A stretch of 64,000 nucleotides of DNA, taken from contig NZ_KB908454.1 of the NCBI RefSeq assembly GCF_000381965.1, positions 124,001 through 188,000 of the forward strand, in the 5' to 3' direction. Made by a program: the position numbers and the translations under genes. Source of the stretch: Oceanimonas smirnovii ATCC BAA-899 (GTDB lineage: Bacteria > Pseudomonadota > Gammaproteobacteria > Enterobacterales > Aeromonadaceae). Position 1 is the first letter of the stretch, and every line of letters begins with the position of its first letter. The notes beneath the pieces are model-generated. The model saw only the letters and a list, made by a program, of their open reading frames with translations, made no database searches and was not told the DNA's origin. Positions 1 through 64,000 of this stretch are shown here, piece by piece.

Positions 1-705
1 GTGAGCTTCATCCAGGGTTTTAATGCCGCCGTTCACCGCCATGGTCAGGGCGGGATAATCCCGTTTGAGCTGATATACCCGCTCATAGTCCAGCGGGGGG
101 ATTTCCCGGTTTTCCTTGGGGCTCAGTCCCTGTAGCCAGGCCTTGCGGGCATGCACTATCAGCGCATCCACGCCGGCGTCCGTTATTTTATCTACCAGGG
201 TGCACAGAAACTCGTAGCTGTCCTGCTCATCAATGCCAATACGGGTTTTTACCGTTACCGGAATGGACACGGCTGCTTTCATGGCGGCCACGCCGTCGGC
301 CACGGTTTGCGGGTGTGCCATCAGGCAGGCACCAAAGAGGCCGTTCTGCACCCGATCCGAGGGGCAGCCCACGTTCAGGTTAATTTCATCGTAACCACGC
401 TCTTCAGCCAGGCGTGCGCACTGGGCCAGCGCCTGCGGATCGTTACCGCCCAGCTGCAGCACCAGCGGATGCTCCTGCTCGTTATAAACCAGATAGTCGC
501 CCTTGCCGTGAATAATGGCCCCTGTGGTCACCATTTCGGTATACAACTGGGCATGGCGGCTCATCAGCCGGTGAAAATAGCGGCAATGGCGGTCAGTCCA
601 GTCGAGCATGGGGGCAACAGAAAACCTGCCAGAGCTGAAACCGCCAGCCCTAGCGGCTTCGCTCTGGTTTTTCCTTGTATTTGAATCTCTTACAATCTCA
701 GTCAT
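1..705 (-). CDS. dusA: tRNA-dihydrouridine synthase A (3' end outside window)
   Basis: Reduces uridine 20/20a in the tRNA D-loop using FMN and NADPH. The minus-strand frame from the ATG at 705 stays open to the window edge (235 codons of about 330). It shows the N-terminal [14 protein letters not shown] signature, [12 protein letters not shown], the [13 protein letters not shown] active-site segment with the catalytic Cys, and VKTRIGID. Residues before RFSVAPML (roughly 1-27) look unlike normal DusA. They are supplied by the island inserted at the 5' end, whose other boundary lies at 3406-3430. Family call is near certain; the start is inferred. Confidence 0.93.
602..626. repeat. attachment-site copy inside dusA (island end 1)
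   Basis: This stretch of dusA (codons for FSVAPML, minus strand) matches 3406-3430 in the same orientation at 21 of 25 positions. The 5' end of dusA is a known integration target of dusA-type tyrosine integrases. The pair of copies flanking an integrase relic is therefore read as attL/attR. Confidence 0.7.
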
Positions 706-786
706 TTGGCATTGTTCTCAGGTGTTTTTGAGGCTACGGTATCCCTTGTGGTATCCCCTATAAATGGGATACCTGACGGAGGAAAC

Positions 787-1037
787 ATGGCCAGCTTTAC
801 AGTGGAGAAGCGCAAAACAGCGGCGGGCGTCATACGGTACCGCTGCATAGTGCGCGTCAAAAAAGATAAGACGATAGTGTATCAGGAGTCCCGTACCTTC
901 GGGAAATTGGCCGATGCCCGCACCTGGGGAAATTGGCCGATGCCCGCACCTGGGGAAAGGCCATGGTGTCCCATCCGGTTGGTATTGGTGATTCAGCCCT
1001 TTGCTCCACACTCTTTGCAGTACACCCGCATGTGTAA
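787..1037 (+). pseudogene. dusA-type tyrosine integrase, N-terminal relic
   Basis: From the ATG at 787 (ribosome site GGAGGA at 778-783) the frame encodes a typical N-terminal arm-binding region: MASFTVEKRKT, then RYRCIVRVKKDK, then QESRTFGKLADARTWG. A 26-bp tandem duplication at 904-955 then shifts the frame. Ignoring one copy, the original frame continues with KAMVSHPVG and ends at the TAA at 1035-1037. The core-binding and catalytic domains (R..HxxR..Y) are gone. The gene lies directly beside dusA and diverges from it, the normal place for this integrase family. It cannot be functional. Confidence 0.75.
904..955. repeat. 26-bp perfect tandem duplication in the integrase relic
   Basis: Two exact adjacent copies of a 26-base unit (904-929 and 930-955) starting AAATTGGCCGATG. 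Because 26 is not a multiple of three it frameshifts the integrase remnant. Confidence 0.95.
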
Positions 1038-1292
1038 TCCCTCTCCAAATAAACATGTACCTATCATACCCTTGACTGCTCTCCCCAATCCGCCAGCTTG
1101 GGCACAGTAAACGCCCTGGCTTGCCCCGGTTCGATACAGAACAAAGGCAAAACATGGTTCTGAAATCGTGACAGGTCACAGTAAAACAGTCATGTTCATA
1201 TATGGACAAATTGACTAAAATAAACCTAAGTTGACCAACACCACAGCGGCCAAGCCAGAGCCTTGGGCGCTACGCATACAGGAGGGGGTACT

Positions 1293-1694
1293 ATGTCTCA
1301 AGTATTACCGGCTCAAGGGAATCATGGAGTTGACCACAGCAAGGCGCTCCCGGTTGTGTTTCGGATCCTGGATAAATGGGACTGTGACACTAAGGAGCAG
1401 CTGGCCTTGCTGGGTATCCACTCACGTTCAACATTGACCAAGTACAAGACAGCACATGGCGGAATCCGTCTAAGTCCGGACACCCTGGAGCGGATGAGCT
1501 ATATCCTGAACATTCATAAGAGCCTGCGTATTCTTTTCAGTGCCGAAGACAGTGTGTATGGCTGGGTGCGCAAGCCCAACCAACATCCCTTCTTTGCCGG
1601 CAGAAGTGCCATGGATGTGATGGCAGGAGGCAAGGTTGCTGATTTGTATGAGGTATCCAAACGGCTGAGTGCCTGGCGTGGGGGAACAGCGTGA
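1293..1694 (+). CDS. Xre/MbcA/ParS-type antitoxin (DUF2384 family)
   Basis: Antitoxin expected to bind and neutralise the RES-domain toxin encoded immediately downstream and to repress the operon. The ATG at 1293 follows a strong GGAGGGGG site at 1281-1288; upstream in-frame starts lack one. The 133-residue product has an N-terminal helical HTH-like region (VVFRILDKWDC, LALLGIHSRSTLTKYK) and the C-terminal DUF2384 toxin-binding part (SLRILFSAEDSVYGWVRKPN, then FFAGRSAMDVMAGG, typical 'F.G..p...m..G'). The last codons overlap the toxin start by four bases, so the pair is translationally coupled. It lies within the dusA island. Confidence 0.85.
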   Translation: MSQVLPAQGNHGVDHSKALPVVFRILDKWDCDTKEQLALLGIHSRSTLTKYKTAHGGIRLSPDTLERMSYILNIHKSLRILFSAEDSVYGWVRKPNQHPFFAGRSAMDVMAGGKVADLYEVSKRLSAWRGGTA

Positions 1695-2380
1695 GCGAAG
1701 AGCTTGAGCAGACCCTGCTGCAGGGGCAAGAGTGTTATCGGCTGATCCCGAGCAAGTATCCGCCAATAGACCTTTACGAAGACGTGGCCACCGCTGACGA
1801 ACTGGAAGCCGTGCATGCCGTTGAGGCCATGACTAACCCACGACTGCAGGAGCAGGCTGGTGATCTGAGCCTGGTAGCGAAAGAGGATTGGCTGGTGGGG
1901 ATCCCCCATGCCAGCTACGCCATGGCTGCGTTTACCCATATCAACCCGGAAGGGGCGCGTTTTACTACCGGTGATTTTGGCGGTTACTACTGCGCTCCTT
2001 CCCTGGATACAGCGATAAAAGAGACGATTTATCACCAGGAACGGTTATACGGATATACCAAAGAGCCTGCTCAGCGTATTCAAATGCGCTCACTGTTCGC
2101 CCGCTTTAATGCTGCTCTGATAGACATTACTGCCGAGCAGCATCTTTCTTCCAACCTCTACCACCCCACCGACTACAATCACAGCCAGGCATTTGCCAGC
2201 GAACAACGTAGCAATGGGGCAGATGGCTTGAAGTATCGTTCAGTCAGACATGCGGGCCATGACTGTTTTGTACTGTTCAGGCCAAGATTGATCACTGAAA
2301 TCTGTCAGGCCAAACACTTTGATTATTGCTGGAATGGAAACGCAATCACCAACGTGTTGGAGATAAACATCTACAAGTAA
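1691..2380 (+). CDS. RES-domain toxin (NAD+-degrading type)
   Basis: RES toxins of Xre/RES modules degrade NAD+ and stall growth. The 229-residue product begins at a GTG overlapping the antitoxin stop. It shows the RES hallmarks: CYRLIPSKYPP with the conserved Arg near the N-terminus, FTTGDFGGYYCAPSLDTAIKE ending in a conserved Glu, then YH, and the C-terminal DYCWNG motif. The length is normal, with no frameshift. Together with the preceding DUF2384 antitoxin this is an apparently intact type II pair and the only complete cargo of the dusA island. Confidence 0.88.
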   Translation: MSEELEQTLLQGQECYRLIPSKYPPIDLYEDVATADELEAVHAVEAMTNPRLQEQAGDLSLVAKEDWLVGIPHASYAMAAFTHINPEGARFTTGDFGGYYCAPSLDTAIKETIYHQERLYGYTKEPAQRIQMRSLFARFNAALIDITAEQHLSSNLYHPTDYNHSQAFASEQRSNGADGLKYRSVRHAGHDCFVLFRPRLITEICQAKHFDYCWNGNAITNVLEINIYK

Positions 2381-2539
2381 GCAGAAAGGGCACTGCTTTG
2401 TCCTTCCCATATCATAACAATGCTTTATTTGGCGGAAAATGGGCAGCACGAAGCACTGTACTTGCCAGTCTATGGTGGCTGACCATGGCCAAAAAGTAGT
2501 TACCGACAGACGTTAATTCGCTTCCGCTTAATTCATACA

Positions 2540-2824
2540 CTAGGTTAGATCCACGTCCAGCAACAGCCAGCCGTCGCAGTGGTTATAGTCCTCCAGCCGT
2601 CGATAATGGCAAAGGCCCATGTCCTTAAGGCTGTCTACACTGACCCCATTGCTGACCATTTCCTTTACCACCATGGCAATGGCCTCGGTTGCCATGGACT
2701 CCACCTGTTCTTCACTGTCGGCTGCGCTGAAGCAGGCATAATCATCTCTACTGAGCGCAGGTACTACCATGCCGAGAGCATTGCCGTCATGGGACGGATA
2801 CTCAATACCAACTGAAAACAGCAT
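2540..2824 (-). CDS. hicB: HicB-family antitoxin, apparently without a partner
   Basis: The 94-residue protein MLFSVGIEYPSHDGNALGMVVP has the RNase-H-like HicB fold pattern (parasitic 'GI..E....G.. VVPA' entry, acidic helix region, YRRLEDY and final WLLLDVDL strand). The start at 2824 follows GGAGGT. HicB normally neutralises the RNA-cleaving toxin HicA. No HicA-like small basic ORF is visible on either side, in any frame I could read. It may be a solitary regulator or the survivor of a decayed pair. It lies on the opposite strand to the RES module inside the dusA island. Confidence 0.65.
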   Translation of the reverse strand: MLFSVGIEYPSHDGNALGMVVPALSRDDYACFSAADSEEQVESMATEAIAMVVKEMVSNGVSVDSLKDMGLCHYRRLEDYNHCDGWLLLDVDLT

Positions 2825-3405
2825 AAGCACCTCCACAGTCTTAAGGAATGGGTGATAACCCTGCAGTGCTCATCAGCGAGCCCATCGAATCCTTATGAAA
2901 CCTTTGCATTATGGCGCTACGAGCCATCGAAGGGAAGATAAGCCCTAGAGTCCAAAAGTGAGTTTTAGCCGCTACTGAGCTTGGCTGGACTTAATGCGCT
3001 TGGAAGATTCCCTTCAGCTCGACGTAATTTATAGGCTACCAGCTCCTAGATTTAATAGGAGGTCCAGGGCTTAGCCCTGGCGGGTATGGGCGGAGCCCAT
3101 GAAGAACCAGCGGAGCTGCAGGCCAGGACAAATCCGCAGCGCGCTCACTGATGCATCAGGTTATAGGGAGCCCTCTCGCGCCCTGCCAAACCGAGTTTTT
3201 GCCAACAGGCGTTAAGTCGCTTGAGCATTGGTGCAGACATATCAAAAGCCCGCTTAGCATGCCGCGGGGAGCCTGGGAACGAATGGGATACTGGGTATTA
3301 GCAGGGGGCAGAAAGAACGTTAAATCAGATCCTTGGTGATCCATTAGTATCCCAAGGAATTAACCAGTGTAGTAAAAACAACAACTTAGTTAAAAATCAG
3401 CCCCA
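2825..3405. other. gene-free end of the dusA island
   Basis: No ORF here looks like a protein. The short open frames around 3151-3344 overlap each other on opposite strands and have no recognisable features. The stretch carries a run of stem-loops (3043-3118) and a further potential hairpin with CCTTGG/CCAAGG arms at 3331-3356. It ends at the displaced dusA 5' fragment. Confidence 0.6.
3043..3118. ncRNA. candidate structured RNA: four consecutive stem-loops
   Basis: Four hairpins follow one another: CTCCTA/TAGGAG (3043-3061), CCAGGGC/GCCCTGG with loop TTA (3064-3080), ATGGGC/GCCCAT with loop GGA (3086-3100) and CAGC/GCTG with loop GGA (3108-3118). Such density is unlikely by chance and no protein frame explains it. 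Strand and identity are unknown. Possible readings are an OMEGA/HEARO-like guide RNA relic, a CsrA-sponge-like RNA (GGA in loops), or a structural repeat. Confidence 0.4.
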
Positions 3406-3430
3406 TCGAGCATGGGAGCAACGGAGAAAC
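3406..3430. repeat. displaced dusA 5' fragment (island end 2)
   Basis: On the minus strand this reads [10 protein letters not shown], the normal beginning of DusA, immediately before the dusA-zur divergent spacer. It matches 602-626 at 21 of 25 bases. Read as the original 5' end of dusA separated from the gene by island insertion. Confidence 0.7.
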
Positions 3431-3584
3431 GGGCGCTGGAGTATTGAAATATGAGAAATGATTACTTTTTGAACAAGAGGGCGCGCATTATACCCAAGCC
3501 GGCTCACAGACCCAAGCCCGGGCGCAGGAAGGGCGGGGCGGCTGTGGTAGAATACGCCCAGTAGCCTTTTAATGAGCCTGATTT

Positions 3585-4034
3585 ATGTCTGTGCAACAAC
3601 AACTTGAGCGTGCCGAGCGGCTGTGTAACCAGCGTGGTGTGCGTTTTACGCCCACCCGCCGTCATGTGTTCACTTTAATCGCCGGTCATAAGGGAGCGGT
3701 GAGCGCTTATGAGCTGCTGGATCAGCTTAAAGAGCTGGAGCCCAATGCCAAGCCGCCCACGGTTTACCGGGCGCTGGACTTTTTGCTGGCCCAGGGTTTT
3801 GTGCATAAGGTGGAGTCGCTGAATGCCTTTTTGTTCTGCGAGCATTTTGCCGAGCATCACCCCATGCAGCTGCTTATCTGCACTCAGTGCGGCAATGTGA
3901 TAGAGCTGCACGACGAGGCGATTAACCATGCCTTTGAGCATCAGGCCGAGCTGCACGGCTTTGCCATTACCAGCCAGTCCATTGAGGCCCACGGCCAGTG
4001 CCGGCACTGTGCCGGCGAAAACACCACCAGCTGA
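3585..4034 (+). CDS. zur: zinc uptake regulator Zur (Fur family)
   Basis: Zn(II)-responsive repressor of zinc-uptake genes. The 149-residue protein has the Fur winged helix (GVRFTPTRRHVFTLI, then PPTVYRALDFLLAQGFVHKVESLNAF) and the dimerisation domain with the structural zinc pairs C99-x2-C102 and C139-x2-C142, plus the His-rich EHFAEHHP segment. The 'FCEHFAEHHPMQLLIC' form and the early N-terminal Cys are typical of Zur rather than Fur. The gene is divergent from dusA (now separated by the island), as in several gammaproteobacteria. It is intact. Confidence 0.93.
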   Translation: MSVQQQLERAERLCNQRGVRFTPTRRHVFTLIAGHKGAVSAYELLDQLKELEPNAKPPTVYRALDFLLAQGFVHKVESLNAFLFCEHFAEHHPMQLLICTQCGNVIELHDEAINHAFEHQAELHGFAITSQSIEAHGQCRHCAGENTTS

Positions 4035-4072
4035 TATGCTTGTATTAATGCCACCACCACATGGGCTGATCC

Positions 4073-4140
4073 ATGGGTGCATTAATACGGTTAATCATAT
4101 TCCTGCTGTTTTTATTGTTTCTGGCCAGCGAGGTTCATCA
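4073..4140 (+). pseudogene. 5' part of a small membrane-protein gene split by the IS element
   Basis: ATG at 4073, then a hydrophobic stretch (LIRLIIFLLFLLFLASEV) resembling a signal anchor, then the left end of the tnpB element. Joining base 4140 to base 5442 restores one uninterrupted 69-codon frame ending at 5583. This is strong evidence that these are halves of one gene. The encoded small one-pass protein is not recognised. Confidence 0.65.
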
Positions 4141-5441
4141 ATTTTGCGCGGGAAACCCCGTCCTTTTAGGGCGGGGAGGGATAGCACGGCGGCGTCAGCC
4201 GCCCCTGTTCCCGCCTCTCCTTTTAAACTGGTTATCTATACAGTGGTTTACTAAACTAAGCGCATGACAAAACGCGCTTATAAATATCGGTTTTACCCTA
4301 CACCCGAACAGACTGAGCTGTTGGCTCAGACCTTCGGTTGTGTGCGTTTTGTCTATAACGCGATACTGCGCTGGCGTACTGATGCTTTTGAGCTGCGTCA
4401 GCAAAAAATCGGCTACGTTGGCGCTAACGCCCGGCTGACCGAACTCAAGAAAGATCCTGAGCTGGCGTTTCTGTCTGAGGTGTCGTGTGTGCCCTTGCAG
4501 CAATGCCTGCGCCACCAGCAAACCGCCTTCAAAAATTTCTTTGAAGGCCGTGCCAAATATCCGGTATTTAAGCACAAGCGGCACCGCCAGTCGGCGGAGT
4601 TCACCCGTTCTGCCTTCAAATACCGGGACGGCAAGCTGTATCTGGCCAAGAGCAAAACCCCGCTGAATATTCGCTGGAGCCGTGAACTGCCCGGCGATCC
4701 CAGCACCATAACCGTTTCCAAGGACTCGGCAGGCCGTTACTTTGTGAGCTGCTTGTGTGAGTTCGCGCCCGGCAAGCTGCCGGTTACTCCCAACATGACC
4801 GGCATTGATCTGGGTCTGACAGATCTGTTTATCACCGACCAGGGTGAACGGGTCGGCAATCCCCGCCATACCGCGAAATACGCCGCCAGACTGGCCAAGG
4901 CACAGCGCCGGCTGAGCAAGAAAAAGCTCGGCTCGGCCAACCGTGCCAAGGCCCGGCAGAAGGTGGCGAAACTTCACGCCAAGATTTCCGATTGCCGACA
5001 GGACCACTTGCACAAGCTGTCCCGCAGACTGATTAACGAGAACCAAGTGATCTGCGTCGAATCCCTGAATGTGAAAAACATGATCCGCAACCCGAAACTG
5101 AGCAAAGCCATTGCCGACGCCGGCTGGGGCGAGTTCGTGCGCCAGTTGGCGTACAAGGCAGAATGGGCCGGTCGCTCACTGGTCGCCATTGACCAGTGGT
5201 TCCCCAGCTCCAAACGCTGTTCGGGTTGCGGGCATACCTTGTCGTCGCTGCCGTTGTCGGTCAGAAAATGGGACTGCCCCGAATGTGGTGCCCACCATGA
5301 CCGCGACATCAACGCCGCGACAAACATTAAAGCCGCCGGGCTGGCGGTGTTAGCCCTTGGAGAGAATGTAAGCGGCATGGGGCCAGTCTCCGTGTCCGGT
5401 TCTCGGTGAATTGGGAATCCCCTTCCTTTAGGGAGGGGGCA
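4141..5441 (+). mobile_element. IS200/IS605-family element carrying only tnpB
   Basis: A unit of about 1.3 kb containing a single intact tnpB and no tnpA. Hairpins typical of the family sit at each end: CCCCGTCC/GGGCGGGG at 4156-4176 and CCCCTTCC/GGGAGGGG at 5419-5438. Excising exactly 4141-5441 restores a flanking reading frame, which fixes the borders to within a base or two. As usual for this family there is no target duplication. Without tnpA it would need a transposase supplied in trans. Confidence 0.85.
4264..5409 (+). CDS. tnpB: TnpB, RNA-guided RuvC-type nuclease of the IS605 family
   Basis: TnpB proteins use an RNA from the element's right end to cut DNA matching the flanking guide, which favours retention of the element. 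The 381-residue protein is full length. It has an N-terminal HTH/OrfB region (YKYRFYPTPEQTELL) and RuvC residues D182 in GIDLGL, E266 in CVESLNVKNM and D348 in HDRDINAATNI. The zinc finger is C319-x2-C322 with C338-x2-C341. All catalytic and zinc-binding residues are present, so it is probably active. The start at 4264 is the first MTKRAYKYRF, the family's usual N-terminus. Confidence 0.95.
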   Translation: MTKRAYKYRFYPTPEQTELLAQTFGCVRFVYNAILRWRTDAFELRQQKIGYVGANARLTELKKDPELAFLSEVSCVPLQQCLRHQQTAFKNFFEGRAKYPVFKHKRHRQSAEFTRSAFKYRDGKLYLAKSKTPLNIRWSRELPGDPSTITVSKDSAGRYFVSCLCEFAPGKLPVTPNMTGIDLGLTDLFITDQGERVGNPRHTAKYAARLAKAQRRLSKKKLGSANRAKARQKVAKLHAKISDCRQDHLHKLSRRLINENQVICVESLNVKNMIRNPKLSKAIADAGWGEFVRQLAYKAEWAGRSLVAIDQWFPSSKRCSGCGHTLSSLPLSVRKWDCPECGAHHDRDINAATNIKAAGLAVLALGENVSGMGPVSVSGSR

Positions 5442-5461
5442 GTCAATTAAGCACCTCGCTG
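5330..5461 (+). ncRNA. predicted TnpB guide RNA (reRNA) with adjacent guide
   Basis: In this family the guide RNA overlaps the 3' end of tnpB, includes the right-end hairpin (here 5419-5438) and continues into flanking DNA. The guide would begin near 5442 and read GTCAATTAAGCACC onward. The 5' limit is a guess. Confidence 0.5.
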
Positions 5462-5583
5462 TATCGCAATCAGATAAAATTGAGCTGACCTTTCCGGTCT
5501 GGCAAACCGACAACCCCTGGTATTACCTCAAGTGGCATGCCGCCGATGGTGTGTTCGAGCAGCGTTTTAACGTCAAAAAATGA
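5442..5583 (+). pseudogene. 3' part of the split small membrane-protein gene
   Basis: An open frame without its own start encodes SIKHLAVSQSDKIELTFPVW and ends ...FEQRFNVKK at the TGA at 5581-5583. It is in register with the 5' fragment at 4073-4140 once the IS element is removed. Rich in aromatic residues (WYYLKWH). No family recognised. Confidence 0.6.
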
Positions 5584-5646
5584 CCTGAGTCAGAACCTTA
5601 AAGCGCCATCATGCTAGCATGCCATTTTTGAGTGCGGAGTGCCGGC

Positions 5647-6525
5647 ATGAATGAGCCGCTGATTAATCTGATGTTGCCCCTGCTGCTGGGGCTGATGACC
5701 CTGATCATGGGCACCACGCTGGAGCCCGGCCATTTTCGCCGTTTGCTACTCCGGCCCCGGGCTCTGTTTACCGGCCTGGCGCTGCAGTGGTTATTACTGC
5801 CGCTGCTGGCCTGGTTACTGATAGTGTTGCTGGCGTTGCCGCCACTGCTGGGTGCCGCACTCATTCTGGTGGCATCGGCCCCCGGCGGAGCCACCTCCAA
5901 TATGTTCAGCTTTCTGGCAGACGGTGACACAGCACTGTCTATCAGCCTGACCGCCTTTGTAGGGCTGCTTGCTCCCTTGTGGATGCCCGTATCCGTGGTG
6001 TTGCAGCTGAGCTGGCTGGGCCAGCAACAAGCGGGGCTGTCTTTGCCGCTGGGGCCGGCCATGGCACAGCTGGCGCTTATCTGCATTGTACCTGTGGTGC
6101 TTGGCATGCTGGTGCGCCGGCGCTGGTGTATCTGGGTGCAGCAATATCAGCCCCGCCTGAAAAAGGTAGTGAGTCTGGCGTTTTTATTGCTGCTGATAGT
6201 GCTGGTGGCACGTCACCGTGACGCCTTGCCCTCTTTGTGGAGCGGCGCGGCGCTGGCCATGGTGCTGTTGTGTGCACTGGCACTGGGAGCGGGGTTCTGG
6301 ATCGCGCGGCTTACAGGCTGTTCCGAGGCTGCCTGCCGCAGTCTGGCGTTTGAAACCGGCATTCAGAATGCTGCCATTGCCATTATGGTGGCCTACACTC
6401 AGCTCGGCTCCGATGAGCTGGCGCTGATGGCCCTGCTTTATGGCATTGTAATGAATATTCCGGCGTTGCTGCTGCTGGGCTGGTTTCGCCGCCGGCAACA
6501 GCCGGTACAGTGGCGAGAGGCATGA
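5647..6525 (+). CDS. bile acid:sodium symporter (BASS/SBF) family transporter
   Basis: Inner-membrane secondary transporter of the BASS superfamily, 292 residues with about ten hydrophobic segments. The family signature in the middle, ASAPGGATSNMFSFLADGD, is the crossover/sodium-site region, and a second conserved segment is SLAFETGIQNAAIAIMVA. The ATG at 5647 is chosen because CGGAG sits at 5635-5639; a GTG at 5632 would put the start inside that site. Substrate cannot be told from sequence; family members carry bile acids, pantoate, keto acids or other organic anions. Ends just before a terminator shared with alr. Confidence 0.85.
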   Translation: MNEPLINLMLPLLLGLMTLIMGTTLEPGHFRRLLLRPRALFTGLALQWLLLPLLAWLLIVLLALPPLLGAALILVASAPGGATSNMFSFLADGDTALSISLTAFVGLLAPLWMPVSVVLQLSWLGQQQAGLSLPLGPAMAQLALICIVPVVLGMLVRRRWCIWVQQYQPRLKKVVSLAFLLLLIVLVARHRDALPSLWSGAALAMVLLCALALGAGFWIARLTGCSEAACRSLAFETGIQNAAIAIMVAYTQLGSDELALMALLYGIVMNIPALLLLGWFRRRQQPVQWREA

Positions 6526-6529
6526 AACA

Positions 6530-6561
6530 AAAAAGCCCGGTTGAATACAACCGGGCTTTTT
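6530..6561. terminator. bidirectional rho-independent terminator
   Basis: AGCCCGGTT/AACCGGGCT stem (6534-6557) flanked by A-run and T-run, between the convergent BASS transporter and alr genes. Confidence 0.9.
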
Positions 6562-6598
6562 GATGAAGAAGGGTTGGAACGAGTCCCAACCTTGTCAT

Positions 6599-7687
6599 TT
6601 AGTCGGTGTACTCCAGCCGGGGGCGGGCGGTCATGCGGGTTACCAGCTCATAGGCAATGGTGCCCACATGGCGGGCCACTTCTTCGGCAGCGAGGCCGTC
6701 GCCCCACAGAATGACTTCATCACCTACCTTATCGGTGGCATCCGGGCCCAGATCCACCGTGGCCATGTCCATGGATACCCGGCCGGCCAGCGTTACCCGG
6801 CGGCCGTTCACCAGCACGGGAGTGCCGGCCGGGGCCATGCGCGGATAACCGTCGCCGTAACCCACGGCGATCACGCCAATGCGGGTATCCCGGGGGCTGA
6901 CCCAGCTGCCGGCATAACCCACCGGCTCGCCGGCCTTGTGCTCGCGCACCGCAATCAGCGTAGTGGTAAAGTTCATCGCCGGGCGCAGGCCAACGTCGGT
7001 GCCCTGTTGCTCGCCAAAGGGAGTAATGCCATAGAGCATCACGCCCGGGCGAATAAAGTCGGCATGGGCATCGGGAAAGGCCAGCACGCCGGCGGAGTTG
7101 CACAGAGCAGTGTGCTTTACCCGGCCTTCGGTTACCGCCTTGAAGCGGGCAATCTGCTCATCAGTGGCACCCCGGTTGTCGGGTTCATCGGCGCGGGCAA
7201 AATGCGTCATGGCATTTACCGGCTGCACCACCTGCGACAGCTTGCTCAGGCGGGCAAATACGGTATCGGCTTCTTCCGGCAAAAAACCCACCCTGTGCAT
7301 ACCGGAGTCAATTTTTACCCATACGGTGACCGGAGCTGCAAGGGGAGTGCGCTCCAGCGCGGCCAGCTGTTCATGGCTGTGCACACACAGGTGAAAGTTG
7401 TGGCGGGCTGCATAGTGCAGCTGGTCAATATTAAAAAAACCTTCCAGCAGCAGAATGGGCAACTGAATGCCGCCGGCGCGCAGGCGCTGGGCTTCTTCAA
7501 AGCGGGCCACCGCAAACATGTCGGCGTCCTGCTCCAGGGCTGTCGCCACGGCAAGATCACCGTGGCCGTAAGCATTGGCTTTTACTACGGCAATGGCGCT
7601 GGCGTCAGGGGCATGTTGTTTTGCCACCTTCAGGTTGTGCCGAATTGCCTCCAGACTGATGCGGGCCACCGCTCCCCGTGCATCCAT
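6599..7687 (-). CDS. alr: alanine racemase
   Basis: PLP enzyme interconverting L- and D-alanine for peptidoglycan. 362 residues, the family's usual length. The PLP-binding lysine is K36 in VVKANAYGHG. The C-terminal domain has the VGYAGSW segment, the VIAVGYGDGYPR strand, and AGRVSMDMATVDL. The start at 7687 (MDARGAVARISLEAIRHNL) follows a GGAG site. It lies 9 bp downstream of dnaB on the same strand. The dnaB-alr pair is a conserved gammaproteobacterial unit and probably one transcript ending at the 6530-6561 terminator. Confidence 0.97.
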   Translation of the reverse strand: MDARGAVARISLEAIRHNLKVAKQHAPDASAIAVVKANAYGHGDLAVATALEQDADMFAVARFEEAQRLRAGGIQLPILLLEGFFNIDQLHYAARHNFHLCVHSHEQLAALERTPLAAPVTVWVKIDSGMHRVGFLPEEADTVFARLSKLSQVVQPVNAMTHFARADEPDNRGATDEQIARFKAVTEGRVKHTALCNSAGVLAFPDAHADFIRPGVMLYGITPFGEQQGTDVGLRPAMNFTTTLIAVREHKAGEPVGYAGSWVSPRDTRIGVIAVGYGDGYPRMAPAGTPVLVNGRRVTLAGRVSMDMATVDLGPDATDKVGDEVILWGDGLAAEEVARHVGTIAYELVTRMTARPRLEYTD

Positions 7688-7696
7688 CTTCGCTCC

Positions 7697-9091
7697 TTAA
7701 TAATCATCATCGAAATCCGGTCCGGCGTAGTTATCAAAGCGGGAGAACTGCCCCTGAAACGTCAGCCGCACCTTGCCTATGGGTCCGTTACGTTGCTTGC
7801 CGATAATGATTTCAGCGATACCTTTGTCGGGGCTGTCTTCGTGATAGACCTCGTCCCGGTAGATAAACATGATGAGGTCGGCATCCTGCTCAATGGAGCC
7901 GGATTCCCGCAGATCCGAGTTGACCGGCCGTTTGTCGGCCCGTTGCTCCAGGCTTCGGTTCAGCTGAGACAGCGCCACCACGGGCACTTCCAGCTCCTTG
8001 GCCAGCGCCTTGAGCGAGCGTGAGATTTCCGCAATCTCCAGAGTCCGGTTATCCGCCAGGCTGGGCACCGTCATCAGCTGCAGATAGTCAATCATGATCA
8101 TGCTGAGGCCTCCATGTTCGCGGGCCACGCGACGGGCGCGGGAGCGAACTTCGGTCGGCGTCAGGCCGGAAGAATCATCAATATAAAGCTGACCCTTTTC
8201 CAGCAACATGCCCATGGTGGAAGACAATCTGCCCCAGTCTTCATCATCCAGCTGCCCGGTTCGAATACGGGTTTGATCGATTCTTCCCAGGGATGCAAGC
8301 ATCCGCATAATAATCTGCTCAGATGGCATTTCCAAGGAGAATATGAGTACTGGTTTGTCATTTGTCAGTGCAGCGTGCTCGCAAAGATTCATTGCAAAAG
8401 TGGTTTTACCCATAGAGGGGCGTGCTGCCACTATAATCAGATCGGAAGACTGCAGTCCGGCAGTTTTTTTATCCAGATCATTGTATCCGGTAGAGACACC
8501 GGTAATGCCCTGGTGCGGATTTTTAAATAATTCCTCTATGCGATCGATCGTCTTTTCAAGCAGGTGCCGCAGTGGTTGTGGCCCTTCATTGGCATTGGTA
8601 CGGCTCTCGGCAATTTTGAACACCCGGCTTTCTGCCAAATCCAGCAGATCGGCCGAACTGCGCCCCTGAGGGTCAAAACCGGCCTCGGCAATTTCATTGG
8701 CCACCGAGATCATTTCCCGCACCACGGCCCGCTCGCGTACTATGTCGGCATAGGCACCTATGTTGGCGGCGCTGGGCGTGTTTTTGGCTACTTCCACCAG
8801 ATAGGAGAAACCGCCCACGGTTTCCAGGGCTTCGTGGCGTTCCAGTTCTTCCTGCACCGTGATCAGATCAATGGGGCTGTTGTTCTGGCTCAGCCGCTGC
8901 ATGGCCTGAAACACCAGCCGGTGCGGCCGGCTGTAAAAGTCGGCATCCGAGACCTTTTCCGCCACTCTGTCCCAGGCGTTGTTGTCCAGCAGCAAGCCGC
9001 CCAGCACAGATTGCTCTGCTTCAAAGGAATGAGGGGGCATTTTCAGCTGGGCCAGGGCCTGATCGGACCGGGCGGCGGTCTTGTCTGTCAT
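7697..9091 (-). CDS. dnaB: replicative DNA helicase DnaB
   Basis: Hexameric 5'-3' helicase of the replication fork. 464 residues: N-terminal primase-binding domain (PPHSFEAEQSVLGGLLLDN), linker helix, then the RecA-like motor with Walker A ARPSMGKTTFAMN and Walker B MIMIDYLQLM, plus the DnaB motifs SRSLKALAKELEVPVVALSQ and the arginine-finger region near the C-terminus. No intein or frameshift is visible. Transcribed with alr. Confidence 0.98.
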   Translation of the reverse strand: MTDKTAARSDQALAQLKMPPHSFEAEQSVLGGLLLDNNAWDRVAEKVSDADFYSRPHRLVFQAMQRLSQNNSPIDLITVQEELERHEALETVGGFSYLVEVAKNTPSAANIGAYADIVRERAVVREMISVANEIAEAGFDPQGRSSADLLDLAESRVFKIAESRTNANEGPQPLRHLLEKTIDRIEELFKNPHQGITGVSTGYNDLDKKTAGLQSSDLIIVAARPSMGKTTFAMNLCEHAALTNDKPVLIFSLEMPSEQIIMRMLASLGRIDQTRIRTGQLDDEDWGRLSSTMGMLLEKGQLYIDDSSGLTPTEVRSRARRVAREHGGLSMIMIDYLQLMTVPSLADNRTLEIAEISRSLKALAKELEVPVVALSQLNRSLEQRADKRPVNSDLRESGSIEQDADLIMFIYRDEVYHEDSPDKGIAEIIIGKQRNGPIGKVRLTFQGQFSRFDNYAGPDFDDDY

Positions 9092-9232
9092 CTAAATTCT
9101 CACTGATTGAGCAAAACGTCATTATCGGAATTTTTACCGGTAACTGAAAGGTTCAAAGTTGTCTGCCGAGAATATTGACATAACATGTCACTGCATTAGG
9201 ATGTTACCAGCCCGTTAACCAAGGAAATAACC

Positions 9233-10078
9233 ATGCGCAAATTGCTTGCACTTTTTACTCTGATTTTTGCGGTCGGCCTCACCGCCACCGCCTTTGATGC
9301 CGAAGCCCGTAAAATGGGCGGCGGCAGCCGCTCTGTGGGTAAGTCGTTCAAAACAGCACCGGCCCAGCCCGCTCAGCAGAATATTAACCGCAATAACACC
9401 AACCAGACTCAGCCCCAGTCCAAAAAGTCCGGCCTGATGGGCGGTTTGCTGGGTGGCCTGCTGGCCGGTGGTCTGTTTGCGGCCCTGCTGGGCTCCGGTG
9501 CTTTTGAAGGCTTTCAGTTTATGGATTTCATACTGATTGCCGGTCTGGCCTTTGGTGCCGTTATGTTGTTCCGGGCGCTGCGCCGGGGCAAGGCACAGGC
9601 ACAACAGCCCGCCTATAATGGCCCTCAGCGTTTTGAGGCACCGCCTCAGGCACCGGTTGCCGGTGCAAGCGGCGGCTTTGGCCAGACTGATGTGCCTTTC
9701 AGCCTGCCTCCCGGTTTTGACCTGCAGGCGTTTTTGCAGGGCTCCCGTGAGCACTACCGTACGCTGCAAGAGGCCTGGAACCAGAACAATCTGGAAAAAA
9801 TGCGTGAATATATGTCGCCTGAGCTGTTTGCCGAGCTGAGCCGTGAGCGCGCCACCCTGAGCGGCGAGCAACACACTGAAGTGATGTTTGTGGATGCCGA
9901 GCTGGTACGGGCCGATCACACTTCCTATCAGGCCCAGGTCAGCCTCAAGTTCAGCGGCCGCTACCGCGACAGTGCTGAAAATGTGGAGCAGGATATCAAT
10001 GAAATCTGGCACCTGGAGCGGGACCTGACCCAGCCCGATGCGCCCTGGCTGATTGTGGGCCTGGAAGATCTGGCCTGA
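9233..10078 (+). CDS. Tim44-domain membrane protein
   Basis: 281 residues with an N-terminal signal sequence (LLALFTLIFAVGLTATAF), a Gln/Asn/Pro-rich linker, a glycine-rich hydrophobic hairpin (MGGLLGGLLAGGLFAALLG), a second membrane segment, and a C-terminal Tim44-like domain from about residue 160 (LQAFLQGSREHYRTLQEAWNQ through DINEIWHLERD to WLIVGLEDL). Family members are called predicted lipid transporter or Tim44-like, but function in bacteria is not established. Monocistronic, with its own terminator at 10093-10121. It diverges from dnaB. Confidence 0.82.
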   Translation: MRKLLALFTLIFAVGLTATAFDAEARKMGGGSRSVGKSFKTAPAQPAQQNINRNNTNQTQPQSKKSGLMGGLLGGLLAGGLFAALLGSGAFEGFQFMDFILIAGLAFGAVMLFRALRRGKAQAQQPAYNGPQRFEAPPQAPVAGASGGFGQTDVPFSLPPGFDLQAFLQGSREHYRTLQEAWNQNNLEKMREYMSPELFAELSRERATLSGEQHTEVMFVDAELVRADHTSYQAQVSLKFSGRYRDSAENVEQDINEIWHLERDLTQPDAPWLIVGLEDLA

Positions 10079-10092
10079 TTAACCCGAAATCA

Positions 10093-10121
10093 AAAGGGCA
10101 GCCCTCGGGCTGCCCTTTTTT
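10093..10121. terminator. rho-independent terminator
   Basis: AAAGGGCAGCCC/GGGCTGCCCTTTTTT stem between the convergent Tim44-domain and mrcA genes; usable in both directions. Confidence 0.9.
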
Positions 10122-10129
10122 ATGGTGGT

Positions 10130-12508
10130 TTAAAACAACTCGTCGGTCACACTGGTGCCGCCAAACTGCTGATGGCTGTCGGGCCGGCTGTAGCGCTGAG
10201 GCTCGGTGCCTTTCACAAAATACTCGGTGCGCCCCTGGCTGCTCAGCAAACCTGTGCTGGTATCTATGCTCGCCGACACCAGCCCGGCGGGCACACTGCG
10301 CGGTTGCTCGGGAAAATGCGACAGCGCCACTTTCATATAATCCGCCCAGATGGGCAGCGCAGTACTGCCACCAAACTCACCACCGGCCACCTGATCCCGC
10401 CCCAGATTGGGGTTATAGGCGGTGCGGCCCAGCGGGCGGCCAAAGTCATCAAAGCCTACCCAGGCAGTGGCCACCCGGTTGGGGTTAAAGCCCGAAAACC
10501 AGGCGTCCCGGGAGTCATTGGTGGTGCCGGTTTTGCCGGCAATATCGGTGCGGCCCAGTGCCCGGCCTGCCCGCCAGCCGGTACCATTCCAGCGGCGGCT
10601 GCCACTGGCTCCGCCCTGAATGGCCGAGCCCAGCGCCGAGCTGATCAAGAAGGCGTTTTCCTCACTGATGATGCGCTGTTGCTCCGGTGCTGCCTGATAC
10701 AGCACCAGACCATTGGCATCTTCAATACGCTCCACCACAAAAGGCGATACCCTGTAGCCACCGTTAGCAAAGGCAGCATAGCCGGTCACCATCTGCAGCG
10801 GCGTAGCCGACGGTGAACCCAGTGCCAGGCTCTCGGTAGCAGGAATGCTGGCCGTATCAAAGCCAAAGTCATTCAGGCGCTGCATGGCATTGGCAATGCC
10901 ACTGTCGCGCAGCAGGCGGATAGACACCACGTTTTTGGAACGAGCCAGCGCCTCTCGCACCCGAATGGGGCCGTCATAAACATTGGGTGAGTTGCGCGGC
11001 TTCCATGAGTTGCCGCTGCCGGCATCCCAATGGTTAATGGGCGCATCATTCACCAGGCTGGCCAGGGTAAAACCATGATCCAGCGCGGTGGAATAGATAA
11101 AGGGTTTGATATTGGACCCCATCTGGCGCTCAGCCTGATTCACCCGGTTAAACTTGTTCAGCGTAAAGTTAAAGCCGCCGCTCAGCGCCGTTACCGCACC
11201 TGTCTGTGGTTCCAGCGCCACCAGAGCACCGTTAATTTCCGGCACCTGGCCCAGCATCCAGCCCTCACCCTGAGGGCGCACCCAGATTTGCTCGCCGGCC
11301 TTTACAATCTCGCTGGCCTGTTTGGGAGCATGTCCCTGACGATTGTCGGCAATATAGGCCCGGGCCCACTTCAGGCCGTCCCATTCAAGGGTGCTGCTGC
11401 CCTTGTTCTTAATTACCACGGTCGCGCTGCGTTCGCTCACACCGGTTACCACTGCCGGCAACAGAGGCCAGTAGTCCGGCAGCGTATCAAGGTGCTCGGT
11501 GATCTGTTCTTCATTCCAGGGCGTGCCACCCTGCCACAGGGTAGCAGCAGGGCCACGGTAGCCATGGCGCAGGTCGTAACCCAGCAGGCCGTTAACCAGG
11601 GCTTCATTGGCCGCCTGCTGCTCGTCTGCATGTACTGTGGTGTAAATATTCAGGCCCCGGGTATAGGCTTCTTCGCCAAACAGGGTCAGTGCAAACTGAT
11701 GGGCCATTTCTGCCAGGTAAGGCGCATTCAGGGTAATTTCGGCACCGTGATAACGGGCTTTTACCGGTGCGGCCATGGCCTCGTTATATTGAGCCTGAGT
11801 AATTTTTCCGGTTTCCAGCATACGGCCCAGCACCACGGCGCGGCGTTCTTCGGCCCGGTGCGGATGACTGATGGGGTTCAGAATGGAGGGGGCCTTGGGC
11901 AGACCGGCAATCATGGCCATTTCTGCCAGGGTCAGGTCCGCCAGGTCCTTGCCGTAATATACCTGAGCCGCGGCACCCACGCCGTGGGAGCGGTGTCCCA
12001 ACGGAATTTTATTCAGATACAGCTCCAGAATTTCATTCTTGCTCAGCTGTTTTTCAATGTGCAGGGCAAGAAAAATCTCCTTTACCTTGCGCACTATGGT
12101 TTTTTCCCGGGTCAGAAAAAAGTTGCGGGCCACCTGCTGGGTAATGGTACTGGCCCCCTGACGTTTTTCTCCTGTGCTCAGCCATACCATGGCGGCCCGC
12201 ACAATACCCACAGGATCGATGCCGGGGTGCTCATAAAAGCGGGCATCTTCGGTAGCCAGAAAGGCGTCAATCAGTGGCTGGGGCATTTGCTCAATAGATA
12301 CGGGCGTGCGGCGCTGCTCACCATATTGCGAAATAAGTTCGTTGTCCTGGCTGTAAATTCGCATCGGTGTTTCCAGACGAACTTCCTTCAGCGCAGACAC
12401 ATCAGGCAATTCAGCACCAATCTGCTGATACAGCACCAACAGTGCAACTATGCCCGATAAGCCCAGAAAGAACACAAGACTGAGCAGGCGAATAAGCCAT
12501 TTAAACAT
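10130..12508 (-). CDS. mrcA: penicillin-binding protein 1A
   Basis: Bifunctional peptidoglycan synthase anchored by one N-terminal membrane segment (LLSLVFFLGLSGIVALLVL). Glycosyltransferase motifs are EDARFYEHPGID, GASTITQQVARNFFL and the KIPLGHRSHGVGAAA region. Transpeptidase motifs are the SxxK in GSNIKPF, SxN in SKNVVS and KTGTTNDS. 792 residues, slightly shorter than the E. coli protein. It is divergent from pilM, as in most gammaproteobacteria, with a spacer of about 160 bp holding both promoters. Confidence 0.96.
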   Translation of the reverse strand: MFKWLIRLLSLVFFLGLSGIVALLVLYQQIGAELPDVSALKEVRLETPMRIYSQDNELISQYGEQRRTPVSIEQMPQPLIDAFLATEDARFYEHPGIDPVGIVRAAMVWLSTGEKRQGASTITQQVARNFFLTREKTIVRKVKEIFLALHIEKQLSKNEILELYLNKIPLGHRSHGVGAAAQVYYGKDLADLTLAEMAMIAGLPKAPSILNPISHPHRAEERRAVVLGRMLETGKITQAQYNEAMAAPVKARYHGAEITLNAPYLAEMAHQFALTLFGEEAYTRGLNIYTTVHADEQQAANEALVNGLLGYDLRHGYRGPAATLWQGGTPWNEEQITEHLDTLPDYWPLLPAVVTGVSERSATVVIKNKGSSTLEWDGLKWARAYIADNRQGHAPKQASEIVKAGEQIWVRPQGEGWMLGQVPEINGALVALEPQTGAVTALSGGFNFTLNKFNRVNQAERQMGSNIKPFIYSTALDHGFTLASLVNDAPINHWDAGSGNSWKPRNSPNVYDGPIRVREALARSKNVVSIRLLRDSGIANAMQRLNDFGFDTASIPATESLALGSPSATPLQMVTGYAAFANGGYRVSPFVVERIEDANGLVLYQAAPEQQRIISEENAFLISSALGSAIQGGASGSRRWNGTGWRAGRALGRTDIAGKTGTTNDSRDAWFSGFNPNRVATAWVGFDDFGRPLGRTAYNPNLGRDQVAGGEFGGSTALPIWADYMKVALSHFPEQPRSVPAGLVSASIDTSTGLLSSQGRTEYFVKGTEPQRYSRPDSHQQFGGTSVTDELF

Positions 12509-12671
12509 GCAAGTTAACCCAATAAATCATTTTTTAACCAGTAGCCACGAAGTATATCCTGTGAGCGCCGTTATGTTCGAGCGCTTTTGGCTATATTTAG
12601 CCTGATTCCAACCTTGGCCCCAAGGCCGTCTAAGCTTAAAGACATTAATAAAAACAAGGGTATGGACGCTC

Positions 12672-13730
12672 ATGTTTAGTCTGCTCAGAATGCAGGATAC
12701 AGAATGGATGGTGGGTGTGGACTTGGGCTCGGCCAATCTCAAGGCGGTGGTCCTGAAAGGCCGGCCGGAGCACATGCAGCTGGCAGCCATGGCCATGGTT
12801 CCTGCTCCTGTTCACAGTATGGTGGATCATCAAATACAGGATATTGCGGCTGTTGGTGAAGCGCTCAGGCGGTTACGCCGTGAGCTTGGCAGTCGTGCGG
12901 GGGTTGCGGCCACCGCGGTCTCCGGCAGCAATGTCACCAGCAAAATTATCGCCTTGCCCAGAGGATTGACCGATGAGGAGCTGGAGCAACAAATAAGTCT
13001 GGAAGCCGAGCAGCATATTTCCTCTTCTCTGGCAGATATCAGTCTGGACTTTGAACGTCTGGGCACCAACCCGCAGCGCCCCGACAGAGAAAACATTCTG
13101 CTCAGTGCCGCCCGCAAAGAAAGCATTGCCAGCCGGGTTTCAGCCCTTGAGCTGGCAGGCTGGCGCGTGCAGGTAATGGATATTGGCATTCACGCGCTGG
13201 CAAGGGCCGCGCATGCCCTGCTGGCCAGTGAGCGAATAGGCGTGCAGCGGCTGGCGCTGGCCGATATTGGTGCCGAGTGTCTGAGCTTTGGCGTGCTGGA
13301 GCAGGGCGAGCTGATCCACAGCCGGCTTAATCACTTTGGCGGAGCTGACCTTACCCGTGAGCTCAGTGAGCTGACCGGGCTGCCCTTTGCTCAGGCAGAA
13401 GCAGCCAAGCTGGATCACACGCTGCCTGCGGAGCTGCAGGAAAACGCCAGTCAGCAGCATATCAACAATGTGCTTCAGCATCTTCGCCGCAACATGCACC
13501 TTTTTAACAGTGGTACCGACAGCCGGCCACCACAGGCGCTATTTCTCAGCGGGGGCGCCAGCCAGCTGCCCCAGCTGGCCGCCGTGCTGGAGCAGGAGTT
13601 AGCCATTCCCGTGCTGCAGCCGCGTTTTGACCGGCTGCTGGGTGGCAGTGAGCAGGACTATCCCGGTGCCGCTGCCTGCACCATTGCCCTGGGTCTGGCG
13701 CTAAGGAGCTTTACCCCGTGTCCCGTATAA
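12672..13730 (+). CDS. pilM: type IV pilus assembly protein PilM
   Basis: Actin-like cytoplasmic ATPase of the type IVa pilus alignment complex, binding the PilN N-terminus. 352 residues with the FtsA-like fold. Phosphate-1 loop VGVDLGSANLKAVVL near the N-terminus, second phosphate loop LADIGAE, adenosine motif FLSGGASQLPQL near the C-terminus. First gene of pilMNOPQ; its 3' end overlaps the pilN start by 13 bp, implying translational coupling. Confidence 0.95.
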   Translation: MFSLLRMQDTEWMVGVDLGSANLKAVVLKGRPEHMQLAAMAMVPAPVHSMVDHQIQDIAAVGEALRRLRRELGSRAGVAATAVSGSNVTSKIIALPRGLTDEELEQQISLEAEQHISSSLADISLDFERLGTNPQRPDRENILLSAARKESIASRVSALELAGWRVQVMDIGIHALARAAHALLASERIGVQRLALADIGAECLSFGVLEQGELIHSRLNHFGGADLTRELSELTGLPFAQAEAAKLDHTLPAELQENASQQHINNVLQHLRRNMHLFNSGTDSRPPQALFLSGGASQLPQLAAVLEQELAIPVLQPRFDRLLGGSEQDYPGAAACTIALGLALRSFTPCPV

Positions 13731-14272
13731 ATCTGCTGCCCTGGCGACAAGCTCGTGCAACCAGGCAAAGAAAACGCTTTATGCTGCAGCTGGCGCTGGC
13801 CTCGGCGCTTACCTTGCTGGCCATGGCGCTGATTAATGTCCGTCTGACACAAGAGATCACCCGGCAGCAGGCGCGTAACCATTATCTGCAAACCGAGATC
13901 AACCAGTTGGATCAGGCGTTAGGAGAAATCAGCACCATTCGTCAGCAGCGGGAGCAATTGCTGGAGCGGGTCCGGCTGATTGATGAGCTGCAACAGCAAA
14001 GGGCCTTTTCAGTGCATCTGTTTAATCAGATGCCGGAGCTGGTTCCGCCCGGTGTGTACTTAAACTCGCTTAAGGTCAGCAGCGAGCACCTTGAGCTGGC
14101 GGGCAAAACCGAAGCCTACCCCAGGGTGGCTGCCATGCTGCGCCGCATGGAGGCCAGCCGCTGGCTTACCAGACCCAGGCTCAGTGCCATTTACGCCGCC
14201 GGTGACGGCGACATTCCCCTCAGCCAGTTTTCCATGAATGTGATGGTCACCCCGCAAGGAGAGCAGCCATGA
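13718..14272 (+). CDS. pilN: type IV pilus assembly protein PilN
   Basis: Inner-membrane bitopic protein of the pilus alignment complex. The cytoplasmic N-terminus MSRINLLPWR is the conserved INLLPWR motif that docks in PilM. One membrane segment (LALASALTLLAMALINV) follows, then a coiled-coil and a periplasmic ferredoxin-like domain (184 residues). It overlaps pilM upstream and pilO downstream (4 bp). Confidence 0.95.
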   Translation: MSRINLLPWRQARATRQRKRFMLQLALASALTLLAMALINVRLTQEITRQQARNHYLQTEINQLDQALGEISTIRQQREQLLERVRLIDELQQQRAFSVHLFNQMPELVPPGVYLNSLKVSSEHLELAGKTEAYPRVAAMLRRMEASRWLTRPRLSAIYAAGDGDIPLSQFSMNVMVTPQGEQP

Positions 14273-14853
14273 ACCTGGAAGAGCTTAACGAACTGGAGCT
14301 TGAGCATATCGGGCAGTGGCCACGGCCCCTGAGAGTTGGTGTTATTGCGGCTGTCTGTCTGCTGCTGTGCGGACTGATGTGGCAGTTTCTGTTAAGTGAT
14401 AACAGAGCCGAACTCGCGCGCATGACAGAGCGGGAAGCCAGCCTTAAAAACACCTTTGAGGCCAAAGCGGCGCAGGCTGCGGCCCTGCCTGCTTATGAAA
14501 AACAGCTCAAAACTCTGCAAGCGCGGCTTGATACCGAGCTGCAAAAACTGCCCAGCCGGCTTGAAGTGGCCGGTTTGCTCGACGACATCAGCTTCATTGC
14601 CACCGACAACGGCCTGCAGATAGAGCGCATCAACTGGGAAGCCGAGCAGCCGGGGGAGTTTTCCATCGAGCTGCCCATGCGCATTATTGTCAGTGGCAGC
14701 TACCATCAGCTGGGGCACTTTGTGGCCGATATCGCCGCCCTGCCGCGCATTGTCATACTCGACAGCTTTACCCTCAGCCACACCGGCAACGAGCAGCTTA
14801 ATATGAGTATGCAGGCCAAAACCTATCAATATAACCCGCAGGAGATGCCATGA
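14269..14853 (+). CDS. pilO: type IV pilus assembly protein PilO
   Basis: Partner of PilN in the inner-membrane alignment complex. 194 residues: short cytoplasmic part, membrane segment around residues 24-43 (VGVIAAVCLLLCGLMWQFLL), coiled-coil, and a periplasmic domain ending in the strand pattern IVILDSFTLSHT and LNMSMQAKTYQY. Four-base ATGA overlaps at both ends place it in a tight operon. Confidence 0.94.
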   Translation: MNLEELNELELEHIGQWPRPLRVGVIAAVCLLLCGLMWQFLLSDNRAELARMTEREASLKNTFEAKAAQAAALPAYEKQLKTLQARLDTELQKLPSRLEVAGLLDDISFIATDNGLQIERINWEAEQPGEFSIELPMRIIVSGSYHQLGHFVADIAALPRIVILDSFTLSHTGNEQLNMSMQAKTYQYNPQEMP

Positions 14854-15386
14854 AAGCGCTGATGCTGGTGCTGCTGCTGGGGCTGGCCAGCTGCGGTGAT
14901 CCGGATAACCTGCAGCAATACACCCTGGATGTGCGCACCCGGCCGGGGGCGGCACCCGAGCCGGTGCCACCGGTCAGCAGCTATGTACCCGAGCCCTATC
15001 AGCCGGCCAGTCAGCGCAGCCCCTTTGCGCTGCCTGTGCCGGAAGTGGCCGCCACCGCACCACCCGCTGCTGCTCATTGCACTGCGCCCGCTATGCGCGG
15101 GCCCAAACAGCCGCTTGAGCACTATGCACTTGAGCGCTTGTCCATGCGCGGCACCCTGCAGCAGGGCGGGCTGATCACAGGTCTGGTGTCTGCGCCCGAC
15201 GGCATTACCCACACAGTGACACCGGGTGACCGAATGGGGCTGCATCATGGTGAAGTCAGGGTGGTCAGCCGTGAACGTATTGTGCTGGAAGAATATCTGT
15301 CCGATGGCAGGGGGTGCTGGAATCGCCGTGAAAGCACCTTGTTGCTGGTCAGCAAAGAACAGGAGTGCGCCGTATGCAAACAATAA
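14850..15386 (+). CDS. pilP: type IV pilus assembly lipoprotein PilP
   Basis: Lipoprotein linking PilNO to the PilQ secretin. 178 residues with a lipoprotein signal (LMLVLLLGLASCGD, lipobox LASC). A proline-rich linker follows, then a compact beta domain (LERLSMRGTLQQGG through GDRMGLHHGEVRVV to WNRRESTLLLV) typical of PilP. It overlaps pilO by 4 bp and pilQ by 22 bp. Confidence 0.93.
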   Translation: MKALMLVLLLGLASCGDPDNLQQYTLDVRTRPGAAPEPVPPVSSYVPEPYQPASQRSPFALPVPEVAATAPPAAAHCTAPAMRGPKQPLEHYALERLSMRGTLQQGGLITGLVSAPDGITHTVTPGDRMGLHHGEVRVVSRERIVLEEYLSDGRGCWNRRESTLLLVSKEQECAVCKQ

Positions 15387-16660
15387 CCATGGGCAGGCTG
15401 ATGGTGTCAGTGTTACTGTCTCTGGCGCTGATGCCGGTAATGGCACAGCAGCTGAGCCAGCAGGGGAATAAGGGCATATCCATGAATTTTCAGGATATTC
15501 CGGTGCGCACCGCACTGCAGATCCTGGCTGATTTCAATCAGGTTAACCTGGTCACCACCGATTCGGTACAGGGCAATCTGACTCTGCATCTCGACAACGT
15601 GCCCTGGTCGCAGGCACTGGATACCATTTTGCAGGTGCGTGGTCTCGATAAGCGCATGAACGGCAATATTCTGCTGGTGGCCCCGGCTGCCGAGCTGGCA
15701 CTGCAGGAGCAGAGCCAGCTGGAAAATCAGCAGGCGCAGCAGGTGCTGGCCCCGCTGGAGACCGAATTTTTGCAAATCAATTACGCCAAAGCGGCCAGCA
15801 TGCTGGCGCTGCTCAGTAATGAAAGCACCCGACTGTTATCGGAGCGGGGGGCCATAGCGGTGGATGACAGGACCAATATGCTGGTCATTAAAGACACGCG
15901 GGAAAGCATCAGCAATGTGCGCCGCATGCTGACGCTGCTGGATATTCCCATTAAGCAGGTGGTGATTGAAGCACGCATGGTCACCATCAACGAGGGGCTG
16001 GAGCAGGAGCTGGGCATTAACTGGGAATACCGCAACGACACCGCCGGCGGCAGCAACCAAACCGAGGGTAACCTCAATGTCAATCTGCCAGTGTCGGCGG
16101 AAGGCGGCTCCATCGGCCTGCAGATTGCCAAGTTGTCCGGCGGTAATATTCTTGATCTGGAACTGACCGCGCTGGAGCGGGAAAACCGCGCCGAAATTAT
16201 TGCCAGCCCCAGAGTGACCACCTCCAACCAGAAACCGGCGGTGATTCAGCAGGGGGTGCAAATTCCCTACAGCACCGTCAGTGAGCAGGGCACCAATGTG
16301 GAGTTTGCCGATGCTTTTTTAAGTCTGGAAGTCACACCGCAAATTACGCCTGATCACCGTGTGGTGCTTGATCTGCTGGTGACTCAGGACAGCGTAGGAG
16401 AGTTTGTCACTCAGGCCGATGGCTCTGAAGTGCCGTCCATCAATGCCCAGTCGGTCACCACTCAGGTGCTGGTCAACGACGGTGAAACCCTGGTGCTGGG
16501 AGGCATTTACCAGCAGGACATTTTACGCCGGGTGAGCAAGGTACCGCTGCTGGGCGACATACCGGTAATGGGGCACTTATTCAAAAGCACGCAAGACACC
16601 AACCGCAAGCGGGAATTGATTATCTTCGTCACCCCCCGTATCGTGCATGACAGCATTTAA
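15365..16660 (+). CDS. pilQ: type IV pilus / competence secretin PilQ (short form)
   Basis: Outer-membrane secretin through which the type IV pilus passes. 431 residues with a signal peptide, a secretin/TonB N0-type domain (ISMNFQDIPVRTALQILAD), an N1 domain (TEFLQINYAKAASMLALL) and the C-terminal secretin domain from about residue 200 (PRVTTSNQKPAVIQQG, then ITPDHRVVLDLLV, ending KVPLLGDIPVMGHLFKS and RELIIFVTPRIV). The N-terminal AMIN repeats of the roughly 700-residue Pseudomonas PilQ are absent, as in the HofQ/ComE-like short secretins. Last gene of the pil operon. Confidence 0.93.
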   Translation: MRRMQTITMGRLMVSVLLSLALMPVMAQQLSQQGNKGISMNFQDIPVRTALQILADFNQVNLVTTDSVQGNLTLHLDNVPWSQALDTILQVRGLDKRMNGNILLVAPAAELALQEQSQLENQQAQQVLAPLETEFLQINYAKAASMLALLSNESTRLLSERGAIAVDDRTNMLVIKDTRESISNVRRMLTLLDIPIKQVVIEARMVTINEGLEQELGINWEYRNDTAGGSNQTEGNLNVNLPVSAEGGSIGLQIAKLSGGNILDLELTALERENRAEIIASPRVTTSNQKPAVIQQGVQIPYSTVSEQGTNVEFADAFLSLEVTPQITPDHRVVLDLLVTQDSVGEFVTQADGSEVPSINAQSVTTQVLVNDGETLVLGGIYQQDILRRVSKVPLLGDIPVMGHLFKSTQDTNRKRELIIFVTPRIVHDSI

Positions 16661-16817
16661 GGAATTGCCGCCAAAATAAACAGTGGCGGCATGCTCCTTG
16701 CCAGTCGCCGGCGCAGTTGCGATAATCCGGCGTCCAGTTTCAGAAAATCAAGGTTAGGTTCATCGTCGACCCCGCGGTGTTCGTGGGGCGCATTTGTTTG
16801 TGAGAATTTCGTGCAAC

Positions 16818-17336
16818 ATGGCTGAAAAACGCAATATCTTCCTAGTGGGGCCCATGGGTGCGGGCAAGAGCACCATCGGCAAATACCTGGCGCAGCAACT
16901 GCACATGGAGTTTTATGACTCCGATCAGGAAATCGAGCGCCGTACCGGTGCCGATATCAGCTGGGTGTTTGATGTAGAGGGCGAAGAAGGCTTTCGTCTA
17001 CGCGAAGAAAAGGTCATCAATGAGCTGAGCGAGCTGCAGGGCATAGTGCTGGCTACTGGTGGCGGTTCAATAAAGAGCCGCGAAAGCCGCAACCGGCTGT
17101 CGGCCCGGGGCATAGTGGTCTACCTCGAAACCACGGTAGAAAAACAGCTGGCCCGGGTGCAGAAAGACAAGCGCCGGCCCTTGCTGCAAACTAAAGAAGA
17201 GCCCCGGGATGTGCTGGAGCGTCTGGCTGAAGAGCGCAACGAGCTGTATCGGGAAGTGGCCGACTATGTGGTGCGCACCGATGAGCAAAGCGCCAAGCTG
17301 GTGGCCAATCAGATTGTTGAACTTATTGGCCTGTAA
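16818..17336 (+). CDS. aroK: shikimate kinase I
   Basis: Phosphorylates shikimate at O3 in aromatic amino-acid synthesis. The start at 16818 gives [19 protein letters not shown], matching the usual AroK N-terminus; an upstream in-frame start at 16794 adds eight unconserved residues. 172 residues with Walker [10 protein letters not shown], the DSDQEIERR shikimate-binding segment, and the VLATGGGSI and KRRPLL lid regions. Followed after 15 bp by aroB. Confidence 0.96.
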
Positions 17337-17351
17337 GCCCGGAGAAGCTCC

Positions 17352-18419
17352 ATGGAAAGGTTAACCGTGAACCTGGGAGAGCGCAGCTATCCCATTCATA
17401 TTGCCAGTGGCCTGCTTGCCGATGGCACCTTGCTGAAAAGTGCCATCAAGGGCAAAAAGGTGCTGGTGATCACCAATGAGGTAGTGGCACCGCTGTATCT
17501 TGCGCCCTTGCTGGCAGCACTGGCTCCGCTTGAGGCAGAAAGCCTGGTGCTGCCCGACGGCGAGCAGTTTAAAAATCTCGACACCTTTAATCAGGTGATG
17601 GGCACACTGCTGGAAAACGGTCACGGCCGCGATACTACCCTTATCGCCCTGGGGGGCGGTGTTATCGGTGATCTCACCGGTTTTGCTGCTGCCTGCTATC
17701 AGCGTGGTGTGCCCTTTATTCAGGTACCCACCACACTGCTGGCTCAGGTTGATTCCTCGGTGGGCGGCAAAACCGCGGTTAACCATGCTCTTGGCAAAAA
17801 CATGATAGGGGCCTTTTATCAGCCCGAGCTGGTGCTGATAGATACCGATTGCCTCGGCACACTGGCGGCGCGCGAATTTGCCGCCGGCATGGCCGAGGTG
17901 ATCAAATACGGCATTATATGGGACGCCGGCTTTTTTGCCTGGCTGGAGCAGAACATCACGCGTCTGCAACAGCTCGATACCGAGGCGTTGTCTTATGCCA
18001 TTCGCCGCTGCTGCGAAATCAAGGCCGACATGGTGGCCAGTGATGAGCGTGAGCACGGCGTGCGCGCGCTGCTTAATCTGGGCCATACCTTTGGCCATGC
18101 CATTGAAGCCGAAATGGGCTACGGCAACTGGCTGCACGGCGAAGCGGTGGCGGCCGGCACCATGCAGGCCTGTCATACTGCCTGCCTGCGCGGTGATATG
18201 ACCGAGGCCGAGGTGGCCCGGGTTCAGGCCTTGCTGGAGCAGGCTAACCTGCCGGTGGCCGGGCCTGAGCAAATGACTACAGCCAATTATCTGCCCCACA
18301 TGATGCGGGACAAAAAAGTGCTGGCGGGTCAGTTGCGTCTGGTACTGCCCCAGGGCATAGGCCGGGCTCAAGTGGTCAGTGATGTCACAGAAGCCCAGCT
18401 GACACAGGTGCTGAGCTGA
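17352..18419 (+). CDS. aroB: 3-dehydroquinate synthase
   Basis: NAD+- and metal-dependent cyclisation of DAHP to 3-dehydroquinate. 355 residues, with the NAD-binding [19 protein letters not shown], the [20 protein letters not shown] substrate loop, metal ligands in the Glu of GMAEVIKYG, and the His residues of [12 protein letters not shown] and [10 protein letters not shown]. Conserved aroKB operon. Confidence 0.97.
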
Positions 18420-18422
18420 ATC

Positions 18423-19757
18423 GTGACCGGCTCTGTGCGTGCGCTCTCATCCCAGCAGCAGCTGCTTGAACGGCTGCTGCATCTGGCCCGGCTCGACCAT
18501 GAGCTGGCGCTGGTGTCCGGCCCCAAAGGGGCGGGCAAATCCACGCTGGCCACTCTGCTCACTCAGCAAAGTGAGTTGCTGACGCCGGTGGTGCTCGACG
18601 CCCGTCTAATCACCAGCCAGAAAGTATTTCGTGAAGCCTTGCTGGAGCAGTGGTTTGCCGGTGCCATCTTTGATGCCGGCGATCCCCTTTCCGACTCGGT
18701 AAACCGGCTGCTGCCCGCCGCACCCGGCAAGCGTCTGCTGGTGGTAGACAACGCCCAGTGGCTGACCGACGCTCAGTTGCAGGAGCTGGCCGAAATGAGC
18801 CTGGCACTGCCATCGGCGCAGCGGCCCTTTATGGTATTGATGGGGTTGTCATCCTGGGCCAGTGGCGTGCGCACCCTGTTGCAGGAGCTGCAAATGCCGG
18901 TGCTGGAGCTTGAAGTTCCTGAACTGAGCGAAGAAGATAAACTGCAGTTATGCAGCCTCCGGGATAGTGCGCCGGCGGCCGGGCAACTGGCCGGCATGCA
19001 TTATCCGGGAGATCTTGTGGTCAGTACGGAGCCAAGCATGAAAACACCCGAATACCGCCAGTGGCTGGAGCAAAAGCCGGTTAAAATTCTGCTGACAGGG
19101 CTGATTATTGTAGGGCTTGGCGTGATTGTCAGTGCCTTGCTGGGCAAGGATGAAGCGCCGCCGGCCCAGGTTGCTCAGCCGTTTCAGGCTGAATCCCTGC
19201 CTGAGCCTCCGGCCGGTCCTGTGACTGCTGACACCCTGCCGGTGACGCCTGCTGCTGAAGAGCAGGGAGAAGCCCTGGTCAGTGACTGGCCGGTAGAGCT
19301 GTTACCCGAGTCTCCCCGTGTTACCACTCAGGTGGCCGAGTCGCCGCAAGACACCAGCAAGGAGCGGGTGGTCATAGACGATGAAGTGGTCAGTCAGCTG
19401 ATGCAGCGCAAAACCGTACAAGCGGCCAGCAAGCAGGCACAAAGTGCGCCGGCGGCACAGCCGGCGGCCGGTCAGCCCGCTGCGCTTTCCCGGCAGCCAG
19501 CAGGGCACTACACCCTGCAGCTGATGGCCAGCCGGGACAAGAACGCACTTAATCAGCTGATGACCCGCCATAACTTATCACCGGCCTGGGTCTATTCCCG
19601 CAACCTGAACGGTCAGCCCTGGTATGTGCTGGTGCACGGTGATTTTGCCTCAGCCGAGCAGGCCAGAGCGGCAGTTGGCCGCCTGCCTGCCGAGCTCAGG
19701 GCTGCCAAGCCCTGGCCCAAGCCTTTTGGCCAGGTGCAAAAAGAGGCCACCCCCTAG
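18423..19757 (+). CDS. damX: DamX-like SPOR-domain cell-division protein
   Basis: Septal-ring protein binding denuded peptidoglycan through its SPOR domain. 444 residues starting at a GTG three bases after aroB. The N-terminal AAA-type ATPase region has Walker A GPKGAGKSTLATLL and LLVVDNAQWL. One membrane segment follows (ILLTGLIIVGLGVIVSALLG, about residue 222), then a Pro/Ala-rich periplasmic linker. The C-terminal SPOR domain from about 360 begins GHYTLQLMASRDKNAL and includes WYVLVHGDFAS. Position between aroB and dam is the conserved one. Confidence 0.92.
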   Translation: MTGSVRALSSQQQLLERLLHLARLDHELALVSGPKGAGKSTLATLLTQQSELLTPVVLDARLITSQKVFREALLEQWFAGAIFDAGDPLSDSVNRLLPAAPGKRLLVVDNAQWLTDAQLQELAEMSLALPSAQRPFMVLMGLSSWASGVRTLLQELQMPVLELEVPELSEEDKLQLCSLRDSAPAAGQLAGMHYPGDLVVSTEPSMKTPEYRQWLEQKPVKILLTGLIIVGLGVIVSALLGKDEAPPAQVAQPFQAESLPEPPAGPVTADTLPVTPAAEEQGEALVSDWPVELLPESPRVTTQVAESPQDTSKERVVIDDEVVSQLMQRKTVQAASKQAQSAPAAQPAAGQPAALSRQPAGHYTLQLMASRDKNALNQLMTRHNLSPAWVYSRNLNGQPWYVLVHGDFASAEQARAAVGRLPAELRAAKPWPKPFGQVQKEATP

Positions 19758-19830
19758 TCATGGCCATGGTCATGACTCTTCCATGGGGTTACAATGCGCG
19801 CCCTTTATTTGCGTTCCGGGTCCGGCAAGC

Positions 19831-20649
19831 ATGGCAACAGTAACAAAAACCCGCGCCTTTCTTAAATGGGCCGGCGGCAAATATGGTCTGGTAGACAACA
19901 TCAACCGCCGGCTGCCTGAGGCAGGTACCCTGGTTGAGCCTTTTGTGGGGGCCGGCTCGGTATTTCTGAACTCGAACTTCGATGCCTACATTCTGGCCGA
20001 TATCAACGCCGATCTGATCAACCTCTATCAGCTGCTGAAAACGCGCCCCGATGCCTTTGTGCGCGAGGCTGCGGGCCTGTTTGTGTCTGAGCACAACGAC
20101 AAAGCCGTTTATTATGGTCTGCGCACCGAGTTTAATCAGGAGCAGGACAGCTGGCGCAGAGCCCTGCTGTTTTTATATCTGAACCGCCATGGCTATAACG
20201 GCCTGTGCCGCTACAACCGCAAGGGCGGTTTTAACGTGCCTTTTGGAGCCTATAAAAAGCCCTATTTTCCGGAAAAAGAGCTGTGGTTTTTTGCCGAAAA
20301 AGCGCAAAAAGCCACCTTTGTGTGCCAGGGCTATGATCAGGTGTTTGCCAATGCCACTCAGGATCAGGTGTTTTACTGTGATCCGCCCTATGCACCTTTG
20401 TCTACGACTGCCAGCTTTACCACCTATGCCGCCAACGGCTTTACTCTGGATGATCAGGCCATACTGGCCCGGCTGGCCCGGGAAACCGCTGCTAGGGGCG
20501 TGCCGGTGCTGATCAGCAATCACGATATTCCGCTCACCCGCGAGCTGTACCGGGAAGCCAGCCTGGATGTGGTGGCGGTCAAGCGCACCATCAGCCGTCA
20601 CGGCCATAACCGGCAAAAGGTTAACGAGCTGCTGGCGCTGTTTCGCTAA
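19831..20649 (+). CDS. dam: DNA adenine methylase (GATC)
   Basis: Methylates adenine in GATC for mismatch-repair strand marking and replication timing. The start at 19831 (MATVTKTRAFLKWAGGKYGL) matches the family; the longer frame upstream overlaps damX without conserved sequence. 272 residues with the SAM-binding FLKWAGGK and VEPFVGAGSVFLN motifs and the catalytic DPPY in YCDPPYAPLS. Its TAA overlaps the stop codon of the convergent DUF2970 gene by two bases. Confidence 0.97.
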   Translation: MATVTKTRAFLKWAGGKYGLVDNINRRLPEAGTLVEPFVGAGSVFLNSNFDAYILADINADLINLYQLLKTRPDAFVREAAGLFVSEHNDKAVYYGLRTEFNQEQDSWRRALLFLYLNRHGYNGLCRYNRKGGFNVPFGAYKKPYFPEKELWFFAEKAQKATFVCQGYDQVFANATQDQVFYCDPPYAPLSTTASFTTYAANGFTLDDQAILARLARETAARGVPVLISNHDIPLTRELYREASLDVVAVKRTISRHGHNRQKVNELLALFR

Positions 20650-20822
20650 GACAGCACCATTTTTACAATTCCCAGCAGAGCCAGCACAAACACCAGTATC
20701 AACACCACCCCCAGTGCTACCCAGGGCCAGGGGCTGCCGGAAAACTGCCGCCGGCGATGGTGCTCCGACTGCACCCCAAACAAGGCCGCCAGCACGCCCT
20801 GTAACCTGTGTTTCCAGTTCAA
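20646..20822 (-). CDS. DUF2970 small membrane protein
   Basis: A 58-residue frame starting at a TTG at 20822 behind AAGGAG. The sequence LQGVLAALFGVQSEHHRRRQF is the DUF2970 signature; a single membrane segment follows (WVALGVVLILVFVLALLGIV). Function is unknown in the family. Too short for usual ORF cut-offs and easily missed. Convergent with dam, the stop codons overlapping. Confidence 0.8.
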   Translation of the reverse strand: MNWKHRLQGVLAALFGVQSEHHRRRQFSGSPWPWVALGVVLILVFVLALLGIVKMVLS

Positions 20823-20834
20823 TTAAACTCCTTT

Positions 20835-20955
20835 CCCCCTTCGGGGAGCTGTCAGCCGTAAGCTATCAGCTGTAAGTCAAACACCCTGGTCAGCAAGCAC
20901 AGCGCCGTATCTTCACGCTATTGATGTTTGCTTATAGCTTAAAGCTGATGGCTTA
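20835..20955. repeat. AGCT-heptamer element, gene-free copy with inverted arms
   Basis: Left arm at 20840-20884 (GGGGAGCTG, then AGCT-spaced units, ending AGTCAAACACC). Right arm at 20924-20955 (ATGTTTGCTTATAGC, then TTAAAGCTGATGGCT). The arms are inverted copies in which AGCT is kept and the three bases between vary. About 40 unrelated bases lie between. Same design as 50574-50746 and 56852-57379. Confidence 0.75.
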
Positions 20956-21008
20956 CCGCTTTCTGAGGGGGTAGAATTGGAGCGTTTTTTGCGCTCAAGG
21001 TAACCCCG

Positions 21009-21683
21009 ATGAAAGACTTTTTAATTGCACCTTCCATTCTGTCTGCCGATTTCGCCCGTCTGGGCGAAGACGTAGATAACGTGCTGCAGGCCGGTGCCGA
21101 TGTGGTCCATTTTGATGTCATGGATAACCACTATGTGCCCAACCTCACTATAGGCCCCATGGTGTGCAAGGCGCTGCGTGATTATGGCATTACCGCGCCC
21201 ATCGATGTGCACCTGATGGTTAAGCCGGTAGACAGCCTGGTGCCCGACTTCGCCAAAGCCGGTGCTTCCATTATTACCTTTCATCCGGAAGCATCCGAGC
21301 ACATCGACCGCACCCTCGGGCTTATTCGCGAGCAGGGCTGTCAGGCCGGCCTGGTGTTTAACCCGGCCACACCGCTCAGCTATCTTGACTATGTCATGGA
21401 CAAGGTAGACGTTATTCTGCTGATGTCGGTCAACCCCGGTTTTGGCGGTCAGTCCTTTATTCCCGGCACCCTCGACAAACTGCGCGAGGCCCGTCGACGC
21501 ATTGATGAAAGCGGCCGCAACATTCGCCTGGAAATAGACGGTGGCGTCAAGCCCGGTAATATTCGGGAAATAGCCGAAGCCGGTGCCGACATGTTTGTGG
21601 CCGGCTCGGCCATTTTCAGTCAGCCCGACTACAAAGCGGTGATTGACGACATGCGCCGGGAGCTGGCTGCCGCCCATGGCTGA
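21009..21683 (+). CDS. rpe: ribulose-phosphate 3-epimerase
   Basis: Interconverts ribulose-5-P and xylulose-5-P. 224-residue TIM barrel with metal and catalytic residues in [44 protein letters not shown] and the phosphate-binding EIDGGV and FVAGSAIF. Part of the dam-rpe-gph-trpS block; the end overlaps gph by 8 bp. Confidence 0.98.
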
Positions 21684-22344
21684 TTTTGATCTGGTTCAGT
21701 TTGATCTCGACGGCACCTTAATAGACAGCGTGCCTCAGCTGGCTGAAGCCATCAACGACATGCTGACCAGTCTCAATTATGCCACCCAGCCGCTGAGTGC
21801 GGTGCGCGGCTGGGTGGGCAACGGGGCCGATATGCTGGTACAGCGTGCGCTGACGGCGACCCTGGGGCATATTCCGGACGCCACGCTGCAGCAGCAGGCC
21901 CGTCACCGGTTTGACGAGGCCTACGCCAGCCATGCCCACGGCACCCTGGTGTTTTATCCCGGTGTGCTCGGCACCCTTGAGCAGTTGCGCGCATCGGGTA
22001 AACGGCTGGCGCTGGTGACCAACAAGCCCTACCGTTTTGTGCCGGGCATACTGGCCGCCGCCGGACTTGAAGATTATTTTGAACTGGTGCTGGGCGGCGA
22101 CAGCCTGACCGAGAAAAAGCCCAGTCCTGCTCCGCTGCTGCATGTGTGCCGGCAGCTGAATGTAAGCCCGGCCCGCAGCCTGATGGTGGGCGACTCCGAA
22201 AACGACGTGCTGGCGGCCAAAGCAGCAGGCATGGCGGTGGCAGGGCTCACCTACGGCTATAACTATGGCCGCGCCATTGCCGACAGCCAGCCCGACTGGG
22301 TGCTCGACGACTTTGCCGGTCTGGTTTCAATACTTAAGCTTTAA
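21676..22344 (+). CDS. gph: phosphoglycolate phosphatase
   Basis: HAD-family hydrolase removing 2-phosphoglycolate formed during DNA 3'-end repair. The start at 21676 overlaps the rpe stop by eight bases; 222 residues. HAD motif I is [11 protein letters not shown], motif [10 protein letters not shown], motif III with K in [16 protein letters not shown], motif [17 protein letters not shown]. Conserved rpe-gph-trpS coupling. Confidence 0.96.
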
Positions 22345-22363
22345 ATACACCACAAGGAATATC

Positions 22364-23371
22364 ATGGCTAAACCCATCGTACTCAGCGGTGCCCAGCCCT
22401 CGGGCCAGCTGACCATAGGCAACTACATGGGCGCCCTGCGCCAGTGGGTAAAAATGCAGCAGGACTATGACTGCCTGTATTGCATTGTGGATATGCACGC
22501 CATTACCGTGCGCCAGGACCCGCAGGCCCTGCGCTCTGCTTGTCTGGATGCCGCTGCGCTTTATCTGGCCATTGGCCTCACCCCCGAGCAGAGCACCATT
22601 TTTATTCAGTCTCATGTGCCCGAACACGCCGAGCTGGCCTGGGTGCTGAACTGCTACACCCAGTTCGGCGAGCTGTCGCGCATGACCCAGTTTAAAGACA
22701 AGTCCAGCCGCTATGCCGAAAACATTAACGCCGGCCTGTTTACTTATCCTGCGTTAATGGCTGCCGATATCCTGCTTTATCAGGCCAATCAGGTACCGGT
22801 GGGCAATGATCAAAAGCAGCATCTTGAGCTGACCCGGGATATTGCCTATCGCTTTAATCAGCTGTACGGCGAGGTATTTACCGTACCCGAGCCCTTTATT
22901 CCGGAAGACGGTGCCCGCATTATGAGTTTGCAGGAGCCCACCAAAAAAATGTCCAAGTCGGACGATAACGCCAATAACTTTATCGGCCTGCTGGAAGATC
23001 CCAAAAAGATCGCCAAAAAGCTGAAGCGCGCCGTCACCGACTCGGACGATCCGCCCCTGGTCAAGTTCGACCCCCAAAACAAGCCCGGCGTGTCCAACCT
23101 GCTTACCCTCATGTCCGGTGCCGGCGGCCGCTCCGTGGCCGAGCTGGAGCAGCACTTTGAAGGCAAAATGTACGGCCACCTCAAAACCGAAACCGCCGAA
23201 GCCGTGCTCGACATGCTCACGCCCATTCAGCAGCGTTTTCATGAGCTGCGGGAAGACGAAACCGAGCTGCGCCGGGTGCTGACGCTGGGTGCCGGCAAGG
23301 CCCGGGAAAAAGCAGTGAAAACCCTCGACAAAGTGTATGATGTAATTGGTTTTGTGCCGCGGGCACGCTAA
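22364..23371 (+). CDS. trpS: tryptophanyl-tRNA synthetase
   Basis: Class I synthetase charging tRNA-Trp. The start at 22364 has AAGGA upstream; 335 residues, standard length. HIGH-like motif [25 protein letters not shown], and the KMSKS loop as [14 protein letters not shown] hairpin follows at 23379-23401. Confidence 0.98.
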
Positions 23372-23378
23372 GCCTGAT

Positions 23379-23411
23379 GTTCCCGTGTTAAACACGGGAA
23401 CTATTTATTAT
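23379..23411 (+). terminator. probable terminator after trpS
   Basis: Stem GTTCCCGTGT/ACACGGGAAC followed by a weak T-rich tail. Confidence 0.7.
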
Positions 23412-23474
23412 TTTCAACTATCTTAACAGACAGGTTCATCCTGTTTACTTCTTCCTTTTGGAATACACTCATCA

Positions 23475-23687
23475 ATGAATGAAACTATGAATCCAGAGCA
23501 GCAACTGCAGGATAAAATGTATTGGCTGCGCAAGTTCCGCATGGCCAAAAACGACAAAACCCTGGAGCGCATGGTCTCTCGCGCCATAGACGAATATCAC
23601 AGCAAATCACAGATTGCCGCCGCCATTTATCTGGCAGAATGCCAGCGCGAGCGCGAGCTCACCCTGGGGCGCTATCTCGACAGCTGA
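23475..23687 (+). CDS. small Hha/YmoA-like protein
   Basis: 70 residues, basic and helical. By eye it aligns with Hha/YmoA: an N-terminal 'MYWLRKFR...DKTLERMV' corresponds to Hha's 'YLMRLRRC..IDTLERVI', and 'AECQRERELTLGRYLD' to 'ADHRLAELTMNKLYD'. Hha proteins modulate H-NS silencing. The match is from memory and moderate. A conserved small protein of other function is possible. The ATG at 23487 is an alternative start. The gene stands alone between trpS and the Tad locus. Confidence 0.55.
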   Translation: MNETMNPEQQLQDKMYWLRKFRMAKNDKTLERMVSRAIDEYHSKSQIAAAIYLAECQRERELTLGRYLDS

Positions 23688-23698
23688 AGCAGACACCA

Positions 23699-24229
23699 TC
23701 ACAGCCGGGTAATGCTTTCACCCCTGAGAATAATGTTTCCCTGTTCATTTTCCGGCAGGGCAGGAATGGTAATGCCAAGTAACTGAATAGGCGGAATAAT
23801 GGCAAGCTCTTCACTCTTGCCTTGGGGGTTATAAAATCGCTGCAGGCACACATGCAGCAAGCGTTCGTTATTATTTTCTGCCAGATGACCAAACACAGGG
23901 TTGCCTTCGTGAGATGGCAAAGGCTGCCAGGCGTGGCCGCTGTCCGGTGCGGCACAGCCACCGGTGCGCCAGTCTTCGGGCAGCCAGCTGTTATTAATGA
24001 CGTTGGTCACCTCACGGCTCAGCACAGCGGCATAGTTGCCTGCGGCAGGATCTACCCGCAATATCTGCCGGCTGGCCTCGGTGCTGATATGCCGGAAGCT
24101 GATTTCCAGCAGCACCGGCAGGCTGTAGGCCACAGTGCCAAATAACAAACTGAAAAACAGCACAAACAGGGCGGCAAACTCAATGGCCACAGCGCCTTGC
24201 TGTTTTTTTACCGGCATGAATAATGTCAT
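23699..24229 (-). CDS. TadE/TadF-like pseudopilin (second copy)
   Basis: Minor pseudopilin-like component of the Tad pilus. 176 residues; N-terminal KKQQGAVAIEFAALFVLFFSLLFGTVAY is the TadE motif: a short positive leader, Gly/Ala cleavage region, Glu in the 'AIEFA' position and a membrane helix. The rest is periplasmic with a few Cys. Third gene of the tadE-like/tadG/tadE-like minus-strand operon; its start abuts the tadG stop at 24229 (one shared base). Confidence 0.85.
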   Translation of the reverse strand: MTLFMPVKKQQGAVAIEFAALFVLFFSLLFGTVAYSLPVLLEISFRHISTEASRQILRVDPAAGNYAAVLSREVTNVINNSWLPEDWRTGGCAAPDSGHAWQPLPSHEGNPVFGHLAENNNERLLHVCLQRFYNPQGKSEELAIIPPIQLLGITIPALPENEQGNIILRGESITRL

Positions 24230-26517
24230 CAGTTCACCAGCCTGGGTGCGCCACAGTTCAGCTCCTGCAAATGCAGAGCGGAGCGGCCAACGTCAAGACC
24301 CAGCACCTCATCCAGCACAGTAGTCAGCAGCCTTCTCACGCCATTAAGCACAGGCTTCAGCAGGTTCAGCACGGGTTTAAGGAGCACACACAGCAAGCCG
24401 CTGCCGGAACAACTGAAAGTGTCTGAGCCAAGGTTCAGCAGGCTGTTGGCATCGCTGCTGGCAGACAGATCAATGCCGCCGGGTTTGGTTTGCAGCAAGC
24501 GGGTCAGATTATGATCCACACACTGATTCCAGCTCAGTAAAGAGCTTAACAAGCCGGCACAAGACCAGTAACCATTGCCCAGAGTAGGAATACCCACTAC
24601 ATCGAGTAATCCGTAGGGCTTTGATGTGTAAGCATAAAAAGCTTCACTGAAACTGCCGTCCTGCCATTGGGACGGGTGCGTGGCACCCAGCCCCCAGGAG
24701 GTAGGAATGCTTTTTGCCAGAAACCAGTCTTCACCGGCCAGCGGCGGCACCAGCTGCGCTCCGGTATTCGGATCGGTTTCTGTGCTGCCATTCAAAATAA
24801 GATCGGTTGCTCTGCTTACATTATAAAAACCATTCACCTTGGTGGCATCCAGATATTGAGTGGCAAGCTGGTCAATCAGCATGTTTTTTTGTTTTTCGGA
24901 ATAATCAAGGTCACTGTTATTAACGATGGAAGGTGGCCTGAATAATCCGCCCAGCAAATCCAGCAGGCCCAGCACAATATTGTCCACTGTATCACCTAAA
25001 TTAAGATTGTTAGGCTCAGTGCTGGGGATGGGTCCTGTTTCAGGATCATATTCTGGAATAATCATCTCCTGAATATCTGAAAGCCCTTCAATATGGGTTT
25101 TACCGGTCAGCACAGGCAAATGTAATAGCTTAATCATTTCTGTGGGCTGCAGGCTCTCTTCACAGCGCACCGAGCCCGACCAGCGGCTGGCCTCAGGCAT
25201 GCTGCCAATGCAGGTATTCAGCAGGGCTGAGTTGACTTCAAAGGTAGCGGCAGGCGGGTTTTCGGTGCATTGCGCCGACAGAAATTCGGCATGAGCCGTG
25301 GTTACATCCACGGTCAGTGGCAGCCGTACTCGCAGTCCAAGCACAGAGTCGGTAAGCCAGCTTAATACGCCGCCCAGCAGATTGTTGGAATCTATATCGG
25401 CATACAGACGAATCTGGGCGTTATAGGCTCTGGTGCCCACCGGCCCCACGGCAATGGTGGGCGGCTCCACTATACCCAGCTGCACCTTGGCCAGGCCAAG
25501 AACGTTCAGCTCAGGAATTTCCAACGCTCGCTCACTGGTGCCGAGCAATATACTGGTTCCCAGCAGATCGCCCAGATTCACCGCAGCATCCAGGGCCGGC
25601 CCGACGTTGCCTTCAAGTGTTGAGGCCAGACTGATCAGCCCCGGATTATCTGCCGTGCCAAACAGTGGCAGCTGCACATCTTGCAACAGCGGATTCTGCA
25701 GCACTGCTACTTGCAGCGCTTCAAGATCCGTTTTTAACACATTATCGGAAACAAGCTCGGCAGAAGTGCCAATCAGCCGGTCAATACCCAGCACACCGAC
25801 TTCGGTGTTCACCAGCTCAACCAGCCCCTGAGGAGACAGCGCCTTCAGCTCATAAATGGAGACATCAACCCCCAGTCTTTTTAACAGGCCGGCCGGAGTA
25901 ATATTAATATCTGCAAGCGCATTGGAGTTCAGTATGGCCAGCGTGCCGGCATTAACTCCCACGGCGTTCAGCACCTGACCAATCAGCCTGCTGTTATCCA
26001 GCCTCAGTAACTCGGCACCAATACTGAAGGTCGCGGTAGGCGCGCCGCCTTCACGCTCGGCCACAGCACTGGCCTGCAAATTAACTTCATTTTTATCGGT
26101 TACGCCCAGCATATTGCCGGCACGAAACAGCAGGCTGGCGGGCACGGTTTCCTTGGCAATAGTCCGCACTGCATGACCGCTGGCATCGGCAACGGGTGTT
26201 CTCAGGCTGTCACTAATATCAATTCTGACACACTGGGTGGCTATCGACTGACTGTCTTGTGCCAGAAAGCCATTGCGCGTGGCATTTTCCTGAGCATAGG
26301 TTTGTACAACATCGGGAGCATCGGCGCAGCGGCCACTGTTCAGCCGGGCAATGCTTTCCAGGGCGGCGGTATCCGCCAGCTTTTGCAGTTTGCGCTGCTC
26401 CATATATAGCCGGCCGGTATCAAGCACCAGCATGGTGCAGCCCAGAGTCAGCAGCAGAGTGCCGGCAGCAATCAGGGTAAATGCACCACCTTGTTTACAT
26501 CTGCGAAGAGTCGTCAT
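24229..26517 (-). CDS. tadG: TadG-like Tad pilus protein
   Basis: 762 residues with an N-terminal Tad/TadG domain: CKQGGAFTLIAAGTLLLTLGCTMLVLDTGRLYMEQRKLQKLADTA is condensed here as GGAFTLIA, the membrane helix, and MEQRKLQKLADTAALESIA. The remainder is a long periplasmic region of alternating strands with a Cys-containing C-terminus. TadG anchors the pilus machine at the inner membrane or periplasm; exact role is unsettled. Middle gene of the pseudopilin operon. Confidence 0.85.
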   Translation of the reverse strand: MTTLRRCKQGGAFTLIAAGTLLLTLGCTMLVLDTGRLYMEQRKLQKLADTAALESIARLNSGRCADAPDVVQTYAQENATRNGFLAQDSQSIATQCVRIDISDSLRTPVADASGHAVRTIAKETVPASLLFRAGNMLGVTDKNEVNLQASAVAEREGGAPTATFSIGAELLRLDNSRLIGQVLNAVGVNAGTLAILNSNALADINITPAGLLKRLGVDVSIYELKALSPQGLVELVNTEVGVLGIDRLIGTSAELVSDNVLKTDLEALQVAVLQNPLLQDVQLPLFGTADNPGLISLASTLEGNVGPALDAAVNLGDLLGTSILLGTSERALEIPELNVLGLAKVQLGIVEPPTIAVGPVGTRAYNAQIRLYADIDSNNLLGGVLSWLTDSVLGLRVRLPLTVDVTTAHAEFLSAQCTENPPAATFEVNSALLNTCIGSMPEASRWSGSVRCEESLQPTEMIKLLHLPVLTGKTHIEGLSDIQEMIIPEYDPETGPIPSTEPNNLNLGDTVDNIVLGLLDLLGGLFRPPSIVNNSDLDYSEKQKNMLIDQLATQYLDATKVNGFYNVSRATDLILNGSTETDPNTGAQLVPPLAGEDWFLAKSIPTSWGLGATHPSQWQDGSFSEAFYAYTSKPYGLLDVVGIPTLGNGYWSCAGLLSSLLSWNQCVDHNLTRLLQTKPGGIDLSASSDANSLLNLGSDTFSCSGSGLLCVLLKPVLNLLKPVLNGVRRLLTTVLDEVLGLDVGRSALHLQELNCGAPRLVN

Positions 26518-26528
26518 GGTGTCCTCGG

Positions 26529-27020
26529 CTATCGAATTCGCAGGCTGGCTTCGCCTTTAATTTCATCGGGCAGCTGAGGAACAGTCACTCCCAGCAAAGA
26601 GATAACCGGCATAATGGCTGTGGGCTCGGCATGGCGAAGGCAGGCTTTCCACTCACTGCCGTCGGCAGACACACTCAGCACCCGGTCTGCGTAGCCATGG
26701 CAGTGATATACCCATTTTTCCGGCAGCCAGGAGCTGGCGATAATTTGCTGCGACAGCGCCTCGGCGTTGAGCAGTATGTTATTAATATCGTCTTCTTCGG
26801 TGCCGGCACGATAAACATATATATCAGAAGTGCTTACTGCATTACGCAGCACTTCTGCCGACAGCTGCTGATAGGCAGCGCCAAGAATCAATGGAATGGC
26901 ATAGCCGATAATGCCGTAAAACAACACAAAAACCAGAATAAAAACAAAAGCTATCTCGATGCTGGCGGCACCATCTTGCTTTTGAAATGTTTTTTTATGG
27001 AGCAAGTTTTTTTTGTTCAT
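26529..27020 (-). CDS. TadE/TadF-like pseudopilin (first copy)
   Basis: 163 residues with the pseudopilin N-terminus KQDGAASIEIAFVFILVFVLFYGIIGY, read as basic leader, Gly before Ala, Glu five residues on, then a hydrophobic helix. It has the same layout and a related C-terminus (IMPVISLLGVTVPQLPDE) to the 23699-24229 protein (IIPPIQLLGITIPALPEN). The two are probably duplicates or tadE plus tadF. First gene of the minus-strand operon, divergent from the lipoprotein gene. Confidence 0.85.
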   Translation of the reverse strand: MNKKNLLHKKTFQKQDGAASIEIAFVFILVFVLFYGIIGYAIPLILGAAYQQLSAEVLRNAVSTSDIYVYRAGTEEDDINNILLNAEALSQQIIASSWLPEKWVYHCHGYADRVLSVSADGSEWKACLRHAEPTAIMPVISLLGVTVPQLPDEIKGEASLRIR

Positions 27021-27106
27021 GTTCGTGACCTACTCTCCCGTGATTTATCAGTGTAGTTGCTGTTTTATCCTTAAGCTAATGAATTAACAGTACTTACTAT
27101 ATGACT

Positions 27107-27124
27107 AATACTAATTCGAGTATT
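27107..27124. promoter_or_regulatory. palindrome in the tadE/lipoprotein divergent spacer
   Basis: AATACT-AATTCG-AGTATT, a 6-bp inverted repeat midway in the 235-bp spacer between two divergent genes of the locus. Candidate regulator site; a PprB-type regulator is encoded nearby. No proof. Confidence 0.35.
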
Positions 27125-27255
27125 GCCGCATATTTCTCTCCCGCCTTAAATTGAAGCAGGTTTCGAGCTGTTAAACACTGCGTTCGCATCATCAGTTGGC
27201 ATGGTTCGCAGAATTGAGGGGCATAGGTAGTTTTACCGTTCCCGGGAGTCTGAAT

Positions 27256-28941
27256 ATGAAAATGTTTAATCATGGTTCCAATACTCAAAAGTGTGCTGCT
27301 GCATTGGCCTTGTTAATGCTGCTAACCGGTGTAACTGCCTGCTCCGGCAGCAGCTCTCTTGATCTGGCAAATAACAAGCCCGGCACTTCCCAGCCGGGTG
27401 CCGGCGGTGGCGACAACGGTGGCGGCGGTGATAACGGCGGTGGTGATACTGGCGGCGGTGACAACGGTGGCGGCGATAACGGCAGTGGTATCAGCGATGG
27501 CGGCGACAACGGCGGCGGCGACAGCGGCGGTGGTGATACTGGCGGCGGTAACAACGGTGGTGGAGACAACGGTGGCGGTGACAACGGCGGTGATATCATG
27601 GCCGGCGGCGGTACCATTGATGATGTACAGAGTGTTGTCGGTGATATTACCAATGGCAGCGTGCTTGAGCCCGGTTCAGATCTGGTCAATAACCTGGTAG
27701 ACAGTGAAACCGGTGTGCTGTCTCCGGTAACAGGTATTGTTGATGGCCTGACCAGCTCTGATGGTTTGCTGTCACCTGTGGGGGATCTTACCAACGGCCT
27801 GCTTGGTCAGGGTGGCACCTTGTCTCCTGTTACCGGTCTGGTCAATGATACTCTCACTGCCGGCACCATTGGTACGGGCACCATTACTGATGTGCAGGGT
27901 GCTGTAACACAAATTACCGGTAACGGCGGCCTGTCTTCGGTCAATAATCTGGTCGACAATCTGGCTGGTCCGGAAAATGGCCTGCTTTCTCCTGTTACCG
28001 GCACCCTGGATCAGCTGACCGGTACTGGCGGCGTACTGGAGCCGGTGGGTGATCTGACCAACGGTCTGCTGAGTGAGAATGGCACTCTGGCACCAGTCAC
28101 CGGCCTGGTAAGCGGTGTGCTCAACGAGCCGGCCCTGTCTCCGGTTACTGATCTGGCCGGTGGTCTGGTGGGAGGCGTAAATGACACGGTAAATGGCCTG
28201 ACGAATGGACTGGCCGCTGGTGATATGGGCACCGGCACCATTACCGATGTGCAGGGCACTGTGTCAAACCTGACCGGAGAGACGGCGCTGAGTCCGGTGA
28301 ACGACCTGGCCAATGGTCTGGTCAGCCCCTCCGACGGCTTGCTCGCACCCGTTACCTCAGTGGTGGAAGGGCTCACGGGCACTGGCGGCAGTCTTGAGGT
28401 AGTTGGCAATGTCACCGACGGCCTTATCGGAGAGCAAGGTGCGCTGCAGCCGGTGGTCAGTGGCGTTAATGATGTCGTTGGCGGAGTGCTTGGCGGTGGC
28501 GACGGTGGAGGCCTGCTGGGTAGCAGTGCAAGCGGTGGTCTGGCTGGCACAGTAACCGATACTGTTAATGGTGTTACCGGCGGAGTGCTTGGCGGTGGCG
28601 ACAGTGGAGGACTGCTGGGCAGTGGTGCAAGCGGTGGTCTGGCTGGCACAGTAACCGATACTGTTAATGGTGTTACTGGCGGAGTGCTTGGCGGTGGCGA
28701 CAGTGGAGGACTGCTGGGTAGCGGTGCAAGCGGTGGTCTGGCTGGCACAGTAACCGATACTGTTAATGGTGTTACCGGTGGTGTGCTTGGCGGTGAGGAA
28801 GGGGGTCTGCTGGGTGGCAGTGAAGGCGGTCTGGTTGGCACCGTCACCGGAACCGTTGACGGAATAACCGGCGGCTTACTGGGTGGCGATAAAGAAAATG
28901 GCGGCCTGGTTGGTGGACTGCTGGGTGGCAAGAAAAAGTAA
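27256..28941 (+). CDS. large repeat-rich surface lipoprotein, candidate cargo of the adjacent TpsB transporter
   Basis: 561 residues from the ATG at 27256. Signal peptide with lipobox VTAC (lipidated Cys about residue 29). A Gly/Asp/Asn-rich low-complexity region spans residues ~48-113 (GGGDNGGGDTGGG-type). Then come three supra-repeats starting at GTIDDVQ/GTITDVQ (residues ~118, ~208, ~325) made of SPVTGLV/GDLTNGLL units. Next are three nearly identical 33-residue repeats (residues ~409-507, GGVLGGGDSGGLLGSGASGG). It ends in GGLLGGKKK. No enzymatic domain. Similar Gly-rich SPVTG proteins are often annotated collagen-like. The neighbour at 29108 is an ShlB/FhaC transporter, suggesting an adhesin partner, but no TPS secretion domain is visible. 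Confidence 0.75.
   Translation: MKMFNHGSNTQKCAAALALLMLLTGVTACSGSSSLDLANNKPGTSQPGAGGGDNGGGGDNGGGDTGGGDNGGGDNGSGISDGGDNGGGDSGGGDTGGGNNGGGDNGGGDNGGDIMAGGGTIDDVQSVVGDITNGSVLEPGSDLVNNLVDSETGVLSPVTGIVDGLTSSDGLLSPVGDLTNGLLGQGGTLSPVTGLVNDTLTAGTIGTGTITDVQGAVTQITGNGGLSSVNNLVDNLAGPENGLLSPVTGTLDQLTGTGGVLEPVGDLTNGLLSENGTLAPVTGLVSGVLNEPALSPVTDLAGGLVGGVNDTVNGLTNGLAAGDMGTGTITDVQGTVSNLTGETALSPVNDLANGLVSPSDGLLAPVTSVVEGLTGTGGSLEVVGNVTDGLIGEQGALQPVVSGVNDVVGGVLGGGDGGGLLGSSASGGLAGTVTDTVNGVTGGVLGGGDSGGLLGSGASGGLAGTVTDTVNGVTGGVLGGGDSGGLLGSGASGGLAGTVTDTVNGVTGGVLGGEEGGLLGGSEGGLVGTVTGTVDGITGGLLGGDKENGGLVGGLLGGKKK
27400..27596 (+). repeat. Gly-Asp-Asn low-complexity coding repeat
   Basis: Short imperfect repeats of GGCGGTGACAACGGT type encode GGGDNGGG runs in the lipoprotein; prone to length change. 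Confidence 0.85.
28480..28776 (+). repeat. three tandem 99-bp coding repeats
   Basis: Units begin GGCGGAGTGCTTGG at 28480, 28579 and 28678 and are almost identical; a diverged fourth starts at 28777. Each encodes 33 residues, so copy-number change keeps the frame. Confidence 0.92.
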
Positions 28942-28963
28942 CTGACTTACCCGTCAATTTATT

Positions 28964-28998
28964 AAATGTGCTTCAGTATGCTGAAGCACATTTTTTTA
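28964..28998 (+). terminator. strong terminator between lipoprotein and TpsB genes
   Basis: AAATGTGCTTCAG/CTGAAGCACATTT stem with loop TATG, then a T-run. It separates the lipoprotein transcript from the TpsB gene that starts at 29108. Confidence 0.88.
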
Positions 28999-29107
28999 TT
29001 TGCGCAGCAACACATACTCATAAAATGTATTGTTGAAAAAAAAGCAAAGCAGTTCAATAATGTAGCCAATTTCTACGTTCAGGAGCCTGGCTCCGGGAGA
29101 CTGGCAT

Positions 29108-30841
29108 ATGGGAGTGATTTCCCGATTTGTAATCCCTGCTGCAGGACTTTTACCTTTTATTTCAGCAACAGCTGAAACACCTGCATACTTAAACAGTAAT
29201 AATGTAGACAATACGCTTCCTGCCCAGGTAAGACCAGAGCAGCAATACTCTCCGGAACGAGCTCAAACCTCTTTGCCTGCTCAGCAGCAGACCATGCAAT
29301 TTCCTGCCGATACGGTTATTCAGCTGAACAATGTGCTGATAGAAGGCGGCACTGTTTATCCCTTTAACGAAGTGGCCGCTCCCTTTGCCGAGCTTATTGG
29401 CCAGCAGGTGTCACTTAAACAACTGGTGGATATTACCAACCGCATCACTCAGCGTTATCAAGACGACGGCTATGCCCTGTCTTATGCGTTTATTCCGGCT
29501 CAGAACATGAGCCTGGGCCAGGTACGGGTGGTGCTGGTAGAAGGCTATGTCGCTGCGCTGGATATGCGGGGTGATATCGGCGCTGCCTCTGAGCGCATTC
29601 GCAAGTTTGCTGACAATATCATTAACGAAAAGCCGTTGCGCAAAGCAACCTTTGAGCGCTATACAGCACTGATGGCGCGCATTCCGGGGGTCAAGGTAAA
29701 AGCGTCCGTCCCCAAACCCACCACCACGGATGGTGCTGTTACCATGGTAACCGAAGCCACCCGCCAGAACCTTGCCGTCAGCTCGGCGCTGGAGCTGAAC
29801 GACGGTGACGATGCCAAACTGCTGGTGTCTGCCGAATTAAACTCCAATACGGCTGCCGGCGAAAAAATAAAAGTGACCACCATGCTGCCTCCCGGTGACG
29901 ACAAAGAACGTTATGCCCGGGTAGATTACAGCCAGTTTATTGGGAATAACGGCACCCGCCTGGAAGCGTCGGCAAGTGCCTATCGCAGTGAAAAAGACGA
30001 AAAAGTAAACCTGGGTCAGGTTAACACTGCCAACGGGCCGGTAAATGTATTGTCGCAGGAAGAGCGCAGTAACGATCGCATCTCCGTGGGCTTCAGTCAT
30101 CCTGTCAGGCTTTCCAACAACGAGTCAATCATGGCCACTGCCCGGGTATATGGCGTTGATGATGAACGTGATTATCGGGTAGAAGCGCCGGGAGCGCTGG
30201 CCGGCCGTGAAGCAAAAATTACCAACAAGGTAAGAGCGCTGGCCCTGGAAGGCGAGTGGAAAAAAGCAGAAAAAGACCAGCTGCGCATTATCAGTGGCGG
30301 CCTCTATCAGGGCCTGGATATGTTCGGTGCTGAAAGCAGCATCACTACGCTTGCCGGCAACCGCGTTGACCATAAAGAAGTAGACTTTTTGCGGATGCGG
30401 CTGGCCGGAGTGCAAAGCAATATTTTTGCCGACCGCTGGCAGAGCATAGTGTCCGGCGCGGCCTACTGGTCTGCCGATGCCTTGCCCGACAGCGAACGCG
30501 CCACCTTTGGCGGCCGCAGTTTTGGCCGGGGTTACGACTCGGATCAGGCCGAAGGTGACAAAGGCTGGGGCCTGGCTTATGAGCTGGGCTATCGCTTTTA
30601 TCCGGAGCTTTCCTGGATGCGCCTGCTCAAGCCCTATGCAGTCATTGATACCGCCCGGGCATCTTATAACGATAACGGTGGCCCCGATGCCAGACTGGGC
30701 TCTTATGCCATTGGGGTGCAGTTCAGTGATCAGCGCCACTACAGCCTGAGTCTGGAAGCAGCCAAACCCTTTGGAGACAAGGCCACCGACAGCCAGGACC
30801 GGGATCCGCGCTTTCGGTTAAATGCCAGCTACAACCTGTAA
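29108..30841 (+). CDS. TpsB-type outer-membrane transporter (ShlB/FhaC/HecB family)
   Basis: 577 residues. The N-terminal signal sequence (FVIPAAGLLPFISATAET) is followed by a Gln/Pro linker. A POTRA-2-type domain (~75-150) has IQLNNVLIEGGTVYPFNEV and RYQDDGYALSYAFIPAQ, plus a second POTRA (~150-225) with GYVAALDMRGDIG. A C-terminal 16-strand barrel carries the conserved lid-lock-like GRSFGRGYD motif and a terminal aromatic-containing strand. Such proteins export one partner adhesin. Here the partner candidate is the upstream lipoprotein, not a classical TpsA. The position inside a Tad locus is unusual. It ends at a terminator convergent with flp. Confidence 0.85.
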   Translation: MGVISRFVIPAAGLLPFISATAETPAYLNSNNVDNTLPAQVRPEQQYSPERAQTSLPAQQQTMQFPADTVIQLNNVLIEGGTVYPFNEVAAPFAELIGQQVSLKQLVDITNRITQRYQDDGYALSYAFIPAQNMSLGQVRVVLVEGYVAALDMRGDIGAASERIRKFADNIINEKPLRKATFERYTALMARIPGVKVKASVPKPTTTDGAVTMVTEATRQNLAVSSALELNDGDDAKLLVSAELNSNTAAGEKIKVTTMLPPGDDKERYARVDYSQFIGNNGTRLEASASAYRSEKDEKVNLGQVNTANGPVNVLSQEERSNDRISVGFSHPVRLSNNESIMATARVYGVDDERDYRVEAPGALAGREAKITNKVRALALEGEWKKAEKDQLRIISGGLYQGLDMFGAESSITTLAGNRVDHKEVDFLRMRLAGVQSNIFADRWQSIVSGAAYWSADALPDSERATFGGRSFGRGYDSDQAEGDKGWGLAYELGYRFYPELSWMRLLKPYAVIDTARASYNDNGGPDARLGSYAIGVQFSDQRHYSLSLEAAKPFGDKATDSQDRDPRFRLNASYNL

Positions 30842-30846
30842 TAAAA

Positions 30847-30866
30847 AAGCCCTCGCAAGAGGGCTG
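30847..30866. terminator. bidirectional terminator between TpsB and flp genes
   Basis: AGCCCTC-GCAA-GAGGGCT stem, A-run before and T-run after, between convergent genes. Confidence 0.88.
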
Positions 30867-30884
30867 TTTAAAGCTGATTTAACT

Positions 30885-31097
30885 TCAGTCAGTACTGGCA
30901 GTCGTCAGATTATCCTTGATTTGGGTAAAGAAATCGGCAAGCTGATCGCCGATATCACCCACAGAAACAATGATCCCCACTGCAATCAGGCCGGCAATAA
31001 TGCCGTATTCAATGGCAGAAGCGCCTTCTTCCCGGTGAAGAAGTGCCGAGGTCTTCAGTTTGCAATAGACATAAAATTTAATAAATAAGTGGTTCAT
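30885..31097 (-). CDS. flp: Flp/Fap-type major pilin
   Basis: Structural subunit of the Tad pilus. 70-residue prepilin with a 25-residue leader ending REEG, cleavage before ASAIEYGIIAGLIAVGII. In mature numbering Glu5 and Tyr6 are the conserved Flp pair. A short Asp/Thr-rich tail follows. Processing should be by the peptidase encoded at 42549-43019. The gene is alone on the minus strand, divergent from the rcpC-tadD operon, so pilin supply is transcribed separately from the machine. Confidence 0.95.
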   Translation of the reverse strand: MNHLFIKFYVYCKLKTSALLHREEGASAIEYGIIAGLIAVGIIVSVGDIGDQLADFFTQIKDNLTTASTD

Positions 31098-31404
31098 GCC
31101 CGTACTCCATACTTATTTGGCTCATGTAAAGATGGCAGTGTTACCATCTTATGACGCCCGACCTGATACAGATAAAAAGTATTAATACCTTGTTTTGTCC
31201 TTTTTTTCTTTGTGGTTTTTAATTGTCATCCGTGCTTTTTAAATAAAATCTGAGTGTAGAAGGGAAAACAGTCAGAGGCCAGTAGCTGCCCTGTTTTTTT
31301 TGTTCTAGTATTGGTTTCATTAAAGTCCTTCTTGCCAAATAACATCTAAGCTATATACCTATTTAACTGCAACTCACGGACTGGCTGTAATACGGAGATC
31401 GAAT
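31098..31404. promoter_or_regulatory. divergent promoter region between flp and rcpC
   Basis: A 307-bp AT-rich spacer. It contains the inverted repeat AAGATGG/CCATCTT (31129-31150, 8-bp loop) about 32 bp upstream of the flp start. This could be an operator or an mRNA leader hairpin. Runs of T/A around 31180-31310 fit promoters for both directions. No protein frame seen. Confidence 0.5.
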
Positions 31405-32370
31405 ATGAACAGTCGCTTAATGCTTGGCCTGGCCGGGTTATTACTGACGGGTGCCATAGTGGCAGGCTATAAAGGAGTGCAGCTAAGCAACCAGCTTGAT
31501 CAGCAGGCACCGCCGGCACCGGCTCAGGTCACGCCGCCACCGGCGGCGGTGCCGCAAGCCGGGCCGGCCCCTGCGGTGGCGGAGCAAATCAGCAGCCGGC
31601 AGAGTGAAGAGCCGCGCACTGCGGTGGTGGTGCTGGCCAGACCATTGCAGCCGTTTGAAGAGATCACAGCAGCCCACCTGAGCACAGAGCAACTGAAAAT
31701 TGCCCCTCCCGGCACGTTCCGCGACACCCAGGCGCTATTGGGCCGTTATGTGTGGCAGTACCTGCCGGCGGGCACTGTGCTCAGCACGGCGGCTTTCGGT
31801 GCCGGCGGCCCGCTGGCGCGGTTAATTGGTGAAAATGAGCGGGCACTGGCGGTTGCCATTGACGACGTAAGTGGCGGCGGCGGTTTTATTCAGCCCGGTG
31901 ATTATGTGGATGTGCTGCTTTATTTACGAAAAAACGATATCAACACCGATCAAACCGCTCAGGTGGTGGTGCCGGCACTCAGGGTGCTGAGTGTGGGTGA
32001 CGCGCTGTCGGTGGGGGAAGATGGCCAGCCGGTGCAATACCGTGACGAAGACGCTCAGCCGGCGTCCCGCCAGCGAGCCGCGCAAACGGCGGTGCTGGCC
32101 GTACCGGCAACCCTGACCAGCCGCCTGATGCTGGCCACTCAGGCCGGCACCTTGCGGCTGGCCGTGCGCAGTGCCAGTGAAGCCCGGCTGGCTGATTACT
32201 TTAAAAACGGTTTGTCAGCCACCGCCCTGCAGGAAATAGAACGCCAGCTGTTTCAGTTTGAGCAGCTTGCGCTCAGACAGAGCAGTCCGGCAGCGCGGTC
32301 CGGTCCGGCCCGGCACAGCGTGGGTGTACCTGTTTATCGTGGCCCTGATGTGTCTCGTCAAACGCCTTAA
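31405..32370 (+). CDS. rcpC: Tad pilus assembly protein RcpC/CpaB
   Basis: 321 residues with an N-terminal membrane anchor (LMLGLAGLLLTGAIVAGY), an Ala/Pro-rich linker, and an SAF domain (~72-135: TAVVVLARPLQPFEEITAAHL and GRYVWQYLPAGTVLS). The RcpC/CpaB domain follows (ERALAVAIDDVSGGGGFIQPGDYVDVLL). Periplasmic modulator of the Flp secretin channel. First gene of an eight-gene plus-strand operon with short or overlapping junctions. Confidence 0.92.
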   Translation: MNSRLMLGLAGLLLTGAIVAGYKGVQLSNQLDQQAPPAPAQVTPPPAAVPQAGPAPAVAEQISSRQSEEPRTAVVVLARPLQPFEEITAAHLSTEQLKIAPPGTFRDTQALLGRYVWQYLPAGTVLSTAAFGAGGPLARLIGENERALAVAIDDVSGGGGFIQPGDYVDVLLYLRKNDINTDQTAQVVVPALRVLSVGDALSVGEDGQPVQYRDEDAQPASRQRAAQTAVLAVPATLTSRLMLATQAGTLRLAVRSASEARLADYFKNGLSATALQEIERQLFQFEQLALRQSSPAARSGPARHSVGVPVYRGPDVSRQTP

Positions 32371-32384
32371 ATAAAGAGCAGACT

Positions 32385-33617
32385 ATGAAAAAAAATATAA
32401 ATATCATGGCATTATCTTCAGCAGTCATCACTGCACTATTCTCTTTGGCGATGTCTGCTCAGGCCCATGCCCGCACCTGTTCACCCATGCCGGCGCTGGA
32501 TGACACCCTGCAACTGGCCCAGGGTTCGCAGCATGCACTGGTGATCGATGCCCCCGTTACCCGGCTGGCGGTGGGAGATCCGGCCGTTGCCGACGTAAAA
32601 CTGACCAGTCGCAACAGTATTTTGCTGACCGGCACAGGTGCCGGCAGTACCAGTCTCAAGGTATGGACACGCTGCGCCACAGCCCCCATTGAAAGCCGTC
32701 TGCAAGTCACAGGAAGTGCCACTCAGGCCGTTACTCCGGCTGCCGGTGCCACTGTGCCGAGCCAGGTACAAACCGATATTCGGTTTGTTGAAGTTAACCG
32801 CACCAAGCTGAAAGACGTGGGTATCTCCCTGTTTGGCCAGCGCGGCAGTTTTTTGTTTGGAGCGCCGGGCAACACCATCGGCAGTGTCGGCATGGGCGGC
32901 GCCGTACCGCCAGGCAGCAATACGCCGGTGCCGCTGCAGGGTAATGGCTTTAACATTGCCTGGGGCGGCGGCACCAAAGAGGTGCTGGGCGTGCTGAATG
33001 CGCTGGAAAACAGTAATTTTGCCTACACGCTTGCTACTCCCAGCCTGGTCTCACTGAACGGAAAAAGCGCCAGTTTTCTGGCCGGCGGCGAGTTTCCGGT
33101 GCCCGTGCCCAGTGCCGATGGCAGCGCTATCTCCATCGAATACAAAGAGTTTGGTGTGCGCCTGAGCCTTACGCCCACAGTAGTGGATAACTCCCGCATT
33201 CTGCTTAAAGTGGCACCTGAGGTCAGCGAGCTTAACTTCAATACCGGCGTTTCCATTGCCGGCACCACAGTGCCGTCACTGAACGTGCGCCGCACCGACA
33301 CCAGCGTGGCGTTGGCCAGTGGTGAGAGCTTTGTGATCAGCGGGCTGATGAGCGCCAATAATTATGCCGAGGTAGACAAGCTGCCGGGGCTGGGAGACAT
33401 TCCGGTGTTGGGCAGCTTTTTTCGCTCTTCGCGCATTGCCCGCGAAGAAAAAGAGCTGTTAATGATAGTCACGCCGCATCTGGTGAGCCCGCTGGCTGCC
33501 AATGCCGAGCTGCCGGCACTGCCGGGAGAAAGCTACCGTAATTATGATCCCAATGCCTTTGAGCTGCTGTTTCTGGAAAATGGCGACTTTGATATGCAAA
33601 GCGGGCTGTCCCGGTAG
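32385..33617 (+). CDS. rcpA: Tad pilus secretin RcpA/CpaC
   Basis: Outer-membrane channel for the Flp pilus. 410 residues: signal peptide ending AQAHA, the pilus/BON-like N-terminal domain (VTRLAVGDPAVADVKLTSRNSILLTGTGAGSTSLKVW), then the secretin domain with VEVNRTKLKDVGISLFG, LATPSLVSLNGKSASFLAGGEFP and the final KLPGLGDIPVLGSFFRS and KELLMIVTPHLV. It lies 14 bp after rcpC. Confidence 0.95.
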   Translation: MKKNINIMALSSAVITALFSLAMSAQAHARTCSPMPALDDTLQLAQGSQHALVIDAPVTRLAVGDPAVADVKLTSRNSILLTGTGAGSTSLKVWTRCATAPIESRLQVTGSATQAVTPAAGATVPSQVQTDIRFVEVNRTKLKDVGISLFGQRGSFLFGAPGNTIGSVGMGGAVPPGSNTPVPLQGNGFNIAWGGGTKEVLGVLNALENSNFAYTLATPSLVSLNGKSASFLAGGEFPVPVPSADGSAISIEYKEFGVRLSLTPTVVDNSRILLKVAPEVSELNFNTGVSIAGTTVPSLNVRRTDTSVALASGESFVISGLMSANNYAEVDKLPGLGDIPVLGSFFRSSRIAREEKELLMIVTPHLVSPLAANAELPALPGESYRNYDPNAFELLFLENGDFDMQSGLSR

Positions 33618-33626
33618 GAGCAGAGC

Positions 33627-34793
33627 ATGGAACAGACTTTTATTGTTTACTCCGCCAATGAGCAGGACATTGACTGGCTGCGCGCCGCGCTGATGCCACA
33701 TCAGCTGCTGGCGGCCGATAAAACCACCGAGGAAATTCTATCGCTGTGTGATGCCACCGGTGCATCGGTGATATTTGTCGGCATGGATACGGAAAACATG
33801 ACGCGCAAATGCAACCTGATAGAGTCATTGCTGGCAATTCGGCCTTTGCTCACCATTGTGGGCATGGGCGATGGCCTTGATAACGAGCTGATCATCAACG
33901 CCATGCGTGCCGGTGCCCGGGACTTTATTGTCTATGGCATGCGCAGCAATGAAGTGATGGGGCTGGTACACCGCATCACGCAACGGGCACCTGCCGTGCC
34001 GGTAAAGCCGGCAAAAAAACACACCACCCTTATCTATGGCGCTCAGGCCTCACCGGATGCGGCGCTGGCCAGCGTGATGCTGGCCATGGGATTGCAGCAG
34101 CAGGGCAAGCGCGTGCTGCTGATTGATCTGGGCAGTCCTGTTGCCGAAGCGCAGGAAATTCTGGGCATGGAGCCGGGGTTTACCTTTCAGGATGCGCTGC
34201 GCAACCTGAAGCGGCTGGACAGTAACCTGATTGAAAGTGCGTTTCCCCGGCATCAGAGCGGCATCTGTCTGCTGAGCAACGGCCTGGCTGATGCCGGCTT
34301 TCATGAAACCGGAGCAACCGATCATTATTTATTGCAGTCGGCGCTGAGCCAGCATTTTGATCAGGTCATCGTCAATCTTGCCGGGCAGCCAGACAGCGAG
34401 CAGCTGCGCAGCCTGGCCAGCATGTCTGCGCATATTTACTGGTATACCAATCAGTGCATGTCTTGCTGCAAGCGTAACCTGGAGGTGCTCAGGCACTGGC
34501 GGCAAATAGGAATTAACCTTGAGCATGCGCGGCTGCTGGTTGATCACTATGTTTCCCAGGTGGCACCGGATAAACAAGACATGAGTGCAACCTTTGGCCT
34601 GCCTTTGCTCACCGCCATTGCCACGGATCCGGTTAACCGCCTCAAGGTAAAAAATGCCGGCCTGCCTTACCGGGGGCGGGCCGAGGGCAGCCTGGCCCGG
34701 GCTTACCGGCCATTGGTAAAACACATTCTCAGCCATGTGTCCGGGCCTGCGCACAAACACTGGTTAAAACGGCTGACGGAGGCCTTTTCATGA
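33627..34793 (+). CDS. tadZ: TadZ/CpaE-like ATPase-fold protein with lost P-loop
   Basis: Polar localisation factor of Tad systems. 388 residues: a receiver-like atypical N-terminal domain (~1-115), then a ParA/MinD-type domain (~130-385). The expected GKGGxGKT is replaced by YGAQASPDAALAS at residues 138-149, so the signature lysine is missing. Later elements (RVLLIDLGSP, VIVNLAGQPD) are present. Degenerate Walker A motifs are known in TadZ, so it may bind nucleotide weakly or not at all. Overlaps tadA by 4 bp. Confidence 0.88.
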   Translation: MEQTFIVYSANEQDIDWLRAALMPHQLLAADKTTEEILSLCDATGASVIFVGMDTENMTRKCNLIESLLAIRPLLTIVGMGDGLDNELIINAMRAGARDFIVYGMRSNEVMGLVHRITQRAPAVPVKPAKKHTTLIYGAQASPDAALASVMLAMGLQQQGKRVLLIDLGSPVAEAQEILGMEPGFTFQDALRNLKRLDSNLIESAFPRHQSGICLLSNGLADAGFHETGATDHYLLQSALSQHFDQVIVNLAGQPDSEQLRSLASMSAHIYWYTNQCMSCCKRNLEVLRHWRQIGINLEHARLLVDHYVSQVAPDKQDMSATFGLPLLTAIATDPVNRLKVKNAGLPYRGRAEGSLARAYRPLVKHILSHVSGPAHKHWLKRLTEAFS

Positions 34794-36046
34794 GCCCTGA
34801 ACCCCGCTTTGGTGAAAACAGAAAAGCCAATAACCACCAGCTGGTTAAAGGTGCGCTGCATAAATACATCATTGATGCACTGGAAGAGCACGAAGAGAAT
34901 CTGTTGGAAGCCGGGCGGCAGCAACTGCGTCAGTTTGTTGATGCGCGGGTATACGAATACACCAGAAGCCGGCATCTGCCCATGTCGAAATATGAGCAGG
35001 ACCAGCTCAGCGAAGAGCTGGTTGATGAGCTTACCGGTTTTGGCCCGCTGGAAATGCTGCTTAACGACGCCGAGGTAACCGAAATTCTGGTAAACGGCCC
35101 CAATCGTATCTTTGTGGAGCGCAGAGGCACCCTGCACCGCAGCGACCTGCGGTTTATCGATAATGCTCATCTGATCCGAGTGATACAGCGCATATTGGCA
35201 CCGGTAGGACGCCGGCTGGATGAGTCTTCCCCCATGGTGGATGCCCGCATGCCCGACGGCAGCCGGATTAACGCTGTTATTCCTCCCGTGGCCATTGACG
35301 GCCCGGCATTATCAGTGCGCAAGTTCCGCCAGGACATGCTTAAAAGCACCGATCTGCTCGCTGCCGGCTCGCTGGATGAAGCCATAATGACCTTTCTTGA
35401 TCAGGCGGTGCACTGCCGGTGCAATATTCTGGTCAGTGGCGGAACCGGGACGGGGAAAACCACCATGCTTAACCTGCTCAGCCAGCACATATCACCCTCT
35501 GAGCGCATTGTAACCATTGAAGATACAGCCGAACTGCAGCTTAAACATGACCATGTGGTACGGCTGGAAACCCGGCCGCCCAATACCGATGGCTATGGTG
35601 AGATTGCCGCCCGGGAGCTGGTCAGAAACGCACTGCGGATGCGGCCGGACCGTATACTGCTGGGGGAAATCCGGGGCGTGGAAGTCTTGGATGTGCTCAC
35701 CGCCATGAATACTGGCCACGACGGCTCCATGACCACGCTGCATGCCAACAATGCCCAGGATGCGCTGCTTCGGCTGGAAAGCCTGGTGGGCATGTCGGGG
35801 GTGCAGGTAGCCGAACGCACTCTGCGGCAAACGGTATGCTCTGCCATTGATCTGGTTATTCAGCTGGTGCGGCTGGCCGACGGCCGGCGTTGCATCAGTG
35901 AAATACTGGAAGTGATCTCATTGCGTGAAGATCAATATGTCACCAATACGCTGTTCCGCCTGCAAACCAGAGGGGGGCACCGGTTCGTGCGTGAAGCCGT
36001 CACTCCCGGAGGTGAAAAACTGCAGCATCTGTATACGGGCAAATAA
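34790..36046 (+). CDS. tadA: Tad secretion ATPase TadA/CpaF
   Basis: Hexameric motor powering pilus extension. 418 residues, an N-terminal all-alpha and N2 domain (LTGFGPLEMLLNDAEVTEILVNGPNRIFVERRG), then the GspE core with Walker A GGTGTGKTT at 217-225, Asp/His boxes (ERIVTIEDTAELQL, LLGEIRGVEVLDVLTAMNTGHDGSMTTLHAN) and LVGMSG. Complete. Confidence 0.97.
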   Translation: MSPEPRFGENRKANNHQLVKGALHKYIIDALEEHEENLLEAGRQQLRQFVDARVYEYTRSRHLPMSKYEQDQLSEELVDELTGFGPLEMLLNDAEVTEILVNGPNRIFVERRGTLHRSDLRFIDNAHLIRVIQRILAPVGRRLDESSPMVDARMPDGSRINAVIPPVAIDGPALSVRKFRQDMLKSTDLLAAGSLDEAIMTFLDQAVHCRCNILVSGGTGTGKTTMLNLLSQHISPSERIVTIEDTAELQLKHDHVVRLETRPPNTDGYGEIAARELVRNALRMRPDRILLGEIRGVEVLDVLTAMNTGHDGSMTTLHANNAQDALLRLESLVGMSGVQVAERTLRQTVCSAIDLVIQLVRLADGRRCISEILEVISLREDQYVTNTLFRLQTRGGHRFVREAVTPGGEKLQHLYTGK

Positions 36047-36060
36047 TTCCGGAGACCCTC

Positions 36061-36936
36061 ATGAAACTCTCTCTTGTCTGGCTGCTGGTTGCATTATTAC
36101 TGTCCGGGCTCTCTGCCCGGCTGCTGTTCAGTGCCCGTAAAAAAGCCAGATCAGAGCAGCTGATGAGTGGCCTGAACCGCACTGAGCGGTTGCGGCTGAA
36201 GCCCAAAAGTGTGCTGCACACTATGCTGTTACGGGCCGGCGTGCAGGTATCTGCCGCCGGGCTGAGCATGGCGCTGCTGCTGTATATGCTGGTGGTTATG
36301 CTGGCTTACCTGCTGCAAGGCAGCCTGACGGCGCTGCTTACTGCCGGCGGTCTGCTGGTGATCATCAGGGTCATGATTGCGGTTCGTCAGCGCCGGCGCA
36401 TGGCCAAAATCGTCAAACAGCTGCCTGCTTTTATTGACCACATTATTCGCAGCCTGAAGTCAGGAAGAACCCTGCCCGAAGGCATGGATCAGGCCATTGC
36501 CGCCTCTGCCAATCCGCTGAAATCAGTATTTGAACGCAGCCAGCGGTTTGTGCACCGCGGAGCCAGCATTGAAGATGCCATGGATGATCTGGCCGGCCTG
36601 TATCAGATCAGGGAGTTTCAGTTACTGGCCCTGGCGGTGCGGATAAACCAGAAATACGGTGGCAATGCGGTGGAGGTATTAAGTCAGCTGGTCAGCATGA
36701 TCCACGAGCAAGACAAGGCCAGCCGTCAGCTTAAAGCCATGACCGGAGAAACCCGCGTAAGTGCCCTGGTGCTGGGGCTGTTACCGGTCTCACTGGCGGC
36801 TTATGTATTTATATCCAGCCCGGATTTTTTTCTGGAGCTATGGCATGATCCGTCCGGCAAAATACTGTTGTTATTTGCGTTTTTGTTTCAGCTGGTAGGC
36901 TCGGTCACGCTCTGGCGCATGCTGAGGAGTGTGTAA
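36061..36936 (+). CDS. tadB: Tad inner-membrane platform protein TadB
   Basis: GspF-type platform protein, 291 residues. Membrane segments at the N-terminus, two central (VMLAYLLQGSLTALLTAGGLLVIIRVMIA) and two C-terminal. The cytoplasmic GspF domain contains LPAFIDHIIRSLKSGRTLPEGMDQA and LALAVRINQKYGGNAVEVLSQL, hallmark of TadB. Its stop precedes the tadC start by one base. Confidence 0.93.
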   Translation: MKLSLVWLLVALLLSGLSARLLFSARKKARSEQLMSGLNRTERLRLKPKSVLHTMLLRAGVQVSAAGLSMALLLYMLVVMLAYLLQGSLTALLTAGGLLVIIRVMIAVRQRRRMAKIVKQLPAFIDHIIRSLKSGRTLPEGMDQAIAASANPLKSVFERSQRFVHRGASIEDAMDDLAGLYQIREFQLLALAVRINQKYGGNAVEVLSQLVSMIHEQDKASRQLKAMTGETRVSALVLGLLPVSLAAYVFISSPDFFLELWHDPSGKILLLFAFLFQLVGSVTLWRMLRSV

Positions 36937-36937
36937 T

Positions 36938-37822
36938 ATGAATGCGCTGTTGCTCAGTGCCGTGCTGCAGCTGTTGCTGGCCATCTTGTTGTTATTACTG
37001 TTTTTTGAAGAGCGGCGTATTCGTGCGGCCATAAACCGGCGTCTGGGCAAGCCCGGCAGGGTAGATAAACACAAGCTGCTTAGCGAGTTTGCCCAAAGCC
37101 GCATGGGGCAAAAAGGCATTCAGCTGGACAGCGAATTACGCACCCTGTTAAACCAGCTGGGCTGGCGCAAACGTACTCAGCAGTCTTTGTTTATTTCTGT
37201 GCAGCTGGGGTTGCCGGTGCTGCTGGCACTGGCGGGTGTGCTGTATGGCTCTCTGTTCAGCATTAACCACAGCTCACTGCTGACGGTACTGACCCTGGCT
37301 GGCATCGGTTATCTGATACCCAAGCGCTGGCTGGTCGGCAAAGTCGCCAGGCGCAAACGGCAACTGGCTGAAGAAACCGAAATGATGCTGCCGTTACTGC
37401 GCATTTTATTTGAAGTGGGCATGACTACAGAGCAGGCGCTGCGGGTGCTGGCGCAGGAGAGCACAGGTATTTTGCCCGAGCTGTCTGCCGAAATTCGGCA
37501 GATGCTGCAGCGCGTGGATGCAGGTTTGTCGCTGCAGGAAGAGCTGGCCCGCACGGCCGGACTGCTTGATGTGGACGAGGTCACAGACTGTTTTACCGTA
37601 CTTGAGCAGTTATCGCGGCAGGGCAGTGGTGCCATGGCCTCGCTGCATGCCATGAAAGAGTTGCTTACCGAGCGCCGGGTTACCGCGCTGCAGGAAAAAG
37701 TATCCAGAATGTCTGCAAAAATGTCGGTGGTAATGGTCGCATTTTTGTTTCCGGCACTCATGATTGTATTGGCTGGCCCGGGATTTATGGCCATTGTCAG
37801 GGCTTTTGGAGAAATGGGATGA
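36938..37822 (+). CDS. tadC: Tad inner-membrane platform protein TadC
   Basis: Partner of TadB. 294 residues from the ATG at 36938, one base after the tadB stop. GspF domain with EETEMMLPLLRILFEVGMTTEQALRVL and CFTVLEQLSRQGSGAMASLHAM. Membrane segments at N-terminus, centre and C-terminus (MSVVMVAFLFPALMIVLAGP). Overlaps tadD by 4 bp. Confidence 0.93.
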   Translation: MNALLLSAVLQLLLAILLLLLFFEERRIRAAINRRLGKPGRVDKHKLLSEFAQSRMGQKGIQLDSELRTLLNQLGWRKRTQQSLFISVQLGLPVLLALAGVLYGSLFSINHSSLLTVLTLAGIGYLIPKRWLVGKVARRKRQLAEETEMMLPLLRILFEVGMTTEQALRVLAQESTGILPELSAEIRQMLQRVDAGLSLQEELARTAGLLDVDEVTDCFTVLEQLSRQGSGAMASLHAMKELLTERRVTALQEKVSRMSAKMSVVMVAFLFPALMIVLAGPGFMAIVRAFGEMG

Positions 37823-38757
37823 AAAAAACACTCGGGCTGCTGGTGGCGGCCTGCATGACAACAGGCTGCGCGGTATTGCCGGCCGATGGTAATCGCTATA
37901 AAAATGGCAACTCGCCCTATTTGATTACTGCCAAGCGCGACACAGTGGCAGCGTGTGACCCACTCAGCCGCGAGCAGGAGCTGGCCATTAACCTGTCAAA
38001 AGAAATGGTCTCTGCCCGGCGTTTGCATGCGGCGCTCGCCAATCTGGAGCGCTTGCCCGATGAGCTGCCCGAAGCCAGGCTCGGAAAAGCGCAGATTCTG
38101 CGGTTACTGCAGCGCCCCGAGGCCAAAGGCCTGTATCAAAGTCTGCTCAACAGCTGCCTGATCGCCGATGGTTACCATGGCCTGGCACAAATGGCAGTGC
38201 TTGAGAACGATAACGATACCGCACTCAGCTATATGCAAAAGGCCGTGGCCTATGAGCCGACCAATGAGTCGATGCGTAACGATCTGGGCGTGATTTATAT
38301 GAATTTACGCAAGACCGAAGAAGCACGTTTTGAATTGTTAACGGCTGCCGAGCTGAACGAGAGCAATCCCCGCGCCATATTAAACCTGCTGACGCTGACG
38401 TTATATCAGGAAAATATCACAGGCGCAGACAAGCTGGCTGCCCGTTACCAGATCAGCGCTCAGCAATATCAGAGCGCACTGAACAAAGCGCGCACCATGC
38501 GCAAGCAAGACAGCGGCGGCACGGCACAGGCAGTGGCACAAAGGCCAGCGGCACAAACAGCAGTGCGCGCCGTGCCGGCGCAGCCGGCTGTCGCACAGGC
38601 CCCGGCCGTGCGTGCTGTGCAGCCGCAGCCGGTATCACAGGTACGCGCAGTCTCACCTCAGGGCGTGCAGCAGGCCGCCGCTGCCGGTGGAGTTACTCAA
38701 GGGGTGCAGCGCATTGATGCTGTCTCCCAGCCTATTGTGCCTATTTCGCTTCGTTGA
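37819..38757 (+). CDS. tadD: TPR lipoprotein TadD
   Basis: Putative pilotin of the Tad system. 312 residues with lipoprotein signal (MTTGC lipobox), TPR-like helices from ~55 to 205 including YHGLAQMAVLENDNDTALSYMQKA and NDLGVIYMNLRKTEEARFELL, and an Ala/Gln/Pro-rich disordered tail. Two bases separate its stop from the Shine-Dalgarno of the next gene. Confidence 0.9.
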   Translation: MKKTLGLLVAACMTTGCAVLPADGNRYKNGNSPYLITAKRDTVAACDPLSREQELAINLSKEMVSARRLHAALANLERLPDELPEARLGKAQILRLLQRPEAKGLYQSLLNSCLIADGYHGLAQMAVLENDNDTALSYMQKAVAYEPTNESMRNDLGVIYMNLRKTEEARFELLTAAELNESNPRAILNLLTLTLYQENITGADKLAARYQISAQQYQSALNKARTMRKQDSGGTAQAVAQRPAAQTAVRAVPAQPAVAQAPAVRAVQPQPVSQVRAVSPQGVQQAAAAGGVTQGVQRIDAVSQPIVPISLR

Positions 38758-38768
38758 AGGAGCCCGTT

Positions 38769-39059
38769 ATGGCAATAGTAAAAGCAAGCGTGATCCTCAC
38801 AGGCTGGCTGCTGGCGGCCAGCGCTGTGGCAAACACTCCCGATGCTGCCGGCACCCATGGCCTGATCAAGCCGCTGCCGCAAACCCAGACGGAGCGCTGG
38901 CTGCAGGTGCAGCGTGAAGGCAGCAGAGCCTCTGCGCAAACTCAAGCCTCCACCGCCGCAGAGCAGGAGCTGGCCAGCCAGCGCTGGCTGGACAGCTACC
39001 AGCACCCCATTCCGGATTTGTATGAGCAGGGAGTGGAAGGGCAGGTTGGAGGCAACTAG
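38769..39059 (+). CDS. DUF3613 small exported protein of the Tad operon
   Basis: 96 residues from the ATG at 38769, with AAGGA at 38757-38761. Signal peptide (VILTGWLLAASAVA) followed by TERWLQVQREGSRASAQTQ and the end motif QRWLDSYQHPIPDLYEQ, which match DUF3613, a family found at the end of Tad operons. Function unknown. Last gene of rcpC-tadD operon. Confidence 0.78.
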   Translation: MAIVKASVILTGWLLAASAVANTPDAAGTHGLIKPLPQTQTERWLQVQREGSRASAQTQASTAAEQELASQRWLDSYQHPIPDLYEQGVEGQVGGN

Positions 39060-39071
39060 CGAATCGCCGGT

Positions 39072-39815
39072 TTACAGTGCAGAAAGCGCCAGAGCAAGCT
39101 GAGTGCGGTTATGCATTCTGGTCTGGCGCAAAATCTGTGAAACGTACAGTTTCACCGTGTTTTCGCTTAAACCAAGCTCAACGGCAATCTGATAGTTGGT
39201 CATGCCCTTGCCAATCAGCCGGGCCACGGCCTGTTGCCGGGGAGACAGCTCCTGCAGCAAGGCATCGCTTTCTGCGCTGTCGGTGCCGGTTGCCACCGGC
39301 ATCTCCCGGGCAGGCTGGCTGGTTCTGAGCTGAGCCACATCGTCATGCAAATCGTGCATAAACTCGGACAGCTGCTGCAGTTTATGTTCGATACTATCGA
39401 TATGCAGAGGCTGGCTTGCCCGGCTCAGCGCATCGCTGAGCCCCTTCACGCCGTGCAGCAGTTCATCCATATCAAGGGGCTTGGCATAATAGTCAGACAC
39501 GCCCAGCCGGAGCGCCTTGATAATATCTTCCTTTTCGGATCGCCCGGTAAACAAAATGGTTTTTACCGGGCGGGCAGACTGCCTGGCCAGCTCAAGAAAA
39601 TCCCTGAGCAGCGTCAGTCCGTTTTTACCCGGCATATGAAAGTCACTAAGCACAATGGTGATGTCTTTATGCTCACAAAAAAGCTGATAAGCCGTATCGG
39701 TGTCATTACAGGAATAACAACGGTAACCATGATCAGTAAACAGCTCACACAGCTCTTCGGTGATCATGACTTCGTCATCAACAATAAGCAGGCTGTTAAC
39801 CTTGTGCTCTTCCAT
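39072..39815 (-). CDS. PprB-like response regulator (REC + LuxR HTH)
   Basis: 247 residues from the ATG at 39815; the longer frame upstream reads into the promoter. The receiver domain has acidic pair D13/D14, phospho-acceptor D58 in VLSDFHMPG, and Lys in YYAKPLD. A linker with a coiled-coil leads to the LuxR-type HTH (LSPRQQAVARLIGKGMTNYQIAVELGLSENTVKLYVSQIL). In Pseudomonas aeruginosa PprB, of the same architecture and likewise beside the tad genes, activates the Flp pilus and an adhesin. That parallel supports a role here as locus activator. Confidence 0.85.
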   Translation of the reverse strand: MEEHKVNSLLIVDDEVMITEELCELFTDHGYRCYSCNDTDTAYQLFCEHKDITIVLSDFHMPGKNGLTLLRDFLELARQSARPVKTILFTGRSEKEDIIKALRLGVSDYYAKPLDMDELLHGVKGLSDALSRASQPLHIDSIEHKLQQLSEFMHDLHDDVAQLRTSQPAREMPVATGTDSAESDALLQELSPRQQAVARLIGKGMTNYQIAVELGLSENTVKLYVSQILRQTRMHNRTQLALALSAL

Positions 39816-39893
39816 AAAAATCACGTTATAAAAGGATTTACTGTAGTATAAGACGCCACTTATAAAAGGTAAGCTGCACAAGTGTGACCTGAG

Positions 39894-42539
39894 TCACTGA
39901 TTGTGCTGTTGTTTGCTCAGTGGTAGCTCAATAACGAATAAAGCCCCCTTCTGCGAGTTTGAGGCGGTTAATGTTCCTTGCATTTTTTCAATAATGCCAA
40001 AGCTCACATTCAGGCCTATGCCGGTGCCTTTGCCATGAGGTTTGGTTGTAAAGAAGGAATCAAATATTGAGCTTAAATGTTGCTCCGCAATGCCGGTGCC
40101 ATTATCTTCAACTGTAATGGTAACCTGCTGGTTATTATGAAATATACTAATGTAAATTTTTGGCTGAAAATCGGGTATGCTTTCTTTTTTTTCTGTCAGT
40201 GCATCTTTGGCATTAATGATCAGGTTGATCAGCACCTGCTCCAGTTGATCCTGATGCCCTGTCAGCTGAGGAGTGGGGGAAGTAGAAAGCACAATGTCAA
40301 TGCCGGCATTCTCCAGACTTTCTCTGGTTAATGATAAGGCACCATCAATGGCATGCTGAGGGGTAAATAACTTTCTCTCCGGTGCCGATCGCCTGCCAAA
40401 AAACCGAAGATGCTCAATGGTTCTGGTGCTTCTTTCTATTTGTTCATCAATGCGTTCCAGCTTTTTTTGTATATAGTGAAGGTCGGGCACATCAGTGTTT
40501 ATTTTTCTTTTAAGATTATTGATTGACATTTTCATCACACAAAGCGGCTGGTTTATCTCATGGGCCAGTGTGGTGGCAAGCTCACCCAGCATGGCCATTT
40601 TGGCACTCTGATACAGCTCCAGCCGTGCCTGATATACTTCCGTGTTGTCTCTGCCCACGGCCTGCACTTCCAGCAGAGCACCCTGCTCATCAAATATTCC
40701 CCGCTCGGCCCACACTACCCACATGGGAGCACGATGAGGAGCATGCAGGCAAATTTCTGCATTAATAATCGGGTTGTCAGGAGACAGCTTTGCCAGCCGG
40801 GCATAAAACCCTGCCTGTTGTTCCTCTGATAATAAATGATTCAGGTCAATCGCACTGTTATTATTCGCATTAACGTAATCAAGCAGCAGGGTGTTGGCAA
40901 ACGTGATTTTCAGGTTTTTATCGTATCTGCAAATGATGGCCGGTGAATCCTCAACCAAGACTCTATAGCGCTCTTCACTGGCGTTTAATTTTTCATTGGC
41001 ATGTACCGACTCGGTCACATCAATATATAAACCCACCACTTCCTTAGGCTGGCCCCATTGATCCCTGATTAACTTGGCTTCATCCAGCATCCAGTGATAC
41101 TGGCCTTCCTTATCAAGCAAACGATAGTGACAACTGACAATGCCATATTTAAGCAGGGTAGTGGTGCGCTGATAAAAAACAGTTTTATCGTCCGGATGCA
41201 CATGCTCCGCCAGGCTGGTCTGTTTAAACTGCTCAGCATTCCAGCCCAGCAGGCTGTTAATGCTGTCACTGAAATAGTGGCTGATCAAGGCGCCCTGTTC
41301 ATATTTCTGCAGATAAATAATGGCCGGCGCATGGGCCACCAGAGTGGTGATGCGTTCCTGAGCGGCCTGTGCGGCCACTTGTGCTTGCACAATATGATCA
41401 ATATCGGTAATGCTGCCGGAGAGCAAAGCGCTGTTATGTCTGTTTGTCAGCAGGTTTATTTCATACCAGCGGGGGGGGCCGTCACTATGCATCAGCCGAA
41501 TATGTTGCTTCAGGCCCGACTGCTGCACCACGGCAGTGCTGAGCCTGTCTTTAAACTCCTCCTGCTCTGCCGCCGCAATTTTATTTATGAAATTATTCAG
41601 GCTGCATACCGGATCAGCGGATATTAACTCACATAATGGCCGAGCAAGTGTAAAAGTCTGCGTTTCTATATGGTAATCGAGGGAGTGAATATTTTTTTCT
41701 GCGGTAATGTGCTGATGCCTTGCTTCTTTCAGGTTGTAGTCAAGGTCCCGTTTTCTCGCAAGAATGGCACCGGTCAGTAAGCGACACCCCTGAATGACGG
41801 CGGCGGTATGTTCCGGACGGCCCGGGCCGGCGCTGAAAACAAGATAAGCAGAAGTGCGGTAGTGATAATGATAAGGGAACACAGTGAACAAATAGACAGC
41901 GCCGGAGTAACCGGCCAGCTCAACCGTAACGGTCTGATGAGCGCGCTCAAGAAGGTCGTCAAGGCTGCTGTTCACTAACTGAGCCAGCTCTGGCTGGTGA
42001 TGCCGGCAATAGCTGACCTGCCACTTCTGATTATCCTGCAGAATCACAGCCAGACAGTTAAGCTGATAAGCCTGCATCATGCGGGCCATGCAGTCGTTGA
42101 TAGGTTTGTCCAGCTGGCCCGGCTCGGCAGAAAGAATAAGATCAATGCCGCTGCCCGTTTGTTGTTGTCTGGCTGCCGCCTGGATACCGGTGTTAACTTG
42201 TGCTGTTAACGCCGTAATGTCAATCAGGCGTAATATCCAGCTGTCGGGCTGCTGCTCCAGGGTGCCATGAAAATATAACGGAGCACCATTTATTGCGCTC
42301 AGCTGAATATCAATCACCTTGCCCAGCAATGACGGCAGTGACTGAAACCCGGCAGCAAGGCCGCTGATGGCATGCAGTGACGTGAGTTCATCAGCAATCT
42401 GCTCAGCCAGGCTGCCACTCACTGCCAGAATATTGCCGCTGTCATCCAGGCTGAGCACCAGGCCCGGATGCCGGCTGAATTGGTCGGGCGCGGCATTCAG
42501 TGAATTATGCTGTTTAGTGCTGAGTAATTTTTTAAACAT
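39894..42539 (-). CDS. PprA-like PAS sensor histidine kinase
   Basis: 881 residues without obvious membrane helices. An N-terminal PAS-like region and a GAF-like middle section are followed by at least two PAS/PAC units (IIYLQKYEQGALISHYFSDSINSLLGW and YRVLVEDSPAIICRYDKNLKITFAN). The kinase core has H660 in LAHEINQPLCVMK, N box LINLIINAKDAL, G1 VEDNGTGI, F box FDSFFTTK and G2 GTGIGLNVS. It sits upstream of the response regulator on the same strand and should phosphorylate it. It matches PprA of the Pseudomonas tad locus in arrangement. Confidence 0.85.
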   Translation of the reverse strand: MFKKLLSTKQHNSLNAAPDQFSRHPGLVLSLDDSGNILAVSGSLAEQIADELTSLHAISGLAAGFQSLPSLLGKVIDIQLSAINGAPLYFHGTLEQQPDSWILRLIDITALTAQVNTGIQAAARQQQTGSGIDLILSAEPGQLDKPINDCMARMMQAYQLNCLAVILQDNQKWQVSYCRHHQPELAQLVNSSLDDLLERAHQTVTVELAGYSGAVYLFTVFPYHYHYRTSAYLVFSAGPGRPEHTAAVIQGCRLLTGAILARKRDLDYNLKEARHQHITAEKNIHSLDYHIETQTFTLARPLCELISADPVCSLNNFINKIAAAEQEEFKDRLSTAVVQQSGLKQHIRLMHSDGPPRWYEINLLTNRHNSALLSGSITDIDHIVQAQVAAQAAQERITTLVAHAPAIIYLQKYEQGALISHYFSDSINSLLGWNAEQFKQTSLAEHVHPDDKTVFYQRTTTLLKYGIVSCHYRLLDKEGQYHWMLDEAKLIRDQWGQPKEVVGLYIDVTESVHANEKLNASEERYRVLVEDSPAIICRYDKNLKITFANTLLLDYVNANNNSAIDLNHLLSEEQQAGFYARLAKLSPDNPIINAEICLHAPHRAPMWVVWAERGIFDEQGALLEVQAVGRDNTEVYQARLELYQSAKMAMLGELATTLAHEINQPLCVMKMSINNLKRKINTDVPDLHYIQKKLERIDEQIERSTRTIEHLRFFGRRSAPERKLFTPQHAIDGALSLTRESLENAGIDIVLSTSPTPQLTGHQDQLEQVLINLIINAKDALTEKKESIPDFQPKIYISIFHNNQQVTITVEDNGTGIAEQHLSSIFDSFFTTKPHGKGTGIGLNVSFGIIEKMQGTLTASNSQKGALFVIELPLSKQQHNQ

Positions 42540-42548
42540 AATTCCTCA

Positions 42549-43019
42549 TCAATAACCGGCAAGAAAATAAATAACCGCAGCAATAAACACAAAAGGAGCA
42601 TAAGGACGTTGTTGATGCCGTGACGGTGCCAGCGTCCAGGCATAGCGTTGCATGGCAGCCGGCAGGTGTGGCCACACTGCAACCGCGGCTGCCTGCCAGC
42701 CAAGCAGGCCCAGCGCGGCCAGTGCCACCGCCCACAGCACCGCCATGGGGCCGGTAAGCAGCGCAAATGCCAGCATCATTTTAATGTCGCCGGCACCCAT
42801 TTTTCCCAGCAGAAAACCGGGCAGGGTCAGTGCCAGTGCAATCAGTGCGGCGGTCAGTCCGTTATTGCCGCCGGTGCCGGCAAAGGTGCTGCCGTACCAC
42901 AGCAGCCACAGCAGGGCAAAGCCCAGTGCCGGCAGCGTCAGCCGGTTGGCAATACGTCGTTGCTGCAAATCTTGCAGCGCGCACAATAACAGCCAGAGAA
43001 GTGTCAGCAGAGCAGCCAT
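42549..43019 (-). CDS. tadV: Tad prepilin peptidase (TadV/FppA/CpaA)
   Basis: Aspartic membrane peptidase cutting the Flp leader after Gly. 156 residues from the ATG at 43019 (an in-frame GTG at 43031 is possible). Catalytic aspartates: Asp17 in ALQDLQQRRIANRLT and the GxGD Asp in KMGAGDIKMM. About five hydrophobic segments; the methyltransferase domain of PilD is absent, as usual in TadV. Same direction as the sensor kinase, 10 bp apart. Confidence 0.9.
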   Translation of the reverse strand: MAALLTLLWLLLCALQDLQQRRIANRLTLPALGFALLWLLWYGSTFAGTGGNNGLTAALIALALTLPGFLLGKMGAGDIKMMLAFALLTGPMAVLWAVALAALGLLGWQAAAVAVWPHLPAAMQRYAWTLAPSRHQQRPYAPFVFIAAVIYFLAGY

Positions 43020-43090
43020 ATTCAATAACACTGTCAGTGAAATAATAAATGATATAGCCCGACGTTAACGCTGGCTGTCAATCATGAGGA

Positions 43091-44077
43091 TCAGGCTTTG
43101 CGATAGTGCACCAGTTGCTGATCAATGGCCCCAAAAATACTGCGTCCCTGCTCGTCCAGCATTTCCATACGCACGCTGTCTCCAAACTGCATAAATGGCG
43201 TGCTGGCCTCGCCGGTGTTCAGCAGCTCGCGGGTGCGCCGCTCGGCAATGCAGCAGGAGCCGGTGCTTTCATCCCGGTTGGATACGGTGCCCGAGCCAAT
43301 CACGGTGCCGGCACTCAAGTGGCGGCTGAAGCAGGCGTGAGCAATAAGCCGGTCAAAGCCAAAGGTCATATCAACCCCGGCATTGGGGTGGCCAAACAGC
43401 TGATTGTTTAAAAAGACCCGCAACGGCAGGTGCAGCCGGGCGTTTTGCCAGTGCTGGCCCAGCTCGTCGGGAGTCACGGCCACCGGCGAGCAGCTGGTAG
43501 CGGGCTTTGACTGAAAAAAGCCAAAGCCCTTGGCCAGTTCGGCGGGAACAAGGTTGCGCAACGACACATCATTTACCAGCATCAGCAGCCGCATATGGGG
43601 CAGGGCGCTGGCCTCTGTGGTGCCCATGGGGACATCGCCGGTAATCACCGCTATTTCCCCTTCAAAGTCGATGCCCCAGGCTTCATCCGCCAGCTCAATT
43701 GGTTCACAGGGGCCGAGAAACCCGTCCGACATGCCCTGATACATCAGCGGATCGGTCCAGAAACCGGGCGGCATATCGGCACCGCGCGCCTTGCGCACCA
43801 GTTCTATATGGCTCACATAGGCACTGCCGTCGGCCCACTGATAGGCCCGGGGCAGGGGCGCGGCACAGGCCGCCGTATCAAAGGCAAAAGCATGAGCGCA
43901 TTCACCACGGTTCAAACGCTGATACATGGCGTTCAGCCCCCGCTCGCACTCATCCCAGTTATCCAGTGCCGCCTGCAGGGTAGCTGCAATGCCGTCGGCG
44001 CGGCAGGCCAGCTGCAAATCCCGGGATACCACTACCAGGCTGCCATCGCGGCCTTCTTTTAAAGATGCCAGTTTCAC
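43091..44077 (-). CDS. fahA: fumarylacetoacetate hydrolase (FAH family)
   Basis: Last step of tyrosine/homogentisate catabolism, giving fumarate and acetoacetate. 328 residues, the short bacterial form, with metal-binding acidic residues in DFEGEIAVITGD, the LVNDVSLRNL strand and GSGTVSNRDES. GTG start with GGAGG upstream, overlapping the hmgA stop by 4 bp: one operon. maleylacetoacetate isomerase (maiA) is not next to it. Confidence 0.88.
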   Translation of the reverse strand: MKLASLKEGRDGSLVVVSRDLQLACRADGIAATLQAALDNWDECERGLNAMYQRLNRGECAHAFAFDTAACAAPLPRAYQWADGSAYVSHIELVRKARGADMPPGFWTDPLMYQGMSDGFLGPCEPIELADEAWGIDFEGEIAVITGDVPMGTTEASALPHMRLLMLVNDVSLRNLVPAELAKGFGFFQSKPATSCSPVAVTPDELGQHWQNARLHLPLRVFLNNQLFGHPNAGVDMTFGFDRLIAHACFSRHLSAGTVIGSGTVSNRDESTGSCCIAERRTRELLNTGEASTPFMQFGDSVRMEMLDEQGRSIFGAIDQQLVHYRKA

Positions 44078-45201
44078 GATTTCCTCCAGGAGTTGACATA
44101 ATCGGTGTTCTCCACACCGGCAGGAAGGGTTGCCAGCTCCAGCGGATAGCGGCTGTCAATCATCACTGCTACCTCGTTGGTGGCCGTGCGGGAATTGCTC
44201 TGTGCGGAGGCCAGCGCCTTGGGGTGCGGCCCGTGAGTAAAGCCACAGGGATGCCAGGTGATCATGCCGGCATCAATGTTGTCCCGGCTGAAAAAGTCGC
44301 CTTCATGATAAAACAGCACCTCGTCGTAATCGTCATTGTTATGAAAAAACGGCACCTTGAGTGCACCGGCGTCCTGCTCCATAGGGCGGGGCACAAAGGT
44401 GCAGATCACAAAGTGGCTGGCCACCCAGGTGCTGTGCGCAGAAGGCGGCAGATGATAACGATGGCTCATCAATGGCCGAATATCCCGCCAGTTCAGCCGC
44501 AGCACGGTTAAGTCACCCTTCCAGCCCAGCGCATCAAGCGGATTAAAGGGATAAGTGATGGTATTAAACTGACCCCGGGCCTTGAGCCTGACTTGCCACT
44601 CACCGGCGCGCCCGGCCTGCTCCGCAAAGGCTTCATCTATATGAGGATGTTCCAGCACACCCGGGTCAAAAATGGCATGCTGGCCGGCTGGGCCTCGGTC
44701 GGCCAGCTGATAGCTGCCGTGGGTGGCTTCTATCATCAGCAGGGTAACCGGCTCATCCGGCTCAATTCGCCAGCTGGTGGAGCGGGGAATAATTAAATAA
44801 TCCCCCTTGCTGAAGGGCAGCCGGCCATAGTCGCAAAACAGCACGCCGCTGCCCGCATGCACAAACAGGCATTCATCGCCGTCGCCGTTGCGCACCAGAT
44901 GATCCATGGGGCTGTTGCAGCGCCATAACCGAACGCACAAATGCTCGTTATAAAGCAAAGGAACCGCATGCCAGGGGCAGGGGCCCATATCGGGCAGCTT
45001 GTTGGTATCCAGTGCGCGCGGACGCAATGATCCCTCCCAATGGCTCCAGCCGGTAGGCGGATGGCGGTGATACATATGAGTGGCCGGGCCAAAAAAGCCG
45101 TCTTTGCCAATCTCCCGCTCATAGCTGCCGGCGGGCAAATCGCAGTGCGCCTGGCGGGAATGCACGCCTTCACGCAGCGGAAAAGACACTCGGTATTTCA
45201 A
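44074..45201 (-). CDS. hmgA: homogentisate 1,2-dioxygenase
   Basis: Fe(II) enzyme opening the homogentisate ring. 375 residues, TTG start behind GGAGG. Cupin-type fold with iron ligands in the HNNDDYDEVLFYHEGDF segment (His/Glu) and the His of HPCGFTHGPHP. N-terminal NEHLCVRLWRCNSPMDHLVRNGDGDECLFVHAGSG is condensed here as MDHLVRNGDGDE then FVHAGSG, typical of the bacterial short clade. Divergent from a MarR regulator, likely its repressor. Confidence 0.9.
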   Translation of the reverse strand: MKYRVSFPLREGVHSRQAHCDLPAGSYEREIGKDGFFGPATHMYHRHPPTGWSHWEGSLRPRALDTNKLPDMGPCPWHAVPLLYNEHLCVRLWRCNSPMDHLVRNGDGDECLFVHAGSGVLFCDYGRLPFSKGDYLIIPRSTSWRIEPDEPVTLLMIEATHGSYQLADRGPAGQHAIFDPGVLEHPHIDEAFAEQAGRAGEWQVRLKARGQFNTITYPFNPLDALGWKGDLTVLRLNWRDIRPLMSHRYHLPPSAHSTWVASHFVICTFVPRPMEQDAGALKVPFFHNNDDYDEVLFYHEGDFFSRDNIDAGMITWHPCGFTHGPHPKALASAQSNSRTATNEVAVMIDSRYPLELATLPAGVENTDYVNSWRKS

Positions 45202-45328
45202 TGTTGCCTCCGGTGAAGATCAAACTCTTACTCACTATAGCTGCCTGGCCATAATGTGCGGCATGGCTTCAAACTTGTGTTCAAAAATGGTTACACTCCT
45301 GTCTTTACAGGCAAACAGGAAGCAAGTC

Positions 45329-45775
45329 ATGGATGAGCAGAGCGCGCTGGAGCTGGAACACTTTTTACCCTACAAACTGATGCAGGTAGCGGAGCGGGTA
45401 GGGGCCGAGCTGGCCGTCTTCTATCGCAAGGAATTTGGCATCACCCGGCCCGAGTGGCGGCTGATGGCGGTGCTGGGCGACGGCCGCTCGCTGATTGCCC
45501 GGGAGCTGGCCGACATCACCTGCATGGACAAGGTAAAAGTGTCCCGGGCGCTGCAGGGGCTGGAAGATAAAAAGCTGATAAAGCGCAAGCCCAACCCCAG
45601 GGATCAGCGCGCCGCCCGCATTTTGCTCACCCCCGAGGGCAAGGCACTGCATCAGCGCATGGTGCCCAGAGTGCTGGAATGGGAAGCCCGTCTGGCCGAA
45701 GGCCTTACCGGCGGCGACACCAAGCCGCTGCTTGCCAGCCTTAACCAGCTGCTCACCCGGCTGGAAAATATGTAA
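45329..45775 (+). CDS. MarR-family regulator of the hmgA-fahA operon
   Basis: 148 residues from ATG 45329 with AGGAAG upstream. Winged helix: ITRPEWRLMAVLGDGRSLIARELADITCMDKVKVSRALQGLEDKKLIKRK and RAARILLTPEGK are the recognition and wing parts (quoted in brief: RPEWRLMAVL, DKVKVSRALQGLEDK). It is divergent from hmgA with a 127-bp spacer containing TTCAAA direct repeats. A MarR protein beside homogentisate genes usually responds to an aromatic intermediate. Target inferred from position. Confidence 0.8.
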   Translation: MDEQSALELEHFLPYKLMQVAERVGAELAVFYRKEFGITRPEWRLMAVLGDGRSLIARELADITCMDKVKVSRALQGLEDKKLIKRKPNPRDQRAARILLTPEGKALHQRMVPRVLEWEARLAEGLTGGDTKPLLASLNQLLTRLENM

Positions 45776-45785
45776 GCCCCCCTTC

Positions 45786-45816
45786 TGGGAGCCGTAAGCC
45801 GTAAGTCGTAAGTTGA
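45786..45816. repeat. single-arm AGCT-heptamer repeat relic
   Basis: GGGAGCCGTAAGCCGTAAG followed by TCGTAAGTTGAAACACG: same arm pattern as the complete elements, with CCGT variants, directly after the MarR gene. Confidence 0.55.
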
Positions 45817-45992
45817 AACACGCAGGTTGGCGATGAGCGCAGCGAATCCCAACATTTATACTGGCTGGCAGCAGTATAACATGCGGCGATATTTGCCCGG
45901 TATAAAACCGGGCCTACACGGCTTCTGCAGTTGTATTCCATTGGCAAACTGTCAGAATTTACCTGCTTCTACACTTTATCGGGATTTTTGTT

Positions 45993-47141
45993 ATGCGCTT
46001 TTACCAAACCGGACTCACAGTGCTGGCTGCACTGGTGCTTTCTGCCTGTGCCTCCAACAAAAATGAGCCCGTGCCGGCTCGTCTGGATGTGCTGCACGGC
46101 CCCACCTTTATTAAAAACGGTAACGCCACCGGCGAAAAAGACATTACCGTCAGATCTCCCTATTTTGCCTTTGCCATCAGTGCCGACACCGGCGCCGTGG
46201 TGGATCTGGCCATTGCCAGCAACGGCCAGTACGGCCCGGATCTGGTGCGCTCCCTCGACTTTGTGCCCGGTGACGGCAAGCTCACCTCGACAAAAATTGA
46301 CGTGAAAGAACAGTCTGGCGAGCGTGTTGTAATAGAACTGCAGCGCGAGCTGAACGGCAAACCGGTAACCAGCCGCTATGAGGTTAACCTCAGCAATGCC
46401 GGCATTCGTTTAAGCACCACTCAAGATGGCAAACAGTTCTCCGGCTATCAGCTGGAACGCAACCAGGTTCCTGCAGCCCTGCCCAGCTATAACGACATGC
46501 CCAACATGGTGCAGGCGCACTGGACCGCCGCCAGTCTGCAAAACGAACTGGGCATTCTTTATGAAAGCGACGATCTGCGCAAAAACCGCGAAAGCGGAGA
46601 AGTCAGTGCCTGGCTCAGCGCCGGTGCCCTGGACGTGCTCAGCGCCGACAAGCCCATGTATGGCGGTCAGGGCATACCCAGGCTGGCACTGCTGGAGCTG
46701 ACGCCGGTCACCTCCGGCTTTGAAGCGCGCCTGCAGGAGCTGCGACAGCGCTGGAGCCGGGGTGAAAAGGTTTATCTGGGCGGCAACAGCGGCAAGCTCT
46801 ATGCCTACACCCCCAAAGGCCGGCTCAGTGCCGACTACGCCACGGCCGCAGGCAAAGGCCACAGCTTTTTAAGCTTTGGCCCGCAGGTGTATCCCATTAC
46901 CACCAACTTCGGCGGCACCGCCAAACCCTTTACCGAAACTCAGGTAGAGTTTCGCTCCGAGGTGGGTCTGGCCAGGGCCGAAGTCTGGCTGGATGGTGTG
47001 CAGGTAGCCGGCTGGAAAATTAACGGTGCCAAATGGTTCAGAACCGGTGTGCCTGTGCCGCCCAACCACACCTGGATGCAATGGGTAGTGGAAGATCGCA
47101 ACGGCAAGCGCGCCTACTCCAACCCCATCTGGATCGATTGA
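45993..47141 (+). CDS. lipoprotein of unknown function
   Basis: 382 residues with a lipoprotein signal (LTVLAALVLSACAS, lipobox LSAC). The mature part is beta-rich: DITVRSPYFAFAISADTGAVVDL, GERVVIELQRELNGKPV, NAGIRLSTTQDG, and a C-terminal Ig-like portion ending WMQWVVEDRNGKRAYSNPIWID. The first part loosely recalls the periplasmic beta domain of YidC, without its membrane insertase. No catalytic motif seen. Monocistronic; function not assigned. Confidence 0.7.
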   Translation: MRFYQTGLTVLAALVLSACASNKNEPVPARLDVLHGPTFIKNGNATGEKDITVRSPYFAFAISADTGAVVDLAIASNGQYGPDLVRSLDFVPGDGKLTSTKIDVKEQSGERVVIELQRELNGKPVTSRYEVNLSNAGIRLSTTQDGKQFSGYQLERNQVPAALPSYNDMPNMVQAHWTAASLQNELGILYESDDLRKNRESGEVSAWLSAGALDVLSADKPMYGGQGIPRLALLELTPVTSGFEARLQELRQRWSRGEKVYLGGNSGKLYAYTPKGRLSADYATAAGKGHSFLSFGPQVYPITTNFGGTAKPFTETQVEFRSEVGLARAEVWLDGVQVAGWKINGAKWFRTGVPVPPNHTWMQWVVEDRNGKRAYSNPIWID

Positions 47142-47276
47142 GATCAAAGCGCGAATGTGATTAGTTCTCGCTTATAGTTAAGTTCTCTTAAATCAATGAC
47201 TTATCTTGTGTTTTAATTTGAAAAACGGCCATTTGGCGTCTATCCTTATGGCCATCATTGAACGGGGAGAGTGGTT

Positions 47277-47741
47277 ATGAAAGGGGACAAAAAAGTCATT
47301 GAGCACCTGAACAAGGTGCTCAGCATAGAGCTGACCTCCATCAACCAGTATTTTCTGCATGCCCGCATGTTCAAAAACTGGGGCCTCAGCAAGCTGAACG
47401 AGCGGGAATACAAAAAATCCATCAAAGACATGAAACAGGCCGACGAGCTGATCGAGCGCATTCTGTTTCTGGAAGGCCTGCCCAACCTGCAGCACCTGAA
47501 CCGGCTGCGCATTGGTGAAAACACCGAAGAAATGCTCGGCTGCGACCGCGATCAGGCAGCAGAGCAGCTGAAAGTGCTGAAAGACGCCATTGCCTACTGC
47601 GAGTCGGTGCACGACTTCGTCTCCCGCGAGCTGCTCTGTGAGCTGGAAGAATACGAAGAAGGCCACCTCGACTGGATAGACACTCAGCTGGACCTTATCA
47701 GCAAAATCGGCCTTGAAAATTACCAGCAGTCACAACTGTAA
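47277..47741 (+). CDS. bfr: bacterioferritin, haem-binding subunit with defective ferroxidase site
   Basis: 154 residues from ATG 47277 behind GGGGAGAG. Four-helix ferritin fold. Met52, the axial haem ligand at the subunit interface, is present (IKDMKQAD). E18 and Y25 are kept, but ferroxidase positions differ from standard Bfr: 51 is Asp, 54 Gln, 94 Ala instead of Glu, His, Glu. It should bind haem and not oxidise iron on its own. The next gene has the complementary pattern. Confidence 0.9.
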
Positions 47742-47753
47742 GGGAGCAGAATA

Positions 47754-48221
47754 ATGAAAGGTAATCAGCAAATTATTGCCGCACTCAACGAGCTGCTGGC
47801 AGGCGAACTCAGCGCCATGGACCAATACTTCATTCACTCCCGCATGTATGAAGACTGGGGGCTCACCAAGCTCTACGAGCGCATTGACCACGAATTTGAA
47901 GACGAAAAAGGCCATGCCTCCAAGCTGATAGAGCGCATTCTGTTTCTGGAAGGCACGCCCGACATGGTGACCCGGGTGCCGCTGAACGTGGGCAAAGACG
48001 TGCCCTCCATGCTGCAGAGCGATCTGGATCTGGAATATAAAGTCATCAAGGATCTGCGCAAGGTGATGGCCCTGTGTGAACAAGAGCAGGACTACCAGAC
48101 CCGCGACATGCTGCAGGTGCTGCTGGAAGACACCGAAAACGATCACACCCACTGGCTGGAACAGCAGCTGGGCCTCATTCAGCGCATCGGCCTGCCCAAC
48201 TACCTGCAATCACAGATGTAA
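47754..48221 (+). CDS. bfr: bacterioferritin, ferroxidase subunit without haem ligand
   Basis: 155 residues, 12 bp after the first subunit. Ferroxidase ligands E18, E51, H54, E94 are present, plus a Glu/His pair in [14 protein letters not shown]. Position 52 is Lys instead of the haem-ligating Met. Together with the preceding subunit it should build mixed 24-mers storing iron, as in organisms with paired BfrA/BfrB. Ends with the same NYLQSQM-type tail as its partner's NYQQSQL. Confidence 0.92.
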
Positions 48222-48228
48222 TCCCCAA

Positions 48229-48362
48229 ACCCCACCCTAACCCTCCCCTTGGTAAGGGGAGGGAACTGTTTTTGCTCCTCCCCCTTTTTAAGGGGGAGGT
48301 TGGGAGGGGGTTGCAACAAACCCCACCCTGACCCTCCCCTTGGTAAGGGGAGGGAATCGTTT
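48229..48362. repeat. GC-rich CTCCCC hairpin repeat, double copy
   Basis: Hairpins CTCCCCTTGGTAAGGGGAG and CTCCCCC/GGGGGAG followed by a repeat of the first. Fills the space between the convergent bfr and LysR genes and may act as terminator. Same family at 51602, 53873, 54839 and 60998. Confidence 0.85.
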
Positions 48363-48372
48363 TTGCATTTCC

Positions 48373-49239
48373 CTACAAACATTCAACCAGATAATCCACC
48401 AGCAGCCGCACTCTTGGCGACAGGTGTTTATTGTTCGGATACACCACCCACACGCCGTCGTCGGGTACCCTGTATTCCTCCAGCAGGCTCACCAGCAACC
48501 CCTTGTTCAGCGCTTCGGTCACGTAATAATCCGGCAGCTGCACAATTCCCAGTCCCTTGATGGCGGCATCTTTCAGTGCCAGCCCCGAGTTGCAATGCCA
48601 GCCGGACGGCAGACGAAAGCGACGGGGCTGCTTGTTCTCAATAAACCGCCAGTGATCCACTGTGCCGGCCAGGCAGCGATGTGTGCTCAAATCATTAATG
48701 TGCCGGGGCGTGCCATAACGGGCCAGATAATCCGGCGCAGCACACAAAAACTGAGTGCGCCGGGCCAGCTTGCGGCACATTAAACTGGACGAGCCCAGAC
48801 TGCCCAGCCGAATGGCCAGATCAAACCCTTCCTGCACCAGGTCCACTGTGCTATTGGTCAGCACCATATCCAGCTGCAGGCCGGGATAGCGCAGCAAAAA
48901 GTTATTCACCAGCGGTGCCACAAACTGCTCGCCATAATACACCGGCGCGGTAATGCGCAGCCGTCCCGCCGGGTTGCCCTCCAGCGTCATAACCTCCTGC
49001 TCTGCCGCCTGCAGGGCGTGCTGGATCTGGCACACCTGCCGGTAATAAACACGGCCTGTGTCGGTAAGAGTGAGCTTGCGGGTAGTACGATACAGCAGCT
49101 TGGCCCCCAGCCGCTTTTCCAGCTGATCCACCCGCCGGCTTACATGGGCCACAGACACATTCAGCCGCTGTGCCGCCGCAGTAAAGCTCTCGCTCTCCAC
49201 TACACTTACAAATTCGTTAATGCCTTCCCAGTCGATCAT
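48373..49239 (-). CDS. LysR-family transcriptional regulator
   Basis: 288 residues. N-terminal winged HTH (FVSVVESESFTAAAQRLNVSVAHVSRRVDQLEKRLG is the HTH and linker; key part TAAAQRLNVSVAHVSRRV) and a type-2 periplasmic-binding-like effector domain. Divergent from frmA with a 207-bp spacer, so probably controls formaldehyde detoxification genes. Effector unknown. Confidence 0.87.
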   Translation of the reverse strand: MIDWEGINEFVSVVESESFTAAAQRLNVSVAHVSRRVDQLEKRLGAKLLYRTTRKLTLTDTGRVYYRQVCQIQHALQAAEQEVMTLEGNPAGRLRITAPVYYGEQFVAPLVNNFLLRYPGLQLDMVLTNSTVDLVQEGFDLAIRLGSLGSSSLMCRKLARRTQFLCAAPDYLARYGTPRHINDLSTHRCLAGTVDHWRFIENKQPRRFRLPSGWHCNSGLALKDAAIKGLGIVQLPDYYVTEALNKGLLVSLLEEYRVPDDGVWVVYPNNKHLSPRVRLLVDYLVECL

Positions 49240-49316
49240 TTTTACTCACTGGTAAAAGTGTTTTGCTATATAAGTCATTATCAACGGTAGGGGCTGTAAT
49301 ACAATAACCGGCATTA

Positions 49317-49376
49317 TCCCTTCGGGGAGCTGAACCCCTTCGGGGAGCTGTAAGCTATAAGCTGTCAGCTAAAACC
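49317..49376. repeat. AGCT-heptamer repeat with CCCCTTCGGGG hairpin
   Basis: Two copies of CCCTTCGGGGAGCTG, then GTAAGCTATAAGCTGTCAGCT, in the LysR-frmA spacer upstream of frmA. Confidence 0.75.
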
Positions 49377-49428
49377 ATTGAGCTGACAGACCGGCGTAGT
49401 GCAACCGCACTGATGATTCGTGTGTTAA

Positions 49429-50571
<1,143 letters not shown>

Positions 50572-50573
50572 AT

Positions 50574-50746
50574 AGCTGTAAGCTTTAAGCTATCAGCTGT
50601 AAGCAGCCCGAAGTCGCTTGTAAACCCGTGTCACTCCGGCGAAGGCCAGAGTCCATGTAACAGGCGGCTAGTGATACTGCAGGCACCATGCTGTGCCTGC
50701 AATACTCGGTGTTTGTCTTACAGCTTAAAGCTGACAGCTTACAGCT
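50574..50746. repeat. AGCT-heptamer element between frmA and fghA
   Basis: Left arm 50574-50604 and right arm 50708-50746 are inverted. Comparing 30 bases, 26 match and all four differences fall in the three-base spacers between AGCT cores. The right arm begins GGTGTTTGTCTTACAGC. The interior holds a GCAGGCAC/GTGCCTGC hairpin (50679-50700) and no gene. Confidence 0.8.
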
Positions 50747-50762
50747 ACCCGAAGGGGAAGCT

Positions 50763-51599
50763 ATGAACATCGTTCAACAACAAAAATGCTTTGGCGGCCG
50801 TCAAATTCGCTACCAGCACGACTCCAAAACCCTTAACTGCAGCATGCAGTTTTCCGTGTTTCTGCCGCCGCAGGCAGAGCAGGGGCCGGTGCCGGCGGTG
50901 TATTGGCTGTCGGGGTTAACCTGCACCGACGAAAACTTCTCATCCAAGGCCGGTGCCCAGCGCGTGGCTGCCGAGCTTGGGCTGGCGCTGATCATTCCTG
51001 ACACCAGCCCCCGGGGCAACGGCGTGGCCGACGATGCAGAAGGTGCCTACGATCTGGGCCTGGGTGCGGGTTTTTATGTAAACGCCACTCAGGCCCCCTG
51101 GAGCAGCCACTACCGCATGTATGACTATGTGCTGAGCGAGTTGCCGGCACTGGTAGAAAGCGAGCTGCCGCTCAACGGCAAGCGCGCCATCAGCGGTCAT
51201 TCCATGGGTGGCCACGGCGCATTGGTGCTGGCACTGCGCAACCCCGAGCGGTTTGTGTCGGTGTCCGCCTTTGCGCCCATCTCCAACCCCACGGATTGCC
51301 CCTGGGGCCACAAGGCCCTGAGTGCCTATCTGGGTGAAGACAGAGCGGCCTGGGCCGAGTACGACGCCAGCCTGCTGCTGAAGGCAAAAGGCAGCTCACT
51401 GCCCATGCTGGTGGATCAGGGTGACGCCGACAACTTCCTGGCCGAACAACTCAAGCCGGAAGCACTGCAAGCGGCTGCCAATGAAAGCGGTGCTAAACTT
51501 GAACTGCGCCTGCAGCCGGGCTACGACCACAGCTACTACTTTATCGCCAGCTTTATAGAAGACCACCTGCGGTTTCATGCGGAGTATCTGGGAACGTGA
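50763..51599 (+). CDS. fghA: S-formylglutathione hydrolase
   Basis: Esterase releasing formate and glutathione; second step after FrmA. 278 residues, alpha/beta hydrolase with catalytic Ser in [10 protein letters not shown], Asp in [11 protein letters not shown] and His in GYDHSYYFI. The [12 protein letters not shown] oxyanion segment is conserved. The ribosome-binding site GGGGAAG (50753-50759) lies in the tail of a repeat element. Confidence 0.95.
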
Positions 51600-51601
51600 A
51601 C

Positions 51602-51765
51602 TTGCTCCTCCCCCTTTTTAAGGGTGAAGGCTGGGAGGGGGTTGCAACAACCCCACCCTGCCCCTTTACCTTACCAAGGGGAGGGAACTGCTCTTGCTCC
51701 TCTCCCTTTTTAAGGGAGAGGCTGGGAGAGGGTTAACTTACGGCTTACAGCTCCCTGAAGGGGCA
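51602..51765. repeat. GC-rich hairpin repeat fused to AGCT-heptamer tail
   Basis: Several CTCCCCCTTTTTAAGG-type hairpins, then GAGGGTTAACTTACGGCTTACAGC and CCCTGAAGGGG. It encloses the kpsC stop codon; the two genes are convergent. Confidence 0.8.
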
Positions 51766-53801
51766 AACGCCTCCCACAAGTACCGCATCTTGCGCCAGCG
51801 GCGATACACCCACTGCAGAGCCGGGTGTGTTGGCTCCCGGTAATTTTTCCGCTCTTCCGCCAGCTGGCGCGCCATGCGCAGCGGGGTGCTGCACAGGCCG
51901 GTTTTATAATCCACATAAGTGGGATACCAGGCATAAGTAGCGTACACCAGTGCCGCCAGGGGCAGGTTGCGGCCCCGGCGTGCTAGCGGGTGCATGTCGG
52001 TGGTCAGGCCCCAGCCGGCATAAAATGGCTGGCCCCACACGGTTACCGGTTTACTGCGGATCAAAGCCTCCAGCCCGGTTAATGACGTCAGCACATGCAC
52101 GGCGTCTGCTGCATCCAGGCAGTCTACAATGCCGGCGCTGGTTTCCACCACATCCACACAGGCGTTCAGCACCTTCTCCGGCACTTGGCCCCGGCGGTTA
52201 CCGCTCACCACATCCGGGTGCGGCTTAAACACAATAAAGGCATCGGGGTGGGCCGCCCGCACCGCTTCAAGCAAAGCGGCGTTGCCCGCCACAAAAGGGC
52301 TGCCCAGTTGCACAGAAGCATCATCATCCACCTGGCCGGGCACCAGAATAATACGGCGTTCTTCAGCCAGTGTCCGCCAGTTCAGCTGGCTGCGAGTGCC
52401 CACGTTATATTTGGTCAGGGCCTGCTCGTGAAAGTGTGTCAGCAGCTGTTCACCCAGTTTCAGCTCCAGCTCAGAAAAGTCATGCTGTTTTAAATGCTGT
52501 TCAATGGCGCTGGGGGTGCGCGGATCGTAATACATGCCCGCAGGGTCAATCACCAGCGAGCCGGGCCGGCGCAGATCCGAACCCAGCCCCACCGAGCGTA
52601 AAAAGCCGTCTTCCATGCGCCACACCGGTAATGAGCAGCTCGCCAGTTCAGACTCAAATTTGCGCCCCCACACCAGCACGGCTTGTGTATTACCCGGCTG
52701 AAGGCCGGAATCCACTGCATCCGGAATACGATCAACAAATGTCACTTTTCGGGCATAACGGCGTAAAAAATACGGCGCAAACCGCCGCCGCCACAGTGAA
52801 AACCCAACGGCATACAGCTCATCCACCGGCGGCACGGGCGCGCGCTGGGCCAGGATCAAATCCAGCAACGCTTCCGGCTCACAGCGCTCACCGGTTACCG
52901 GGTCCGCATAGCGGCAATAACGAAGATAAGCCGCCGCCAGCAACTGCTCCACAGTGCGTGGCTGGCCCCGGCGGGGCACGGCAACACGATCATCAGTAAC
53001 GCCCCAGCCGGCATAAAAGGGCACTCCAAAACACACCACCGGCTTGCCCGCCAGCAATGCCTCAAAGCCCAGCTGAGAAGTCACCGTATATACCTTGCTT
53101 ACCTCGGCCATCAATGCAAAAGGGTTTACATTGTCGGCCAGCAACAGCACATCGTTACCGGCAGCTGCCGTTAAATAGCCCTGTTTTTTACCCAGCAGCA
53201 CATCGGGGTGGGTGCGCACAATAATCTGGGCATTCGGGTTCTCGGCCCTGGCCGCAGCCAGCATATCGGCAAAATGCTGCTCACCGGCAAGCCCCAGCCG
53301 TACCGACTGATCCCCCATGGTCTGATCAATCACCAGCACGCGCGGGCGGTTCGAATCCAGCTTGTTACGCACAGAAACGGGCAGGGTATTGCCGGCATAA
53401 CAGTTATATTTGGTAATGCCGTGTTCAGTAAGAGTGTGGCGCAGCATTCGCGCTCGTTGCGCCCAGTCAGAACTCCACCAGCTAATATCGTCCAGCATAT
53501 GCTCAAGGGCGCTTGGCCGGGTGGCGTCGTAATAGACACCCACGTCATCCACAATCAGTGACAACCGCCGGCCCCGCTCAGCCGGGTGGCCAATATAACC
53601 AATAAAGCCGTCTTCCAGCTGCCAGAAGGGCAAATCGCCCGCCTGTGCCAGCCGGCGCGCCTGCTCAGTATTAGGCTTCATACCCCAGCCCACCACAGCG
53701 GTGGCTTTTTCAGTGGTAAAAAAGCCAACACGCAAAGGTGCCAGCAAAGCATTAAGCACCCGGCGCTGACGCCAAATACCAAAAGAAGTGGTCAGGAGCA
53801 T
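51738..53801 (-). CDS. kpsC: KpsC-like capsule beta-Kdo glycosyltransferase
   Basis: Builds the poly-Kdo linker on the lipid anchor of group 2-type capsules. 687 residues with two homologous glycosyltransferase halves. Each has a WQLEDGFIGYIG / WRMEDGFLRSVG segment, a YYDATRPSALE / YYDPRTPSAIE segment, a VRTHPDV / FKPHPDV site and a C-terminal PFYAGWG motif. The last seven residues PSGSCKP and the stop are encoded by a repeat element. Other capsule genes are not adjacent; galU and a cut gene lie 9 kb further on. Confidence 0.88.
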   Translation of the reverse strand: MLLTTSFGIWRQRRVLNALLAPLRVGFFTTEKATAVVGWGMKPNTEQARRLAQAGDLPFWQLEDGFIGYIGHPAERGRRLSLIVDDVGVYYDATRPSALEHMLDDISWWSSDWAQRARMLRHTLTEHGITKYNCYAGNTLPVSVRNKLDSNRPRVLVIDQTMGDQSVRLGLAGEQHFADMLAAARAENPNAQIIVRTHPDVLLGKKQGYLTAAAGNDVLLLADNVNPFALMAEVSKVYTVTSQLGFEALLAGKPVVCFGVPFYAGWGVTDDRVAVPRRGQPRTVEQLLAAAYLRYCRYADPVTGERCEPEALLDLILAQRAPVPPVDELYAVGFSLWRRRFAPYFLRRYARKVTFVDRIPDAVDSGLQPGNTQAVLVWGRKFESELASCSLPVWRMEDGFLRSVGLGSDLRRPGSLVIDPAGMYYDPRTPSAIEQHLKQHDFSELELKLGEQLLTHFHEQALTKYNVGTRSQLNWRTLAEERRIILVPGQVDDDASVQLGSPFVAGNAALLEAVRAAHPDAFIVFKPHPDVVSGNRRGQVPEKVLNACVDVVETSAGIVDCLDAADAVHVLTSLTGLEALIRSKPVTVWGQPFYAGWGLTTDMHPLARRGRNLPLAALVYATYAWYPTYVDYKTGLCSTPLRMARQLAEERKNYREPTHPALQWVYRRWRKMRYLWEAFAPSGSCKP

Positions 53802-53872
53802 AAAAAACCGAGCTCAAAGAATGGTAGGTTGGGACGAGTCCCAACATTTTGAATGATAACGCCGCCAGCAAC

Positions 53873-54055
53873 AAACCCCACCCTGACAGCTCAGCTCCTC
53901 TCCCTTTTAAGGGAGAGGCTGGGAGAGGGTTGTAACAAACCCCACCCTGACCCTTCACCTTGGCAAGGGGAGGGAACTGTTTTGCTCCTCCCCCTTTTCA
54001 AGGGGGAGGTTGGGAGGGGGTTAACTTACAGCTTACAGCTCCCCAAAAGGGTTCT
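53873..54055. repeat. GC-rich hairpin repeat fused to AGCT-heptamer tail
   Basis: Three CTCCCC-type hairpins followed by GGGGGTTAACTTACAGC, then TTACAGCTCCCCAAAAGGG. It encodes the last residues and stop of cysQ on the minus strand. Confidence 0.8.
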
Positions 54056-54821
54056 TCCCGCCCAGCACCAGAAAGTGCGGGTTCAGCACTTCACGAGTAT
54101 TAGCATAACTCAGCGGCTCGCCGTTCAGCTGCACCACAGTGCCGCCGGCCTGCTCTACCACACACTGGGCGGCGCCGGTGTCCCACAATGAGGTGGGGCC
54201 AAGGCGAGGATAAATATCGGCGGCATGTTCTGCTACCAGGCATAGTTTAAGTGAGCTGCCCATGGGCACCAGCTCATGTTCCCCCAGCTTTTCCAGCAGG
54301 GCAGGCAGCTCGCCGCCACCATGAGAGCGGCTGCCCACCACCCGCCAGGGCGTGCCGGCCTGATGTTCAGCCACGTTAATGGCCACAGGCGCACCATCGC
54401 CTTCATATTTAAAGGCACCCAGACCTTCGGCGGCCATATAACCCACATTCAGAGCAGGCGCATACACCACGCCCAGCACCGGCTTGCCGTGCTCAATAAG
54501 CGCAATATTCACGGTAAACTCGCCGTTACGCTTAATGAACTCCTTGGTGCCATCCAGCGGATCCACCAGCCAATAGCGGCCATGCTCATCGGCACCGGCA
54601 AAACCGGCGGTGTCTTCTTCCGACAAAACCGGCGCTTTCAGCGGCAGTTCAACCAGGCCTTGCACAATCATATTGTGGGCGGCGGCATCGGCTTCAGTAA
54701 GCGGTGACTTATCTTCCTTTTGCTCAACGGTAAATTCGCGGCCGTAGATTTCCATAATGGCGGCACCGGCCTTGCGGGCCAGCGCGTCTACCTGATTAAG
54801 CAATTCCTGAGTAATGAGCAT
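54033..54821 (-). CDS. cysQ: 3'(2'),5'-bisphosphate nucleotidase CysQ
   Basis: Hydrolyses PAP to AMP, relieving product inhibition when PAPS is used. 262 residues of the inositol-monophosphatase fold: DKSPLTEADAAAHN, metal site LSEEDTAG, WLVDPLDGTKEFIKRNGEF and LWDTGAAQCVVEQAGG. AAGGA precedes the ATG. The stop lies in a repeat (FGEL-stop). Downstream of cysNC on the same strand, separated by a repeat. Confidence 0.95.
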   Translation of the reverse strand: MLITQELLNQVDALARKAGAAIMEIYGREFTVEQKEDKSPLTEADAAAHNMIVQGLVELPLKAPVLSEEDTAGFAGADEHGRYWLVDPLDGTKEFIKRNGEFTVNIALIEHGKPVLGVVYAPALNVGYMAAEGLGAFKYEGDGAPVAINVAEHQAGTPWRVVGSRSHGGGELPALLEKLGEHELVPMGSSLKLCLVAEHAADIYPRLGPTSLWDTGAAQCVVEQAGGTVVQLNGEPLSYANTREVLNPHFLVLGGKNPFGEL

Positions 54822-54838
54822 TCTGTTTCCTTCTATAT

Positions 54839-54912
54839 TTGCTCCTCCCCCTTTTCAAGGGGGAGGTTGGGAGGGGGTTAACTTACAGCTGACAGCTTAA
54901 AGCTTATAGCTG
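54839..54912. repeat. GC-rich hairpin plus AGCT-heptamer repeat
   Basis: CTCCCCCTTTTCAAGGGGGAG hairpin (two arms of seven) and GGGGTTAACTTACAGCTGAC followed by AGCTTAAAGCTTATAGC, between cysNC and cysQ. Confidence 0.8.
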
Positions 54913-54915
54913 TGT

Positions 54916-56817
54916 TTACCCGATAAACCCTTTTTCTCTCAGCACGGCAATCACCGCATCCGCTGCCTCATCGGCACTCATGGCGGTGGTGTCGAGACGG
55001 ATTTCCGGGTTCTCGGGCTGCTCATAGGCCGAGTCGATGCCGGTGAAGTTCTTCAGCTCGCCGCGGCGGGCTTTTTTATACAGTCCCTTCACGTCACGCT
55101 CTTCCGCCACGTTGAGCGGCGTATCCACGTGCACTTCAATAAACTCACCCTCTGCCAGCATTTCCCGGGCCAGACGGCGCTCGGCGCGGAACGGTGAGAT
55201 AAAGGCGGTCATCACCAGCAGGCCGGCGTCTACCATCAGCTTCGACACTTCTGCCACCCGGCGAATGTTTTCTACCCGGTCGGCATCGGTAAAGCCAAGG
55301 TCTTTATTCAGGCCGTGGCGCACGTTGTCGCCGTCCAGCAGGTAGGTGTGGTTGCCCAGCGCGTGCAGCTTTTTCTCCACCAGGTTGGCAATGGTGGACT
55401 TGCCGGCACCGGACAGGCCGGTGAACCACAGCACCGCCGGCTTCTGGTTTTTGGCCAGAGCACGGGCGTCCTTGTTCACATCCACATGTTGCATGTGAAT
55501 ATTCTGGCTGCGGCGCAGGGAGAAGTTCAGCATGCCGGCGGCGACCGTGTTGTTGCTCAGCCGGTCAATCAGAATAAAGCCGCCGGTGTCCTTGTTGCTC
55601 TGGTAGTCATCAAAGGCAATGGCCCGGTCCAGGCTGAGGTTGCACACCGCAATGCCGTTTAAATCCAGCTTCTTGGCGGCCATGTGCTCCAGGGTGTTGA
55701 CGTTCACCTGATATTTAATATCGGTAATGGTGGCGGTCACGGTTTTGGTGCCGATTTTCAGCAGATAGGGGCGGCCCGGCAGCAGGGCGTCGTCATGCAT
55801 CCACACCAGGGTGGTTTCAAACTGATCGGCGGTGGCAATGGGATCCTCGGTGGTGGAGATCACATCACCGCGGGAAATATCAATTTCATCCGCCAGGGTC
55901 AGGGTCACCGACTGGCCGGCCACGGCCTGAGCCAAATCGCCGCCGTGCACCACAATGCGCGCCACCGTGCTTTCCTTGCCGGACGGCAGCACGCGAATGC
56001 GGTCACCGGGCTTGATTACGCCGCTGGCAATGGTGCCGGAGAAGCCACGAAAGTCCAGGTTGGGGCGGTTCACCCACTGCACCGGCAGACGGAACGGCGC
56101 GCGCTGCATGCGGGTGTCGTCCACTTCCACGGTTTCCAGGTAGCCCATCAGGGTGGTGCCGTGGTACCAGGGCATGTTCGGGCTGGGCTCAACAATGTTA
56201 TCGCCCTTGAACGCCGACAGCGGAATATAAGTAATGCTCTCAAGGTTCAGTTGCTCAGCAAACTGCGCGTACTCTTCCTTGATGCGGTTAAAGGTCTCTT
56301 CCGCGTAGTTCACCAGATCCATCTTGTTGATGGCCACTACAATATGACGAATGCCCAGCAGTGACATCAGAAAGCTGTGACGGCGGGTCTGGGTAAGAAT
56401 GCCTTTGCGCGCGTCCACCATCAGAATGGCGGCATCGGCGGTGGACGCACCAGTCACCATGTTGCGGGTGTACTGCTCGTGCCCGGGGGTGTCGGCCACA
56501 ATAAACTTGCGCTTATCGGTAGAGAAAAAGCGATAGGCCACGTCGATGGTGATGCCCTGCTCGCGCTCGGCGGCCAGGCCGTCCACCAGCAGGGCAAAGT
56601 CGATATCTTCCCCCTGAGTGCCGTACTTTTTGGAGTCGGCCTCCATGGCCGCCAGCTGATCTTCAAACAGCATTTTGGACTCAAACAGCAAACGCCCAAT
56701 CAGGGTGCTCTTGCCGTCATCCACGCTGCCGCAGGTAATGAAGCGCAGCAGACTCTTTTGTTCGTGCTGTTTGAGGTATTGTTCGATATTACTTTCTATC
56801 AGAGATGACTGATGCAT
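54916..56817 (-). CDS. cysNC: bifunctional sulfate adenylyltransferase subunit 1 / APS kinase
   Basis: GTPase subunit that drives ATP sulfurylase, fused to APS kinase: makes APS and then PAPS. 633 residues. The N-terminal EF-Tu-like GTPase has [18 protein letters not shown] and NKMDLV. Two beta-barrel domains follow. The C-terminal APS kinase begins about residue 455 with Walker [10 protein letters not shown] and [15 protein letters not shown]. Fusion is of NodQ type. cysD lies upstream on the same strand, but a repeat-bounded four-helix-bundle gene sits between them. Confidence 0.96.
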
Positions 56818-56851
56818 CTTATATATCCTTCAGAGCTATATGCCGGACTAA

Positions 56852-57379
56852 AGCTATCAGCTTTAAGCTGTCAGCTGTCAGTCAGACACTTAATTCAGCG
56901 ACGTGATCAGCCCGTTGATCATTTTGGAAATTTCTCTTGTCTCCTCCAGCCATGCTTTTCCGGGCTCAGAGGTGATGTAACCAATTTCCATGCCGATATA
57001 AATTTGTGTTCTCAGCTCGGCGCATGAGCCTCGGGCAATCACTAAAAAATGTGTTTTATCTTTAACTGTCTGTCGCGTCATTCCCTCAGCAATATTGCTG
57101 GGAATGGACAAGCCGGAGCGGGTGATCTGGTCTCTGAAGCCAAAATCCTTGAGATCCTTCAGGGCTTTATACAACTCAGCCGAAAGTCGGGCCGACCGTT
57201 TCCACACCTGCAATTTCTCAAAATTCATCACACACTCCTTGTTAGCTGTCAGCGTTTTAGCCGTCAGTTATTAGCTATCAGCTATCAGCTATCAGTAAGC
57301 GATCAGCTGCCTTCATGCTCAGCACTATGTCTTCAGCCCCGGTGTTTGTCTGACAGCTGACAGCTTAAAGCTGATGGCT
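56852..57379. mobile_element. putative mobile cassette: inverted AGCT-heptamer ends around a four-helix-bundle gene
   Basis: The ends 56852-56889 and 57342-57379 are 38-bp inverted repeats with 35 matching positions, built from AGCT plus variable triplets. They read GTGTTTGTCTGACAGC inward to outward. Between them lies one small gene (56890-57228) plus a further run of AGCT units (57243-57293, including three AGCTATC in tandem). It splits cysD from cysNC. Shorter gene-free relatives are at 20835-20955 and 50574-50746. No target duplication was identified. Confidence 0.6.
56890..57228 (-). CDS. four-helix-bundle protein (23S rRNA intervening-sequence / Avd-like family)
   Basis: 112 residues from the ATG at 57228 behind AAGGAG. 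The pattern FEKLQVWKRSARLSAELYKAL, then FRDQITRSGLSIPSNIAEGM, then FLVIARGSCAELRTQI and a last helix GKAWLEETREISKMIN is typical of the S23/IVP four-helix-bundle family, related to the Avd accessory protein of diversity-generating retroelements. Function unknown; presumed nucleic-acid-binding pentamer. Its stop codon touches one inverted repeat of the cassette, and the other lies upstream. Confidence 0.88.
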   Translation of the reverse strand: MNFEKLQVWKRSARLSAELYKALKDLKDFGFRDQITRSGLSIPSNIAEGMTRQTVKDKTHFLVIARGSCAELRTQIYIGMEIGYITSEPGKAWLEETREISKMINGLITSLN

Positions 57380-57395
57380 CTTCTGACGCGAAGCG

Positions 57396-59150
57396 TCAGA
57401 AATAACCTTCCTGTTTTTTCTTCTCCATCGACGCGGCGGAGTCGTGGTCAATCATGCGGCCCTGGCGCTCGGACGTTTTGGTCAGCAGCATTTCCTGAAT
57501 AATGTCGGGCAGGGTGGCGGCGGTAGACTCCACCGCGCCGGTGAGCGGGTAGCAGCCAAAGGTGCGAAAACGCACGCTTTTCATCATGGGCACTTCGCCG
57601 TCTTTCAGCGGCATGCGCTCGTCATCCACCATGATCAGGGTGCCGTCGCGCTCCACCACCGGGCGCTCGGCGGCGTAATACAGGGGCACAATGGGAATGT
57701 TCTCGAGGTGAATGTATTGCCAGATGTCCAGCTCGGTCCAGTTGGACAGGGGGAAGACGCGAATGGACTCGCCCTTGTGCTTGCGGGCGTTATACTGCTT
57801 CCACAGCTCGGGACGCTGGTTTTTCGGATCCCAGCGGTGCTGCTCGGTACGGAACGAGAAAATACGCTCCTTGGCGCGGGACTTCTCTTCATCGCGGCGG
57901 GCACCACCAAAGGCGGCATCAAAGCCGTATTTATCCAGTGCCTGCTTCAGGCCTTCGGTCTTGGTGATGTCGGTATGAATGGCCGAGCCGTGAGTAAAGG
58001 GGTTAATGTCTTTTTCAATGGCTTCCGGGTTCACATGTACCAGCAGCTCCATACCCAGCTTCTTGGCCATGTAGTCGCGAAACTCGTACATTTCACGGAA
58101 CTTCCAGCGGGTATCCACATGCAGCAAGGGGAAGGGCGGCACAGAAGGATAAAACGCCTTCATCGCCAGATGCAGCATAACGGCGCTGTCTTTGCCAATG
58201 GAATAAAGCATGACCGGGTTGTCGGCCTCGGCCACCACTTCCCGCATAATGTGAATACTTTCGGCTTCCAGCCGTTGCAGGTGAGTAAGGTTCATTGAAG
58301 TCCTCGTTGTTACAGAAGTAGCCGAATTGCTGGCAGCCAAAGGCTGCACGCGACGACCATGGTGTTTTTGCACCGGCTCTGCCGGTAAAAAAGAATAAGC
58401 AGCAGGGTGAAACACACTCAGCCGGGAGTGTGCATTCAGCCACTGCTGAATGGCGTTATTACGGGATAAATCGCAACCGCGCAGCACCAGGCAAACCGAC
58501 GGTTCATCTGCCAGCAGGCGCTCAAAAAACGCAATAAAGTCATTGGCTGCAGCGGGGTAGGGCACCATCATCCAGCGTTGCCGGCCTTTGGCGGTATGAA
58601 CATAAAGCTGGGTATAAGCGCCAAGATTTTTTATGCCGCCCCACAGCACGCGGGCTTCTGCATGCCGGGCACGTTGCTCAATAAGGGGCAACGCATGCCT
58701 GCGCCATTGTTCGCAAGCCGGGTGAACAAACTGCTCAAACACCGTTTGCTCAGGCTCTCTCTGCAACTGGTGACGTTCCATAAAGCGCAGCAAAGAGCGT
58801 TCGCTTACCTTCACGTTCAGCTCGGTTGCCAGCCACTCAAGCACACGGCCTGCGTGCCAGAGCCCACCTGCCGGCGGTGCAGTGTGCAAGCGCTGCAGCA
58901 GCACGTGCTCCTGCTCGGCAGACAGCGCCCTGCCTTCACCTTGTTGCCGGCCTCTGGGCTTTACTTTTATGGCATCCCAGCCACCGGCGGCAAAGGCTTT
59001 GCAGGCGGCAATAATGGTGGGGTTGCTTAACCCGGTGGCAGCAGAAACCTGAGCCAAAGTAGCACCGCCAAGGCGCAGCTCCACCGCCTGTTTCCGGCGC
59101 TGGTTTAACGTTGCTGGCGATAAATCTTTAATACTTTGTTTGTTGTTCAA
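57396..59150 (-). CDS. cysD: sulfate adenylyltransferase subunit 2 (CysD) with an in-frame transposase-like N-terminal extension
   Basis: Residues 286-584 are a complete CysD (PP-loop ATP pyrophosphatase): [68 protein letters not shown]. They pair with CysN to make APS. The canonical start (58295) has its own GAGGA site. The frame stays open upstream for 285 codons to a TTG with a poor ribosome site. That part resembles an IS630-type transposase: HTH ([20 protein letters not shown]), winged helix ([16 protein letters not shown]) and a DDE-like domain in which the motif expected as VLDNA reads VLRGC. Normal CysD may be made alone, the fusion too, or both. Confidence 0.85.
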
Positions 59151-59264
59151 ACCCAGTTACCACTTGGCTTTAAGCGATTTATAAAAAATGCAGGCTCAGT
59201 TTCGGATGACAGTGTATTAAACAACAAAGTAGAATAAAAGCATGCATATAAAAGAACGGGAAAA

Positions 59265-60989
59265 ATGATGGCCTGGTGGGTATTGGCATCGGTAGGAGTG
59301 CTGCTGGTGTTGCTGGTGCGCGGAAAACTGTCGCCGGCTGTGCTGTTTGGCAGCTGGGCAACCGGCTATTTAATGCTGGGAGTAGTAACCCAGCAGCAAT
59401 GGTTAAGCAGTTTTACCAATCCGGCGCTGGCCACCCTGCTGGTATTAATGCTGGTGTCACTGGCGCTGGAGCGCTCTCCACTGCTGGAACGTTTTTCCGG
59501 TGCGCTGCTTAAAGGCAACGAGCATCTGGCCACCTTCAGGCTGATGGGCGTTACCGCCACACTCTCGGCCTTTCTCAACAACACCGCCGTGGTGGGCTCT
59601 TTGCTGGGCGTCATTTCCCGCCAGCAGCACATAGCACCTTCGCGCTTGCTTATTCCGTTGTCGTTTGCCTCTGTGCTGGGGGGCATCACTACCCTGATTG
59701 GCACCTCTACCAACCTGGTGGTGAACTCCTTTGTAGTAAATGCCGGCCTGCCGGCGTTGGGCATGTTTGAATTTGCCGCTGTGGGCGTGCCGGTGGCGCT
59801 GCTGTGCCTGCTGGTGATTATGCTCAGCCGGCGCTGGCTGCCCCGGCACAAATTACAGCAACACAACGGTCAGCAGCCTTATTTTCTGGAAGCCAAAGTG
59901 CAGCCCGGTGCGCCGCTTATTGGCCGCAGCATAGAGCAAAACAAACTCAGAAACTTAAATGGTCTTTATTTGTTGGAAATAGTACGCAACGAAAGGCTGA
60001 TAAGCCCGGTGGCACCCGATGAGATTCTGGAAGCAAATGACGTATTGGTGTTTACCGGAGAAATAGAAAAAGTGCAGGCACTGCAGCCATTTAACGGGCT
60101 GGAGCTGTTTGGTAACGGGGTAGACAAACTGCTGGCATCCAACCTGGTAGAAGTAGTGGTGTCCAATCAGTCGGAGCTGGCCAAAAGCACCCTGCAGGAA
60201 GTGGACTTTCGCACCATGTTCAACGCCGGCGTGGTGGGCATAAGACGGGGCAACAAGCGGTTAACCGGCCAGCTGGGCACCATACCGCTGAAAGTGGGAG
60301 ACAGCCTGCTGCTGGCCGTGGGGCAAGACTTTACGCAGCACCGCAACATAGACCGCAACTTTCATATTCTGGGCAACTGGCAGCGGCCCAAGCTCAGCAA
60401 CCGGCAAAGCACGCTCGCTTTTGTGGGCTTTGGTGCCGTGGTGGCACTGGCCGCCTTTGGCGCATTGCCGCTGTTAAATGGCCTGTTGCTGTTGCTGGCC
60501 GGCCTGTTGCTAAGCCGCATATTAACCCTGGGCGAGCTGCGCCGGCGCTTTCCGTTTGAGCTGGTTATTATTATCGGCTCGGCGCTGACCGTAGCCAAAG
60601 CCATGGACAGTTCGGGCGCGGCCCAGCTGGTGGCAGACGGCATGCGCAGCTTGTTTGGTGGCTATGGCGTGTTCGGGGCTTTTGTGGGCGTATATGTAAT
60701 GACACTCATGCTGACAGAAACCGTCACCAACAACGCCGCCGCAGCGCTGGCATTTCCGGTGGGGCTGTCTACCGCTGAGGCCTTTGGAGCCGATCCCATG
60801 CCGTTTATTATGGCAGTGGCCTTTGGTGCCAGCGCCTGCTTTATGGTGCCCTTTGGCTATCAAACGCACTTAATGGTGTATTCACCGGGCCACTACCGCA
60901 TGACCGACTTCATTAAAACCGGCCTGCCCGTAAGCCTGGTGTATTCAGCAGGAGTGATAGCACTGGTGCCGGTGGTGTTTCCGTTTTAA
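59265..60989 (+). CDS. SLC13/DASS-family transporter with RCK-C domains (putative sulfate permease)
   Basis: 574 residues. Two membrane halves each carry the DASS signature (FLNNTAVVGSLLGV with LIGTSTNLVVN; ETVTNNAAAALAFP with PFGYQTHLMVY). Between them sit two TrkA-C/RCK-C domains (~205-370, LEAKVQPGAPLIGRSI, KVGDSLLLAVGQDF). This layout is common in bacterial sulfate or other anion transporters. Divergent from cysD, 114 bp apart, so sulfate import is likely though not proven. Confidence 0.87.
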   Translation: MMAWWVLASVGVLLVLLVRGKLSPAVLFGSWATGYLMLGVVTQQQWLSSFTNPALATLLVLMLVSLALERSPLLERFSGALLKGNEHLATFRLMGVTATLSAFLNNTAVVGSLLGVISRQQHIAPSRLLIPLSFASVLGGITTLIGTSTNLVVNSFVVNAGLPALGMFEFAAVGVPVALLCLLVIMLSRRWLPRHKLQQHNGQQPYFLEAKVQPGAPLIGRSIEQNKLRNLNGLYLLEIVRNERLISPVAPDEILEANDVLVFTGEIEKVQALQPFNGLELFGNGVDKLLASNLVEVVVSNQSELAKSTLQEVDFRTMFNAGVVGIRRGNKRLTGQLGTIPLKVGDSLLLAVGQDFTQHRNIDRNFHILGNWQRPKLSNRQSTLAFVGFGAVVALAAFGALPLLNGLLLLLAGLLLSRILTLGELRRRFPFELVIIIGSALTVAKAMDSSGAAQLVADGMRSLFGGYGVFGAFVGVYVMTLMLTETVTNNAAAALAFPVGLSTAEAFGADPMPFIMAVAFGASACFMVPFGYQTHLMVYSPGHYRMTDFIKTGLPVSLVYSAGVIALVPVVFPF

Positions 60990-60997
60990 CTCAGCCC

Positions 60998-61165
60998 TTA
61001 ACCCCACCCTAACCCTCCCCTTGGCAAGGGGAGGGAACCGTTCCGCTCCTCCCCCTTTTCAAGGGGGAGGTCGGGAGGGGGTTAACTTACAGCTGATAGC
61101 TTACGGCTTACAGCTCCCCGTAGGGGCAGGCTTACAGCTCCCCGCAGGGGCAGGCTTACCGCTCC
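60998..61165. repeat. composite repeat: GC-rich hairpins, AGCT heptamers and duplicated AGCTCCCC units
   Basis: CTCCCCTTGGCAAGGGGAG and CTCCCCCTTTTCAAGGGGGAG hairpins, then GTTAACTTACAGCTGATAGC, then two units TTACAGCTCCCCG-AGGGGCAGGC at 61108-61156. The last part is read as the C-terminal tail of pgi. Confidence 0.85.
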
Positions 61166-62825
61166 AAAGAGATATTTGCTTAATCAAACTCTGCGTGGCC
61201 GCATCGTGGTTTGAGGCATCCGTTTCACCGGCAAGGGCACCTACCAGGCCGCTGGCCAGTTTTTTGCCCAGCTCCACACCCCACTGGTCAAAGCTGTTTA
61301 CGCTCCACAGCACGCCCTGTACAAAGGTTTTGTGCTCATACAGGGCAATTAAGCTGCCAAGGGTATGAGGGGTCAGCTCTTTGCACAAAATCACCGTGCT
61401 GGGGCGGTTGCCGGGCATCACCTTGCTGGGCAGCAGCTCGGCAATGCGCTGCTCGCTCAAGCCTTCCGCTCTCAGCTCGCTTTCAACTTCAGCGGCCGGT
61501 TTGCCAAAGGCCAGTGCTTCGGCCTGAGCCAGCATATTGGCCAGCAACTTGTGGCGATGTGCGGGAAAGTCGTAAGGCGAGTTTACAAAACCAATAAACT
61601 CCGCCGGCACCACAGTGGTGCCCTGATGCAGCAGCTGAAAAAACGCATGCTGGCTGTTGGAGCCCACATCACCAAACACAATGGGGCCGGTGGCACAGCT
61701 GACCGGCTCGCCACTCAAGGTAACCGACTTGCCGTTCGACTCCATATTCAGCTGCTGCAAAAACGCCGGAAAACGGTGCATCAGCTGGCTGTAGGGGAAC
61801 ACCCCTTCGCTGGCATGGCCCAGCACGTTATGGTTCCACACGGTTAACAAGGCCAGCAGCACCGGAATGTTCTGCTCAAGGGGCGTGGTGCGCAGATGCT
61901 CATCCATGGCATGGGCACCGGCCAGCAGCTCTTCAAAGCGCTCAAATCCCACGGCCAGCGCAATGGGCAGGCCAATGGCAGACCACAAAGAAAAGCGTCC
62001 GCCTACCCAGTCCCAAAACTCAAACATGTTTTCGGCCGCAATGCCAAACTCCACCACCTTACGATGGTTGGTAGACACCGCCACAAAATGCTGCTGAATA
62101 AGGCTGTCGTCACCACAAGCACTCAGCAACCACTGGCGGGCAGCCACCGCGTTAGACATGGTCTCATCCGTGCCAAAGCTTTTGGACGACACCACAAACA
62201 AAGTGGTGGCCGGGTTAAGCGGCTCAAGAGTGGTGGCCAAATGAGCAGGGTCAATATTCGACACAAAATGCGCGCGAATGCCGGTGGTGCAATAGGGCTT
62301 AAGCGCCTCGCACACCATGGCCGGGCCCAGGTCAGAGCCACCAATGCCAATGTTGACCACATCCGTCACGGGCAGTCCGGTGTAACCCCGCCATTCGCCA
62401 TTGTGTATGCGCTGGCAAAACCGGCGCATCTTGGCCAGCTCTGCATGCACAACGGGGATGATATTTTCCCCGTTACGCATCAGCACGGCACCGGCCGGCA
62501 TACGCAGTGCTGTGTGCAGCACGGCGCGTTGCTCGGTGGGGTTAAACTGGTTATCTGCAAACAGGCCGGCAATGGCTGCGGGCAGGTTTATGTGCCGGGC
62601 CAGCTCGCACAGCTGCTGCAGCACAGCAGGGCACACCTGCTGGCGAGAAAGGTCCACCAGCAACTCGTCACCAACATGAAAAGTAAGCTGCTGCACGCGC
62701 TGGCTGTTTTCAGCAAAGCGTTCTGCCAGCGTGGGCATGGATTCAGCGCTGCGTTGCAGCGCCTTAAACAAAGGAAGTGTAGATAACGGCACAATCAATC
62801 CAGTTCGGTTATTCACCAGCAGCAA
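61101..62825 (-). CDS. pgi: glucose-6-phosphate isomerase with repeat-encoded tail
   Basis: Glucose-6-P / fructose-6-P interconversion. 574 residues (E. coli 549). Signatures: [36 protein letters not shown], catalytic Glu in NMESNGKSV, and [13 protein letters not shown]. After the normal end near SLWSG the frame runs on through two repeat units, adding [17 protein letters not shown]. Start is a TTG or nearby GTG overlapping the galU stop; AAGGTAG precedes it. Probably cotranscribed with galU. Confidence 0.95.
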
Positions 62826-63738
62826 ACGGTACTACCTTATTGCCGGTATAAGTTGCAAGCATGCTGGCAAACTCCTCACCCAGCTCGGGGTGGCGCAGAG
62901 CATATTCTACATTAGCTTTCATATAGCCCAGCTTGCTGCCACAGTCGTGGCTTTTGCCCACCATGCGGTAAGCATCTACCCGCTCTTGTTGCATAAGCTC
63001 GGCAATGGCGTCAGTAAGCTGAATTTCATCCCCGGCACCGGGAGGTGTTTTGGCCAGCAACGGCCAAATGGCTTTGCTCAGTACGTAGCGTCCAACCACA
63101 GCCAGGTTGGACGGCGCCTGCTCGGCAGCAGGTTTTTCCACAATGCCGGTCATGGGTTTGCTCTGATCAACCTCCACTTCGTGGCCCATGCAATCCACCA
63201 CACCATACTGGCTTACCAGTTGCTCTGGCACCGGCTCCACCATAATCTGGCTGTTGCCTGCTTCCTCAAAGCGCTCACGCATACGGGCCAGGTTATCTTG
63301 CGCCAGGTTGCAGGCAGCATCGTCAATTAATACGTCTGGCAAAATAACCGCAAAGGGCCCATTACCCACCATGGGCTGAGCACAAAGCACAGCATGGCCC
63401 AGCCCTTTGGCGGCACCCTGGCGCACATGCATAATGGTTACATTGGCCGGGCAAATGGAACGCACCTCATCCAGCAGCTGACGTTTTACCCGTTTTTCCA
63501 GCGTGGCTTCCAGCTCAAAGCTGGTGTCAAAGTGGTTTTCAATAGAGTTTTTACTGGAATGAGTAACCAGCACAATTTCTTTAAAGCCGGCAGCCACTGC
63601 CTCGGTTACCACATATTGAATAAGCGGTTTATCCACAATGGGCAGCATTTCCTTTGGGATTGCCTTGGTGGCAGGCAGCATACGAGTGCCAAGGCCTGCT
63701 ACGGGGATGATAGCTTTCATTAGTTTTTGATCCTGCAT
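62809..63738 (-). CDS. galU: UTP-glucose-1-phosphate uridylyltransferase
   Basis: Makes UDP-glucose for capsule, LPS and other glycans. 309 residues: nucleotide-binding [55 protein letters not shown], and [13 protein letters not shown]. Key parts are GLGTRMLP and the Lys of IPKEM. An in-frame ATG at 63720 is an alternative start. Overlaps pgi by 17 bp. Confidence 0.96.
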
Positions 63739-63771
63739 CGCGCTCTGCTTTTTAACGTGTTCAGGTTTTCT

Positions 63772-64000
63772 TTATTTGGTAAACAACAAAAATTGGCGAA
63801 GGTCGCTTATTGCACTGTGAGAAAAAATACCGTTTATCCCCAACAGGTGAGCAAGCTCAAGCACCCGTAAATGGTGTGTGACAGTGTTTTGAACATAAAC
63901 AAACTCTATTGACCATTGCATAAGCCAGCTGGCTATTACCGCATCATATTCTTCATGCTGGTGTGATAATGACTTGAGAGGTTGGGTCAGGGTATGAATG
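63772..64000 (-). CDS. C-terminal end of an unidentified protein (cut by window edge)
   Basis: The minus-strand frame from 63999 to the TAA at 63772-63774 stays open for 75 codons: pieces read EEYDAVIASWLMQWSIEFVYVQ, here by key parts YDAVIASWLMQW and LRVLELAHLLGINGIF, ending LRQFLLFTK. It lies 33 bp upstream of galU on the same strand. Possibly a polysaccharide-cluster protein by position; the family is not recognised from this fragment. Confidence 0.6.
   Translation of the reverse strand, partial: IHTLTQPLKSLSHQHEEYDAVIASWLMQWSIEFVYVQNTVTHHLRVLELAHLLGINGIFSHSAISDLRQFLLFTK

Follow-up and report, generated by a model that had tools for sequence, protein, structure and literature searches.

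An S23 gene between inverted heptamer arms at cysD-cysN of Oceanimonas smirnovii may belong to an overlooked family of mobile DNA behind scattered heptamer repeats

The S23 cassette between cysD and cysN

We analysed a window of 64,000 nucleotides from Oceanimonas smirnovii ATCC BAA-899 (contig NZ_KB908454.1, positions 124,001 to 188,000). A small gene of the S23/IVP family lies here between two open reading frames which, from their family names, we take to be cysN-cysC (54916..56817) and cysD (57396..58295). The features of the locus, in window positions, are the following:

54916..56817, minus strand: cysN-cysC, host gene downstream of the cassette, for which orthologues were searched
56852..56889, minus strand: outer arm, inverted, 3′ of the S23 gene, about five units of AGCT-type heptamers
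56890..57231, minus strand: S23/IVP gene (predicted four-helix bundle), 113 aa from GTG, 112 aa from ATG
about 57240..57295, no strand assigned: heptamer array inside the cassette, 5′ of the S23 gene, flanked by the gene start and the right arm
57342..57379, minus strand: outer arm, inverted, 5′ of the S23 gene
57376..57407, minus strand: hairpin adjoining the arm and taking in the cysD stop codon
57396..58295, minus strand: cysD, host gene upstream of the cassette

The outer arms (56852-56889 and 57342-57379) are 38 nt long each, have 452 nt between them and are complementary at 35 of 38 positions (92 %), which confirms the inverted 38-bp arms around a small gene reported in the preliminary description. 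The gene begins with GTG, with an ATG one codon further in, and its stop codon stands directly against the left arm, as was also reported. AGCT, however, is not invariant in the arms as had been claimed, since AGCC, AGTC and GGCT are also present in them. The cassette has terminal inverted repeats, as IS elements and MITEs do.

The gene product belongs to the S23/IVP family, with scores above the curated cut-offs for both PF05635 (E 5e-34, 117.2 bits against 33.8) and TIGR02436 (E 7.7e-33, 113 bits against 24), and it also matched NF008912 (E 3e-52). The AlphaFold model displays four helices with a mean pLDDT of 98.1, and the protein is confidently predicted to be a four-helix bundle. In alignments of 36 and 33 proteins, the residues Q34, R37, S41, N45, E48 and E71 were invariant. 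The entries of the solved relatives 2gsc and 2rld each hold five chains of the sequence, and the S23 protein of Xanthomonas campestris is stated to be a homopentamer in the available text of PMC4990558. Searches with the window protein as query gave no S23 match in phages. Judged from its S23 gene, of which all above-cut-off matches were S23-type or hypothetical proteins, the cassette has no recognised transposase; its other open reading frames overlap this gene.

We recovered 25 copies of cysN from 19 of the 23 genomes of the genus. Direct overlap with cysD was seen in 11 of the 25 (by eye), in line with the earlier statement that the cassette splits a usually contiguous pair. An S23 gene lies between cysD and cysN in 10 (one of them at a contig end) and an S23-free gap of 108-203 bp in 4 (partly by eye). 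An S23 gene occupies the same cysD-cysN pair also in two loci from other families of the order (L031 and L032, by eye), and therefore the insertion is either old or travels with the operon.

In several sister genomes the sequence of the hairpin at 57376-57407 repeats the 3′ end of cysD in inverted orientation (by eye; eight sequences folded). At L186, L187, L189, L194, L200 and L209 this inverted copy abuts the arm and matches the codons of the genome's own cysD. The genome of the window contains a second cysD-S23-cysN locus (L002, contig C11, close to the contig end) with a shortened S23 frame; its S23 end resembles the S23 of the window and its 5′ arm and hairpin differ (both by eye).

AGCT-type heptamers and geneless pairs in the genome

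The window contains 25 copies of the pattern AGCTNNNAGCT, whereas 100 shuffled versions had 1.2 on average and never more than 5. In the whole genome, the three-unit pattern AGCTNNNAGCTNNNAGCT was found 99 times and its backwards-read control 0 times. Two further pairs of arms in the window consist of the same heptamer type as the cassette:

20847..20953, no strand assigned: geneless inverted arm pair (locus L218)
50574..50746, no strand assigned: geneless inverted arm pair (by eye)

These are the gene-free related arms that had been noticed near 20835-20955 and 50574-50746, and both are real. The first has an inverted-partner score of 22, the null maximum being 11. Of 20 stretches from the same genome, 15 have an inverted partner arm scoring above the highest of 20 shuffles and 5 have none; two of the latter (L235 and L236) hold weak arrays only. 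Geneless pairs are common in this genome, and by their appearance the view of them as non-autonomous derivatives is supported.

Some other features were seen near these arms. The geneless pairs L217, L223 and L229 enclose sequences that look like intrinsic terminators (by eye). A palindromic repeat, CCTCCCCTT...AAGGGGAGG, stands beside AGCT-type arms at 53880-54060, 54840-54911 and 61000-61160, as well as at L219 and L220 (by eye). The AGCT-type units at L234 have a long array of another heptamer, CAGAGTC, nearby.

Period-7 arrays beside S23 genes

In related genomes, 7-nt repeats flank most S23 genes, and the heptamer (AGCTNNN, GTGAGGG, GGGACTA, GTGTTGA and others) differs by protein clade. 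To quantify the repeats, we scored self-matches at lags 4-20 in the 300-bp flanks of S23 genes, using windows more than 600 bp from the gene as controls. Three sets of loci were used: 30 loci from the window's genome and 60 relatives (set 1); 29 loci from the class, mostly one per family and the least related of the sets; and 80 loci from many phyla, the best among 589 candidates. The sets overlap slightly, L062 and L113 being the same element (100 % over protein and flanks); many loci of set 1 are orthologous, and contig ends leave some loci with a shortened flank or none on one side.

A lag-7 score of at least 14 was reached in 0.50 of 60 flanks in set 1 (0.006 of 171 distant windows), in 0.62 of 58 flanks in the class set (0.050 of 160 windows) and in 0.50 of 157 flanks in the phyla set, where 3 of 160 were too short (0.033 of 1122 windows). 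Apart from lag 7 and its multiple 14, each lag brought 0 to 0.045 of the flanks near an S23 gene to this score. Counted by locus, 95 of 139 have such an array on at least one side (21/30 in set 1, 23/29 in the class and 51/80 in the phyla set), and 123 of 139 have one scoring at least 9 (29/30, 27/29 and 67/80, respectively). The other 16 of the 139 loci lack a lag-7 array scoring at least 9, which counts against a model of gene and arms as a cassette. In a fresh set of 30 phylum loci, the fraction with such an array was 0.559 among 59 flanks and 0.026 among 116 distant windows, and 22 of the 30 loci had one. For genes of the ParE toxin from the same class sample, an array was present in 1 of 48 flanks (6 of 30 loci were skipped as too short). 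The enrichment of S23 flanks for heptamer arms for which the preliminary description had suggested a test is thus present in many groups as an association with period 7, with differing heptamers.

Not all units are 7 nt long. Units of 8 nt were observed on both sides of L111 and L136 and on one side of L126 and L145, the assembly of L145 being labelled as an archaeon. The unit length is 15 nt in L096 and L107 and 6 nt in L133.

Pairing, size and unit number of the arms

Among loci with both sides scoring at least 9, the consensus heptamers of the two sides matched better in inverted orientation in 75 of 86 and better in direct orientation in 11; in the fresh set the numbers were 19 and 2 of 21. 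Elements with matched arms (58 loci) have a median size of 481 bp, with quartiles of 448 and 503.5. The view that the gene and its inverted heptamer arms form one unit is supported, as the layout recurs across many bacterial groups.

Regarding the number of units per arm, the distribution over 220 arms peaks at 5 (66 arms) and 6 (57), with 4 in 15 arms, 7 in 16 and a long tail; this peak depends on a rule that accepts units with four matches of seven, under which 20 of the 220 arms have 0-3 units, and on a score cut-off that removes short arrays. When units need five matches of seven, the commonest numbers become 5 (71 arms) and 4 (56), summed over arms with and without GGG. Many S23 genes lie between inverted arms, each of them a degenerate array of about five 7-nt units. 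We also considered that a 7-nt period might serve to place stop codons in all frames, but dropped this idea, as 95 of the 220 arms have stop codons and shuffling gives 90, i.e. no enrichment.

For similar repeats, host factors have been proposed before. As suggested for Geobacter (PMC2700814) and for Xanthomonas and Nostoc (PMC4692102), the repeats could be binding sites of a host regulator or could form G-quadruplexes; their association with S23 would then be secondary. PMC4692102 also describes four as the preferred number of units, which is what a quadruplex requires. Many of our arms are indeed G-rich on the inward strand, with G over C in 70 versus 18 of 105 arms and 64 versus 10 of 90. 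Against this, 179 of the 220 arms lack GGG and yet have the same narrow range of unit numbers as the 41 arms with GGG, so quadruplexes are disfavoured as the cause of the unit number. Moreover, the arrays are concentrated by S23 genes in many groups. We regard an origin of the repeats as host sites or quadruplexes as very improbable.

The unit number can be compared with the protein instead. About five units per arm against five subunits is a fit and not a proof, and binding of the arms by a putative S23 pentamer is plausible by analogy with the relative reported as a homopentamer.

Heptamer sequence, protein clade and host genome

When two S23 proteins were at least 70 % identical (54 pairs), their heptamers agreed at about 6.3 of 7 positions; for pairs below 50 % identity the figure was about 3.7-4.0. 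For S23 pairs within one genome (n=9) the heptamer identity was 3.9 of 7. Over 114 of the 139 loci, i.e. those with arms scoring at least 10 and proteins of at least 90 aa, heptamer and protein similarity correlated with r 0.245, which none of 2000 permutations reached. The class and phyla sets alone gave r 0.159 (87 loci), likewise unreached by permutations. Each locus of these two sets was counted as its own genome, while record names show a shared genome for L076/L119, L116/L124 and L123/L131. The single element L062/L113 entered the correlation twice; L113 was dropped from the flank-homology test.

Because descent at one site explains part of this correlation, we examined pairs without any hit between their flanking genes. 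Here the heptamer identity rose from 3.76 for proteins 25-40 % identical to 5.46 for those 65-75 % identical (24 pairs), the flank-homology test itself covering pairs at least 50 % identical. With a looser cut-off, none of the 39 pairs at least 75 % identical had hit-free flanks, and most close pairs share a site. The flank hit between L035 and L043/L044 is a 26 % match between distant enzymes, and these loci are therefore also at different sites.

The heptamer sequence thus follows the protein clade, at a nearly fixed unit length. Recognition of AGCT as such, put forward in the preliminary description, is not supported, because other clades carry quite different heptamers. What holds generally, judged from sequence, is that the arms have a period of 7 nt and match each other in inverted orientation; the heptamer itself is free, and AGCTNNN is the version of this clade.

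Arrays were also compared between genomes with and without S23, in one 20-kb stretch each from 20 of 46 S23-matching and 20 of 183 other genomes of the class (400 kb per group; a non-random choice from long contigs). Lag-7 arrays scoring at least 12 numbered 12, in 7 of 20 S23-bearing stretches, versus 0 in the 20 S23-free ones (Fisher p=0.008), and at a score of at least 14 there were 7, in 6 of 20, versus 0. Such a contrast was confined to lags 7 and 14. Six S23-bearing stretches had arrays scoring at least 14: in three of them the heptamer agrees with that of the resident S23 at 6 of 7 positions, and in three the best agreement with the one S23 compared is 3 or 4 of 7. Of the 23 genomes of the window's genus, 18 have a detected S23 gene and 22 have arrays. 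Fourteen genomes of sister genera have no S23 and three pattern matches altogether.

It could be argued that the arrays come first, by slippage or another process, and that S23 genes settle in them later. Many arrays lack the S23 gene, and arrays occur in 4 of the 5 genus members without a detected S23, which counts against the cassette model. However, the heptamer tracks the protein rather than the genome, as the nine same-genome pairs indicate, the arms are matched and inverted, and the 20 S23-free samples hold 0 arrays. The unit counts also peak narrowly and show no steady fall from two, with the reservation that the score cut-off removes short arrays. The order of arrays before S23 genes is already disfavoured by these data and we hold it to be improbable.

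Sites and mobility

Two further sites were compared. Site 1 follows a gene ending in ...YEVFGQLTRVL; 15 of its 23 loci were readable and 8 unreadable, and 3 of the 15 hold an S23 gene with GTGAGGA-type arms. Site 2, after a gene ending in ...WNKWLK and between convergent genes, holds an S23 gene with GGGACTA-type arms in 5 of 23 genomes and geneless pairs of other heptamer types in about 9 of 23; the remainder have remnants or no array. The geneless pairs of Site 2 are given by eye because the two-arm scores use overlapping windows when the gap is short.

The same protein clade with the same heptamer was found at non-homologous sites in L034/L042, L075/L106 (without a flank hit even at E 0.01) and L035/L044, and we take this as mobility on the evolutionary time scale. 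The mobility of the cassette proposed earlier stands in part: one clade and heptamer at unrelated sites and one slot filled by different elements in different species speak for it, whereas the cysD-cysN insertion itself is old. Mobility of gene and arms together is what we infer from these comparisons.

No recent jump was seen among the compared loci. The sole identical pair, in G489, was considered as a recent transposition and rejected, as the copied stretch of at least 4.9 kb holds an rRNA operon and is a duplication of it. Where other places of one genome were compared, the closest similarity was 71-73 % over 278-486 nt, the remaining comparisons yielding short matches or none at all. No target-site duplication was readable at the compared sites, which are too diverged.

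Members within 23S rRNA genes and orientation

The cassette of the window resembles the intervening sequences (IVSs) of 23S rRNA in Coxiella and Leptospira in having an S23 gene in sense between inverted ends capable of forming a stem. It differs in lying between two protein genes, cysD and cysN, i.e. outside any 23S rRNA gene. However, the two groups can coincide. L069 lies within an LSU rRNA gene and has arms starting with CATCAGAAGACAG and a near-inverse copy, its S23 gene carrying internal stop codons. L353 and L354 (both from G489 and identical over 4.9 kb) are in rRNA operons, by test for L353 and by motifs for L354, and their arms are TCAGGAATCAGAGGTCAGGGATCAG and a near-inverse copy. 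These are two distinct S23 genes inside 23S genes with heptamer arms as elsewhere, and S23-bearing 23S IVSs can therefore be members of the group. For Coxiella, the available text of PMC4990558 reports tandem heptamers directly before the S23 open reading frame of the 23S element.

Orientation was determined at 124 of the 139 loci (15 with short flanks were left out), with the strand taken from the longest open frame. Between co-oriented genes, S23 is in sense in 47 cases and antisense in 5 (p 1.3e-9); the other 72 of 124 are mixed or undecided. This bias points to dependence on the host transcript, through read-through expression, an RNA step in movement, or both.

The same bias would be expected if the arms were a shield at the RNA level, a hairpin cut by RNase III or protecting the neighbouring genes, with S23 as a passenger that has another role and neither binds nor moves the arms. 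The arms do stand close to the gene, at a median of 26.5 nt from the start and 13 nt from the stop codon in 58 loci, some geneless pairs contain terminator-like sequences (by eye), and for the 23S element of Coxiella the accessible part of PMC4990558 reports cutting by RNase III and that S23p is probably not made. But a shield requires neither a near-fixed 7-nt period and a narrow number of units nor a heptamer that tracks the protein clade at unrelated sites. We consider a shield with a passenger gene unlikely.

Proposed explanation and relation to known systems

Our preferred reading is that the window probably holds one member of a widespread group of selfish, transcript-oriented cassettes of about 0.5 kb, the arms of which are recognised by a putative activity of S23. 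The gene and the arms would move together on the evolutionary time scale. S23, reported to be a pentamer in one relative, would recognise the arms, each subunit reading one heptamer, and would most likely do so on the hairpin that the arms could form in a transcript or in single-stranded DNA. The geneless pairs would be moved in trans by an S23 that the genome has now or once had.

On a wider reading, to which we give slightly less than an even chance, such cassettes would form a separate class of mobile elements in bacteria with ends set by count and spacing (about five 7-nt units in inverted arms) rather than by sequence, each clade having its own heptamer read by the putatively pentameric S23, one subunit per unit. 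The class would include the S23-bearing 23S IVSs and would be the source of the repeats of Xanthomonas, Nostoc, Calothrix, Geobacter and Beggiatoaceae. If true, this would unite the S23 protein family, the origin of 23S rRNA intervening sequences and the heptanucleotide repeats of several bacterial groups, and it would provide a simple computational rule for spotting such elements. We know of no other mobile element with ends that are fixed in period and number and free in sequence. An overlooked family of mobile DNA may thus lie behind the scattered heptamer repeats.

MITEs, REPIN/RAYT systems and other small palindromic elements likewise have scattered geneless inverted pairs alongside a gene-bearing form, as does the genome of the window. 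Unlike MITEs and REPIN/RAYT, the S23 element has no recognised transposase, and its ends are alike in period and unlike in sequence. A reverse transcriptase or Y1 transposase as constant partner was rejected because several S23-bearing genomes lack one or the other: RVT_1 was matched neither in the window's genome nor in G005, G010, G011, G012, G017 and G021, all S23-bearing, and Y1_Tnp, with one match in the window's genome, had none in the S23-bearing G010, G013 and G017 of the genus. The window protein has weak similarity to the profiles of Avd (E 0.0079) and bAvd (E 0.059), both below the curated cut-offs. Avd belongs to diversity-generating retroelements, from which the window's genome differs by its lack of an RVT_1 match, and it works together with a structured RNA according to the available text of PMC12875486.

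Heptanucleotide repeats have been described as GGGAATC and GGGGAYT in Xanthomonas and Nostoc (PMC4692102, which also cites those of Calothrix), as GGGACCG and as sites of five MTYCTGA units in pairs in Geobacter metallireducens (PMC2700814), and as TAACTGA in Beggiatoaceae (PMC4679880). As far as their main texts go, they resemble the S23 arms in having 7-nt units, few units per array and mostly intergenic positions, with inverted pairs in Xanthomonas and apparently Geobacter. These three main texts contain no word starting with S23 (term search) and explain their repeats otherwise than by S23. Among the matches listed in our literature searches, none linked S23 genes with heptamer repeats generally, and period-7 inverted arms are unstated as a general S23 feature in the text available; most subscription papers were outside reach, and an earlier report is possible.

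Plasmid-borne loci

We found 21 plasmid records with an S23 match. The seven that we read are all cyanobacterial, and six of them have a lag-7 array scoring at least 14 on at least one side; at L210, other lags also score up to 16. Three of the plasmid loci (L212, L213 and L216, the last without a lag-7 array) lie between cas genes, twice between cas6 and cas4 and once between cas10 and a gene of the cmr3 family.
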